A stretch of 64,000 nt of DNA, from positions 62,001-126,000 of the forward strand of contig FWCC01000268.1 in the NCBI GenBank assembly GCA_900169235.1. Direction: 5' to 3'. The notes below the pieces were generated by a model. It did no database searches and had not been told where the DNA came from. It saw only the letters and a program-made list of their open reading frames with translations. Below are positions 1 through 64,000 of this stretch, piece after piece. The position numbers and the translations under genes are program-made. Position 1 is the stretch's first letter. Each line of letters opens with the position of its first letter. The stretch comes from Zarea fungicola (lineage: Eukaryota > Ascomycota > Sordariomycetes > Hypocreales > Cordycipitaceae).

Positions 1-43
1 CTATAGTAGGTTATTCTGTCGTGACGGAGCGGCATTGACGTAC

Positions 44-92
44 GGAAAGGAGCCGGGAACTTCTTGAGGGGAGCGACGCCGAGCCAAGACAT
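44..92 (-). CDS. Possible first coding exon of a gene that leaves the window on the left (partial)
   Basis: On the minus strand an ATG at 92 opens a 49-nt frame, MSWLGVAPLKKFPAPF, that runs directly into a consensus fungal donor, GTACGT, at 43-38. If real, this is the first exon of a gene whose remainder lies left of base 1, divergent from the NIPSNAP gene. I do not recognise the product; 16 residues are too few for a family call. The support is only a start codon and a perfect donor, so the call is tentative. Confidence 0.3.
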
Positions 93-920
93 GATGGCGG
101 TTGTATACTGTATTTGCGGCGGACGAGTGGGAATTGGATGGTTGTTTGGAGGTTGAGATGGAACGAGCCTTTTTCGTATACTCAGCAAAGCTCCAGCAAT
201 TCTGCCGTCGCAGCGAATCAGATGTCGAGGCCTCAGGCAGGAGAAGACTTCGGAAGACGGCGGTACGTATTTCTCCGAAGACAGGCGTGCGCGGGCTCAC
301 GTGAGAGTCTCGCTGGGACGACTCTCAGAACAGACTAGCTCAGTGCTGTGTGATTGGCGGATGGGAGACCCAAAGAGATTCAGCCAAAGAGGGGGGAACG
401 CTCCACCAAGAATGCGGAGGCACCAGGCTAGTAGTAGTCATAGTGTGTGCTGATGGTAGTAATACCACCGACGTAACCTTGTTCGGAGTGAGCTCCTACA
501 ATCAATAAGAACGCAGCCATTGCCCTGCCGTCCGCCACACCACAATTCGACCTGCCCCAACGCATCCTTCCGTTTTCTTTCTGCAATACAAAGTGCGGGG
601 TGTCTAATCTCGACTGCAACCTCCTCCCCGACCACCCAATCACTCGCAAGAACAACCCTCCATCAAATCCTTGCTCCCAAACCGCAGCTCCGAGCTCTGT
701 ACTCACTGTGCCCGGTGCTCTCTTGCTGTCTCTCGCTCTGTCTCTTCTGCTACTCCGCTCCTGCTCATCTCGCCCTGCTTCGAATTTGGGAACGCGCTAG
801 AGCAGCTGCCCGTGTCGAACGCTTCCAAGTCTGCCGTTGACTTATTAGTTTGTGTGCTGTGGTGCCTTTGTTTTTTCCTCGTTTCACCTCAAGCCAAAAA
901 AGCCCGCCCACCTCCACGCC
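93..920. promoter_or_regulatory. Intergenic region and promoter/5' leader of the NIPSNAP gene
   Basis: This holds no convincing coding sequence. From about 560 to 920 the plus strand is rich in C and T, with runs such as CTGTCTCTCGCTCTGTCTC, the usual look of a filamentous-fungal promoter or 5' leader. Overlapping short frames here lack a family signal. If the exon at 44-92 is real, the region is a shared divergent promoter. Confidence 0.6.
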
Positions 921-2049
921 ATGCTGCCGGTTCGGCTCTCTCGCCCAGCTCTCGCAGCTGCAGCCGCCGCACGCTCCGGCATCCGGGCTATGAGTGCAAC
1001 GACGGCCATGCAAGGCAAAACCCCGAGCATGGGGGACATAGATCCCTCTCGATCGTCGGTCGACTCATTCCACGACAAGCAGAAGACATTCCGAGAGAAT
1101 CTTGCCCAGGCACAGAAGGAACAGGGAGCTCGTGCGTTTGATGCCCATAAACACCCCCAACAGTCTGCCACAGCCGCGGACAGCTCATCTAAGACCTCTG
1201 CAGGAGCGACCGCCGCCGCCAGCCAGCATGGTGCCGATAAGAAATCGGGACCTCTGTCCAACCTCATTTACGGCACCAAGGAGGGCCGCGAGATGGAGGC
1301 GCAGCTCGAGGCTAGTTTCAGCCAAGTCCTTGCCCGTGGCAAATACGTCCACTCAATAGTTTTCCATCGCGTTAAGCCAGCAAATGTCGACGAATATGTT
1401 GATCTAGTTGGCAAGTGGTACCCGAACATTGCGAACAGACCCGAGAACAAAGTACATCTAGTTGGAAGTTGGAGGACAGAAATTGGTGACTGCGACACGT
1501 TCAGTAAGTTTGCTGCTATTTAACGCTTGTGATTGACGTCCGCTAACCACTCTGTTTCCTGCAGTTCACATATGGGAGTATCAGAAGTATGAGGGATACC
1601 ATCAGTCTCGCCACTCTATTTGCAACCACCCCGAGTTTGCTGAAAACAACAAGAAGCTCCACAGGCTCATCGACTCAAAGAAGATTGATCTTATGCAAGA
1701 ATTCTCTTTCTGGCCCACGACCCCTCCCAGACAACTAGGTGGCGTCTTTGAACTGCGATCCTATACACTTCACCCTGGAAACCTGCTTGAGTGGGAGACT
1801 CACTGGCGACGCGGCCTCAAAGCCCGCAGAGAGGTCATGGAGGGTGTCGGTGCTTGGTTCGTCCAGATTGGTGACCTTAACACGGTCCATCACCTGTGGC
1901 AGTTTGCCAACCTGGAGGAGCGCCGTGACCGCCGCGAGAAGAGCTGGTCAGTGGAGGGCTGGAGCGACACGGTGCACAAGACTGTGCCTCTTATTCAGAA
2001 TATGCAGTCTCGCATCCTGATCCCCATGCCCTGGTCTCCCGTGGCGTAA
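921..2049 (+). CDS. NIPSNAP family protein, mitochondrial
   Basis: Two exons, 921-1503 and 1565-2049, give 355 residues. The intron starts GTAAGT and ends TGCAG, and the frame joins cleanly across it (...DTF-IHIWEY...). The start at 921 gives an Arg/Ala-rich amphipathic N-terminus (MLPVRLSRPALAAAAAARSG), as expected of a mitochondrial presequence. A Ser/Ala/Gln-rich linker covers roughly residues 40-115. Two ferredoxin-like NIPSNAP repeats follow, around 140-240 and 250-355; the second contains GGVFELRSYTLHPGNLLEW, a family hallmark, and the protein ends ILIPMPWSPVA. Animal NIPSNAP1/2 are mitochondrial matrix proteins linked to mitophagy; the fungal role is little known. The gene converges on Rav2/Rogdi, with 343 bp between stops. 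Confidence 0.9.
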
Positions 2050-2392
2050 GAGTGCAATCTATCGTTTTGACGTTTCCATCTGCGGCATGCATATAGATGA
2101 AGCGACCAGTGAGCCGTTGAGGCATTCGTTTTCCTTTGTTAAAGAACCAAGCCGTTTGTTTTAAACTGGGCCACAACGGAGCTGGAGATGGGATTTAGTT
2201 GCGTCTAGTCATGTTTTCCTATTAGCTTTGGTGAGAGAGGAAGAATGTGTATAACAGCCATTTTGTACGTTTTTTTTTACTAGCAATACTGGATGAAATA
2301 GCATATACACATTGTAGAAGTCCAATTGCGTCTTGTTGACATGTTATCATTTACATTATGGTATTGATGTCTCTTATCAATGTACAAGTTGG
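2050..2392. other. Convergent 3' intergenic spacer
   Basis: An AT-rich spacer between two converging stop codons. It contains T runs near 2270 and AATGTACAAG-type sequence, compatible with 3' UTRs and poly(A) signals for both genes. No ORF or RNA gene is seen. Confidence 0.6.
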
Positions 2393-3659
2393 CTAGTCTT
2401 GCGGAAAGCTGTCGAGCACGGCTGCTAGATTGCGTCTCGTTTGCCCGAGCACATGGCTGAGATATCCCAGCTTGGAATACAGCGAAATCAGTGACGGATC
2501 GGCGCTCACGACTCGTACCTTTTCTCGGACGTGGACCTGTTCTGCAGTCTCTGTTGCCAGGCCATTTCTACTCCGTGTCCCTGAAAGGACTGGACCGCCA
2601 ACAGGTGCGATGGCCGGTCTGCTGCCGCCCTTTTTATGACCGAGCGTCGAGCCGTCGCCGGCGGCCGTATAGTGAAAGACGGTATCCATCTCGTCGTGCT
2701 CGAGGCGGCGCATGGTGCCAATGGCCAGTCCGAGCTTGACGCCAAAGTTGACCGGTGCATTGGCGGGCTCGAGCACGCGCAGCCATAGCACCACGCAGCT
2801 CTCCTGTATGGCCATGTGAAAGCTGATAGGGTTGGCGGGACCAGCTGCGCTAGCCGCAAAGCTCGCGGCGAATGCTCCGACGCCACCGCTGCTGTGCGCA
2901 CCCTGCATGCTGCTGCCAGTGGCGGTAAAGTGCTGCGCGGGGCAGGAACTTGTCTGCCATGTCGGGTCCGACTCGGCGAGAGGTCGTCCCTTGAGCAGCG
3001 CGGTGGCTTGGTCGAGCGACTCGGCGAGGATAGTGAGGGTGGAGGCGAGCGTGGCGGCGTCGGGCGGCTGCTGTGGGCGGCTGTTGAGGGTAAGGTCAAG
3101 CAGGCCGACAGCTTCTGTGAGGTGCGTGTATAGGGTTTCGAGGGCCGGTATGTAGATGGGTTGGTTGGAGTCAATGGTGAGTGATGTGGTGGATGTGGTG
3201 CGGAGCTGCAGGTTCAAGGTCTGGCCGGGTAGGGAAAAAAAGCTTTAGCAATGCGGCCTGCATGAAGATGTGGGCTTTCTTTCGCTGTTCGAGGAGAGAG
3301 GGATGGGTGGCGGTTCAACTTACGCCTTTGACGATGCGGGTTCCCACGCGGGTTATGGTCCCCTTGACCTTTTCGTTGCGTGGGGTGCTCATGACGAGCG
3401 TGCTGCCTGGATCAATGGGCGCGAGGAGCGCATAGCAGTCCTCAAGCCCATGCTTGATATCCCGACAGACCTGGAGGCTCTCGGCTGTTATCCACTCGAG
3501 TTCATTTCTCTGTATTCGGATCAGCATGATGTAGGGTTAAGGAAAATGAATAAGGACGGACGACAGCAGAAAAAGACGACGACGACGACGTACCAAGGTC
3601 TCTGCCTCTTTAAGCTTCAGCTCCTCGGGTGAAATAGGTGGCCAGATGGCCAGGGACAT
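2393..3659 (-). CDS. RAV2: Rav2/Rogdi-like subunit of the RAVE V-ATPase assembly complex
   Basis: Three exons on the minus strand, 3659-3594, 3509-3324 and 3220-2393, all joined in phase 0, give 359 residues. Donors are GTACGT and GTAAGT; acceptors are TACAG and CCAG. The N-terminus, MSLAIWPPISPEELKLKEAE, and the second exon, with RNELEWITAESL, are typical of the Rogdi leucine-zipper family. In yeast, Rav2 acts with Rav1 and Skp1 to reassemble the V1 and Vo sectors of the vacuolar H+-ATPase. The family is alpha-helical and has no catalytic residues. The third exon carries an Ala/Gly/Ser-rich loop at about residues 185-205. The gene is divergent from POP7 across 708 bp. The family assignment rests on sequence memory of the conserved N-terminal half. 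Confidence 0.82.
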
Positions 3660-4367
3660 GGTGTTCTGAAAATGATGGATTCCGTAGATGTGGCAACCTG
3701 AGGGAGGCGAATGGCTAGGGAGGCGGCTGCTGCGCAGCGCAGGCAGCCATATCCTGTGCGGTTACTATTGGGATGGGCCGGGGCTGGGATGAGGCAGACT
3801 GTGGTTTGCACGTTTTGGGGAGATATTGAGAGCGGGAGCTATTTTGATCAAGAGCTACTGGAGATCCATTGCGACTAGATGTCGTTGGGGGGAGTGGGCC
3901 GGATGACATGACGTGTGGTCAGGTGCTTCAACATGCTTCACGGTTCTATAGTGCATGCTAAAATAGCCAACCCTACAATTAATATAAAGCAAAAAGTACT
4001 GCCGATTCTATTTTTGCATAATTTCTTTATTTTATTCTAAAACCTCTCTGGCAGCGTGTTGGACGATATGATGATCGTGGCTGGCCTGTGGAAGAGTGGG
4101 TCTAAAACTACCATAGACTAGACAACTATGAACCTCGAATTAGTTCAGATGCTCATAGTCAAATTTGACACTGCAAATCAAGATCAATTCTAGCACGCAT
4201 ACCAGTCTTTCCACCATTCACAGTCCTTTCAAATAAACAGGTGTCAGTCTTCAGGACGAATAATTCATCGCCATTGTCCAATAAGATCTTTTTTTCCTGT
4301 ATAGTTGCCTGAATTTACGGAACACAGAATAGGCTGCAATTTGGGAGCCTGGAGAGACTAGCACCTC
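3660..4367. promoter_or_regulatory. Shared divergent promoter of RAV2 and POP7
   Basis: Non-coding stretch between two divergent start codons. It is GC-rich next to RAV2 and AT-rich from about 3955 to 4350. No ORF with a family signal is present. Confidence 0.55.
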
Positions 4368-5007
4368 ATGGCGAGACAGGTTGAAAAAAAGATGACAGCA
4401 AGCCGGCAAAAGAGAACCATTGGATCTGTGCAAAAGCTGGATCCCATTCCCAAAGGTTTGCTCCCCTTAGACACACAACAAAAAAGTTCACGTTTCGGCA
4501 GCGGCAGCTAATATTCATGATCTAGGCACTACATTACAAAAACGGCCGCTGATCAGACAGACCATGCCAGCATCCTCCAAGGACCGTACCATCTACGTTT
4601 CCTCGACCATGCCCTTCATGTCCGCCGTGAAGCGCGTGCGCAAGCAGCTTGATCGCTGCCTCAAATCAGGCGGGAGCTCGCAGGCAGCACGCAAGAACGC
4701 GTCCCTCCATGCGCGCATTGAGAGTCTGAGGCGCGACGTGGAGAAGTCTGCGCAGAACGGTGAAAACAGCGCAAATGAGGAGTATGGTGCCGCCGTCACG
4801 CTCATGGGCACGGGGAAAGCAGTCGAGAAGACGCTTTCGGTGGCTAGCTGGTTCGAGCAAGAGCCCGACTGCCGCGTGACTGTCCGGACCAGGACGGTGG
4901 CAACGGTAGATGACTTGACGGCGGCATCAGATCAACCGGATCAACAAGATGATGAGAGTCGACTTCGTCGGTTGAGTTGCCTCGAAGTTGTCGTCAGTCT
5001 CAAGTGA
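4368..5007 (+). CDS. POP7: RNase P/MRP subunit Pop7 (Rpp20-like, Alba fold)
   Basis: Two exons, 4368-4455 and 4526-5007, encode 189 residues. The second exon alone would allow a start at 4564, but the frame stays open upstream to an acceptor, GATCTAG, at 4519-4525, adding TTLQKRPLIRQ. That joins in phase to an upstream exon ending VQKLDPIPKG, giving the PKG-TTLQKRPL segment I expect at the N-terminus of fungal Pop7. The body contains TIYVSS, PFMSAVKRVRKQLD and VTLMGTGKAVEKTLSVASWF, matching the Alba-like Rpp20 family. Pop7 pairs with Pop6 on the P3 arm of RNase P and RNase MRP RNA, which process pre-tRNA and pre-rRNA in the nucleus. The donor is GTTTGC, not a consensus site, with branch GCTAAT. 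The first 20 residues are basic. Confidence 0.78.
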
Positions 5008-5926
5008 AGGTTTTTTCAATACAATCTCCAATTAAACACAGGCATGCACATACACACGCACCGTGGTATTGATGGAGCTTGCTTATGGATGGAATCACAC
5101 ACTACCCAGCATAACCCCCACCCACACGCACACCCCAAGGAAGGGTCGGGACGGGGCAGCCAAGGGCTTTGAAAGCGGAAAACTCGGGGCTTTCGGTGAT
5201 ATCCAAACAGCGAGTCTGGCATGCTCACATTTGCAACCAGTCGCAAACATGAGCAACACACCTGTGACTACCGAGACAGTTTTGACCGCTGCTACGCCAA
5301 AGTGGCAAGGAATGCTGGGCAAAGTAAATGAACGAGAACATATACACATGATTAATCATGAATCGTAAGCTGATAGAAAGTGGCGTCGGGACTTGGAGGT
5401 GGGGGATGTGACAAATTTTATTATTTGTCACCAGAAAACTCCAAAAGGCTCCCTGTCCATCAGCGAGCGGGACGATTTACTTTCATTCCAAGTGGTAGTT
5501 TATTTGTGGGCGTTCAACTCTACATGACGCTGTTTGTCGCTGATGAAGAAGACTAATCTTGCTCAAGAAAATCTGAGGATGAGGGAATAATAGTAAAAAA
5601 CAAAACAAATAATCTTTGGACCAGTAATTTTTGTCCGTGGGACCTTTCCTGGGCGCCAGTATGCAAATGCAAAAAAAGTTCCATATGCCCAAAAACTCCA
5701 AGCCGATGAAAAAAGATGAACCAAAAATAGGTCTGCAGTCATTCCAAATATCACACCATGGATATGCGGATGGGTAGCGTGGAAAGTTCCCTTCCTCCCA
5801 AAATCGTAAAGATATCAAAAGCTTGTCAAGAGACAACGCCGTATATGTCCGAGAGATTTCCAAAAACGCCAGAGTAATGATGGGGGAAGTATGAAAGGTA
5901 GCATGAGTCGAGAATATATGACGTGT
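5008..5926. other. Convergent intergenic region between POP7 and the DUF3237 gene
   Basis: No gene seen. It includes CA-rich sequence near 5045-5140 and AT-rich sequence from about 5400 to 5700. Short frames on the minus strand are out of phase with the DUF3237 gene, whose last exon ends at 5927, and are more likely part of its 3' UTR. Confidence 0.55.
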
Positions 5927-7050
5927 TTACGCGACGCGGAAAGCACTGGTTCAGAATGGTTAGCAAGGTGGGACATGCCAAGGTGTATAAATGAAACAAC
6001 GTACTCGATGATGAGTTCATCGCCCTTCCAGACACCGCTCGCAACCCACAGGCCACAGTTGACGAGCTCGGCATATCGTTTATCAGCCGCCTTGACGGTG
6101 CAAAACATGCGGAAGCTGTATTGACGAGGGTCAATGTCCTTTGCCTTGCGGGGGCTTAAGAGGACGTCGAGGACGTTGCACGGGCCGGAGAGGGAACCAC
6201 GTGTGCGCATCTCGAAGCTGTCGATGGAGTTTTGCATTAGTACCCATGGCACCATTTTTAAAAAAAAAATCGGATATTAGCTTATGGGTTGGCTTACACC
6301 GCAGGCGCCGCTTCGGCGGTTTGAAGGACAAAGGCACCTTCGACAATGCGGATAGGACGGAAACCACGGGCTTGGCCCAAATCATAGCCACCCGCCTGGT
6401 ATCGTTGTTAGTCACCCAGGATTACGCGCGAGATCAAGAGTGCCGCGGAAGAAGTGACTAAAAAAAAACATACCAAGACGCGACCGTTGCCAAATGTGCC
6501 TGACCATTTGCCACTTGTGACGGTTATAATTTCCTTGTGAACTCTGTTTTCGGAACGCGACAGTTCGGGGTTGAGCGACACGGCGATGCGAAAGTCAAAC
6601 TCGAGGGCCGGCATAGGGAATAGCAGGTCCGGACTGGGGAAGTGGTCGAGGGAACGCTTGGAGATTTCTTCGAGACTTCTTGACGACGGGGAGAAGCTGT
6701 GTGGTTGACAAAGAAATAGTGTTAGTTAAATCTACCATGTGGAATCACAGGCCATAATTTCCCATGTGTACATACCCCATTACTCTGGGGTCCAGCTCTG
6801 AGTCTTCGACTTTACGCTTCTTTTGGCAGTGTGTCCCCATCATCGTTGAGGATGAAGCTGTTGCTGCCGGTGTTGTTGCGGCGCCGCCCATGAACGCATT
6901 CGCCAGGCATGCGCCCCCATCCCAGCCGAAACCTAGAGAGTCTTCGCCTTGACGACTGGTTCCATCGTTGGCGGAGCTTGTGACCGGCGTAGGAGCGTCG
7001 GTGGCCTGTGAGTTTGTCGGGATCGACGAGGCGTCTGTATCGGTCGCCAT
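5927..7050 (-). CDS. DUF3237 domain protein with a disordered N-terminal extension
   Basis: Five exons on the minus strand, 7050-6776, 6696-6474, 6395-6298, 6217-6005 and 5945-5927, encode 275 residues. All four introns have good donors (GTATGT, GTATGT, GTAAGC, GTACGT) and phases agree. The last exon is only 19 nt; it replaces a read-through tail with DAFRVA and stop, which matches the usual end of the family. The DUF3237 domain occupies about residues 115-275, with LEFDFRIAVSLNPEL, ITSGKWSGTFGNGRVL-like sequence, MRTRG, and LWVASG near the C-terminus. DUF3237 is a small beta-barrel family of unknown function. The first ~90 residues are Ser/Thr/Ala-rich and include KKRK, a possible nuclear signal. 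The start at 7050 (MATDTDASS) is preferred over an upstream in-frame codon that is not conserved-looking. Confidence 0.82.
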
Positions 7051-9060
7051 GAAGGATATCTCTTGTGTGTATCTAGATAGGTGTATGGTGATGGGGACAA
7101 AAAAGAAAGATGCTCCTTCTTGGGGGGGTGAGACCGTCACCAGTATTTAATCAAGGATCGAAATTTTTGCAATGTTGATTACTGAGAGAGAAGGTGATTG
7201 GGAGTGTGCCAGTTTATTGAGCGGCTGTGTCTTGTGGTGTGTGGTGGCGGCCGCGGCGGGAAGTGGGTGGGCTGTATAAGTAAAAGGCCGGTTATCGCCA
7301 CTGACAAAGCTTCAGCCAGTGTTGACAAGGTCGAGAGTATTTGTCGGCTTTGTTGCTAAGATGACCGAGCAGTATATCCAGTGATGATGAATCCAAAGTA
7401 CGCAAGTTTTGCTTAGCTATGGAGCAGGATACAGAACAAGAAGAGAGACTAAAGTTCCGTGGCTGAACGATTAGCAAGAAAAAACGCAGCGAGGAGTTGA
7501 GCGAGGCTTTGTGGTAGTGGCTGCTCCGTCATGCGGTGGGCATCCAGGCGCTTTTGTGTAAAACGAAGGGAACGACAGAATAGAAGGAGTCTACGAACCT
7601 AAAGCGGAGCCTCGCTTTGGGAGGGGAGGAATTGCCTGCTTTGGGTTTGCTGGGCTTGCTGGGCTGGGGGAAGCTGTGGCTCGCCGAAGGGGGGTGCTGT
7701 AAACCCAGTATGGTTTGAGGGGCGTGCAATATCCAAGGGTTGTGGGCGGACTTCGGAGGCCTTTTTGGCTCTGTCAAAGCCGGCGAGACCGCTAGAGAGG
7801 GAAGGACTTTGGGGAATGGGGTTGTCTTTGTGATTTGAAGGGGGCGTGGTAACTCTTTCTTAGTCAACGTACGGGCCACCGGGCTCGAGGTTAAAAACCG
7901 TGCTCGGGTGAGCAGAAATTACTCCACTAAGAAGGCTAGGCAGAGTGAGCCAGGGGGTTGGAGGGGAGCCTGTGGTGTGGTCTTCCAGTTCTCCGGAGAA
8001 GGGGCGTGTCTGCGTTGATGACGATGCAATGTGTGACTGCGTCTTGTGTCTTGTGCCATGTAGTTCCTGGTGCTGGTTGGAGGATAAACCAGAGAATAAG
8101 CCGATCTCTTGGCCAATACACCGTAGGTCTGATTTGCAAATAGCTTCCAAACTTGACTTATTGCTGCTTTGAATGTGGCGATGTTCAAAATGCTGAATAG
8201 GTAAAATACTAGCTCGGAAAACCCGGAAAGATACGAGGAGGTAGTCTTCATATATAGTCAGTTTGGTTCCGCACGCGAAGGAGGAAAGGGACAAGAAAGT
8301 CAGAATGGATACGATAATAGAGGCGGAATAGAATCAGTATGCCGGTGTCTGGTTTTGCAGAGCGGTGCATCACTTCATTACTACCCTGACCTTCAAGTTG
8401 CCGTTCCGTTGTTTTCCTTGGTTGGGTCACTTGTGGACTGATGTCGCCAAGAGTGGTGAGACTTTCTACACACTGCCTTCCAGCGCCCGAGATTGTCGAG
8501 GCAGGCTTCCAACGCAGTGCGATCATAACTGGGGCGAGTACAGTAAAATGGTCTGCAAGAATATGGATGCCAACAATACAACTGTACAAGAGGTGTGAGG
8601 TGTGATAAAACATGCAAGTGAAACCAAGATAGGCAAGTGGATGCAACCCCATTACCAAGTGCTCATGATGCGATGTTGGAACGTAAAAATCTAAAAGCCA
8701 ATGGGCCTGCATGAGTAGAGGGGGCAAAAAAAAAACCTGCTTCCGGCCTCGATATCCGAGAGCTTCGATTTGCTTGTACGGGTTGTCCACGGAGATTCCG
8801 ACGTGCACAACCCGAATTCTATGCCGCGAGGTTGCAATGCAGACCATCTTTGGATGGAATGAAAGCTACAAGGGTCTTCCCTCTCGTTGGTTTACCAGGC
8901 GGTTCTCGGTGCCTTGCCCTACCGGTGTTAGTGGGAGCCGCTGCCGACCACCAGAAGGAGAGGAGGATCCCCCAAAGGTAACAAGAAGCAGTGCAGACGA
9001 CCAGTTTCCCCAATTATTTTTCATAATGGCGAGGGGCCGAGGAAGCAATGCTTCGTAATT
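7051..9060. other. Gene desert, part 1: upstream region of the DUF3237 gene
   Basis: No coding sequence can be supported. The part next to 7050 is the promoter of the DUF3237 gene. Frames of up to 199 codons on the minus strand (8248-8847) have no family signal, no start context and no splice partners. A GC-rich patch (GGCGGCCGCGGCGGG) lies near 7245. Confidence 0.55.
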
Positions 9061-11799
9061 AAGCAGGATCTACTTTTCTTTTTTCGTTCCTCTGTTTGTG
9101 TGTGTTATCTCCATGACATGCCCCGAGTTTCCGTCGACTCATCCGCCACTCCGACTGACAAAGCCAAAAGGAAAGACAAGGAAGCCGGGACGAAACTGCA
9201 AGCCATGTAGTAACATCCGGTGATGGCTGCTAGGGATCGGAGTATTGCGTGGAGAAGAAGAATGACAAAAACAACAACTACGGAGTACAGAAGCCCACAT
9301 TCGACGGCCCAGTGATTCGACTTACTCGTGGCAGATTAGTAGTCCGGACTTATGGTTTTGGTAACGTCTCAAAGGAATTCCATCGCAACCACATGTGGGA
9401 TTAATTTGTCTGCGAGATACCCAGAAAAGCAAATTATAACTGCCATAGATGTTACAGGCACAGGAGTCTAGGAGAAGAATACCTATAATTTTCCGTACCA
9501 TCCACCAGCCCCCTCAGTATGCAAAGCCTGTTCTGCAGCCTCGCAAAGGTGCCAAGGTTGCTTTTTGTTGTTACCCAGTACTTGGGTTGCTTTCGGCCCC
9601 ATTCTCGTTTACTGCTACAACCAGAAGCCGACGGGTCCAGCGGACTCTTGGCGATGCAACAGGCTGTGCTCTTGGGCTTCTCTGCTCTGTAGTTAGCTTA
9701 TCCGAAAACTCCGGGGCGGCTGAGAGTGCGGCTGTCAGTCCGTTGAGATGGTACCGTTAACTAACTTATTTAGTGAACACTTTAGCTGAAGAAACTGGTC
9801 CAGGGCTTGACGCAGGAGGCACTTGATTTGTTTAGGCTGCTTGGTCAGAGCTGACCAACTGCTTGCCATAACAATCTCTCAAGCGCTAGCTTGTCACGCA
9901 CGCAAGCCTTACGCGCTGGTTGCCTGCATTGCTTTCTCACATATTACTTAATACGACCAAATCGTTCAAGCCGGGGAATGGATTGCCCAGAATGGTAAAT
10001 TGCCTGTGCTTTGAAATCAGCCACACCCAGTGATGCCTTACCCTTTTGGCATTTGACATTTTAATCCACGGCAGCGTTTTACAATAACACTTGGCTACTC
10101 TCGGTCACTCTCTCTCAAATAGGGAAAATCTACTTACTGATAAGCACGGGTTGTACCTCTTTCTTGTCATTTTCGGATAAATGTTTCCACCACACCTTAC
10201 CTTTTACCTAGATTCATTTAGCGCGTCTCTGCAAATGGTGGGACTAACAAGGCTGTTTTATCGGGTTTTGTTACTCCCCACAAAGGTCCGATAAGCTGGC
10301 CACATGTGTAGACTGTAGAAATTATGCAAACTGCTGACCGTTTTCAATGTGCTCCAACCCAGGAATACAAAACGGGGACGAGGCGCATATCCGCCCAGAC
10401 AGGGTCAACGGACAAGCGACATGATAGCGGGTCGACCTCGACGCTTCCGATACCCCAGCAATTGCTGAGAAGCTACTGAATATGTACGAGAGCACGTTGC
10501 CCAAGACCACCTGTTTGTTGCTGCCAGAAGGTGGCTTCACGGGGAATTTATCACTTGTTGGAAGAGAGCCAGCTGTGACTGCGCCACTGTGCATCACACT
10601 GGTTATCACTCACTTTTTTTTTTTTCCATAAAAAAATTATTTAAAAATAATGCAATCCTCCAGGGAGCTGTCCAATGCCTGCCATCTGTTCGTTAAAAGA
10701 CAGCTACACTATTGACAACCCCCCTGGCCTCCTCCCCTGTAATTTGAACCATAAATAGTGCCTCCATACGCTGCTTTGTGGTGGCCATGCAACAACCCGC
10801 AAAGCGGTAGGGCAGCCAGCATCCTTCTCGGGAGCAGCGTACGGAGTATGTAACTACATAGGATTCCCCTCGCGTTACTCCATCTTGGCGCCTGACCGAA
10901 AGACGCAATACTCCACGTCGCCATTTTGGCACTGGAATGTCATTTTCGTCAACGGAGCACATGCCTGGTTCCATTTCTTCGACAATGGTCTCACATTTTC
11001 GCAGCAACGGCCTCTTCGGTCCCCGAAGGTTATGGTGATTTCAAGTGAAAACGCCGCGGAATTTGTAGACCCGGGCCCGTGTTGCACTCGGTCGGCGGAT
11101 CACCGGACGACGACTCGAGACCGAACCCCAAGTAAACGCCCGAAGTCTATGAGAATTCTTCTACTCTGGTTCCTTTTGTTTTCTCCTTCTCCTTACGTGT
11201 TCTTCAATCTAGCCCATAGACTCTTCCCTTCCTGTGAGGATTACACGTAGGGTCTTCTTCTTCTTCTTCTTCTTGATTAAAATTGGAAATAAGCTCTTTT
11301 GCACATCATCATCACCACAAACCTCCAGTTACCATTTTAGGACCGTACGAGCAACTGTGTCCAAGAACGGTGGTTCATTTTCTTACAGCCCCCGTTTCAC
11401 CGTTCATAGAAGAGGGGCCAATAACGGAGATGCTACTCAAGTTAGGTTGGTTGGTGGGCTTGGATGACATGGGCCTTGGGTTCTCCCTACCGTACCCGTG
11501 ACTCAAGTTTTCCAGCATAACTATTAATGTGGCGCTAAAGCTCAGAAGGGCAGTGGTGTATTACATTAGTACTTAGGTAGTATGCGTACCTCTCTGTAGG
11601 GCCAAAGGCTTTGGCACTTTGCGCTCGGGGGTGGCGTCTTCTAGCGGCATAGCCTCAGTAGCCGATGTAACTCTCGATCAGCCCCAGCGGCAGCCATGGA
11701 GCACGTCTTTTTTTTTTTTTGTCTCATTCCAAGAGCCGTGTCATACTGTAATACTATGATACTCCATAATAGTCGTGATAATGGATAATCATCATCACC

Positions 11800-11830
<31 letters not shown>

Positions 11831-14800
11831 CCATCATCACCATCATCATCATCATCATCATCATCCTGATGAGGGTCAACGAGACTCCGTTGGTTGATCG
11901 CGAGAAGTGGGAAACCTACAGGTCTTTGTTCCCGGCATCCAACATCGCGGGCAAACGAACGAACATGCCACCCTGGTCCTCAGCCGCATTTTCTTTGCCT
12001 TCCCCCTCTTTCTCACGTCCATGCGATTTTAGTGGCCAGCGAAGGAGCAAACTGCAGCTTGCCTTTTCAGCTTCTCCCAACGTTCGGCACAACCTTCTTC
12101 TGTGAAACTCGGCCAGAAATGAGCAAAACCCCGCAACCTCTGTCTTTGTGGCTTTTTCTCTGCTGGAGGGAGCTAGATTTCCGGATCTAAGTATTACCTC
12201 TTCGGGGGGATTCCAATGCCCATCCCCCGCGCGAGGCGCTCATAAGCACACTGTTGTTTGTTCAGAGTGAGAAGGATTCCTTCAATCTGTCCGTTTCCTT
12301 GTAGAACTGTGAAATGTTGGCCCGGGAAGTGGGCTTGGCTGGGCCGCCGCCAGTCTGCCACCACTCTTGGGGGAATAATGCCCAGGCTTTATCCACGCCG
12401 CATACTGCAGATGCAAGAACGATCCATCTTTCTGTTTTTACTGGAGGATTCTAACCGAAGATGATTTGACTTAATTAACTAATGACTAATAATCAATCAA
12501 TTTGCGACACCTCTCATATCTCTGTCGTCGCTATCATCTCATTGGTGCTGGAACAGCCCGGATGCCAAACGGCTGCTTCGGGTCTCTCGTAATATGGACC
12601 CAGACGGTCGCATTTTGCATGGCAAAGCAGGAGAGCATCGAGACGGTGAGGTGTTTATGTGAATGTTGGCGACATGCGCTATTGCATTACATATTGCATG
12701 AAAGAGCGGAACGCGTCTTTCTGGTGCCATATATCTGTTACATTGAAGCATACCACCCGAGAATATCTGCCTGGTCGGCGTTTCGTTTCCGATATTTCTA
12801 GCGTCCAGCTGGCATGATTTACTACTTTTTTTCTTGTAATTGAGCCGAGTTGTAAATGCTGTGGGTAGTTTCATTATGCCGAGCCAAGATATGTAAGTGG
12901 GACAAGATTCTCATTGTGGTAAGTTATTGTTATTAAGACGCTCTTGTTGCAGAGGACCGGATGTCGCGCCCCATTTTCAAATTATGTTTGTTGGGATATT
13001 TGCACAAAAGTATGTACACTGGCTTCCGTCGCTTTGGCCCTGACAATACTGCTCAACGGCCCGGGGCAACTTGGAACCTGACTCGGTATTACAACCTACG
13101 AAAAAGTTATTACGGCCACACCCTCGGATTTGTTATCAACCTGGCGCCGTCTTGACGTTGTGTTGAAGCGATTTCTGGTGATGGCCAGTCAATCTGATTC
13201 GACATGTGTGCCCAGTTGAGGCAAGCCAAAAGCTTTCTAGCGCCGATATCTAGGGACTCGTCGACAGCCAAGCTTTTTCAGCCCGATGCGCCGCATCTGA
13301 CGTTGCAACTTCCCTCCTCTAGAGGCCGATTCCAGACACGACGCCTGCCCTGACGACGAGATTAAGCTTGCCAGCAATGACAATTTCTTGAATTTCAAAA
13401 GAAAATGTAAAAGCCCCACTGGGGTTGTCACTATAGTGTGTAGACTTCATGCCGCTTCTCTATTCTAAACGTCATGGCAAATTCTGCATGGGTCTGCGGA
13501 AAAGGTCCTTTTCGGCATATATCGGACGCTCAAGAGGGTCGGAGAGCAAAGGTAGTAAGTCGGTGTGCTCGGAACTTTACCAGAAGTGCTCCCCTTGTAA
13601 AAGAATCACTACTTTGGTGTGTAATTCGAAGTGGAAGCGTACACTGTGCCGTTTTTTTACGAAATGAGTACATCCATGCACCCTGGGTGTATTGATTACC
13701 AGTACTGAGCCTTCGCACTTACCGCCAACGCGGTCCTGCTAAACAATGATTACCCCCAGAGTGTCAAGGCTATGACGGCTTGTTTGGCCGACTGTGAGCC
13801 TCCAAGATGTCTGGTGACACGGAGGAGGCTCCAGATGAGATGGCGCTAAACTCTGAAGCTGCCCTTACTAGACTACATAGCTGGAGCTTCCAGTCCGATT
13901 CCCGGTTCTTTGCGGCAGGCGCGAGCGACGATTACTTGATGCCAAGTCGGGCCGCCGCCACCACAGCCAGTGATCTCGCTGATGAATGTTGAGATTTTGT
14001 TGACCCCAGGCATAAGCGAACTCCGAAGCTAATGCAGCTATTTAATAAGTCTATCCTATTTCTTTTCTTTTTATTTCTTCTGATTAATATACGCGGCTCT
14101 TCCGATTCGTCTCCAAGACGGGCTGGTGGTATCAGAAACATGAGTCAGTGTTTACTCGGGTCTCGCTGCTAGAGCGGTAAGGCAACCCAGATTTGTCCTT
14201 CCGGCCATGGAGTAGGCAGATAATTATTTAATTAAGCAAGGGTGCACCTTGGGATGTTGACACCCCTTGGTCCTTGCGCTCTCTCCACCTTCGGGAAAAC
14301 AAAAAAGGTTGCCGACATCGAAAGGCCGAGGAAGTGAAAAGAATGTAATAATGCCTTTGACCATTGGTGGATCTGTGGAAATTCTTGCCCAGGTGTGCAC
14401 GATGACGGTATAGGTAGTACTTAATGATTCTTAATCCCCCTGGCCCATGCTCCCATGCGGCGCTATTCGTAATAATAACGAGATGATGATGAAAATGAAG
14501 CCCGCTATTCATCAGCACTCCGGCAGGGTATTGCATTGGAAAACGACGGTGCACAGGCCGTTGCAAAGGCCAACCACCCACCGAACTGCTGTCCAAATGT
14601 GGCAAGCTATTGCCGGTGGAGTGGTGACAGTGCCAGGTTCCGCTGTAAGCCTGCAAAGCTGATGACAATTCAGGTGCAGGGAAGAAGAAATACACACAAA
14701 AAAACACAATATATAATGAGAAGTAGTAAATAGTAACAATCATAATCATGATTGTAACTAATTGTAATTGTAATTTTTAATGAAGCATTCCAGCATTTAC

Positions 14801-15360
14801 AATGGAAGTGACGAAATTTTCGATTCTCACTGAGATTTGAGTGTCTGAAATACAAAATATAATGCATTATATAAATTGATTGATTTGTACTTATTGGAAG
14901 TAAGTTTTCCCGCGTATTACTTCTGTCTCCTTGAATGAATCAACCTAGATGTTTCACAGATGCCAAGCTAATCTCAGCTTCTTGAGAGATGTAAGTAATG
15001 TGAGATTGGGTGGGAATTTTGCAGTAAGAATGTAATGTTCGAGGCTTGGCCCAAAGTCAGAGCGTAGGCTCGCTGCAACGAACTTAGCTGCAGCACTAAC
15101 TAGTAGGTCAATAGGTAGTCATAATCTTCATGACAGCTAACTAGAGCAGGGATGGACGCATGCAACCTGGCTAGGCCTTTCCAGCGGCTAGATTAGATTT
15201 AGAGACGAAGAAGGATGAACGCGATGGATCGAATACAGGAGCGACACAGAGGTCCTCTGCCTGATCAATGCAAAACTACCTGCATCGCGTTTCGGCTACT
15301 AAATTCGAGGGAGAGTCCCTATCTGAAGCGCTGTAATTAACCTCATTTGGGAGAATCACT
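9061..15360. other. Gene desert, part 2
   Basis: I see no gene, rRNA or tRNA here. Frames stay below about 175 codons and do not look like known proteins. Notable contents are TACGGAGTA motifs at 9279 and 10840, T and A runs near 10613-10650, and a CAT trinucleotide repeat at 11788-11875. Base composition is mixed and not strongly AT-rich, so repeat-induced mutation is not evident by eye. Confidence 0.5.
11788..11875. repeat. CAT/ATC trinucleotide microsatellite
   Basis: About 29 tandem ATC units with scattered CAC variants run over 88 bases. The stretch is not in an extended reading frame with a recognisable protein, so it is treated as a simple repeat in intergenic DNA. Confidence 0.9.
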
Positions 15361-16330
15361 GGCTTGCATTTCTCCTCTCTCTGGCCAACTTGGCAACCGC
15401 CTCATCTCTCACTGTTTGCAGTCCTTGTTTGCTACATCGAATTTGCGTCTCTCTGATTTCTATCATTCATTCCATCTTCATCTCATCAATCAATACACCC
15501 CCTCCAATCTCGTCTATTCTCAATAAGTCCGCCACGCGTACGTCAACATGCAGGGACTAGACAAATTGCCCCTCAATATCCCAAGCAATCATCATCACCA
15601 GCTTCAGAACGACGACCAGATGCTGCTACGGGATTCAAATACAGCCATCAGCAAGGCTCATGTACTGCCAACCGGTATTGCGCGGTGTATTCGGCCTATA
15701 TTTCCGGAACGCTACAACCATGTTTCTTAGCCTGTGCAGATACCACTAGGCCTCTCTGAACCCCTTGCTCTCACCCTTTCACCGACGGCGACGAAAAGCA
15801 CTGTCTAAGGCCCTCGCAACGTAAGATCACTGTCAAACGTTCCCACTTGAGCCACTTTGCTGTTCGCCGAGACGCGGATTTGGGTGGGTGCAAGAGGGGC
15901 GGACTCCTCCAACGACGCCCGGCAAGGCCAATCTACAGATCCCGTCACAACCATGTCCCAAATCGGCAACATGTTCCGGTTCTCGTCGCGCCCGTTGAAT
16001 CAATCCCACCCAGATTTATTTGCACAGCCTGGCCTCTTGGACTATCGCTATCCATCGCCCAATCTCTTACCATCGCCCCTCACAATGCACGGTTAATCAA
16101 TCCGGCACGGATTTCCGGCGGGAGGATTACGTTGCCTTTGTCCTTTAACCTCCTCCCTGTTTTCGTTTGAGTCCGGGGATCCAGCCATGCGCTGCAAAAA
16201 AAGCAGTTTGACTTACGCTCCCAACTCCGTTTCGTGAGCACTATACCTTCAAGACAGGACTCTTGGTTCCACGTCCGCCCCGTCCGTTATTACGCTCCCT
16301 GACTCCCTGACTCCCTGACTCTCCATAATG
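15361..16330 (+). other. Possible transcript with pyrimidine-rich leader and a 60-codon ORF
   Basis: From about 15365 to 15545 the plus strand has the CT-rich, TC-repeat character of fungal promoters and 5' leaders (for example TTCATTCCATCTTCATCTC). It leads to an ATG in good context (TCAACATGC) at 15548 with a 60-codon frame to 15730, starting MQGLDKLPLNIPSNHHHQLQ. A second short frame starts at 15953 (MSQIGNMFRFSSRP) and ends at 16096. Neither peptide is recognised. It could be a non-coding RNA, the long 5' leader of a lost or distant gene, or a small-protein gene. Only composition and start context support it. Confidence 0.25.
16295..16324. repeat. Three tandem 8-bp repeats carrying TGACTC
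   Basis: CTCCCTGA is repeated three times at an exact 8-bp period, creating TGACTC at 16300, 16308 and 16316. TGACTC resembles the core of the Gcn4/CPC1 site TGACTCA but lacks the final A, so regulatory function is only a possibility. Confidence 0.7.
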
Positions 16331-19300
16331 TGGCTCTGCCTTTGTCTTGCCTGCCTGTCGGCTTCTCACCGCTGAATTCCCACCCTACTCACACTCTCAT
16401 GGTTGGCCCGTAAGCGACGGAGCGTTTTAGCTGTTATTCCGCATTTGCGCATCAACCTCATCAGTCACTCCCGCCAATACCACATTCTGCTAGTCCCAAA
16501 ATTACTTCTCCAATAGCATGTATGGAGTTCTAGCTTGGTAACCAATCTCACCTGATAGTCCCTAAATAAACACGGTCCATCCGCTGACCTGCCACCCTGC
16601 TTCACCTTGCTCTCACCTCACCGGGTTTACCGCGAAGCATCTGCAGATTTTGACAAGTCTAACCCACCTTGGCGTACGAGAACCTGTCAGCGGATTGACA
16701 GTGGATAGCTCTTTTTCCGCTGGCGGCCTGCATACGCGCGGGCCGGGTTTACCATTGGAGAGTCTTCAAAGCTGCTAGTTTTTCTCTGCTTACTTGCCGC
16801 TCCACACTTCCTGCAACGCATTATGAGGTTGGCGGACAGGCGAACTCGGCCTTCTTTTCAATTCAGATTTTCAAAATTCTGCCCTGGCACAAGCCTGGGA
16901 GAAATTTGCACGAGCTTGCCTAATAAGCAGCAGTTCAGTCTCTCGGAGTATGAAGAGAGAGAGTAAGACGGGTCAACTACTTCGGCTACGTGGCGTCTTA
17001 TGCCTGACTCTTCTTCCCTGCCATAAGAGCCCATGAAGACTAATAATCACGTCCTAAGTTGGTGCCGCAAAACGGTCCAGCCTCATGTGGCTGCTGATTT
17101 AAGCCTCGAACGCTGGAAACGGTCACTGAAATTCATTTACAACTGTAAAATACATACTGACTCTCTTGACATGGGCTGGAAATGTTCGCCTTTTCAAGTC
17201 GTTGCTTGCAGTCTGTTCCAATGGCCGACAACTCCTTGTGTCGTCCTTGCCATGGTGCTGACGACCTCAGTTTTGTGATTGATCCGGAAGTTACAATCCT
17301 GTGCTTTCTGGAGAGTTGTCGAGGCAGAAAGGCTAAGCGGCGCATCCGATGCAGCTTCCAAGCATCTGGATACACATTAACCCGTCGATGCACCGTTTCG
17401 CTGAAAGCTTTGTAGCACTACTACTTTACACCCATTTTGCTTCAGCTGGGCTCGGGTTGTGGCCGATTTGGCTTGGCGGCATGCACAGAAATCGAGAAAA
17501 GCTGTTTCGACGTGCAAATGAGCGGTGGCGGCATGTACTGTAAGCAGGTGGGTTTTCCTCGCGAATGTGCCAAGCCTGTAAACTGCTACGCGTCCCTTTT
17601 TCTTTAAAAAGTGCTTCCCAGTAGGGAGGAGACATTGCATTGCCGTTACAAGTACGACTTTCCCACATCCCGGAACCTCGTCCTCTAAAAGGCACAGAGC
17701 GAGCCGGCGGACATTTATCAGTTTTCAGTATTCATGCCGCCTCAGTAAACACTTAACGTATTTGAGCCCAGCCGCGAAATTCTCATGACCGCACGCGAGT
17801 ATGCTCTAGCGCATAGCGAAGCGGCAGAGAGCAGAATCGCTGAGGTTCAAACAAGATGCTGACACGCGACGAATCTTGCTACCAGTTCTCTCTATGGCCT
17901 CTGTCTTTAAAAACGCTGAATGCTTACGCCGTATAGAATATATAATATGACATGCTGCGTCACTGTGGTTACGCCAAGCCTTCTCTTCCCGCGATTTCCT
18001 CCGCTGTCGTTTCTAAAGCCAACGGTCGACGTAATATTCTTAATAGAATAGCTCTTGGCAGTGAGCTTGTATGGAAAGGCGCCCTCCAGTACATTGACCT
18101 GCACTGGAGCCCGGAGTGGCAAGGACTACCAGCTGACGTTTAAATAAAAGTGAGAAATGTAATGGAACTTTTGCTACCATCAGAGACAATGCTGGTTGTG
18201 GCGCGCGTATCCGAGGATCCGAGCCTCATACTGACCTAACAATATCCTCGTAACTGGTTTACCCCAGCTTTGTCGTGGGAAGCTTTTTGTGAGCTGGACC
18301 ATGTGAGGCTCAGAGTAAACGACGCACACATGGCCAAGAGTCGCCTTGAACAATTGCACCCATGCAATTCGCCAAGCTTTCCTAAAGTCAGCACCTAACA
18401 TGCCCAAACCCACCGCAAGGCTGGCTTCCTGGCTTGGCCACGGGCTAGAAAACGCCACCAGTTGTCTGTCTTGACCAATAATTGAACTCTGTCAAAACGC
18501 CACCAACATCCTGTTTAACCTACTCTACACCCCTCCCTTGCTAGCTTCTGAATTTCTCCATGGATAAATTAGAAAGAGGGCTGTATCATTTGTAACAAAT
18601 ACTAAAGCACAGTACATTATTGTAGCCTTGTGTCGACTGTTGGCCAGGAAGGTTGTGACGGGTAGCGGTGGGGTCATTGTGAAGCCATTCTGAAAGCCAG
18701 CCTTGTCCTACTTTAACAAGTGGGCTTCTCCCTCAAAAGCACCGTATTTCTCTTATTTAACATCACCTCTTTTCTTCATGTGCTTTTGGTTGTTTCGTTT
18801 CACGTCTCATCATTAGCACGAGGGAATGGTTCTGATATCGCAGTGACGTACACCTGTCTACCTACCTTTTAGGTGATGATGACATACATCCTTCCCCCCT
18901 TTGCTCGCGGCCCGGATTCCATCGCGCGAATCCCGTATGACTTTTTTGCCCCCTCCAACCGCAGTCTACATCTCAGCCACTGCAAACATACGTAAACCAT
19001 GTTGAACTATGATCCTATTCGAGTAACGAATTTGCAAGCCGTCGTTTCTTTTCTGGGTCTTGAGCTACTTTTAATCTATTGGCAAGGCATAGTCAGGGGC
19101 GAAATCGCGATTTCAAGGTTATGACACAAAAATAGAAATGCGAAAGGCGAAAGGCGGGGAAAAGGCCGTATGCGGCCGGCTGGGTGTCATTTGAAGGCTG
19201 TAAATAGCAATCATGTCCGTATTTCGCATTACCGTTCTGTCACTCTATTCACGTTAAGATAGAGCCGCTTGCTTTTTCCTTTGTTCCTCTTTTTTCGTCC

Positions 19301-22300
19301 TGGTGGAGAAGAGTTCATTGCAACATAATACCGGTATGTCAGTGCCGATTTCCTTGTCGTTACGTACACGCCTCCCGCCACGTTGACAGGTTATGTAGTT
19401 TAGGGTCTGCTTAAGAACGACAGCCTGTTTTGTGCTCTTAATGTTTTCTTGTCGGCTGTAGATCTACATTCCGATACTTCGGAAACGTCCCGGAAAGTGT
19501 GAGGGAATGGACAAATGCACAGTAATTGAAAAAACAAAAGGCTATATAGAACAGTATAGTGTTGCTTTTTTAAAATATAATTGACGTACTTCATTGGGGA
19601 AGATGTCAAAGTAAAAGAGAACAGCATAGACACTGTGATTTGCCTTTCTCCATAGCTATACTTCCTCGGTTGTGTATACTACATCTGAATTTGTTTCTAC
19701 TAAGGTACAAGGAAAGTCTGGTCTTCCTTTTTTTTATCTCCATTTCGTAACATCTATATTAGTAAATGGTGTGCTTCGAGCTTTAGCTGATTCTCATGAT
19801 ACATGGATAATTCCCATCCCATGGAAGATTGCATCTTCCCACCACAGTCAATGAACTTGTCGAATACGCATCCTTCCAATCTAAATACGATAGATCTCTC
19901 CCTTTGCCACTATTGACATTCATACACTATTTTCTTTATATTACTAATACATACTTATCAAAAATCGTTAAGAAAAAGACTGAAAGCTGATAAAAGCAGG
20001 CTGTAGACATAAGCTGCCGTCCTGCACGCTAATCTACCACGGAAGGCCAAACAAGATTTCCCAATATAACTTATTACTTTGAGTTACATATCTTAAGCTA
20101 CATAAAAGCCAGGATTGTTTGTCTCCCCAACAGCTAACTGCTTATCCCTTGCGGCGAAGTGCATCAACAGCGACTGGTTGTAATTCTGCAGCATGTTGTC
20201 TTTTTGTCTAGAAAGCCTTCTTGTTTCCATTGTATTCCAATACATTTACGTCCAAACTCAATACCACACAGGTGCATTTCTTAGCACCATACAACTTTAC
20301 CAGGAGATACGAGAAGAATTGACGTCGTCTGGGTCATCCATCTCTCTTTCCATTGCAACATATTGTCAACTTAGTGCCGCGGAAAGGGGACAGTATCACG
20401 GTAGAAACTGTGTCATCTTTATTTCCCTTGCTTACACTTCCAATCCATATTCATCGCCTTTATGCCCTGAATATGAGAGAAGTGCAGTGAATGGCTGGAG
20501 TGAATGTAGTAGCATAGCCTGCTTTTCAATCTTCCTCTACCCGTTCCGAAAAATTATACCATGAAGAGCAGGTACTAGAACACAAGGGCACTTTTAGCTT
20601 TATAATCGATATGAAGTAAAGATGAGCTTAGTATGCCATGTGGTCCTCTAAAAGAAAGATTCTCGACAACTTCCTCGACACTGATCAATTTGAACTGAGA
20701 CGAGTAAAGATGAAGCCTCAGAGGGCGTTGTATCGACACAAGGCGAAATAATGAAATAAGTATAATATTGAATTACTCATAATCGTGAAGATTGTACATG
20801 TGAGGCAATCAGAGTATCTGAGGGGCATCATGAGAGTCCAATTTATGTGTATAAGGATGGTCACATACCGTTTTAATTTAGGGACTTAGAGGTCAAGCCG
20901 TAGCGATTGGAAATAAAATAGATGCTCGGGGTACTCTGGCCCTTTATTAGCTTTTTTTTTCCCACTTCATCCTTTTTAGTCAGGCACTGCCTAAACTCAA
21001 GCCGCTACATTCCTTCACGCGGTAACGTCCAAGCTCGCCACTTCAGATGTAGTATTCTGTATCATCTGATCAGTCGCAATTCGCCGCAAAGCGCATCAGA
21101 TAGCGCCATGTACATACTGCTGTACCAAATTCTGGCGGAAAAACTCATTTTCTCTTTAGCAAATTCTTGAGATTGACAAGCAGGAAGGTCGGCTCAACTA
21201 CGTATGTTATCGAGTGTGCAGCTCCACTGGAACATTGTGGTTCTTTGCTCTGGGCATTTACTATTTCTTTGCAAACCTTGTATAGATGAGAATCCGTATG
21301 ATGGATCCTGCTCCTCCACGCCGCATTGCAACCCCTCTTCATGACGGAGAGCGAAGTCATCGTGAGGACGACGAGATACCATTGCCAACTATATCTAGCC
21401 AGGCACAGCGGTGATTTTGATGCCGGGGGCTATTTCATGACATATCTGCCCATTGGCTTCAACCTGGAGGAACTGTATAGCTAGCCGCTGTGTATAGAAG
21501 TGAGGATACCTTTAGATAGCTCTTTTCTTAGTTCTTTATCAAGCACCTTACAAAAGGACATCTCGATCGGCCATTTCCTTATAGCATCCTTTTTTTATGC
21601 TCGTGTTTGCATTGCATTCGCCTGAGTTTGGGTTGGAACCACGTCCAAAAACTGTCTTCACATCAGACTGACTCCAAAAGTACACAGTTATATATAGATT
21701 TGTTTCGCGATTCTTCTCAAGAATAAAACAGCATGAATGGCGAAATAACAAGTCAAAGCAAACGGGTTAAGCTAGAAATTTATTTATGTTGAGAATATCT
21801 AGACCACCGTGGCATGCAAAATTTGTCCATGCAGTAAAATCCTGACCAGTAGATTCATGAATCCTGCGACGCAAAAATCAAACATGAATGCCACGCACCC
21901 AAGTCTCTAGCAAGACAGGGACATTTTCCGGACCAGCCATACATCGCGCCACATACATGCTAAATGGAAAGAGAGAAGACAATCAAAATTTGTCATATAA
22001 GAAAAGGACAAAGTTTGGCTCAGCAGTCGGCTATACAACGAGCTGGGCTGGCCTTTGGAGAAGTGAAGGGAAAAAAGAACAGCTTGAGACGTAGATAAAA
22101 TCTCTAAGTACAACGTCGCGTAAGGTACATGAAGAAGCGAAAATTTCCAGATAATTTTTGCCCCAAATGCGAACACCCCATCAAGGCCTGGCATTGCGAG
22201 GTCAAACCCCTCGTCTTTGGCATCTATAACACACATAGTGCCTTGTACTGGTTCATGTCTCATTCGTCAATGCCAGCCACGTCAGGGATACCCAGAAAGG

Positions 22301-22321
22301 GACTCTTTGCCACCAAAAGAC
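16331..22321. other. Gene desert, part 3
   Basis: No gene can be supported. Both strands have many stops, and the longest frames are about 120 codons without family resemblance. The right-hand part (19400-22000) is AT-rich. The last few hundred bases before 22322 lie just downstream of the CAP gene and probably include its 3' UTR. Confidence 0.5.
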
Positions 22322-23318
22322 TTATGTGGAGAGGCTGATCTTTAGGCCAAGGGAAGGCAAGACGTTGGAAGCATACTGGCCCTGGAAGTTGCCTATAAAT
22401 AGCTTGTTAGTTGCATCGTTCAGCAGCGGCAGCAAATAGGGAGACATACCAGGAGGGCTGTAGTTGCAAACGGTATATAATGAAGGCAAGCCGAGAACAG
22501 AGCCAGCGGGGCACTTGACGGTGCAGCAGCCGACCTTTTGAGTAGACTTCCAGACCATCTGGGTGTAGTGGCCAATATCGTTAAAGTCGACACCGGGAGG
22601 GGGGTCCGACTGGCCGTAGAAGTTGTAGTTCTTGACCTCATCATACCACTGTTTAGCGATAGCGTCGCCAACAGCATTCGATAGGGTTCCCAGGTCACCA
22701 GAAGCCCCGAAGCTAGCAAGGTTCTGACCGTATTTGCCGTCGCCTTGGTTCCTACAAGACTGTTAGAATTGTGTACCGGCAGTTTGAAATTTCACAAGTC
22801 ACGACTTACATATCATGCTCAAACACGCAGCCGTTGGCGGTATTGGCGGCGTACTGGGCAAGAGTCTCATCCCACACTAGGGCACCAGCGCTGTGATCCC
22901 TGCGATAGGCGTTGTGATAGTCAACAGCCGTCTGTTGATAGCTGCCATCAGGGGAAAGAGTCTCGGGCTGGGCCGCTGGCTGCTGGGTTTGTGTAGGCTG
23001 AGGAGCGGGTTCGGGAGTGCTGACGACGACAACAGGTTCGGGAGTGCTGGTGGTGGCAGGAGGAGGGGGAGGAGGAGGAGCCTCGGACTTGGGCTGCTCG
23101 GCAGCAGCGTTGGCAGCAGGCGGTGGAGGGGCGGGAGCGGCGCTTGTGACAGGGGCAGGTTCAGGAGTAGGCGTGCTCGTAGGCTTGGAGTTTTGGACAA
23201 AGTCGGTAGGGTCAGCTGTGACAGTGACGGTGACGACTTCGTAGACCCAGTCGGTCTTGGTGACGGTGGCAGTGGCGAGAGCCGCACCAGCGACAAGAAC
23301 AGCAATAGCAGACTTCAT
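22322..23318 (-). CDS. Secreted CAP/SCP (PR-1-like, Pry-type) protein with Pro-rich stalk
   Basis: Three exons on the minus strand, 23318-22810, 22751-22450 and 22392-22322, give 293 residues; donors are GTAAGT and GTATGT. Residues 1-17 form a signal peptide (MKSAIAVLVAGAALATA). Residues about 40-125 form a Pro/Ala/Thr-rich stalk with a poly-Pro run, likely O-glycosylated. The CAP domain fills about 130-285, with VDYHNAYRRDHSA, GCVFEHDM, YGQNLASFG, DIGHYTQMVWKST and the end motif YTVCNYSPPG. The family includes yeast Pry proteins, which bind and export sterols and fatty acids, and plant PR-1. In the usual GENLA motif the Glu is Gln here, one of the four residues of the CAP cavity. No GPI signal is seen. 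Confidence 0.92.
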
Positions 23319-24560
23319 TTTGTAAAATTGTTTGTGCAGAGTGCGAGAATCTGAAGGAGAGGCTGTTAGTTGAGAAACTGTAGAGTAGCACATGTCAAGG
23401 TATAAAGGATGTTATAACGAGAGGAGCTCCTTGGGGCGGGGGGGGAATGTCTTTGATGAAATCGGCATGCAATGGTTGCAATGTGCGACAATAGCGCCGT
23501 TTCCATTGTTAAGAGGTCGAGGCAGTCAAGGTCTGGTGGGCGACGGTTGGTCAAGTGCCGAATGCAGGAATGGAAGGAATGCCAAGTGAGACATGTATTG
23601 GAGACAGCTGATGATGGAGTAGTCGATGATTGTGGCTAACAGGGGGCAGTGGAAGGCGGATCGCGGATTTGAATAAAATAAAGTTGAATGAGTAGCTCGG
23701 TCGGAAAGAGTTATTTCTTTGTTTATCTGATTCTGCGATGCCGTCGTGGCCGTGTGTGGCGAAGAATGGACTTGTTGCAGTTGTGGAAGTAGATCAAAAG
23801 CGAAGGCAAGCCATATGAACAGTAACAGATCCGCATGACCAGGCAACGAAATCAAATAAAGACGAGGGGCATGGCAAACAGAGTGAAGAGAGTACAAATG
23901 ATGGTGTTTATGTGTGGTACTAACCCTTGCTTGTGTTTGTCAAGATTGATTGGATTGATTGGATTGATGGCAGGGAAATCAAGAGATGTAAATTCTGCTT
24001 GCTTCAGGACCAGCCGATGCAATTGACGTGAGTCTATAAAAGAACAGATGTGAGAAATGATTCCAAAGATGAACAAGGCGAATCGAATAATATTGAAGAT
24101 AGCAAGAAGAAGAAAAGAAAAGAGCTGGTGTTGGCGTACGTTGCAAAGAGGAAGTCGAGCCCAGGCTTGACAATTCGTAAAAACAAAGGCGAAACTGGTT
24201 CGACAGAGGGCAAAAAAGGAAAACGGCGGCTTGATATATAGGGAGCGACGAAGACAAGTTTGGTTTAAAGGAGCGGCAGTGTCGAAACGAGTGACACGTA
24301 AAAGAGCAAAAAGAAAAAAAGGAGCGTGTGAAGGTGAAGGTTGAGAAGGAACCAGATATGGATAAAGAGGTATTTAGACGACCTTGAGGAAGCGGAAGAA
24401 CAAGAGAGGGCGGTGGGACAAAGATAATAGATGGAACAAAACGAAGAGGAGTGACGAGGGATTGGGCCTGGCCGAGAGTGGCCGGGGGGGGGGGGGGGGC
24501 GTGAAATGAGAAGCGAAAAGGTGTGAGTGGCAAGGGGGTGTAGATAGTGGGGCGGGAGAT
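23319..24560 (-). promoter_or_regulatory. Long pyrimidine-rich upstream region of the CAP gene, with a likely 5' UTR intron acceptor
   Basis: Read on the minus strand, 24530-23330 is unusually rich in C and T, as expected of a strong fungal promoter and long leader. Just before the start codon an acceptor-like sequence, CTAACAGCCTCTCCTTCAG, ends at about 23351, suggesting a 5' UTR intron whose donor I could not place. A tandem GATTGATTG stretch lies near 23945. Confidence 0.4.
24484..24499. repeat. Run of 16 G
   Basis: An uninterrupted homopolymer of 16 G on the plus strand (C on the CAP gene strand) at the far end of the pyrimidine-rich upstream region. Length may be unreliable, as homopolymers are prone to sequencing error. 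Confidence 0.9.
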
Positions 24561-27500
24561 CTAGCTGCTGCAAACGAAAGCGGCTGGGCTGGAAATTGAG
24601 TGTCGTTACTGGTAAACGTGCTAAAATAGGAACAGCAGCCTACCGGGAAATAATTCAGCTTCATTGTACAAGTGCATTGGAAGGGTATGACGGAACAGCG
24701 CCTACTGTTACAAGGACAGGTTGGCAAGTCCCTTGATGTATTGTTGTATTATCATTGCCGTACTGCGGCAGTGATGGCAGCTGGCAGAACACAGCAGTCG
24801 CTACAGACAGTGAGTACCTTATGCAGCTACAACTTTGAATGCTGTGGCACTTGGCCGTGGCTGGTGCAGCAACGGGCAGGTGCAAGCCAGGCATTGGGGG
24901 CCTTTCCATTTCAGGAACACTCGTCCTCGTTGAAGCTCCACCGCCCGTTCACCCTCTGGGCCGTGCCTGCCACCTGTCATTGGCTGTATCCGCCAGGGGT
25001 GCATCTACCCCATGATATTGGCTTGTGGTGCCTGCCCCTGGCGCTAGTACTGTCTTAGAAACACCCAAGGCCGCCATGCTGGCTGAAGAGGTAGGTCATT
25101 CTCATGTAGCACACCGAGGCAACTGCACGCAGGGCAAAAGTTGTAAGCTGCGCAACCAGCGCCAAACGGGCCCGTTGTTGCATCTTGAGGGTGCTAAAGA
25201 GCGCTAATAATCATGCAAAATGAGGCTCCCCCCAGCAGCATTACTGTAAATATAGTACTTTTCAAATTAAATCTGCCCTATCATCTCCCCCTCGTCATTA
25301 AACTCGTTGATGAGAGCATGTTGCCAGCACTAATGGAATGAAGGGCTTGACAAGGACCTAGCTAGTAGAAGGAAGCGACAGGAAAGACACGCATGCACCT
25401 CCAGTTTGCAGCAAAGACAAAAGCCATGTCTAAGATGGAGAGTGGTGCCAGGCAACGTGGGCGTTCGACCAGCTCAGGTACCCAGCTTATAGTAGCTACC
25501 TGTAAATAAATCCCCCACAAACACCTTTGCTTCTGAAGCGGTAGTGAGGTTTCACAGGACAACCAGCCAGCATCACTTTTCCAGTAGAGGCACTCCAGGT
25601 GCGATGATGGCTGGCCGCTCTGAGGAGAATAAACCACGCTCACATTGGATAAAATACATGAAGCAACCCAAAATTAAAACCAAAATAGACGCCGCCAAGT
25701 TCTAGACTCTCATCCCCGTTGCCCTGCTGACTCCCTTCTGACATGCCCTTTCAATACTTGCCTCGGACCAGCAAGTAGGCGGCTAGAGGTTCTCAAGTGA
25801 TGCCGGAAACAGTTTGGTTGAATATTTTGAAACGGCGTTTAGGAGAAACCACCTTTATCTTGTTTCGATTGCCAATTCATGCGTGCCTGACGATAGGGCT
25901 ACAGATTGCCACATTCTGGAAAAGAAAAGAAAAAAAGGCTTTTCCAGGCAAGTACTGTTTCACCATTTTCACCAACGCACACACACAACTTACTGAGGAT
26001 GGAGTACAGCTAACAGCGATCACAGCCGGCTCCAAGAAATGATCCCCAAATTTTGTTTCATCCCACAAACAAACCATTTCTTGAAACAGGTCGCGACCAG
26101 TTTTGCTCCATACAGGTATCCGTACAGCCACTGGGGCGGATTTGCGTGGTTTCTTCAGTGCAATGTCGCCGAAATACAGCGGTTGTAATTTGTCCAGCGG
26201 CCAGCTTCTCCCTCTAGTAAGACTCCTACTAGTACCTCAGTATCCACTGGATAAAACCCACTGTCAAAATCCGCTGTAGCACTAAAGAGTCCACTGTAGC
26301 CCCTGTGGCGTGTCGATTGCCAGCAGGGATGCACATACCCAAGCTAAGTATTAACCTCATTACTGGTATGCAAGAATCTGAGCTGCTATTTACAGAGCAG
26401 TACAGCAGCTTCAGCTACTACAGAGCCCTCTAGAAACCCATACTTGGAACCTGGGTAGTTCCCTGAAAAGCCACCACTCTTAGATTCCCTTTTCTGTTGC
26501 AGCCACATGTGGGGGTTTTTTTATTTGGGCTGGCCATGTACCCTGGTAAATAATATATTTTAATCCCCTTCGTAAAAAAGGAAGGAAAAATCGCGACATC
26601 AAACAAGCTCCAGGGTGCCCTGTTTCTCGGATCCCTGAAACCAGTCTAATCTCTTTTCGGCTACTACCGCTGCCCCAGCGCTACCCCTTCTCATCTCACG
26701 AATGCCCTCCCGATACTACCAGTACTTAGTTGCTCCAGTCATCAGTTGAACTACCCGCTACGCTGCAGTGCTAACACAATTAAAAAAATCATTCAAATTC
26801 ATGCACAAGACTGATCGTCATTTCCCACTCTCGCCCCTCTGCTTCATGTGCCGTTTTCCCGATTCATCAACGGACATCACCCACGGCCATCATCACTGTC
26901 CTTAGATTCTACGTTTGCTTTGAGGCTTCATCACAACTCTGCGTTCGAAACAGTGATTTTTCATTTCAATGGAATTACTCACACTCACAGGGTTCATGTC
27001 AAGATTCAATACGATCTCTAGCATACCCCATCTTCGCGCCCTGGTCACTTACACACCTCCTAGCTCTCACACCCGGCTGGCTGTTGGGTCTTTATTTGGC
27101 ATCAGAGCGCCACACAACCACGATTGGAAGCGGAGCCACCTTCCTGCTCTCATTTCTTCATTGTTCTGCACGGACCAACGTTTTGCTCCTCCCATTGTGC
27201 CCAAATTCCCCGTTTTGGATCTGTGAACGAAGGCCTTCACCTTCCCTTTGCCTTGTCCTGGCCGAGTCGAAACTAGGTAAGGAAACCCCTTGAAAGAATC
27301 CTTACAGGTTATGTATAGAATTTATCGTTCTTTCTTTCTTTCTTTCTTTCTTTCTTTATTCTCAAATACACATTTGCTAGCATTTCAGTCGATTCGCAAT
27401 GCTTCCGGAAGTTGCGCCCACTGCTTGTTGCAGTTGACCTGCCACCACGTTTTCCCGCATTCCAGGCAATATTCCCAATAGTCTCTTGTAACGGGAATGC

Positions 27501-30472
27501 CCACCAAACTACTGGCTTCACGGCCAATACCTTGTTTCAAAAAAACGTTGGACCACGGAGGCTTGTACTGCAATCCACTTCTGCATTTGACCATTTCCAA
27601 GGCCAGCGACTGTCGCGTTCAGTGCGCTACAAGCAATGCATATCTACACGTAGTTTTCTCAACTGTCGGTCGCACAGCGTGCGTCTAGTTTTCTTCCTCC
27701 GCCTTTTGAATTTGAAAACTAACGGACTGCTTGACGAGTGACGAGTCTGGAAATGCCGTACAGTGACGACAATACAGCATAAGCCACCCTCGTATCCAGC
27801 CGCACTCGCATCCTCTCTTCCTTTACACAGCCTGCTTTACACGGCATGCCCATCCGCTCAATACAGTTTGTCTAGCAAGCTGCGCTAACCGTGTTGGCTA
27901 TAACTCGTGGTTGAAAATTGTCCAACTTAGTTGCTAACTACTCCGTACAGCGAAATCAAAGAATTGACAAGAAATTCCAGTTTCTTACCATAACAGTTCC
28001 TGTGGACTTGGCGCAGAAAACCAGCGACATTAAAATGGCATATTTCATCTTGCTTGGTAAACCTAAGCCTGAACCATTTTTTCTAATACATACTCGATAA
28101 TTGCCCAAGCGAAAAGAAAGAATAGTATGGCAGACAACAGAACTCCCGCCCTTAGCCACATAGTTTAGTGATATCTCGTCAAGTTGGCCTTTCCAATTTA
28201 AAAATCGAGACCTTTTCCAGTTAGTAGCTGGAGTGGCTTTCCCCAGAAATCCGGCTTCACTTATGAGGAAAGACCCTGATGATCACCTGGCTTTCTTCGC
28301 TTCTTGGAGCTCTAATAAATAGTGTGCACTGCCTCTTGATTCTCCGGAAACTGGCACTCGGCCAAGATTTGAGCCTGCGGTACATACATTTATTAAGTCG
28401 TACTGTGGCGCTCAACATCCGGCAATCATGGCCGAGTTTCACAAAAAGCACAGCGCCGACTGCGTAATGTACTGTACTTCATCTCTCGTTTTCGCTATAT
28501 TTCTGCTCAAAAGCCTTGGGTTCCCCAGAGCAAAGCCAAGACGTGCAAGTAGTACAACTAAAGAAGACTTGGCTTTTCCATTTTTTTTCATGTAGCATGG
28601 AAGGGGTATCTTGTCAAATGGATGTGCCACTTAGCACGCACAACCGCATAATTACTCTGTTGTGCCCAACTGCGGACGTGAAAGGAAGAATGTAGTGGCA
28701 TCACAAGGGCCATGCGAGACCAACGAACAATGCAACATTTCAGCTTGTCGTTGTGCACTCATATTTCCGTCACAACACTCCCACACGGTCCGAGGCTGAA
28801 CTGCAATTACGGACAGCATCTTGAAGCAAAATCAATGGAACCCCGGTCACCCCGGCTGGTAAGATTGGAAATTTGGCAACACTCCACTATCCATCCACCT
28901 GGACCCCTGATAAAAATCTCACTGGCTCGCTGCAAGTGCAAATGAATTGCTTGGCAAGTTCAAGCTTGTAACTATAAGAATATTGTTAAAATTAAAAAGG
29001 CGATGCCCATTCGCTACGGAGTAGTGACATAAGAATATATGTATGCAGTTTGAATGTGCAAGGCACGGCTCACAGAATAATATCATATAACTGGGTTTGC
29101 CAGCATTGTCTTCTCTCTTGCGTGTATGTTATGGTTGGTCTCTCGTCACTTCTGCCGTTGCTTTTATGCAACATACCAAAGGAGCAACTATCAATGTTTT
29201 AATATTAATATTTATCTACCCAGTTCGCAGTTCATGATTTCGTGGTGGGGGTTGCCTATGTGAGCAAACGCAAAATATTCAACCTGCCCTTGTGCTCGAC
29301 CGCAATTCATTTGCAATTAAACTCGCTCCTTCAATCAAACAATAGTTTCAATCGAATTGATGAGGTTAAATTGATCGCAAGGTTAGAGAAAGAGGATGCC
29401 GCTTACTTACTTTGACTGCCATATTACTTGTACTGTACGGAGTAGTGCATTCTCTCTACGGAGCTTCAATCCCTTGATTTCCTTTTTTTCCTGCAAGGAT
29501 CTCTCGCAAGCATGACAAACCTCGCAGCAGAAATACTCGCTTGTTCTGGTCCTGGTCTGATAATATTCAACTTCAATCGCCTGTTCCATGCATGATGAAC
29601 CTCTCGGCCCCCTCCGCCGCGGTGATCCTTGCTCGTTGTTTCGCGGTCCTCCCAGCTGGATCCCCGGCCCCTTCATCTAATCTACACCAAGCCTTCAGGA
29701 TGATCACTTCAGTATACAGCATGGCTCGGCATTAACACCACTCCTCAAATAAGTGGAATGGATGGCCTTTTTTTTTCTCCCTCTCTCCAACACCGCGTTT
29801 ACAAAGTTCTTCTAGATCGGGGATGTGATGGGGCATCAAGAAGAGATTTCTGATGTTTCAAAAGCTGCCCGAGTCCCGACCCAACCTTCGTGGTGACTGG
29901 ACCAACGTAGTTTTGTGGGGTTTCGCGTAAAAAATCTCAATTTTCGGGGTTGCACGATTCATCCTTCAATTTATTGCTTCAAGGTGAAACATCGACGACC
30001 ACGGAGCTTTCCGTCTGCAACCAATTGTCATTCCCGGCTGCTGGATCGTTCAAAATATGCTGTGTAAGCATCTCCTAGGGCGGTCAGTGCAGGTCGACTT
30101 TGACACTATGTGCTAGGTTGATTTTCGTTTCAGTTTCCCCCGACTAGATATGACAAAATGGAGTCCATCGTGTATTGCATATAAAATAAAGTGCATCGTC
30201 CAGTCGTGGTAGTACTTGTGCGTTTGAGGACAAAACGGGCCTATGGACGTCTCACCAGGCTACCTGCCAGCTTGGCCTGTAGCGTTGTACGGTTGAGGTA
30301 CTGATATAACGACGACGTGAATTCTCATTTGATGATCGGCAAGATAAGTGCCGCAGTTCGTTGTCGAAAAATGTATTCAGACGTGCAAGAGGGCAACCGG
30401 TGGCCGGAATTAGGGCAGTGGTAGAGACGTATAGAGCGAAATAACTAGTAAGATCTTCATCCAATGAGATCA
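24561..30472. other. Second gene-poor region
   Basis: No protein gene can be supported. From about 26640 to 27240 the plus strand again turns pyrimidine-rich and leads to an 85-codon frame at 26969 without family resemblance, so an unannotated transcript is possible. A TTTC microsatellite lies at 27328-27357. TACGGAGTA motifs occur at 27939 (reverse), 29015 and 29436. Confidence 0.5.
27328..27357. repeat. TTTC microsatellite
   Basis: About seven tandem TTTC units in non-coding sequence. Confidence 0.9.
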
Positions 30473-30552
30473 GCGTGATTGGTTTAGTGGTAAAATTCTC
30501 CGTTGCCATCAGCAACGTCGGGGAGCCCTGGGTTCGATTCCCAGATCACGCA
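30473..30552 (+). tRNA. tRNA-Gly(GCC) with a 9-nt intron
   Basis: The acceptor arms GCGTGAT and ATCACGC pair fully, followed by discriminator A. The D-arm is GGTTTAGTGGTAAAAT, and the T-arm CTGGGTTCGATTCCCAG is perfect and supplies a consensus B box. The anticodon stem CTCCG/CGGGG closes on TTGCCAT after removing nine bases (TCAGCAACG, 30509-30517) placed after base 37, the standard site cut by the tRNA splicing endonuclease. The anticodon is GCC. The gene is 80 nt long, against about 71 for the mature form without CCA. T runs 4-9 bases downstream form the Pol III terminator. Confidence 0.93.
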
Positions 30553-30556
30553 GGTA

Positions 30557-30566
30557 TTTTATTTTT
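30557..30566 (+). terminator. Pol III terminator of tRNA-Gly
   Basis: TTTTATTTTT begins four bases after the discriminator base of the tRNA. Confidence 0.8.
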
Positions 30567-31713
30567 GGTTCACATCCCTATCGCCAGATATTTTTTGGGG
30601 TCTCTGTAAAGCAGTGCACAGTTTCAGTAAATATAATAGAGACTGATATGATAAGCAAGTGGCTGCATGGGGGTCGAAACCTAGGCTAAAATGTATTTAA
30701 GGTCTGAGAGCTCCAGTGGCTAACGAACCTACCCTATTGGTAACATTAGATGGGCAAGGGAGCAGACTCTTACATGCTTTTTGGTGTAAGTAATAACGGG
30801 GGTGGTCTATGGTGTAGTACAGTTGAATTCGAGTACATGTTATTATAGCGATTGGGGCGATAAGATCCTGGATTTTTGGTAGGTAGTCAACAATGACTGG
30901 ATGCAATTGACAATACAACTGTTCCCTCTCACCACCTTACAGAACCAGCTCCTCTAACCAACACAAAATTACAATATTCCATGGAGAGTAATATATTAGC
31001 AGGTAGCTAGCAGACCATATAGAAACAGCATTAGAACATTGTCACATTAAAAATAAAAGCATGTAGGGAAATACCGCTTCGCAGACCGGGCTGCTGCTGT
31101 CAGGCGAGGGTGGCAGGGAACCACTTGACGACAAACAAATACAGATATCAACTAATGCAAGCCACGGGACAGCTCCCCCAAGCATCCAATATACAATTGC
31201 ATGGCTCTGACAGCTGGAACCAAGAGAATCGTCGTCGAACGTATGGTTCGTTTGCCTGGTTGGCTTCCTGTTCACTCTCTGGACGACACGCGCAGCCACT
31301 CAAATCCAGAGGCATGGCACCTGTGGAGCCCTGGTAATCTTGAAAACCACATGGATTACAGGATAGCTCAGATATCATGCTGGCAGCATTGGCTTTCTGT
31401 GTTACTGGCCACCTCAAGTTTGCCAACGGTACAGGCGTGGCCTATCCCCTCTTCTGACACAATACGTACGGGCTTGTATGACGGGAGACTAGTACAATTA
31501 GTTGGTATTTCATGACGTATCAACTAGACGCAATGTCGAAATTGAACCGAAATATAATGGAACAAAAAGTGATATTTTTTCTTCATCGTTCTTCTTTCAA
31601 CCTAAACAACCCAAACGAGCAAAAATGTACATTTTTTTTTTCACAACCAGCCCAAGCCGAGAAAAAAAAGCGCAATAACAAGCAGGACATAAAAACTTAG
31701 ATTATTTAGTGCT
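30567..31713. other. Intergenic region downstream of tRNA-Gly
   Basis: AT-rich in the left part, mixed in the right. No gene, RNA or repeat recognised; short overlapping frames around 31040-31515 lack family signal. The last part is the 3' side of the NDUFA8 gene and includes A and T runs near 31560-31680. Confidence 0.5.
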
Positions 31714-32589
31714 TTATTGCTGCTTGGATCCGCCGGCAATGAATGGCTTGCCCTCGCCAGGTCCAACGGGGAAATCGGCAAAGATTTGCTTGGCACGGAG
31801 CTCGACGGGGGTGACGTTGGACGGTTGATCGGGAATCTTCTTCTCGAGTTTCTAAAGCAGTACAAAGCGAATTAGATGAATACAAACACGCCGCGAGGGT
31901 GGAAGCGGGAGCCAAAGGGACGTACCAAGTTGTCATAGACACACTTGTTGAGTTTCCACTCGGCAGGGCGGCACTGCCACAGTTGGTGGTTGCGATCGTC
32001 GAGACACTCCCAGTGCTTGCGGAACTCGGCCAAGCAGTGGGTGTTGATGTCCTTGATGCTGTTTGTTCAGTTAATTAGCTGACTGAAATCTCATCTTTTG
32101 GCAGGTCATCCGGCAAGACCAGAGAGAGATGAATTATCCCAAAAGGTCTACCCGTTCTCCATCCTGATTTATCCAGATAACCGGAAACAAGCATAGTAGA
32201 CATACACGCTCTGAGCGCAGCGGGTGACGCGGCGGCCTTCCTTCATGCAGTCAAACTCGCCGCGGCCGTTGGCGCTTTCAGTCTTGCACTGCATGTAGTC
32301 GTCGTTGTAGTCACGGCATCGGGCGCCGATGAAGAAGGATGCCGACAGGAGAGGCGCTGAGCTGGCACCCATCTCCTTGACGGCGGGGACATCCTCAGGG
32401 AGAGGTGTCGTGTCGATGAGGACCTGCTGGTTGAATCTGTCAAGTTGATCAAAGGTCAGCCATTCGTCTTGTGGTAATTTTTTGGACCTCTGAGATTCTG
32501 GAGGGATTGACAATGCCACGGGCGCCACTGCGCCTGGTACGGGCCAATTGATACGGAGAATCGACGTACTGGGGCCTGCGAGCCGACAT
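31714..32589 (-). CDS. nuo-20.8: Complex I accessory subunit NDUFA8 (NUO-20.8 type)
   Basis: Four exons on the minus strand, 32589-32570, 32436-32206, 32058-31926 and 31851-31714, give 173 residues. The first coding exon is 20 nt and encodes MSARRPQ, continuing FNQQVLIDTTPLP, which closely resembles the N-terminus of the Neurospora 20.8-kDa subunit. Four CX9C pairs are visible: CRDYNDDYMQC, CMKEGRRVTRC, CLAEFRKHWEC and CRPAEWKLNKC, the double-CHCH signature imported by the Mia40 disulfide relay. The protein sits on the intermembrane-space face of mitochondrial NADH:ubiquinone oxidoreductase and is structural. Donors are GTACGT, GTATGT and GTACGT, and all phases agree. The gene is divergent from the Nup57 gene. 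Confidence 0.95.
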
Positions 32590-33139
32590 ATTGTCTGGGT
32601 TGGTACTGAATCCAACGATTGATGGCTTCGACTGGGAGTTGAAGCGGGAGCTTGGAGATGCGAGGCAATAGGCGCAGACGACCGGGACAGGATGGCGGGT
32701 TGGTGAGAGGTCAGAATTGACGGGCGCTGATTGGCTCGTGGGCTCTTAGCGTGAAAAAGGACTTTGGGGCCTGGCGGGAAGCTCACGTTTTTGGGGCTCT
32801 TGGGCCAACCTTTACGCGGCGCAGCTTCTCTTCACCCAGCAAAAGGAAATAGGTTCTAAAACGCCATATCAGGCACGACGGCAGCGACAAAAAAACAGGG
32901 ACAATTTTCGTCGTTGCGTATCCCAATTATTACGAGAGGCATAGCTTGCATCCAGTGGGTGATGCACGTTACTGCGTAAACCTCTCTGTTGTTATTTTTT
33001 TTGGGACCTTCGACCTCGCGCTGCAGCAAGGTTTCTTTAGCAGAAGCTTCGCAAACAGGATACAATAATCAAAACAAAAATCGCAAAAATATATATATAA
33101 TCGACTCCGAAGAAACCCATTCGTCATACAATATTCAAC
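32590..33139. promoter_or_regulatory. Shared divergent promoter of NDUFA8 and NUP57 genes
   Basis: A 550-bp non-coding region between divergent starts. It is GC-rich by NDUFA8 and AT-rich by NUP57, where ATATATATAA lies about 45 bases upstream of the ATG and could act as a TATA element. Confidence 0.55.
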
Positions 33140-34357
33140 ATGTCGCTCTTTGGCCAGCCCAAAACCAGCAGCCTCTTTGGCCAGCAACAATCTGGCCAGC
33201 AGACACAGAACACACAGCAGACAAGCAGTCCTTTTGGGCAAACGCTGGGAGGCATGCAGCAACGCAACGGACTCGGAAATAGCATGCTATCACAGCCTCA
33301 ACAGACGCAACAGATGCCGACGCTCTCACAATCACAAGCCCAGCTGGCCAGCTCGTTGTGGCAGCCCGGCAAAGAAACTCCCCGTATGACACTTGTCACA
33401 AAAAACCTGTCCACGCGCCTGCACACCATTGCTGTCTGAGGCCCAAGAAGGAATCCTGCTAACCCTTTTACTTGTTCTTCTCTACAGATCAGAAACCCAT
33501 CCTCGAGCAGATGAAGCTGGTGACGGAGAAATGGGACCCAGCGAACCCCAGCTGTGTCTTCAAGCACTACTTTTACAACAAGGTCGACGAGTCTCACATT
33601 CCCTTTTACAAGCCGCAGCCGCATGAGGACCCGCGTGAGTGGGAGGAGGCGCTGCAGAGCAAGCCAGGCCCCGAGTTCATGCCGGTGCTCTGCTCCGGCT
33701 ACACGGGTGTCGCGGACCGCCTCAAGACGCAGAAGCGGGCCATTTCCGAGTTCAATACGCGGCTGCATCAGGTCAACGGCAGCCTCGACGCGCTCCTGCA
33801 GCGGCACGAGCTGGAGACGGAGGTGCGTGCGCTGGCGGCGCGGCGCCGGCAGACGGCCATTCACGCGCGCTGCCTGGCGCTGGCGGCCCGGGTGCAGATC
33901 CTGCGCAATCGCGGCTATGCGCTGAGCAGCGACGAGGATGACTTGAACAGGCGCCTGCAGAAGCTCGAACGCGAGGTGCAGGACCCGGCCGTGGGGGCGC
34001 GCGAGGAGGAGCTCTGGAGCCGCCTGATTGTGCTGCGCGGGTACTCGGACCGTCTGAACAAAGAGATGGGCAAGCCGGTGGCCGAGGGAGGTGAGCTGGA
34101 TGAGGAGACGCAATCCAAGGCCAAGAGGGTGAGTTTTTCTTTTCCACGTCATTTGACAACAACTTTGTGGGATGCCCCGACGAAGCTTCCTCGAGTTTCC
34201 CCGAGCTTCTTTGTGCGAATGCAGTGCTAATCAAATGTCATAGATTATGCAAGATTACGAGAAACAGCTCAGCCATCTGAAGAAGGAGGTCGAATCATTG
34301 AGTGCGGACTTTGCAGAATGGGAGGAGAGCCGTAGCTCGAACATGCGAACGAGATAA
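33140..34357 (+). CDS. NUP57: Nucleoporin Nup57/Nup54-like
   Basis: Three exons, 33140-33383, 33488-34128 and 34244-34357, give 332 residues; donors are GTATGA and GTGAGT. Residues 1-85 are Gln/Ser-rich with three FG motifs (SLFGQ twice, PFGQ). Residues about 85-190 contain PILEQMKLVTEKWDP, CVFKHYFYN and DPREWEEALQSKPG, typical of the Nup54 alpha/beta region. The rest is heptad-rich helix that in the family assembles with Nsp1/Nup62 and Nup49/Nup58 in the central channel of the nuclear pore. The FG part is short for a channel nucleoporin. The last exon encodes the end of the coiled coil and finishes SSNMRTR. Codon use in the second exon is strongly GC-biased compared with the first. Confidence 0.9.
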
Positions 34358-35102
34358 AGACGTTGAGTTGGGTTTCTTTTTGGGTAGTACCGCGCTGCGG
34401 GAGTAATGATTCAACAGCCAGGTGTGGAATAGGCGTCAAGAGGGTTTCATTTTTGATTTACCACTGCCTTGTTGTGTATTAAGAAATGGGATAGATGGAT
34501 AATGTACGGGCATGTATTTGGCTATGGTATCTACGTGTTGGCTTGCCTGACTACTTCTCTGATATAATCAACCACTCTGGTGAAGCAAGACCTGTGGACA
34601 TAACTTGACACGCTGCAGCTGCTTGAAGGATACCCAGTTCGACTGCCATGCTCTTCATCTGTAACATGCAGGCATTATGGCCGTTGTCTGCGCCTGCAGT
34701 GCACCGATAGCTACCGACAATCCGATGCAGCATCTCATATTCACATGTGAACTGTCATAAAGCATGTCGATAGACGAGACTTGGAGTTGAAAATTATACA
34801 GATTTGTGGTATTTTTGTCTATGCCAGTATTGATGGGGAAAATCCTTCCCGCCCTTCTCCTTATCGTACAGTGTGCTGCCCCTGAAGCTTTTCCTTGGTA
34901 GGCGACAAGGGGCTGGGCTCGGTCGCGTCGACTTTTCATGCATAATATTACAACGACATCGATTTGCCTGTCGAAAAAGTGATGGGATTATCGATTTGTA
35001 GAATGTTTTTTTTTCTCGATATTTCTCGAAGTCGGAAATCTCATCAGGAGGGTTTACACACGCCACCGCATCCTTGGGGCGGCCGATCTTTAATTTTTTC
35101 TT
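34358..35102. other. Convergent spacer between NUP57 and TOM5 genes
   Basis: Non-coding. It comprises the 3' flanks of the two converging genes; no ORF with family signal or RNA gene is seen. Confidence 0.55.
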
Positions 35103-35460
35103 TTAGAAGATGCGGCTCACCATGTCAATAGCGAAAGGAGCTGCTAGCTTGTTAGAAAACAGCGCAATTGCGATTGTCAAAAAAAGTGTGATGCAAACAA
35201 TAATAAAAAAATCCTTCACATACAAAGATACAGCATAAAGGCTGTGGCGGCAACCTGCTGAACGGTAAAGGTAGCTTCGGCCTCGAGGGCACGAATCTCC
35301 TCGGCAGACTGCTGGGGGGGAGCAACTACACCAGGAAAAAAAAACATCACCAGTTAGCTATCATCGTTACCCAATGGGTACCTGTCAAGGCACAGAAAAT
35401 AATGGCTTGGCCGGCTGGTAGGCAAGCGGGGGTGGTGACAGACTCACATCCTCCAAACAT
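35103..35460 (-). CDS. TOM5: Mitochondrial import receptor subunit Tom5
   Basis: Three short exons on the minus strand, 35460-35448 (13 nt), 35325-35224 and 35140-35103, encode 50 residues, the same length as yeast Tom5. Donors are GTGAGT and GTATGT; the last intron has a CTAAC branch and GCAG acceptor. The protein begins MFGGFAPPQQSAEEIRALE and ends SPFAIDMVSRIF, with a tail-anchor segment between (VAATAFMLYLSPFAI). Tom5 is a small tail-anchored subunit of the TOM translocase in the outer mitochondrial membrane, helping pass precursors to Tom40. The acidic cytosolic part (EEIRALEAEA) is as expected. The gene is too short and too interrupted to appear as a long ORF, so it is easy to miss. Confidence 0.88.
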
Positions 35461-36982
35461 TTTTGCGGCGTATGGGTATGTGTGGTTTTGGGGAAAGAGA
35501 ATGGTAAATCAGTAATTAAAAAATATAAAAATTCAAAATCGTTCAGTACAGTATGGAGTCACTATGATGCAAGTGGAAGAAAAGGTTACGTAAAAGCGTA
35601 GAATGCGCGGCGATTTCGGCTGGTGGGTTTTGGGCCAGAGCGCGGTAGCAGGGCGCAAAAGCTTTTGTGGTGGACGTGTGACCTTGCCGCACCAGAGCTG
35701 CAGGGAGCCACGCACTAAAGAGGTACTAGGTTGTGCGCCGGGGGTAGACCAGTAGGGGACAAAATCAGGCACTGTAGGTGCAGATAGCGCTGGAGAAAGT
35801 CTGCAATCCGTAGCACATTGTGTATCAATAGCGGGCTCTCAGCCAAGCCGGTTGCAACCATGTGGCGCCAACACACGGGATGATACTTATTATGTACTTT
35901 GTCTCTACGCAGCTGGCACAGGCTAGAGATGGTACTGTAGAAGCTCTCTCATTTTTCAATTGTATTTTGATGACCCTTGTCAATTGATACCTGTCCATGT
36001 CGCCCAGTCTGCTCACGGGACCAACATAAACCACAGACACAAACAAACGTACGCATGCTGGACTGGATTCTTTGACACACCACAACCTAAAGGTCGCCTC
36101 CAGGACACGACTGGCCGCAAGACGCTAGCTAATCGCCCCCTCGAGCCCCGTAAACTTGCTCCAATCCACTGCCCGTCTGTCGCAAAAATCCAATTAATGT
36201 GGGAGCGTTATATGGAGCGAGGCCGACCAACTTTAATCTGGAGGCCCCTCCAAAACATGCAAGCTGCAAGCTGTCGGCTTGGACGAATGGGGAAGCAGGA
36301 ACCCGGCGACTCGCCCAGTGTCGGCACGGTGGGATCCGATATCGTCCTAGCTTTGTCCAATTTTTTCTTTTATCAATTCCTTGTACGTGATGGCGCTCCC
36401 ATGTGCTTTGCGTGATCATGTACTAGCTTTGTAACCCCCCAACTTGGCATGCGGGACTGAGACAAGCCAACCTGTACGTTTTCGGTAGACTGGCTGTGGC
36501 TCCCCTTGCTGATTGGGCCTCTCGAGTGACTTGACAAGTACTTGTGTCAAAGCAGTTGGGTAATAGATAATGAAATAAACTACCACATTCTGGGCAGGCA
36601 ATGGCCGTTCGCCGTCCCTATGACTGGTGTAGCCCTACTACATTCGGCGCATTCTTCTATCCATGATTTTTCTCTCCGTCTTCTCTTCCTCTTCTCTTCC
36701 TCTTCTCTTCCTCTTCTTCTTCATTCTGCCTTTTGTCCACCATCGTGTCCAACATCATCACCGAATTTTCGTCCTTGGTGACTGTTGGCAAACTTGGTGC
36801 CGTCGTCAAGTACCAGCCCCCTCGACTTCTTGTTTCGGTTGCGCTCGGCTAAAAAATTAAATAATATCAAACGCCTGAGCCGCCACCAAAACACGTTATC
36901 TTCTTTCCCCCTCTACCCCCCCATTCTGCAACACACAAAACTTGCCAATTGAAGCAGACTTTGCTATCTTGGTTTCATCACA
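35461..36982. promoter_or_regulatory. Divergent promoter region of TOM5 and the P-protein gene
   Basis: About 1.5 kb without a supported gene. The side next to 36983 is strongly pyrimidine-rich and contains an 11-bp unit, TTCTCTTCCTC, repeated three times at 36681-36713, followed by a CT-rich leader to the start codon. Short frames around 35825-36600 have no family resemblance. Confidence 0.55.
36681..36713. repeat. Three tandem 11-bp CT repeats in the P-protein promoter
   Basis: TTCTCTTCCTC occurs three times head to tail. Pyrimidine tracts like this are common just upstream of transcription starts of highly expressed fungal genes. Confidence 0.8.
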
Positions 36983-39900
36983 ATGGCCTCACGACTGGCT
37001 GTTGTCCGGGGCGCTTCCCTCAAGCACTCCTCCTTCTCTCTGGCCGCCAGATCTGTGCCCCTCGTTGCCCGCCGTGGTGTCGCTTCCGCCACCAGCGCCC
37101 GCCAGCTCTCACAGACCACACAGACTGAGGCCGATGGCCACAGGAGATCCCATGCCGCCCTGGAGTCGCTCCAGCGCGATCCTGCCTTTCTTCAGATGAA
37201 GGATGCCCTGGCTGAGAACCCCCAGCCATGGATGGACTTCGTCGCCCGCCACATTGGTCCCCGCGACTCCGACATTGACGCCATGCTCAAGACCGTTGGT
37301 GCCGACTCTCTCGACACCTTCATCTCTCAGGTCATTCCCAAGGATATTCTCCTGCCTCCCAAGAAGACCATTCAGGCCAACAAGCTCAGCGAGTCTGGTG
37401 TGGCCAACGTCTTCAAGAACATGAGCGCACAAAACGAGATCAAGACATGGATGAACGGTGGTGGTTACTACCCCGTCGAGATTCCCGCCGTCATCAAGCG
37501 CAACATTCTCGAGAACCCTGCCTGGTACACCAGCTACACTCCTTACCAGGCTGAAATTAGCCAAGGCCGTCTCGAGTCTCTCCTCAACTTCCAGACCATG
37601 ATCTGCGACTTGACGGGTCTTCCCGTCGCCAATGCCTCGCTTCTCGACGAGGGTACCGCTGCCGCCGAGGCCATGACCATGTCCTGGAACTCTCTTCCCG
37701 CTACTCGCGCCAAGCGTCCCAACAAGACCTATGTCGTCTCACACCTTCTCCACGATGCCACCATTCGCGTCATGCACGGCCGTGCCGAGGGATTCGGAAT
37801 CAAGATCGAGGTTGTCGACCTCTCCGCGCCCGACGCCAAGGACAAGATCAAGGCTCTCGGTGACGACCTCGTCGGTGTCATGGTGCAATATCCGGATACC
37901 AACGGTGGTATTCAGAACTTCAGAGAGCTCGCCGATCTCGCCCACGCCCAGGGCACTCTTCTCAGCGCTGCTACTGACCTGTCTTCTCTGACTCTCCTCA
38001 CACCCCCGGGTGAATGGGGCGCCGATGTTGCTTTTGGTAACTCTCAGCGCTGGGGTGTTCCTCTTGGATTTGGCGGTCCCCACGCCGCCTTCATGGCTGC
38101 CCAGGAGTCTAGCAAGCGCCGTCTGCCCGGCCGTATTATTGGCGTCTCCAAGGACCGCACTGGCCGCCGTGCCCTGCGTCTCGCTCTCCAGACTCGTGAG
38201 CAGCACATTCGACGTGAGAAAGCTACCTCCAACGTCTGCACTGCCCAGGCCCTGCTTGCCAACATGGCTGCCATGTATGCCATTTACCACGGCCCTGGCC
38301 AGCTCCGTGAAATGGCCGTCACCAACCTACGCCACGCCCGCATGATCCAGGCCGCTGCTCAGCATTACGGCCTCAACGTCATCACTTCTTCTGTCGACCC
38401 CGAGGGCCGTGTCCTATCTGATACCGTCACAATCGGCTTCAAAGACCCTATTGTATGCCGTGCTCTCCGTCGAGAGCTCAATGGCCGCGGCATCAGCAGC
38501 GGCAAGTCCTGGTCCTCTAGCGAGATTGTCCTAGCCGTCCCTACTACCTTCACCCTCAAGAACTACATCCGCATCGTGCAGTCTTTCCGTGACGTCTCCT
38601 TCAAGAACCACACCAATGCCTACGTCGACGTTGCCAACAAGTACTGGACCGAGGGTTACAAGGTTTCCTCCGAGGAGATCATCAAGAGCCTTCCCGCCGC
38701 GGTCCGCCGAGAGTCCAAGTTCTTGACTCACCCCGTCTTCAACTCTCATCACAGTGAGACTGAGATGCTCCGCTACATGCATCACCTGCAGTCCAAGGAT
38801 CTGTCCCTGGTTCACTCCATGATTCCTCTTGGCTCTTGCACCATGAAGCTCAACGGTACTACCCAGATGGAGCTAATTGGCACCGAGTCATCTTCCAACA
38901 TCCACCCCCACGCCCCTCTAAGCGGTGTCAAGGGCTACGAGAAGCTCTTTGCTGCCACCGCTGCTCAGCTCTCCGCCCTTACCGGCATGGATGCCACTTC
39001 CCTGCAGCCCAACTCTGGTGCCCAGGGTGAGTTTGCTGGTCTTCGTGCCATCGCAAAGTACCACGAACAAAACGGTGGAGCCAAGCGCGACATCTGCCTG
39101 ATCCCTACCTCCGCTCATGGTACCAACCCTGCATCTGCTGCTATGGCCGGCATGCGCGTTGTCCCCGTCAAGTGCGATACTGCCACTGGTAACCTCGATA
39201 TTGCTGATCTCACGGCCAAGGCCAAGAAGCACGAGAAGGAGCTTGCTGCCATCATGGTCACCTACCCTTCTACCTATGGTGTCTTTGAGCCTGAGGTTCG
39301 CAAGGCTTGTGACATTGTTCACGAGCATGGTGGTCTTGTCTACATGGATGGCGCAAACATGAATGCCCAGATTGGCCTCACCTCTCCTGGTGCCCTCGGC
39401 GCTGATGTCTGCCATCTGAACCTCCACAAGACTTTCTGCATTCCCCACGGTGGGGGTGGTCCTGGTATCGGCCCCATCTGCGTCAAGGATATCCTTGAGC
39501 CCTTCTTGCCTCACCAGAACAACCAGACGCCTGTGTCTAGCGCCACCTTTGGCAGCGCCAGCATCGTACCTATCAGCTGGGCTTACATATCCACCATGGG
39601 TGATGCCGGCCTCCGCAAGGCTACCTCGTTGGCTCTGCTCAACGCTAACTACATTCTTGCCCGTCTCAAGGATCACTACCCCATTCTCTACACCAATGAG
39701 AATGGTCGCTGCGCTCACGAGTTCATTATTGATGCCCGAGGCTTCTCCAAGACTGCAGGTGTCGAAGCCATTGACATTGCTAAGCGTCTTCAGGACTATG
39801 GCTTCCATGCCCCTACGATGAGCTGGCCTGTACCGAACACTCTCATGATCGAACCTACAGAATCTGAGAGCAAGGAGGAGCTTGACCGCTTCATCAATGC

Positions 39901-40239
39901 ACTTATTAGCATCCGACAGGAGATCCGTGAAGTTGAAGAGGGCAAGCAGCCCCGCGAGGGCAACGTTCTTAAGAACTCTCCCCACACCCAGCTGGATCTT
40001 CTCCTTGGCGACGATGGCAAGTGGGAACGTCCCTACAGCCGTGAGAAGGCTGCATACCCCCTGCCTTATCTCACCGAGAAGAAGTTTTGGCCGACCGTTA
40101 CCCGTGTTGATGACAGTAAGTTTTACCGATACAAAATTTAAATTAAGCAAACAACTAACGCAATTTTACAGAGTACGGCGACACAAACCTGTTCTGTACC
40201 TGCCCTCCCGTTGAGGACACTACTGGCGATGCCAACTAA
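36983..40239 (+). CDS. GCV2: Glycine decarboxylase P protein (glycine dehydrogenase, decarboxylating), mitochondrial
   Basis: Two exons, 36983-40115 and 40172-40239, encode 1066 residues; the donor is GTAAGT and the acceptor TACAG, with CTAAC 15 bases before it. The P protein of the glycine cleavage system decarboxylates glycine with pyridoxal phosphate and passes the aminomethyl group to lipoylated H protein in the mitochondrial matrix. Residues 1-45 are Arg/Ser/Ala-rich without acidic residues, a typical presequence. The two homologous halves of the family are both present: the N-terminal half starts around MDFVARHIGPRDSDIDAML, and the C-terminal half contains HGTNPASAAMAG and the PLP site NLHKTFCIPHGGGGPG, where Lys816 should bind the cofactor. 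Length fits the family (about 1000). Codon use is strongly biased to C-ending codons, suggesting high expression. Confidence 0.98.
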
Positions 40240-41662
40240 GCATTACAAAATGTTGTGCATTTGAATAATAGAAAAGTTCCGAGCTCTGCCATAGGGATTC
40301 AAGCGGCATGCTGAATAAACACACATGCTCGCACTACCCGCAATTGGACAGGACTGTAACACGTTTTGTGTTTAGTATACCAGTCTAACATGGTTTGGTG
40401 TCAGACAGGACGCTGGCGTAAGAATGCAGCATACACTGTCTGACGAGAATCATAACGCCTCGGAGAGAGAACAGGCCTGTCACAGGCGACCTACTGCTGC
40501 AGCCGTTCCCTCCCCATGTGCATTGTTTCTTTTCCTTTGTCTTCCTTTTGTTTTTGTTTTTGTTTCTTCAACCCGCGCACATCTGGATTGCACCTTTAAC
40601 ATCGTCATCGAAACTCTTCAACAAGGTTTAATGAACTGGGAAAATATCCCGTCGGAATTGACGGATTTGGTTTATCATGGGATTTCATTTTTATCTTTCA
40701 AACTTTTTTGTTTGTTAAGCGAGACACAATATACCACATCTCACTTGGCAATTGGCAAAAAAAAAAGGCGTTTTATCTGTTTTCGGAAACGGAGCTTTAC
40801 AGGATGACGTTTTGTTTTCCCAACGACTTTTCTTCCCTCAGCATTCAACAACACGGCTGGCGTACTTGGAGAATTATTCTTTTACCGCCTACGTATCATC
40901 TACGTGGTGGGAAACCTTTCAGCAATTGATGCAGAGCATCAACGAGCATCAACAGAGCTCATAAGACATGCAAAGGACCACAATTGACATTGTTCTTTAT
41001 AATGTTCTTGAACAGCAAATTACTGTTTCTTCTTTTTTTATCTAACGATTCCAGTTTTATTATAGATACCCTGGTGCTGAACTTCGTCTCCAGCACCCAG
41101 CTTTGCTTTTCCAGGAGGATGATATCTACCGGAGTTTTGTTTCCAAATGGGGGCAATGACAATCGGTGATATACTGTCATCCGAATTTCGGCCACGACTT
41201 GTGTCTCACTCGGGCGCCTTTGGCGAGCCTTTAACGACGCTTTTTGCGCGAAACAAATGCATTTTTGTTAAAAGGGTCCTTGGACCCCGATTTTTTTGTC
41301 CCACCAATGCTTATGTGCATGTTTGTGTTTACAATGGTACTGTGATGTAATGGGCCAAGATGATCGCCATTCGTCCCGGACTAGGGATGTTAAGCAACCT
41401 GGCAGTGGTTGAGTGTTCACACTTCTTGCACGCAGACTTTATTTCTTGTACAAGTTGTTTTCTTGTTCGCTCTAAACTTTCAACCAATTCCTGTTGTGAA
41501 TTTAATCACAATATATGCCTTAAACGTAGCAAAACATTGAATAAACCCGACGTAGACCCAGCAATGTTATTTAAATTCTTTTTTTTTCGTTTCATAATTT
41601 CATTCCATAAACACCTCCGTCCCCGGAAAAAGACAATTCTATTCAGTTCAAAATACACCCCC
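40240..41662. other. Convergent spacer between the P-protein and SQT1 genes
   Basis: About 1.4 kb, mostly AT-rich with T runs, holding the 3' ends of two converging genes. Frames of 60-140 codons occur but show no family signal. No RNA gene is recognised. Confidence 0.55.
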
Positions 41663-43213
41663 TTAGGCCTCAAATACCAGCGAAACACCGTCATCACCAG
41701 CAGTAACCACCCTCTCACCGGTCTCACCTTGGACGAAACCGAGGACACCGCCGCCCTCACCATCACCACGATGGCCCTTCCACTCCTTGATTAAACCGCC
41801 ATCCGCCGTGGCAGTAGCGCCTGGGGCTCCAGCAGCAGCAGCAGCAGCAGCGCCGCTACCAGAACCGCCAGAGCTGCCGCGTAGGTCCCAGCGGCGGACG
41901 ACGCCGTCCATGCCGCACGACGTGAGCGTCCACGAGTTCTTGACAAACTCGACCTTGACGACCGAGTGCTCCTCGTGGGCGCCGACAATGTGGCGGCGCA
42001 CCGCGAAGCGCCGCGTGGCGTCGTACACGCAGATGGAGCCGTCGACGGAGCCCGCGGCGAGGAGCACCGTGGCGGGCGTCGTCTGCGCGAGGGTAATGGC
42101 GAGCGTCTCGATGCCATCGGTCTGGCTGTGCAGCGAGGCGAGGATCTGCCCGCCCGCAGCGACGTCGGTACTGCCCGACGTCTTGTTCTTACCGCCATTG
42201 CTCGTGGCCGCCGCGGTAAGGCGCGGGAGGGAAACGATCTTGATGGCGCCGCCGGCGCCGCCGACGGCCACGAAGGTGGCCTTGGGGTCGATGGCGACGG
42301 CGTAGAGGCCGCCGGGCACCTCGAAGCGCTGGTCCTCGGGGCTCATGGAAATGGCCGTCTGGCCGTTGTTGTCGATGAGGCCGCGGGCGGCAGCGGCGCC
42401 CCAGACGTCCCAGACGTAGAGCGTGCCGTCTTCGGAGACGGTGGCGAGGAGCTGGCCGTCGGGCGTCCAGGCGCCGGCCGTGCAGGCGCCCGTGTGGAGG
42501 AAGTAGGACTGCACAATCTGCAGCGCGTTGGCCGTGTCGGCCGGGTCAATCGTATAGACCCAGACCGAGCCGTCGCTGGCGCCGAGGGCAATGGTGTTGG
42601 GCGCCTGCGGCGACGGGCAGGCGGCGATCCAGTTGACCTCCTCGACCTCCTGCGCCTCGCCCAGGAGCGTCACGGCCAGGCTTCCCGTCGCGGGCTGGGG
42701 GTCGGCGCGCCAGGCGCGTATACGGCCGTCGAGGCCGCCGCTCACGAGGACCTCGCCGCGCGGCAGCGTCCAGCATAGCGAGTTGATGGAGTCGGTGTGA
42801 CCGTCGAGGGCAAAGAGGCTCTGCAGCTGCGTGGTCTGCGGCTGCTGGGCGGCGGCGCTGGGGTCGGAGGCGAAGCTGGCGGGCAAGACTGGCTTGCTCG
42901 GCGCGGCGGACATGTCAAATATCCAGCCAGCACCGGGGGCATCGTCGGCCTCACCAGCGGAACCACCGACGGCTATCAGGGATGGGTGGACGGGGTGCTG
43001 GGCGATGGAGAAGAGAGAGTCTTGGGCATCGTCAAAGTAGCCGATAGAGTCATTGACGAGGACGAGCTCTTCGTCCTCGTCGCCAGAATCCATGGCCATG
43101 TCATTGTCGTCATCGCTTTCAATTTCTTCGGCGGCATCGTCGGCTGCCAGCACGTCGAGATCCTCCTCGGGATGCTGGTCCTGCTGCTCCTCGGGGCTGT
43201 TGCTGGAAGACAT
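41663..43213 (-). CDS. SQT1: WD40 protein, Sqt1/AAMP family (ribosome assembly chaperone)
   Basis: A single exon on the minus strand encodes 516 residues. The first 60 residues are very acidic (DDDNDMAMDSGDEDEELVL), followed by WD40 repeats, for example LDGHTDSINSLCWTLP with VSGGLDGRIRAW, and ACTAGAWTPDGQLLATVSED with LYVWD. The last repeat ends GDDGVSLVFEA. The acidic start plus one propeller matches the Sqt1/AAMP family. Yeast Sqt1 is a dedicated chaperone that binds nascent Rpl10 (uL16) in the cytoplasm. A Gly/Ser/Ala-rich loop of about 20 residues interrupts the last blades. WD40 proteins are hard to assign by eye, so the exact family is less sure than the fold. Confidence 0.82.
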   Translation of the reverse strand: MSSSNSPEEQQDQHPEEDLDVLAADDAAEEIESDDDNDMAMDSGDEDEELVLVNDSIGYFDDAQDSLFSIAQHPVHPSLIAVGGSAGEADDAPGAGWIFDMSAAPSKPVLPASFASDPSAAAQQPQTTQLQSLFALDGHTDSINSLCWTLPRGEVLVSGGLDGRIRAWRADPQPATGSLAVTLLGEAQEVEEVNWIAACPSPQAPNTIALGASDGSVWVYTIDPADTANALQIVQSYFLHTGACTAGAWTPDGQLLATVSEDGTLYVWDVWGAAAARGLIDNNGQTAISMSPEDQRFEVPGGLYAVAIDPKATFVAVGGAGGAIKIVSLPRLTAAATSNGGKNKTSGSTDVAAGGQILASLHSQTDGIETLAITLAQTTPATVLLAAGSVDGSICVYDATRRFAVRRHIVGAHEEHSVVKVEFVKNSWTLTSCGMDGVVRRWDLRGSSGGSGSGAAAAAAAGAPGATATADGGLIKEWKGHRGDGEGGGVLGFVQGETGERVVTAGDDGVSLVFEA

Positions 43214-44262
43214 TATGACGGTGGTGGTAATGGGGAAGTAAAAGCAACGCTATGGAAAGATGAAAGATGGGCAAGACACGGAGGATATAGAGTGTCGAAT
43301 GGTAAAAGGAAGGACAAAGAGCGCTCCTAAAGCCTGCCTTGGTCGAAAGAAAATAATATTCCGGGCGGCGAGGCGACAATCGGGCTGGTAGATGGAAGTC
43401 ACCAGAGAAGCTTGGCTGCTTGATAATCACTTTTTTCCTTTCATGGTGGGGGTTGAACTTTTTTCTATGTTGCCCCTCATTGCGCTTCGAGATACATGAC
43501 TTTGCCACTATAAACCCCGCCAGTGGCTTGTACCTCGAGCTTGCGGCCAACCAGCTATGACTCTTTCTATTAGGCGAGGCTGCGCAGGTGAATAAATAGC
43601 ATCTGTAAGATATTTGAATCAAGATGCAGCTATTATCTGTCTTGATTCTTCTCGATTTCTACAAGTAGCTACCTGCCTTATCAGCGCAAATCAGCCCGTT
43701 TACGTTCCTAGCACGGCTGGTGGTGTAAATGCCAAGCAGTGTGCTGGTCCGACGGGGAGAAAATAAACCACGTAAAATTGAGCGAATCATAGTAATAATA
43801 GTATTAGGCGGAATGTTGCATGTAGTAGTGATACTGTTTGGTTTTCAGCCTTTAGTTGCCGGCTGGATCTCGAGATATACCTTGTCCAGTAGCTATAGCC
43901 AATAAGAATCCCAAGGCCTGAGTGATAGGAGGCGACCGACCAGACCGGCAAGTGCTCGGGGAGCTTTAGGAAATATAGTCAACTTAAATAGACGATGATG
44001 GACGCATCGTGATGACTGTACTACGAAAACCACACTGTACTTACAAATTTAGTGCATATCTGGCGTTGTAGGCTATGCCTAGATAGTTAACATGTGTCTT
44101 TCACTTTCAGATACTAACAACCCTCTCTATCGAGCCCATGTATAATGACCCTCATACTCTATAGTTTTCCGAGGCCCTGAATTCAAATATTCCTAAAAAC
44201 GCCATGCTAAACAATACCCTCCACGAAAAATTGCCTCGCCCCCTTCCTCACCCTCTCTCTCA
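43214..44262. promoter_or_regulatory. Upstream region of SQT1 and 3' flank of SPP1
   Basis: Non-coding spacer between tandem minus-strand genes. The SQT1-proximal 400 bases (minus strand) are pyrimidine-rich and act as its promoter/leader. The rest is mixed, with many TAG/TAA triplets, and contains nothing recognised. Confidence 0.55.
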
Positions 44263-45648
44263 TCATTCATCCAGTATCTCTACCCAGTTATTCTCTGCCT
44301 GCTTCCTCTTCCACCGCTCCGCCGCCGCCTCGCGCACAATACGCTCCTCTGCCTCGACAACCTCGGACTGCGCTGCCATCTCGCGGATCTGGTTCCGTAT
44401 GCCCAGGGGTAGCGCCTTCTGCCAGCCGCCGTGCGGCTTGCACCTCTTGCGCTCACACATGCCGCGGACCTCGTCGCCGTCCCCGAGGGGATCATCGAGG
44501 CGGCCAGCAGAAAAGGCGGTTTCGCCCTCGGCTGACTTTGTATACGCGGCGAACGCGTCGCGGGCAGAGATTGTGTCAAGGCGTTGGTCGTAGCCACAAA
44601 TATCGTCACCAAAGTGGCCCTCTGTGATGGCGGCCCGGCGACGGGCCTGAGCCATTTCAATAACGGTGAGCATCTTGTGGCAGAGTAGCGTTTCGGACTC
44701 GATCTGGACACGCATTTTGGCGGCCTTCTCGACATAAAGCTTTTCCTCCTCGGTGAGCTTCGAGTCTGTGTCGTTGTCTAGAAAGCAAATGTGTTAATGA
44801 GGCAGGCTCCTGTTGAGATTTGCATGCGTCTATTCCGTACCTCTTGCCTGGTCCTCTGCATCAATCGCAGCAAAGGGAGTCTTTGCCATTGACCAGTTTC
44901 CATCTTCGTCCACACTCGCCATCCCACTGGACAAGAGCGCCATAAACTCGTCCTGCGACAGCTGGTCCATCAAGCCGCCACGACTGTCGCTGCCGCCCTT
45001 CCCGGGCCTGGGCAGCCGAGCGACGGTGCGCTCCCACCAGGCCTGCGCATGGTCATTTGAGCAAAAGTAGCTCGACGGGCTCTGCGTTAGCCGCGCCGCC
45101 TTTTTGCAGGCGCCCATACCGCAGCTCTTCTTGTAGATGGAGCAAAGCTGTTTGGTCGTGCAGCGCGGACAGATGAACTTTTCAATGAGATTCTCCCCGA
45201 CCTCCTTGCTCAGGTTGATACACTCTCCGTGAAACCAGTCATCGCAGCCCTCGCAGCAAATCATCCAGCGGTGGTCGTCGGGGCCCTGGCAGAGGCAGTA
45301 GGGCCCATTATCTTCGTCGTTGTCCTCGTCTGAGCCGTCGTCCCCGTCTACATTGTCACCACCCCCTTGGATCTTACTGTCGCCATCACCGGCGCCATTA
45401 TTGAGCTTCGCTTTCTTGGGCTTCTTGGGCAAGGCGGACTTGGGTCTCTTGGGACCCTTTTTTACAGTGGCAGCTGTGCCCTTCTTCTTAGGTGTAGACG
45501 CATGCCCAGATGATGGCGCAATAGCGTCTGCCGTTTCTGTGGATGGGATAGGGGTAGAAGAGGTCGCGCGTGGTGAGGCGGCGGCCGATTCCTTCTTGAT
45601 GGGAATGTCGAGCTCGAACCGCGAATCATCAGAATGCATTGAATCCAT
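44263..45648 (-). CDS. SPP1: COMPASS (Set1) complex subunit Spp1, PHD-finger protein
   Basis: Two exons on the minus strand, 45648-44841 and 44777-44263, give 440 residues; donor GTACGG, acceptor TTCTAG. Basic Lys/Pro-rich and then very acidic segments precede a PHD finger at about residues 117-165 (YCLCQG...WMICCEGCDDWFHGECINL...FICPRC). A second Cys/His cluster follows (CSIYKKSCGMGACKKAA...YFCSNDHAQAWW), as in fungal Spp1 and animal CFP1. Spp1 reads H3K4 methylation and is part of the Set1 methyltransferase complex; in yeast meiosis it also tethers break sites to the chromosome axis. The C-terminal half is helical and contains GMCERKRCKPHGGWQK. An in-frame ATG six codons upstream is possible; I chose MDSMHSDD because the preceding IIYYP is unlike the family. 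Confidence 0.87.
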
Positions 45649-46093
45649 CGGGTAGTAAATAATCAAACTTGCCTATCGGCACGTCTTAAAAGTTGTTGTA
45701 TATGAGATGAAAGAGCATTCTTAATAAGCTGAAATTTGATAAAGAAATGTGGGATATTGCTCAAATCGTGGTTTGAGGTTGTTGGATAAATATTCAGTGA
45801 GCAAGCAAAGACTCGCAGCAGGCGCAACTATCAACTTCAGGCGCAAAGAGTGCTGGATGGTGGTAGCTAGCAGTGCAGTAAAGTGGTGCCACATTAAAAG
45901 GCGCCGGAAGATATTCGGGAGGCCCTGCCGCCGCCACGGCCTCCACCAAGCCCGTTGTACTAATAAGCAAATTTATTAGCGGTTGACAGGCTACCCAGTA
46001 GAAACCAGCTCAATATCAAGCTTCGCACTCCGAGCTCTCCGTCTCCCATCGAGTCAGACCATTCTACCAGCGACATTGACAACAACGACGACA
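45649..46093. promoter_or_regulatory. Shared divergent promoter of SPP1 and SCO1
   Basis: A 445-bp non-coding interval between divergent starts. No recognisable element beyond CT-rich sequence ahead of SCO1. Confidence 0.55.
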
Positions 46094-47111
46094 ATGGCGC
46101 ATTCCAGAATATCAATGGCCGCGATGCGCAGCGCCCTCGTACGGGGGCCCGCGCAACAGCATTGCCAGCGATGCTTTTCCAACAGCGCGCTCCAGTCTGC
46201 GCCGACATCCAAGGTCGCCCGCACGAGCGCCGTTTCCTTCAACAGCGTCCGCGCCAGGCTGCCCATGACGCAACAGCGCACAAAATACAATACTGTCGAG
46301 GAGGCCAAGAGCCGACATAGCACTGGTGTATGAACTTATCCCTATACTGAAGAGCAATTGGGCAACTCGGAAGCTGATTGATTTGCCACTATAGCCATTT
46401 TCATGGAAGTCCGGGCTTCTTTTCGTTGCAACCTGCGGCGGCCTCATCTGGTACTTTGAACACGAGAAGCAGCGTATGCAGCGAAAGAGAATTGCCGAAG
46501 CGAACAAAGGTGTCGGCAAGCCGCTGGTCGGTGGCCCCTTTGAGCTAGTTGATCACGACTGCCAGCCCTTTTCCAGCGAGTTGATGAAGGGCAAATACTC
46601 ATTGGTAAGCATGAGAACCACGACAATACCCTTGCACAAAATCCCTGCCGGTTCAATTTAATCTAACGAACAAAAAAAACGTTTGCAGGTCTACTTTGGC
46701 TTCACTCGCTGCCCGGACATTTGCCCCGAAGAGCTCGACAAGATGGCACGCATGCTCGACATTATCAAGGAGAGATCACCGGCTAGCAGCCTGCTGCCCA
46801 TATTCATCACCTGCGACCCCGAGCGTGACGACCCCAAGGCCCTCAAGGGCTACCTCGCCGAGTTCCACCCCGACTTTATCGGCCTGACGGGCACATACGA
46901 CCAGATCAAGGAGACGTGCAAAAAATACCGCGTGTATTTTAGCACACCGCAAAACGTCAAGCCCGGCCAGGACTACCTTGTGGACCACAGCATTTACTTC
47001 TACCTAATGGATCCGGATGGTGACTTTGTTGAGGCGTTGGGACGACAGCACTCGCCTGAGGAGGGTGCCAAGCTTATCCTCGACCATATGAAGGATTGGT
47101 CCAAGAAGTAG
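46094..47111 (+). CDS. SCO1: Sco1 family copper chaperone for cytochrome c oxidase
   Basis: Three exons, 46094-46327, 46395-46604 and 46689-47111, all in phase 0, give 288 residues; donors are GTATGA and GTAAGC. The start at 46094 (MAHSRISMAAMRSALVRG) gives an Arg-rich presequence. A single membrane segment lies at about 82-98 (SGLLFVATCGGLIWYF). The thioredoxin-like domain has the copper-binding CPDIC motif (Cys156, Cys160) and the distal His248 in YLVDHSIYFY. Sco1 sits in the mitochondrial inner membrane facing the intermembrane space and delivers copper to the CuA site of Cox2. All three metal ligands are present, so the protein should be functional. A tandem HAD hydrolase gene follows after about 500 bp. 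Confidence 0.97.
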
Positions 47112-47617
47112 AGAGAGAGGGGGAGAGGTTAAGTTGAGATGCATTGGAGGGATTGGGGGAGCAGAACTAGCGCCATGTCCGTGTGCCATGGGCGAATTGT
47201 ATACTACTTGTAGCTTTTCAACTTGTAAAGGTAATAAATTATAGCAGACAACTCCACAAAATGTATAATCGCACCTACCCAAGAACGGGATGAGAAGTTG
47301 CGTGGTGAGAGGTAGGAGCTGCGTCTAATCTCCAAACAGAGGAAGAAGTATTTCTGTACCTTCCAAGTGCAGTGCTGTTGTTTCATATGTGACATTAATC
47401 GTATCGAAGCTGTTCCTGGCCGAGTTGCACCACAAGGCCCGACCGCGACCGCCGGTTGGTGGAGCACGAAAGCCACTCTACCGTGCATGGCAGCACCGCG
47501 CTCCAACTACCAACCAAAAGTGTCAACCACGCAACGCACTACCAAGCACCAGATCCTGCCCTCTTGCCTTTATAATTCACTACGGAAAACGGGGGAGAAG
47601 CTGCAGTAGTAGCAGAT
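47112..47617. promoter_or_regulatory. Spacer between SCO1 and the HAD hydrolase gene
   Basis: Holds the SCO1 3' flank and the promoter of the next gene. No coding sequence is supported. Confidence 0.55.
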
Positions 47618-49173
47618 ATGGTACACAGCCTAGTGCTAGGCGCGCGACTCGCGTCTAACTGCCAGATTTTGGCTACGAATGGCGGCGTCTTCCGATGCCG
47701 CCGTTGTATTGCTACACCAATCGCAGCCACGGCCCTGTCAACAGCGCAACGGCGGACATTTAGCAGCACGCTGCGACAGCACCGTGAGGCGCTCAAGTTT
47801 GTAGAGAAAGAAGATGCCTCGGCTACGAATCCTGTATTTTCAGATATTGCCTTTGCGTTTGAGTATGTTTTGCTCTCCCCACCACCGAAATCGTCACATC
47901 ATTCTCTAACGACTACGTTGTTTTCCGTTTTAGCATTGATGGTGTGCTGTACAAGGGGCAGAGCGCCATTCCGGGGGCTAGAGAGATGCTGCAAAAGATT
48001 AGACAGCAAGGGCTGCGATATGTATTTCTGACAAATGGCGGCGGCGCGCATGAGAATGCCAAGGTAACGTCGCTGGCCAAGCGGCTGGGACTTGACAATG
48101 CAGAATACGTACTTAAGGATAGAGTGATTCTGTCCCATACGCCGATGCGAAACTGGAGCGAAGACGTTAAGAAGAAGGGGACAGTGTTGGTGACGGCATC
48201 ACACCCCGAGACGGCGCGACAACTTGCCAGAGAGTATGTCATTTCTTTTTTTTTTTTGTCATCTTTAGCTTTTGCGGCTGGGTTTCCTTTTCGTAGTATA
48301 TGTGCTTATTCTAGTAGATATGGATTCGAACGGGCCGTGACACCAGCAGACTTGCTCGTCGCCAATCCACACGTGTATCCGTTTGCCCATCTCCGAGAGA
48401 GCCTGCACAAGGACCATTCGCCGTTGCCCGACGGCAGGAGCGCGGCGGCGATCACCGACCCGTATAGCCGCGCGATCCGCCCCGACGCCCTCAAGATTGA
48501 CCAGATCCTCGTCTGGAACGACCCGCGCGACTGGTCGCTCGACATCCAGGTCATTCACGACCTGCTCATCTCGCATGGGGGCTACCTGGGCACCATCTCG
48601 ACCAGGAACGGCGACACGACGCTGGCCAACAATGGCTGGCAGCAGGACGGGCAGCCCGACCTGTGGATCTCCAACCTGGACCTGGTGTGGAAGACGGAGT
48701 ACCCGGTCAACCGCTTCGGCACGGGTGCGTTCCTCGAGGCGCTCAAGGGGGTTTGGGCGGCGGTGACGGAGGCCGCACCGGCGCCGCTGCAGTACCAGGC
48801 GCTGGGTAAGCCGTTGCGGCACACGTATGAGTATGCGCACGACCGGCTGCTGCATTATGATGCCGACGTGCCCGAGGCGCTGAGAGTAGTGGGCGGCGGC
48901 GCCAAGCCGGCGAAGCGGCCGCTACGGCGGGTGTACATGATTGGTGATAACCCAGAGAGTGATATTCGCGGGGCGAATGAGTTTCTGCCCGAGGACGGGA
49001 CGAAATGGGAGTCGATCCTCGTAAGGACAGGCGTGTTTCAGCCAACAGCGGCCGAGCCGGAGCCGCGATACAAGCCTACCGTGGTTGTGGACGATGTGGT
49101 AGACGCGATTGTGTGGGCATTGAGGAATGAAGGGGCAGATGTGTCGAGGCAATGGTTGTTGTCTGGTAAATAG
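47618..49173 (+). CDS. Mitochondrial HAD-superfamily hydrolase, CECR5/HDHD5 type
   Basis: Three exons, 47618-47862, 47934-48233 and 48318-49173, give 466 residues; both donors are GTATGT after GA. Residues 1-50 are rich in Arg, Ala and Ser, like a mitochondrial presequence. HAD motif I is FDIDGVLYKG with Asp82 and Asp84, split by the first intron inside the Asp82 codon. Motif II is in VFLTNGGG and motif IV is YMIGDNPESDIRGA. The large cap domain and length match the CECR5/TIGR01456 group (yeast YKR070W), predicted phosphatases with unknown substrates. The second intron is 84 nt and free of in-frame stops, so its retention would insert 28 mostly hydrophobic residues; the consensus donor and the TAG acceptor argue that it is normally removed. 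Confidence 0.92.
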
Positions 49174-49350
49174 AGTATTGCTGTGGCTGTATATGTATCC
49201 ATCCCTAATAGAGGTAGACATTTCTTTTATGCATTTGCGCGTTGTGTACATGTGTATTTGTGCATGTTTTTATCTGCCTTGCCTGTATTCTTTGCTCGCA
49301 AGGTTTATAGCTATCATTATCTCCTCTGGGTCACATCGCAAAGACGAAAC

Positions 49351-49480
49351 AGCAACATAGCTCAGTGGAAGAGGTGAATAAACTCACAAACCCCACAATC
49401 AATGAGTCAACTTGAGTACTAACGGATATCAGCGGCGGGCTCATAACCCGCAGGTCCCTGGATCGAGACTAGGTGTTGCT
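49351..49480 (+). tRNA. Initiator tRNA-Met(CAT) split in the D-stem by an mRNA-type intron
   Basis: Exons 49351-49373 and 49433-49480. The acceptor stem AGCAACA/TGTTGCT pairs fully and A73 follows. After removing 49374-49432 the D-stem GCTC/GAGC is perfect. The anticodon arm is GCGGG-CTCATAA-CCCGC and the T-arm CCTGG-ATCGAGA-CTAGG. Four marks identify an initiator: A1:U72, three G:C pairs beside the loop, A54 and A60; the anticodon loop CTCATAA equals that of yeast initiator tRNA. The A box (TAGCTCAGTGG) and a slightly degenerate B box (GGATCGAGACT) are present, with seven T shortly downstream. Cloverleaf and terminator argue for a working gene, provided the insert is removed. It could also be an inactivated copy. 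Confidence 0.82.
49374..49432 (+). other. 59-nt spliceosomal-type intron inside the initiator tRNA gene
   Basis: The insert begins GTGAATAA, has a perfect TACTAAC at 49417-49423 and ends ATATCAG, with ten bases from the branch A to the end. Its size and signals match the protein-gene introns in this window. It lies between tRNA bases 24 and 25, not at 37/38 where tRNA endonuclease cuts. The donor is weaker than consensus (A at +5). The boundaries could shift by up to two bases (AG on both sides) with the same product. Confidence 0.7.
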
Positions 49481-51083
49481 ACACAGTCTACTTTTTTTGC
49501 CAAAATTTCCCGACCTTTTTTGTGTGCGAAGGCAATCTTGTTGTCGTCGGTTCTAGGTTAGGTGACGAGAAGTGGGCGATGGGGCCTTTGGAGCCATCAG
49601 AGTGGGTGAGCTTGGCCAGGCGATATGTGTAGTAATAAATGAGAATGATTGATTCAACATGTCAGATTAAAGACTTTATCAGGCACAAATAAATAGCAAT
49701 ATTCCTCTTCTTCCCTTTTTCTTATGTAAAAACAAGAGCCTCACATTGAGGTTTTCTGAAAAAAAAAAAAAAGAGAACCAGTAATAATACAGCCCTGGAC
49801 CATCGGGATACTGGTGGTAATGACGAAATGCCAAGTACGGATGTCGGTGGGCTTAAGCAGTTTAGCTTGGTTGAGAGAGAGACATGGTTGCACCGCTGCG
49901 TACGCGAAGTTGCAACTTTGCGAGACGGTGGCAGTTACCAGCATGTCCTTGGCAGGCACGCGTGGCCTTGCCTGAAGGGGAAGACGAGGGGCAAATAAGC
50001 CAGACAAGGACCAGGGTTGATTGAGGGGGGGAAAAAACCAAAAAAACCCGGCCAAACCATTGCCCACTGTCCACACATGACATACGAGAGACGATGCAAG
50101 ATTGCGGCTATGGCCAGTAAGGCTGCACGGGACGTGGTGTGGGCTGATGGTGAAAATGAGTGAGCGCCACTGGCGCCGCGATGGACGACTACCTAGCCTG
50201 GCAGGTTTTAGGCGGCTGGGGAGGCTAGCGAAGATTGCAGGTATTGAGCTGCTCTTATTAGTTGGGTTATGTGGCTGGCTATCCGTGGCCTTGCCAAAGA
50301 CAATTGTCGTGCTGTCCACCCGGATGTGTGAATATGAGGTACTGCCGTACTGGTGCATGACTGCAGGTGGCGTGTGCGCCGCCTCTTATGTTGGGCACAG
50401 TATCAACCATTTTACTTCGTAACGTACCAATAACAGAACTACTCTGCTACTGTGGCTAACTAGCGTATGGTTCAATTTAACTGCCCTGGTGACCAGTTCC
50501 CAGGCTTCACAAGGCATGCTGCAGCACCCAGACAAAAGTAGTGCTTTGCCCATGTTGCGATATCAATGGAGGGAGCATGCCCTATCACCACGAGAAATGC
50601 CCCCGACGTCACATGTACTGCCAACACTGGTAGCCAAAACCACCACCACCTTGAGCAATAATAAAGACAAATAATAAAACAAATAAAAGCCAGTGAACCT
50701 GGAGCCTCTTCTGCCCCACGCTTTCCGTCATCAAACCGCCCATCGCCAGCTGATAGCGTTCTTCATTCCCACTTTCCCTCCCACTTCCCTCCCCCTTGTC
50801 GCCCACCAAGCCTACAAACTTCAGCCCAGGCCAGACCACCACAATCCACTACCTACTAAGGTACACAACCAGGGGACCCCTCCAACCGTCCCAAGCCCAC
50901 TCCCGCCCATTCATCCTCCTGTCGCGTGCATCCTCTCCAGCTCATACCGTTTTCCCGGTCTTGTATTTGCTGCAAGCAGACTGCGAAATAGTGCGGCTAC
51001 AGATTACTCCCTCTCTCCTCATTATACTTTTGCGTATCAAAACAAAACCTTGCTTGGTTCTGTTGGCTTGTAACTTCCCACCA
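49481..51083. other. Intergenic region between initiator tRNA and choline kinase genes
   Basis: No protein gene supported. A 205-codon minus-strand frame (49741-50358) has no recognisable domain. From about 50690 to 51080 the plus strand is rich in C and T and is the likely promoter and leader of the choline kinase gene. Confidence 0.5.
49492..49498 (+). terminator. Pol III terminator of the split initiator tRNA
   Basis: Seven T on the plus strand, starting 12 bases after the tRNA end. Confidence 0.8.
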
Positions 51084-53603
51084 ATGTCGACAACAGACCA
51101 AAACCCAACTCTGGGGCATGTGCCCCTCCGCTCTGCTCTCAAAACAGATGATGAAGGCGACAACAGAACACCTCCAGTGAGTGGTTCTCTGAAAGGTATG
51201 TTAAATTATCAGTACAGTACATGTACATGTAGCAATGCCAAAAAAAAGAATACCTACGTCTTACTCCTGCTGACACTCTTGCTCTTCGTCCTCCACAAAT
51301 AGCTGTCCAGATTGCTGAACCCGTCGAGGAATACTATGTCGACGAAACGGACCCCAACCAGCCACCCAAGCTCTTTCGCGTTGGTTCCAACAAGCGCATG
51401 AGCGGCAAGCCTGTCTCCTCCTCTCGCTCCTCCATCAGCGAGCACTCGCCCGCCCTCCGGCCCCAAGATGACCCCTCGTCCTCGCGATCCCGTCAGGATA
51501 ACCGCCAATACTACAGCGAGAAGCTGCTGGCTCAGGTCAGCGACTGGCTTGACCATGAGCGCCGAAAAGCCTCAAGCAGGAAGAAGCGCCTCCCCCACCA
51601 CCACCACCAACGCAAGTCCAACTCCCCGCCTGAGAACCGCCAGAGCCGTGCCGGCGCCGAGCCCGCCTCCGAGTCCGCCTCCGAGTCGACATCCACAGCC
51701 GCCGCCCAGACACGCCGGGAGCGTTCCGACTCGGTCGACTCCCAGGCCAGCGACGACGTCTCCCTCGACCGCCTGCAGCGCATTATTGAGGATTCCATGT
51801 CCTCCATGGGCCTGAGCAGCGTCCCCCACTTTAGCCCCCGCCCTCCCAGCAGCAAGCAGCACAGGCTGAAGCGCCGAGGCTCGCTACGTGCCGCCTCCTC
51901 CGACACCGAGTACACCGACGGCGACGTCGTCGTCCCTAGCTGCGATGCCGTGCTCGACAACTCCAAGACGCTCGTATACTCCGGCGCCGCCCTCAGCAAC
52001 GAAGAGCCCGAAGCCTCAGCCGCTGCACGCGTCGCCAAGGAAAAGGAAGTATGGCTCGTCTTCAAGAATGAAATCATCCGTATCGCCCATACGCTGCGCC
52101 TTAAAGGGTGGCGTCGCGTCCCCCTGGGCCATGGCCACAAGATTTGGGTTGAGCGTCTCAGCGGCGCTCTCACAAATGCCGTCTATGTCGTCACGCCCCC
52201 GACTGATATCCCCGACATTGAAGGCAAGAAGATGCCCCCCAAGATCCTGCTCCGCATCTACGGTCCACAGGTCGAACACCTGATTGATCGCGAAAACGAG
52301 CTCAAGGTGCTCCAGCGGCTCGCCAGAAAGAAGATTGGCCCCCGACTACTGGGTACGTTCAAGAATGGCCGCTTTGAGCAGTTCTTCAACGCTATTACCC
52401 TGCGCCCCATGGACCTCCGTGAACCCGATACTATGAAGCAGATTGCAAAGCGCATGCGCGAGCTGCACGAGGGTATTGAACTACTGCCCTCGGAGAGGGA
52501 TGCAGGCCCGGGCGTCTGGAAGAATTGGGACCAATGGGTTGATAATGTCAGCCGCATCGTCGCTTTTCTCGACAAGGACGTGCAAAGCATCCCCGAAGGC
52601 CCACGCGCCACATCGGTAGTGCATGCATGGAAGGCGAATGGTTATGTCTGCGGTGCCCCGTGGCCACAATTCCGCGATGCTGTCATCAAATTCAGAGCCT
52701 ACCTCGACAATTTCTGCAAGGGCCAAAAGGCAATTCGCGAGAGTCTAGTCTTCGCCCACGCTGATGTAGGCTTTTCCTGTTCATTGACCGCCGCTCACAC
52801 TCAATTACTAACATGGGACACAACAGACACAATATGGAAACATTCTTCGCATCCGCCCAGACGACGAAAAGTCACCGCTACTGCAAGCCGCTAACAAGCA
52901 TAAGCAGCTTATCGTCATTGATTTCGAGTACGCCGCAGCCAACACGCCCGGCCTCGAGTTCGCCAACCACTTCACTGAGTGGACATACAACTACCACGAT
53001 CCCGTCACCTCGTACGCCTGCAACGAGGAGCGTTACCCGACCCCTGAAGAGCAGCAGCGCTTCATCAAAGCCTACGTCGACCATCGCCCCCAGTTCCCCG
53101 CCCTCGGCACACCGCGCGTGCTACCCCAAGACTCCGCCGCCAACACGGCAGCTAATACCGCAGCCAATGCAGGCAGCGGCGCCACCACGCCTTTGATGCT
53201 GCCGGCCACGTCGAGCAGCTCCATTGTGGAGTTTATGCTCGATGCCCGTGCACCAGTAGGTGGGTGGTCTGCGGCGGAGCGTGCCAGGGAGGAGCAGAGC
53301 GATGCGCAGGTTCGTGACCTCATGGAGTCGACACGGCTCTGGCGCACAGCGAATAGTGCCATGTGGGTTGCCTGGGGCGTTGTTCAGGCCAAGATTCCCG
53401 GGCTTGACGAGAATAACCACCCTGCATCTCAGGAAGCTGCGGATAAGGTCGAGGCAGAGATGGGCGTCGATGAGTTTGATTATCTCAGCTACACGCAGAG
53501 TCGTGCATTCTTCTTCTGGGGTGACTGCGTCAAGCATGGCATTGTGAAGCTGGAGGAGCTACCGGAGACTCTACGCAGCCGTATCAAGACCGTTGACTAT
53601 TAA
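51084..53603 (+). CDS. CKI1: Choline kinase (choline/ethanolamine kinase family)
   Basis: Three exons, 51084-51195, 51303-52765 and 52827-53603, give 783 residues; donors are GTATGT and GTAGGC, with ACTAAC before the second acceptor. The enzyme phosphorylates choline with ATP, the first step of the CDP-choline route to phosphatidylcholine. Residues 1-240 are Ser/Arg-rich and probably disordered. The kinase part contains the fungal N-terminal segment (VWLVFKNEIIRIAHTLRLKGW), LTNAVYVV, LLRIYGPQVEHLIDRENEL, the catalytic FAHADTQYGN with Asp525, and VIDFEYAAANTPG with Asp557. The second intron falls right after Asp525. Where I expect HND, the motif reads H-A-D; both catalytic Asp residues remain. 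At 783 residues it is longer than yeast Cki1 (582), mainly through the N-terminal part. Confidence 0.94.
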
Positions 53604-53954
53604 AGAAAGAAACCACATACACATTTTTTGGCATGTGTAATTTCTTTGCTTGTCGTATAGAATTTAGTGTAAAAAAATAAGAATGACATGTAAAATCTCG
53701 CGGGTGCACAACGACATTTCTTGGAAATTGTAGTTTTTTTTTGTCTATTTTTTCGTTCAACTTATATGTAAGGATCATTCCTTTTTATAAACGTGATAGA
53801 TAACTTCTATGTCCACCATTTCCCATCTAAAATCTTTCTTGTTTTCTAATTTATAAGTAATAATCATGCAATACAAAATGAAGAAGAAGAAATCATGCTG
53901 AGCTGTAATGCATTTTTTTCTTGAATTTTTCTTCTTGGATCCGCCCGCCGTCTT
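53604..53954. other. Convergent spacer, AT-rich
   Basis: A short AT-rich 3' region between converging stop codons with several T and A runs. Nothing else is seen. Confidence 0.6.
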
Positions 53955-56184
53955 TTATGCATCAAGGTTCAGCCTCTCCAGCATGCTATCAATCTTGCCC
54001 AACAACACTTGATAATTCACCGCATCCGCCAAAAACTCGTCTTCTACCGCCTCGCCATCCAATGTGCGCAGGTGTTCCATTGTTGTTGTGGTGGTGGTGG
54101 TGGTGGCAGTGGTCGGCGGCGCTTGGTCAGAGACAAGCGGTATGCCATCCCCATTCGCAACAGCGGCCGCAGCAGCAGTGGCAGCCTGCTTCTGCGCCCC
54201 CTCCTCCTGCTCCTTGACGAGGGCCGCCACCGCCTCGGGCGAAATCTCACCGTCATCGCCCAAGATGTCGTGCAAATCAGCATCCTCGAAGCGCAGGCGG
54301 AAGCGCTCGGAGAGATAGTACCGTATATCATCGAGCAGCTCAATCGTGTCCGTCTCCTCGCGGCGCTGGATGCGATGCGCGCTCTCGCGGATGAGCTCGT
54401 GGAACTCGGGGTCGTCAATGTAGTCCTCGAGGCGCTGAGCGAGGTACCGCGCGGCAAACTCTTCGAGGCGTTGCACGCGCAGGTCCCAGGCGGCGTGGAT
54501 GACGTCATAAATATTGATGGGTTCTTCCTCTGCTTCTTCTTCGTCTTCTACCACTGTGGCGGCGGAAGTGTTTGCTCTTATCAGCGGCGGTGGTGTTGAT
54601 TTAGTAGCGGATCCGTTTTGTTGCTGTCTGGCGGATGATGTGCCATTGCTGCTGTTGCCTTGTTCCGCGCCGCCGTGCGTGCGGTCGACCAAAGCACTGC
54701 GGCGGCCGCTGCCGAGCGTGCTAATGGCAATGGCGGCTTTCGTCTTGAGCGTGTCGAGGAAGAGCATGTCGGCTGCGTAGAGGAGCTCGAGGGCGTGCTC
54801 GAGGGGGCACGCGGCGCTCTCGGTGTAGAGGAAAGCGAGGACGAGCTCGAGAACCGCGGGCCGGCAGTCGACGGTGACGACGTGCAGCTTGTTGTCATCA
54901 TCCTTGCGGGACTCGACGTACTCGCCGGAGAACATGCGCTGAAAATAGTCGCTGCGGATGAGCATGGCCTTATGTGCCGGGTAGAGTACCGACTTGCGCG
55001 CCCGGCCGGCCACGGGGGCGGCGAGGGCGGGACCAATGGGGATTCCCGCACCATGGAGGGAACTAGGATTCTCGAGTGCGTCGGGCTGAGCAGCCAATCC
55101 ATTGGCTTCTTGATCTTGGTCTTCTTCATCCTCGGGCTCGTCGGCGCGCAAGAGAATATCGGCAAAGATGGAGTTGCCACACTTCCAGGTTACTTTGTCC
55201 ACCTGGTCCGTGTCGACCGTCATCTTGTGACCAATGATTTTGGTCTCAAAAAAGTGGCCAACCTGCCCCAAAGCTCTCGCCACCTCATCCTGGTACCGCT
55301 GGCGTGCGAGGCGACGGTCCCCGCCTGCGAGAATTGCCTCCCACAGATGCTCAATCTCCAGCTGCTTGCTGATTTTGTCGATGCCTGTAAGAATGTCTTC
55401 GTCCGACACGCCGCTTCTAGAAGAGCTGAGATCTTTGGGTACGTCGCCGAGGTACATGTACTGCAGCACCACGTGAAAGGACTCATCTGGAATGGCGGTG
55501 GCGAGTTTCCAATGTTCCGTCTGCGGGTGAGCCTCGAGTTTCTTTTGAAAGTATGGCGAGCGCGCGGATAAAAGGAATTTATGCAGTTCAAAAGAATGGT
55601 TATCAGAGGTCAGCTCAATGTCAGACGTATTTGGCGTGATCATGTCCATCAGTGAGGTAATATGGGATGACCAGTAGACATAAGGGTCAGACGACTTGGA
55701 AAAGTCGTACTTGAGAAGCAAGTTTCGTATGCGATCGTTCAGGGCATTATAGATACATCGCTCGCCTTGGAAAGTATTTCTTTCCGCCAGGGCCCCTGCT
55801 CATCGTTCAGTCAGCGCCATAAAGTCTGTAGTGGTGAGGGAGAGGGTATAGACGCACCAGCCTCAAGTAGCAATTGGACCAGCTCATAATGGCCACATAG
55901 ACTGGCCTGTCGCAAGGAAAAATCAGTTTTTAAGAAAAGTAGACGTAGCGTATAGAACTCACAATGATTAGAGGCGTGTAATCGAATTTATCTTTTCCAT
56001 TAATGTTCACGCCCTGGTTGATAAGCTCCTGGCATTTACGGAGGTCACCGTGGCGACATGCAATAAGAAAGTCGTTGAACTCATTGCTTTGGTCAAGAGG
56101 GTTATCATCCCTCAAAACACCGTCCTGAATCAGACGATGCTCTTCACGCAGCTTGCCTTCCAGGCCAAACTTTGTCATTACCAT
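53955..56184 (-). CDS. Ankyrin repeat and double BTB/POZ domain protein (ABTB1-like)
   Basis: Three exons on the minus strand, 56184-55963, 55906-55858 and 55795-53955, give 703 residues; donors are GTGAGT and GTGCGT, phases agree. Residues about 36-95 form ankyrin repeats (NDFLIACRHGDLRKCQELINQG, DYTPLII, ASLCGHYELVQLLLEAG), interrupted by introns. A linker with ERCIYNALNDRIRNLL leads to a first BTB at about 148-260 (SDIELTSDNHSFELHKFLLSARSPYF) and a second at about 295-440 (VLYPAHKAMLIRSDYFQRMFSGEY). This order matches animal ABTB1 and fungal Btb3-type proteins, which may act as Cullin-3 substrate adaptors. The C-terminus has acidic, Ala- and Thr-rich stretches (near 535-640) and ends MLERLNLDA. 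An in-frame ATG at 56178 is an alternative start. It is divergent from nimA. Confidence 0.9.
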
Positions 56185-56830
56185 TTTGGTCACACCCGAG
56201 TTTTGTCCACCAGAGCCCGTTACGATGCCGCTTAACAGTGTACGTGTACAGCCATTCAGACAACAAAACAGATTGTCAGCAGAAAAAAAGAAATTGAAGG
56301 AATATTAATAATGTAAATGCAATGTGATGCTATAAGAAATAATTCCAAGGAGAGTTTCAAGAGGATAGAAATGTCGGTGTTTAATAATGCAGGCTCCGGA
56401 GAGGCAAGTCATCGCCGAATGCCACTAGTATAACAGGCCAATCAGGTGTTGGCGCCAGACCAGAGACATGACGCCACACCACCCTATCGATAAGCATCCG
56501 CCACCTGTGGCACGTCAAAGATTTGGTTGCTATGGCACCGCTGGAACTGTTTACTACGGCCGCTACCCTGGTCGCCGCCGGTGGGTCGGGGCCGGGATGC
56601 TGCAGGACTTCGTGCACGACAACGTCGTCTTTGCCCTATGTATGCAGGGCACCGATTTTCAAACCTGATCCCTTCTTCCCTTCATAACAACATTTTCGCG
56701 ATACTAACCCAACAGCCCGACTTCCACCCCTTCCCGTCTACAATCATCAACATTGGCCAAGAGGGCATCGACGGAGTATATCCTACATGGGCCTTTTGAT
56801 TAAGTCGGCATCGCCGTGAATTTCTTCAAC
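56185..56830. promoter_or_regulatory. Shared divergent promoter of the BTB gene and nimA
   Basis: A 646-bp interval between divergent starts. Overlapping short frames at 56381-56799 have no family resemblance. AT-rich sequence near 56280-56340 lies closer to the BTB gene. Confidence 0.5.
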
Positions 56831-59197
56831 ATGTCGTCTGAAGATAAATACGAAACACTGGAGAAGATTGGTGTGTGATGAAAGCATCTTCCCTCGCATC
56901 AGATTTGGTGTTTGGGAATTCCTATCGATGAGCTTCTACTAACCTTTTTGTCTCGTGCCTCATAGGCCATGGCTCCTTTGGTGTCATCCGCAAGGTTCGC
57001 CGTAAGGCGGACGGCTTCATCATGTGCCGCAAGGAAATTTCGTACCTCCGCATGTCCCAAAAGGAACGCGAGCAGCTGCATGCCGAGTTCCAGATCCTCT
57101 CCCACCTTCGACACGACAACATCGTCGCCTACTACCACCGCGAGCACCTCAAAGCGAGTCAGGACCTGCACCTGTATATGGAATACTGTGGCAATGGCGA
57201 CCTTGGCCGAGTCATCAAAGACCTACAGCTCAAGGGCCAGCGAGCCCAAGAGAGCTTCGTCTGGAGCATCTTTAGCCAACTCGTCCTCGCTCTGTACCGC
57301 TGTCACTATGGCGTTGACCCCCCGGAGGTTGGAGCCAATATCCTTGGCCTCATTCAGGGAGGGCACTCCGCACCGAAAACGCCGGCTGGGGCCATGACGA
57401 TTCTCCACCGTGATCTCAAGCCAGAAAATGGTAAGCCAAAGCCAACACTGCACCGACGGAAGATGGAAAGCTAACGAGAGCAAAAAAACAACAGTCTTTC
57501 TTGGTGAAGACAATTCTGTCAAGCTCGGTGATTTTGGTCTCTCAAAGATGATCAAATCCCAAGACTTTGCTTCTACATATGTTGGAACACCATTTTACAT
57601 GTCTCCCGAAATTTGCGCGGCCGAAAAGTACACATTGAAATCAGACATTTGGTCGCTTGGCTGCATCATCTACGAACTCTGCGCTAGAGAGCCTCCCTTC
57701 AATGCCAAGACACACTACCAGCTGGTCCAGAAGATTAAAGAGGGCAAGGTTGCAACCTTGCCGGAAATGTACTCGCCAGAGCTCAACCAGGTTATTCGAG
57801 ACTGTCTCAAAGTGAACCCAGACCGCCGGCCGGACACAATACTGTTGATGAACCTGCCGGTAGTGCGACTCATGCGAAAGGAAAAAGAAGTGGCTGACTG
57901 TAACAAAGCTCTCCGATCAAGAGAGGAGATGGTTCGGCAAAAAGAGAGGGAACTGAACGAGCGCCTTGTGGCGTTTGAGAAGGAGAAACAGCAGATTCGT
58001 GATGACGTAGATGCATCGCTCCGCCTGGAATGGGAGGTCAAGGCGCGCCTGGAGATTGACCGCCTAGTGAATGCAGAGCTGGAGAACCTGCAGAAGAAAT
58101 TTGAGGACGAGGTCAAGGCCCGCGTGGAAGTTGAGTTGGCCAAAAAGGCTGTGTCCTTTTCTGAAAAGGAGGACGAGAAACACACGGATGACTATGCATC
58201 GTCAGTCAGCAAATCGGATTACCCGCACTCATCCATTGGACAAAGCGGGGATGAGTACCCGTCGACAACCGACATTAGCGAATACTCAATGGACAGCCCG
58301 GATAGCTCCAAGGAGATTAAAAAGACGGCACGAACACCCTTCGCTCGAGCCCAGACCATGTTTGCCGGTGCCGTGGGAACCCCAATGGATATTGAAATGG
58401 TATCGCCAAGCCCTATTGCCATTGCCTCGTTATCACTGTCGCCGCGCCGCAATGGCGCCACCAAGGCGCCAACCGCTAAGCCGGGCAACATCTTTGCCGC
58501 CCACGCCGCTGCCGTGGCCGGAGGTGTAGACTCGCGGTGGGAGCTTCACCGTGAACCCATCTTGGTTGACTCGGATGATGAGGATATTTGCCCCTCGCCG
58601 ACGCGGCACATCAAGTCGTCCAAGAATCCGTTCAAGACGCGACCGGTGCTATCCTCCCAAAAGTCGTGCCCCGTCAACCGTTTGAAACCGCAGGGCTCTA
58701 ATATTAAGGCTACAGTATCCCAGCCCGATCTCACTGGCCCCCGGTCGCCTAGCCGGAGTCCGACCAAGATTCCCGTTGCGAACACCAACAGCGATGCAGT
58801 TCCGGCTAATGGCGGCAGCGGTCCTGGCGGTCTTCGCGAGGGGCTGTCCCGCGCGCGGTCGGTTAAGAAGGAGAGTTCGGCTGCGACGGGTGCTCCCGGT
58901 CCTTCCATCCTCGGAGGTGCTGGAACGGGAGATGCGCTGGGCAAGGTGGCTGCAAAGAACAACCTCCGCGGGCGGACCCTCGTGGAGCTGCAGCAAGCAC
59001 GCGCGGGTGGACGACCACTCAGCGCCGCGGGCAATGCACCTGGCTCCGAGAATGTGAGCCCCAAGAGGGCTGCCGCATTCCGTGAACGGTTGGCTGCTGA
59101 GCGCCGCGATTACGAGGAAGCGGTTGCGGTTTGGGATCCGGAGAGGGATGAGATGCCCAGCCCATTCCTAAACCGCCGGCGAAATCTCAAGATCTAA
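56831..59197 (+). CDS. nimA: NIMA-family mitotic Ser/Thr protein kinase
   Basis: Three exons, 56831-56870, 56966-57430 and 57495-59197, give 735 residues; donors are GTGTGT and GTAAGC. The kinase domain spans about 8-310: Gly loop GHGSFGVI (split by the first intron), Lys36 in MCRKEI, HRDLKPEN with Asp163, DFG with Asp181, and the activation segment FASTYVGTPFYMSPE. An insert between helix E and HRD (VGANILGLIQGGHSAPKTP) is typical of fungal NIMA. A coiled coil at about 310-430 (EKEVADCNKALRSREEMVRQ and onward) serves dimerisation in the family. The tail is Ser/Pro-rich with many SP/TP sites and KK/RR patches. NIMA triggers mitotic entry, nuclear pore opening and chromatin condensation in Aspergillus. 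All catalytic residues are present. Confidence 0.96.
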
Positions 59198-61881
59198 ATT
59201 GTCGGCTTTTTTTTTTGAGACTTTGACCCTGTCTATTTTTCTGACGAATTTAATGAACTGAATGAGGGGTGGACTTACAGCGAAGACCCTTCTCTATTTT
59301 TTTGACAATTTGGTTTTTTTTTTTTTCGTTTCACCGCTCGGATGATAAAGAACTACTTTTTCTAAAAGGCGCATTATGCAAGCTCTTTTCTGTTCTTTTT
59401 CTTCACTTTATTTCTCAACATCAATTGTTTTTCTTTAAAAACTCTTGTCATCATAACGCATACACCGACTGTCTTGAGAGAGTGGCCATGCAAGGCTATA
59501 ATGAGGCCAGACAAGCTTTATTGAATACTCTGAGGACTGCACTCTTTTTTTCCCTTTGTCTCATTTTCCTTGACTCTTGGTTTTTCTGTTCATTTGCAAT
59601 TCCTTGCTTCATTATAACGAAACTTTTTTTTCTTTTCAATTTTTTGGTTGAAAAAAGTCTTATACTCGTGGGGAGTAAAGAACTTTTTGCGGAAAGACAG
59701 GGATGTGCGTTGAAGGCGTTTTTTTATTTTTGGCATTGGAAGGGAGCATCCTCTGAAATCTCACTGATGCCTTACTCTTTTCTTGTATTGAGTTCGTCTA
59801 AACTACCATTAGTATTTGTGACATTTACTACTTTGGTTAATTCTGACCTGTTTTGCTGTTGTGGCGTTGTGTGTTTGTCTCTTTAACACTTGGAACAGCT
59901 TTGTATCTGCCATGTTTGAAGCAGTGAATGAGATAAATCTCAGGACCAGGCGAATATTAGCAACCCAGATATAACTAACGTTCTTTCGACATTTTGCATT
60001 TCGGACAGCTGCCACTATGTACGACGGCAAAAGTGAAGGAAAGGGACTCACGGGTAGCTGTCATGTGAGAGACATTGAGTTAAGTTGCTATTTCGTGTGA
60101 CCAAAACGTGGGAACACATGAAGTACACCCACGGAATCAAATCTATCGTATATTTCCATTATGAAAATTGGCAAAGAATTCTGAGTGTGACTTATTTCTA
60201 TTTCGGCTTGGACATATTAAGCGCTATCATATGATAATCACTACTGCTGCTACCTGGAAATTAGGCTGGGTTGGCGAGTTTAAGCAGCACGTATCACGTC
60301 CTAGCGGCCAGTAGCTAGGTGTATATTAAATCTGACCAAGCGCAGCAAGGGGATTGACAGCCGTAAAATGTACCTTATCGACTGATGGTTGGCCTGCTTC
60401 TTCATTCAGGACGCAGAATGGCAAAAGCTACGTAAGCCTTCCAGCCTCAGGAGCTCATCTCAAGTGTCTTAAATCTCTGTGGGGTCCGTGTCGCCACAAT
60501 CGCAAGAGTAGTTCTCTCGTCGTTGCCACGTTTCTTAGCCGTTTATTTTGACTTGCAACCCAATGCCAAATACTATAGGACGAAAGCAACGCGTATCCGT
60601 ATCTATTCCCGTTTCTACTGTATCAGTCTGAGTCACGAGCGGTCAAGTCGCAGACGGCCAAGCGGTCGAGACACAGTAAAACAAACGCATTTTAACATAG
60701 CCGCTGTTGCCGCGGAAATTGAATTACTGTTCCTTGCTAGACAAAACATGTCGGAGGAAAAGCAAAGTCGAAGCAAAGGATCCAAAATGGTTACTTACTC
60801 TCTCAACAGTCAAAATACAGCAGAAAGCATGGTGCATATGTAGGGTTTGAGGTTCATCGCACAACAGCAATTTTCTCCCTTTTGGCCGATCAAGCCTTGG
60901 CGGAGATCGCAGTTTGAAACTAGCGTCCGTGATATATATGTCTTGGCGCGGTCGGAACGCAAGATTCCCGAGGCTCCCTCAAAGACGCCATTTGTCTACT
61001 CAGTTTACCAGTGCTGTCGTTGACTTCTCTTTGCCCACTAAGTGGCTCTTTCTTTTCTTTTTCCTCGCGCAGGGTTCTTTTTGATTAAATGTCTTATCGC
61101 GGCGATCAGCTGCCTGTTGACGTACTCTGTATACATAGTCTATCGACAAGGCCATTTGAACGACCCAAAACGAGAACGGGTATGGAGCCCATTGCTTATT
61201 CTTCTACAAAAGAAAAAGAAAAAGAGTAATAAGAGGGAATACGTATTGACCTAAGCATTTTTAAGCTGTAATTTTTTTTCTTAAATACTCTTTTGCTTAT
61301 CACTCTGTGGTATTGGAATAACTAGGAAAGGAGTGAGCTCAACTCTATATTTGTACTTGTCTCAAATCCATCTGGATAGAAAGGGGATGGCCACATGCTA
61401 CAATCCGCCCAAGCTGAGCCCATTTTGGAATAGATAACTAGACTAATACCAACACTAGATCCAGGCTAAAGCCTGAATCCATTACGCTTTGTTCATTTTG
61501 GGTACTTGATAGACAGTTCAACAATTCCAGGCCCACATTTGTACGTCCGCAAGTCCGCAATGCAGTCATGAAGATGGAATCTCGCGTAGGGTTGTATCCG
61601 ACCAATTTTCAAAGTGGTGTATGACGGCGACTTTAGTTCCGTCTTTGTCTCGGAGCGAGGAATGATGGAAGACAGCTCACATGGAGGTTTTAAGTAGTTA
61701 CACCCTCACGTCGCTAAGTCCTCTTGAACAACCGTTTTGTACTCGTGGTCCTGTCCACTCTTTAAACCCGATCCTTGATCATCAGATGCTAAGACCATAT
61801 ACATGCGAGCTTCCTCAGCCGGTATTGACAACGACAAAATCATATCTCCCTCACCCCCTGTCGCATCAAGCATTACAAACG
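59198..61881. other. Long intergenic region, T-rich near nimA
   Basis: The first 700 bases after nimA are extremely T-rich on the plus strand and probably include its 3' UTR; the 205-codon Phe/Leu-rich frame there follows from this composition. From 60000 to 61680 nothing is recognised. About 61690-61881 is the promoter/leader of the reductase gene and is open in frame with it. Confidence 0.5.
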
Positions 61882-62952
61882 ATGGCTGACAGCAAACTTG
61901 TTCTCGTCACTGGTGGCTCGGGCTTCATCGCCCTGCACGTCATTCACAAACTCCTTGCAAAAGGTTATCGAGTGCGCACGACGGTCCGCTCACTTTCGCG
62001 CGCCGACTACGTTCGTGACGCACTCCGTGCCGGCACCGATCTCTCCGCCGAACGAATTGACGCCATCAGCTTTGTCGAGGTCGATCTCCTCGGCGACAAG
62101 GGCTGGGACGAGGCCACCAATGGCGTTGACTACGTACAGCACCTCGCCTCTCCCTTCCCGTCAACGGAACCCGAAGACGAAAACGAGCTCATAAAGCCCG
62201 CACGCGAGGGCACCCTACGTGCTCTCCGCGCAGCGAAGAAGGCCGGCTCCGTCCAGCGATTTGTTCTGACCTCGTCGGTCGTCGCCATCAACTACGGCCA
62301 CGCTGCGCGTGGTGCCGCCGAGGACCCGTTTACAGAAAAGGACTGGTCAGAGATGGAGAACCCCAAGAGTTACATAGGTGCCTATCCAAAGAGTAAGACG
62401 ATTGCCGAGCGCGCGGCGTGGGATTGGCTCGCGGGCGAGGAAGGCAACAGCGCCTTTGAGATGGCGGCCGTGAACCCGGTCATGGTGTACGGGCCTACGC
62501 TCGGCAAGGGCGTTAATACCAGCCTGGAGATCCCCAAGCGCATGCTCGCTGGCGAGCTGCCTGCCCTCCCGGACATCCACGTTGGCGTGGCCGACGTCCG
62601 CGACGTGGCTGACCTGCACATCCTGGCCATGGAGTCACCAAAGGCGGCCGGCCAGCGCTACCTCGCCGTCTCGGACGAGCCGAGCGTATCGATGAAGCAA
62701 ATGGCTGCCGATCTGAAAAAGGGTCTTCCCCCGGCGGATACCAGAAAGGTGCCGAGCATGTCGGCGCCAAAGATCATGCTGCGCATTTTTGGAATCTTTG
62801 ACAAGAGTGTGAGACTCGTTGTGCCAGAAGTTGGCATGATTCGTCCCGTGTCCAATGCAAAGGCGCGCGAGGAGCTGGGATGGCGTCCGCGGAGCGCCGC
62901 CGAGGCCATTGTCGCCAGTGCTATGAGTCTAAAGGCCAATGGCCAAGTCTGA
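61882..62952 (+). CDS. NAD(P)-dependent DFR-like reductase (extended SDR family)
   Basis: A single exon of 356 residues. The frame is open 67 codons further upstream, but MADSKLVLVTGGSGFIA at 61882 starts exactly at the Rossmann fold, as usual in this family. TGGSGFIA binds the nucleotide; RTTVRSLSR follows the second strand, where an Arg favours NADPH. The catalytic Ser lies in TSSVVAINYG and the YxxxK pair in YPKSK. VNPVMVYGP and the C-terminal EELGWRPRSAAEAIVASA are family features. The relatives are dihydroflavonol-4-reductase, cinnamoyl-CoA reductase and yeast Gre2, which reduce carbonyl groups of small molecules; the substrate here cannot be told. No presequence, no introns, and GC-rich codon use. 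Confidence 0.92.
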   Translation: MADSKLVLVTGGSGFIALHVIHKLLAKGYRVRTTVRSLSRADYVRDALRAGTDLSAERIDAISFVEVDLLGDKGWDEATNGVDYVQHLASPFPSTEPEDENELIKPAREGTLRALRAAKKAGSVQRFVLTSSVVAINYGHAARGAAEDPFTEKDWSEMENPKSYIGAYPKSKTIAERAAWDWLAGEEGNSAFEMAAVNPVMVYGPTLGKGVNTSLEIPKRMLAGELPALPDIHVGVADVRDVADLHILAMESPKAAGQRYLAVSDEPSVSMKQMAADLKKGLPPADTRKVPSMSAPKIMLRIFGIFDKSVRLVVPEVGMIRPVSNAKAREELGWRPRSAAEAIVASAMSLKANGQV

Positions 62953-64000
62953 GATTTTGCGCAAGTGTGTTGGATTGACTATTCTTGCCTGTTCTTGTAT
63001 ATTTATTTTGTACCAGGTACCTAAGCAGCCTTACATGTGCATTGTTGTACCTGACGCAACGATACCTCTCCTTTCATATGGGTCAAATGATCCACACGAG
63101 CCTAAATTGTCGTAATTAAAGATGTTTCTGGTAAGGTACTCAATTGATGGATATATCTACTGCAGAGCGTTCTGGATGTCTACGGTACCTATATAGGCTG
63201 TGGGACAGTAGTAACCATACAGGTGTCACACGGCAGTGAGTACACCGCTGGCTCACCGCCGTACTCACGGACGGATAGAAGCGTCAAGGCTACATCTCAA
63301 CTATTAATGAGCTCAATACCCCTGGAGAAAAGTCCGCATTTCATCGAACTGTTTAACGCATGTGAGATCGGTATACAGACAACTGACCAATCATAGCCCT
63401 GGTCTTCACCGAGAATGTCAAGCTTGAAAAAAGGCTCCGCATTTGACAGGAATCATATGTATTCGGGATTTCTACATCAGAAATCCTCTACTATGTACAA
63501 GAATTTGACAAAACTCCAATCCAACACAACCACTGCAACCCAGCCCCTTACCCAGATCTATTTAGGAAGGCAGCCAAGACAGTCTTCGTTCAACGATCTG
63601 GCTGCGAATACCTATCCGAGGTGTCTATCACATGTCTCAGGCAATAGCAAGGACACGATGAGCGAGTGGACAATATAGCATAATAATGAAAGACCTGTCA
63701 AGAAACAAGCTCGAATGAACAAGGAGCAAGGGTGACCGGCAGTGGCGAAACACTTGTTTGCACAGCATGCGACAGACCAAAACAAAACTAGAAGGGGTAT
63801 AAATAGTACACAAAATAACAAAATAACATACCCATACCACACAGTCTGTCATATATTCATACACATAGAGGGGTTTCCAATTTTACACTCACTCTAAACC
63901 ATTATTCCCATACTCGTTTGCGCCAATGATCAAGTAGCAAACGGGGCCCTGCCGGCATAGAAAAATTAGGTTTGTTCAATTTTCAAGTCCAGGGCGTGCA
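62953..64000. other. Right-end intergenic region
   Basis: No gene supported. Frames of 75-87 codons on both strands at 63415-63864 overlap each other and lack family signals. The sequence is AT-rich towards the window edge. Confidence 0.5.

What the first reader, a model, noticed from the sequence alone, without database searches (positions are those of the whole stretch)
49351..49480. Initiator tRNA-Met gene interrupted by a spliceosomal-looking intron in the D-stem
The sequence shows an otherwise complete initiator tRNA (A1:U72, GGG:CCC beside a CTCATAA loop, A54, A60) split between bases 24 and 25 by 59 nt with GT at the start, a perfect TACTAAC and CAG at the end. Removal restores the GCTC/GAGC stem to the base. 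Nuclear tRNA introns normally sit at 37/38 and are cut by a protein endonuclease. mRNA-type introns in a Pol III transcript are known from U6 snRNA genes of some fungi; I know of no such case for a fungal initiator tRNA. If functional, translation initiation would depend on the spliceosome through this gene.
Basis: partly seen in the sequence, partly recalled or inferred. Interest (0 to 1): 0.92.

Follow-up and report, generated by a model that had tools for sequence, protein, structure and literature searches.

The report
Spliceosomal introns inside fungal tRNA genes
In a fungal genome close to Beauveria, genes for the tRNA that starts every protein, and for two other tRNAs, are interrupted by introns of the kind found in messenger RNA, which suggests that the mRNA-splicing machine also helps make tRNAs, a job thought to belong to a separate enzyme.

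Summary
Confirmed (gene 49351-49481, intron 49374-49432), and not isolated. Three of the five initiator-tRNA genes found in this genome carry GT-AG inserts at 24|25; two of them carry a second at 46|47. A tRNA-Leu(UAA) gene is split at 34|35 and a tRNA-Thr(CGU) gene at 35|36. All seven inserts are 55-69 nt, begin GT, end YAG and hold CTAAC ending 9-11 nt before the intron end; the U6 gene found has one too. Spliced in silico, two initiator genes and the Thr gene each equal an intronless paralog in 72 of 72 bases. The window gene differs from those initiators by 16 bases; 14 form seven two-sided stem changes and all 21 pairs hold, so it is not a decayed copy. Sixteen ordinary tRNA introns show no GT-AG and no CTAAC. 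Most likely Pol III makes the precursor and the spliceosome removes these introns; in Leu(UAA) it must act before the tRNA endonuclease. Removal is inferred: no RNA data or relative's genome was available. Two intronless initiator genes mean initiation need not depend wholly on the spliceosome. Ten literature searches listed no such report.

The parts
49351..49373 (+). initiator tRNA exon 1 (bases 1-24): 5' acceptor strand and D arm up to G24; A-box-like TAGCTCAGTGG at 49358-49368
   Evidence: A box recognised by eye from the recalled consensus
49374..49432 (+). spliceosomal-type intron, 59 nt, between tRNA bases 24 and 25
49374..49379 (+). 5' splice site GTGAAT (A at +5, as in the same intron of C181 and C435)
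49417..49423 (+). branch-site motif TACTAAC, ending 9 nt before the intron end
49430..49432 (+). 3' splice site CAG
49433..49481 (+). initiator tRNA exon 2 (bases 25-73), anticodon CAT at 49442-49444
49460..49470 (+). B-box-like GGATCGAGACT in the T arm (A54, initiator type)
   Evidence: B box recognised from the recalled consensus
49492..49498 (+). T7 run starting 11 bases after the gene's last base, likely Pol III terminator
   Evidence: inference

Best explanation
The window holds a functional initiator tRNA gene with an ordinary U2-type mRNA intron in its D stem. It belongs to a set of nuclear tRNA genes of this fungus (at least 3 initiator genes, 1 Leu-UAA, 1 Thr-CGU) whose precursors are made by Pol III (A- and B-box-like sequences kept, T runs downstream) and whose introns are removed by the spliceosome, as happens to U6 RNA. 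In Leu(UAA) the 58-nt intron splits the anticodon and parts it from the ordinary 17-nt tRNA intron, so the spliceosome must act before the tRNA endonuclease. Shown: anatomy, exactness against intronless paralogs, conserved signals and base pairing. Inferred: transcription by Pol III, actual removal, and order of steps.
For: Seven tRNA introns in five genes: 7 of 7 begin GT, end YAG and hold CTAAC ending 9-11 nt before the intron end; lengths 55-69 nt. C181 and C435: spliced exons 72/72 identical to intronless C113, while between them intron 1 is 38/59 identical (best of 300 shuffles 0.57) and intron 2 51/60, with flanks at the shuffled level. Thr C172 spliced is 72/72 identical to intronless C170. 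Window gene vs C181: 16 differences, 14 in stems, all as 7 two-sided changes, 21 of 21 pairs kept; 2 of 20,000 random sets of 16 substitutions did so. The Leu gene becomes tRNA-Leu(taa) with a canonical 17-nt intron only after removal of the GT-AG stretch; unspliced it is read as Thr(tgt), which does not fit its long variable arm and A73. U6 of the same genome (C377) has a 59-nt GTAAGT...CACTAAC...CAG intron, and the Rfam alignment departs from the U6 consensus at that point. Of 18 mRNA introns read from Ras-family genes, 9 have CTAAC and 16 CTRAY in the last 45 nt. Of 16 ordinary tRNA introns, 0 are GT-AG and 0 hold CTAAC (borders approximate where ARAGORN misnames the tRNA).
Against: No RNA evidence. 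Donors of intron 1 have A at +5 in 3 of 3 genes, off the GTAAGT consensus. The Leu intron contains T5, a possible Pol III terminator. Intronless initiator and Thr genes exist, so those intron-bearing copies could be dispensable. No relative could be examined. The pattern that led to C172 gave no more places (28) than its reversed control (32). The tRNA survey is incomplete: 63 of 1250 candidates scored, whose list lacks even C172 (53.3 bits) and the window's tRNA at 30473 (51.2 bits).
Confidence: 0.85

Rival explanations
1. The intron-bearing copies are pseudogenes: mRNA-like inserts landed in spare tRNA genes and only the intronless genes (C113, C175, C170) work.
For: Intronless copies exist for initiator Met and Thr(CGU). 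Short D/T-arm insertions in eukaryotic tRNA genes are usually taken to mark pseudogenes (Yoshihisa 2014, PMC4090602, passages).
Against: Exons of C181 and C435 are unmutated (72/72) although their introns have diverged to 64% and 85%; window exons show 7 two-sided pair changes and no broken pair; splice and branch signals are kept in 7 of 7 introns; no intronless Leu(UAA) gene was found (pattern-limited). Gene conversion could keep exons alike but would not keep intron signals while the rest diverges (inference).
Confidence: 0.09
2. The inserts are removed by the tRNA splicing endonuclease (Sen) as non-canonical tRNA introns, as in Cyanidioschyzon or nucleomorphs.
For: Non-canonical tRNA introns outside the spliceosome are known in archaea, a red alga and nucleomorphs.
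Against: 7 of 7 have GT, CTAAC and YAG, which that enzyme is not known to use; 16 ordinary tRNA introns of this genome have none. The D-arm intron disrupts the arm that Sen54 is reported to contact. No bulge-helix-bulge was evident in single-strand folds (inspected by eye, not scored).
Confidence: 0.03
3. The introns are a mobile introner-like family spreading through the genome, and tRNA genes are chance targets.
For: mRNA-type introns at differing positions in unrelated tRNAs suggest repeated gain.
Against: Whole-genome search with the C181 intron 2 finds only itself and the C435 copy (2 places); with the window intron only itself (1 place). Two of seven introns were queried, and this search is known to miss weak matches (one search missed the C181 and C435 exons). 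This rival concerns origin and is compatible with splicing.
Confidence: 0.05
4. These loci are transcribed by Pol II (or both polymerases), and the spliced product is a by-product rather than a mature tRNA.
For: Spliceosomal introns are usually in Pol II transcripts (recalled); the Leu intron holds T5.
Against: A- and B-box-like sequences and nearby T runs are kept; U6, also intron-bearing here, is a Pol III gene elsewhere (recalled); exon pairing is conserved to tRNA standards.
Confidence: 0.06

Closest known systems
mRNA-type introns in fungal U6 snRNA genes (Tani and Ohshima 1989 and Canzler et al. 2016, seen only as reference-list entries; Canzler not held)
   Same: Small structured RNA, Pol III gene, GT-AG intron with a strong branch site; present in this genome's U6 too
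   Different: Host gene is a tRNA; up to two introns per gene; introns break D stem, variable loop or anticodon
Spliceosomal introns of fungal U3 snoRNA genes (PMC5832005, passages)
   Same: Short spliceosomal introns in a small structured non-coding RNA, paralogs differing in intron presence
   Different: Not a tRNA. That 2017 paper says that U3 and U6 are so far the only small structured RNAs known to be often interrupted by an intron
Canonical eukaryotic tRNA introns (position 37/38, Sen endonuclease and ligase)
   Same: Interrupt nuclear tRNA genes; this genome has many
   Different: Position, length, GT-AG ends and branch site all differ
Non-canonical (ectopic) tRNA introns of Cyanidioschyzon, nucleomorphs and archaea (PMC4090602 and PMC3978253, passages)
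   Same: Introns in D arm, variable region or elsewhere, sometimes several per gene
   Different: Described as bulge-helix-bulge or very short introns; spliceosomal signals are not mentioned in the passages seen

Membership tests
Eukaryotic initiator tRNA-Met | A1:U72, A54, A60, GGG:CCC next to CTCATAA, anticodon CAT | tested here: met
   Read from the sequence and ARAGORN Met(cat) on the joined exons; feature list partly recalled. Elongator Met genes, recognised by eye, are separate loci (L366, L367) with G1 and T54
U2-type spliceosomal intron | GT...AG ends with branch site near the 3' end, as in mRNA introns of the same genome | tested here: met
   7 of 7 tRNA introns and the U6 intron; compared with 18 Ras-family mRNA introns
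U2-type spliceosomal intron | Precise excision by the spliceosome, lariat product | not testable with these tools
   No RNA data. Precision agrees with intronless paralogs (72/72 for Met and for Thr)
mRNA-type introns of Pol III genes (U6/U3 class) | Host gene transcribed by Pol III | tested here: inconclusive
   A/B-box-like sequences and downstream T runs present by eye; transcription not shown; Leu intron has T5
Canonical tRNA intron (Sen) | Insertion at 37/38 with anticodon-intron pairing | tested here: not met
   Positions are 24|25, 46|47, 34|35 and 35|36
Bulge-helix-bulge ectopic tRNA intron | BHB motif at the exon-intron junctions | tested here: inconclusive
   Minimum-energy folds looked at for window, C181, C435, Leu and Thr precursors; none evident, but no BHB model was run
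Introner-like element | Many near-identical copies across the genome | tested here: not met
   Only self and paralog matches; two of the seven introns queried, by a search that misses weak matches
tRNA pseudogene | Decayed stems or exons | tested here: not met
   21 of 21 pairs kept in the window gene, C181, C435, C113 and C175

The most novel reading that the evidence does not exclude
In this fungal lineage the spliceosome is a regular tRNA-maturation machine. Several isoacceptors pass through it, UUA decoding may depend on it entirely because the only Leu(UAA) gene found needs the spliceosome first and the tRNA endonuclease second, and gain and loss of mRNA introns in tRNA genes is ongoing, with intronless copies such as C113 and C170 perhaps arising from spliced RNA.
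Probability: 0.5. Interest if true: 0.95.

Novelty: new variant of a known kind. Interest (0 to 1): 0.9.

Why it matters
tRNA splicing and mRNA splicing are taught as separate systems; [quoted passage not shown] Spliceosomal introns in nuclear tRNA genes would join the two and could couple start-tRNA or Leu(UAA) supply to spliceosome activity. They would also explain tRNA genes missed by gene finders: ARAGORN and Rfam miss the three intron-bearing initiator genes. The exact intronless paralogs in the same genome give a testable setting for intron gain and loss.

Tried and rejected
Related genomes: none reachable; the genome collection says it holds no relatives of this one.

DNA search with the 72-nt initiator sequence found only the intronless copy, so absence in that tool is weak evidence. 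Anticodon-arm pattern: 13 places, reversed control 19; five are the initiator genes; of the other eight, all with 3 mismatches, four were shown and were not tRNA-like and four lack a CATAA loop in the matched letters. D-arm pattern: 263 places, control 149, only the first 100 listed; 12 are exact, 4 of them initiator genes; the other 8 exact places and 2 one-mismatch places were inspected and were not tRNAs; C175 is among the listed one-mismatch places and the rest were not inspected. T-arm pattern: 68 places, control 66; 5 exact (4 initiator genes and C416) and 63 with one mismatch, C175 among them; C416 and seven one-mismatch places were fetched and were not tRNAs; 55 were not inspected. So five initiator genes is a lower bound. 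A pattern for elongator Met missed it because its A box differs; it was recognised later as L366/L367, which ARAGORN misnames. C119, a near match, was fetched and is not a tRNA by eye.

Pattern branch site + AG + B box: 28 places against 32 for the reversed control, no excess. Six were fetched, of which only C172 was a tRNA; C98 was already known; the rest were judged from matched letters alone, and three of them (C169, C362, C387) look like ordinary Leu tRNAs. Four identical places (L382 type: C318, C341, twice C357) remain unexplained.

The automatic choice of mRNA introns was partly wrong, so I re-read exon frames and used 18 introns delimited by hand. Left out: C431 and C278, whose in-frame gaps look like coding insertions; the first C425 junction, which looks GC-AG; the C89 gap and the last C414 gap, never tried. 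The ordinary tRNA introns are 15 that ARAGORN cut from 15 fetched loci plus the Leu one; L362, L365, L378 and L355, of types already included, were not added.

Considered and rejected: sequencing or assembly artefact (five loci on five contigs with consistent signals); mitochondrial gene (C218 is the likely mitochondrial contig).

Full report
What was checked. The stretch 49351-49481 was read. Exon 1 is 49351-49373, the insert 49374-49432, exon 2 49433-49481. Joined, the exons make a 72-nt tRNA that ARAGORN calls Met(cat); unjoined, nothing is called, and Rfam finds no tRNA there. The gene is followed by a T7 run and carries A- and B-box-like sequences (recognised from recalled consensus).

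Where it lies. The window is G000:C362:62001-126000 of a 43.1-Mb, 456-contig genome. The glycine dehydrogenase at 36983-40141 is 94% identical over its length to a Beauveria bassiana record; the next named full-length hit is Lecanicillium at 80% (120 of 8000 scored hits listed). I take the organism to be a hypocrealean fungus near Beauveria (inference from one protein).

The gene family. Three patterns, covering the D arm, the anticodon arm and the T arm with 3' acceptor, each list the same five initiator-type genes: window C362; C181:30097-30283:+; C435:3664-3850:-; C113:21764-21835:-; C175:34767-34840:- (ends worked out). Many one-mismatch places were not inspected, so five is a lower bound. 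C181 and C435 have two inserts each: 55 and 56 nt at 24|25, the same place as in the window gene, and 60 and 59 nt at 46|47. C113 is intronless and equals the spliced C181 and C435 in 72 of 72 bases. C175 is an intronless variant of the window type, 74 nt; its two extra bases can be aligned as an AG at the window gene's intron site, a possible scar of imprecise intron loss, but the Rfam alignment puts them in the D loop. Elongator Met is a different gene (L366, L367, recognised by eye) with an ordinary intron.

Selection. Between C181 and C435 the exons are identical, intron 1 is 38/59 identical (mean of 300 shuffles 0.48, best 0.57) and intron 2 51/60. The window intron is 37/63 and 41/61 identical to the C181 and C435 intron 1, little above the best shuffles (0.56, 0.60). 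The 100-nt flanks of the five genes are 0.45-0.57 identical in the ten pairs, near the shuffled level, apart from a shared ATCAA just before C181, C435 and C113. Splice ends and branch sites are kept. Between the window gene and C181, 16 of 72 bases differ; 14 lie in stems as seven two-sided changes, none one-sided, and all 21 pairs hold; 2 of 20,000 random sets of 16 substitutions did so. One changed pair is in the D stem and two acceptor pairs join exon 1 to exon 2 across the intron. This is hard to square with a dead copy.

More tRNAs. Of 63 scored Rfam hits, 49 lie outside the likely mitochondrial contig and were fetched. One, C98:27449-27604:-, is a long-variable-arm tRNA that ARAGORN reads as Thr with a 75-nt intron. 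The GT-AG intron lies inside the anticodon (34|35). A search for branch site, AG and B box (28 places, reversed control 32, no excess in number) led to C172:235090-235230:-, a tRNA-Thr(CGU) with a 69-nt GTAAGT...AGCTAAC...CAG intron at 35|36, whose exons equal the intronless C170:211739-211810:- gene in 72 of 72 bases. A pattern for further Leu(UAA) genes gave five places, C98 among them and none of the others a Leu(UAA) by its letters; genes with a different D arm would be missed.

U6. The one U6 match (C377; 47 of 2762 candidates scored) has a 59-nt intron at 4508-4566, GTAAGT...CACTAAC...CAG, with a B-box-like stretch inside it; the Rfam alignment loses the U6 consensus at that point. So this genome already has one Pol III-type gene with a spliceosomal intron, of a kind known in fungi (references seen; U6 as a Pol III gene is recalled).

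Signals. The seven tRNA introns begin GT and end YAG, with CTAAC ending 9-11 nt before the intron end. Of 18 Ras-gene mRNA introns, 9 have CTAAC and 16 CTRAY in the last 45 nt, with lengths 54-241 (delimited by hand). Of 16 ordinary tRNA introns, none is GT-AG or holds CTAAC; their borders are approximate where ARAGORN misnames the tRNA. GT-AG with TACTAAC in the zone occurs in 27 of 1,137,874 placements, real introns included. Runs of four or more T occur in 1 of 8 non-coding-RNA introns (Leu, T5) and in 6 of 18 mRNA introns; the numbers are too small for a claim. The +5 base of intron 1 is A in 3 of 3 initiator genes.

Mechanism. Most likely Pol III transcribes the gene, the spliceosome removes the intron(s), and the usual end-processing follows. 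For Leu(UAA) the anticodon can pair with the canonical intron only after the 58-nt intron is gone, so order is forced (inference). For initiation, C113 can supply the same tRNA as C181 and C435 without splicing, so dependence is partial.

Literature. Ten searches of the held library listed no paper on spliceosomal introns in nuclear tRNA genes; subscription papers are mostly not held, and three searches found more papers than they listed (52, 245 and 1,651 found; others listed). Passages seen: PMC4090602 treats D/T-arm insertions in eukaryotic tRNA genes as mostly pseudogenes and has no word beginning 'spliceosom'; PMC8450103 describes non-canonical intron detection for archaea; PMC5832005 names U3 and U6 as the only small structured RNAs known to be often interrupted; [quoted passage not shown] The passages shown of PMC13130702, PMC5499181, PMC9518982, PMC4035089 and PMC3978253 held nothing contrary. 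Canzler 2016 was not held.

Limits. No RNA data, no relatives, an incomplete tRNA survey (one search scored 63 of 1250 candidates and its list lacks C172 and the window's own tRNA at 30473), and pattern searches that presuppose CTAAC and a strict B box. The number of tRNA genes with such introns may be higher than five.

Noticed in passing
L322 (C377:4441 onward, intron 4508-4566): The only U6 match found has a 59-nt spliceosomal-type intron that contains a B-box-like sequence.
   Followed up: partly
L379 (C98:27449-27604:-): tRNA-Leu(UAA) gene with both a GT-AG intron at 34|35 and a canonical 17-nt intron; the only Leu(UAA) gene found by pattern.
   Followed up: yes
L381 (C172:235090-235230:-) and L334 (C170:211739-211810:-): tRNA-Thr(CGU) pair identical in exons, one with a 69-nt GT-AG intron inside the anticodon and one without.
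   Followed up: yes
L011 (C175:34767-34840:-): Intronless initiator-like variant with two extra bases that can be aligned as AG exactly where the window gene has its intron; possibly a scar of imprecise intron loss.
   Followed up: partly
L382 and three further identical places (C318, C341, C357 twice): Repeated stretch with CTAAC, AG and two T-arm-like sequences; ARAGORN calls no tRNA in the one fetched.
   Followed up: no
window 30473-30552: tRNA that ARAGORN names Asp(atc) looks by eye like Gly(GCC) with a short canonical intron.
   Followed up: no
L009, just after the C113 tRNA: Two undetermined bases (NN) directly after the intronless initiator gene, followed by a long T run; the spot where a retrocopied CCA tail would show cannot be read.
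   Followed up: no
C181, C435 and window, intron 1: All three have A instead of G at donor +5 (GTAAAT, GTAAAT, GTGAAT), a shared departure from the GTAAGT consensus.
   Followed up: no
L318 (C425, first Ras-gene intron): Apparent GC-AG mRNA intron with GGCTAAC branch site.
   Followed up: no
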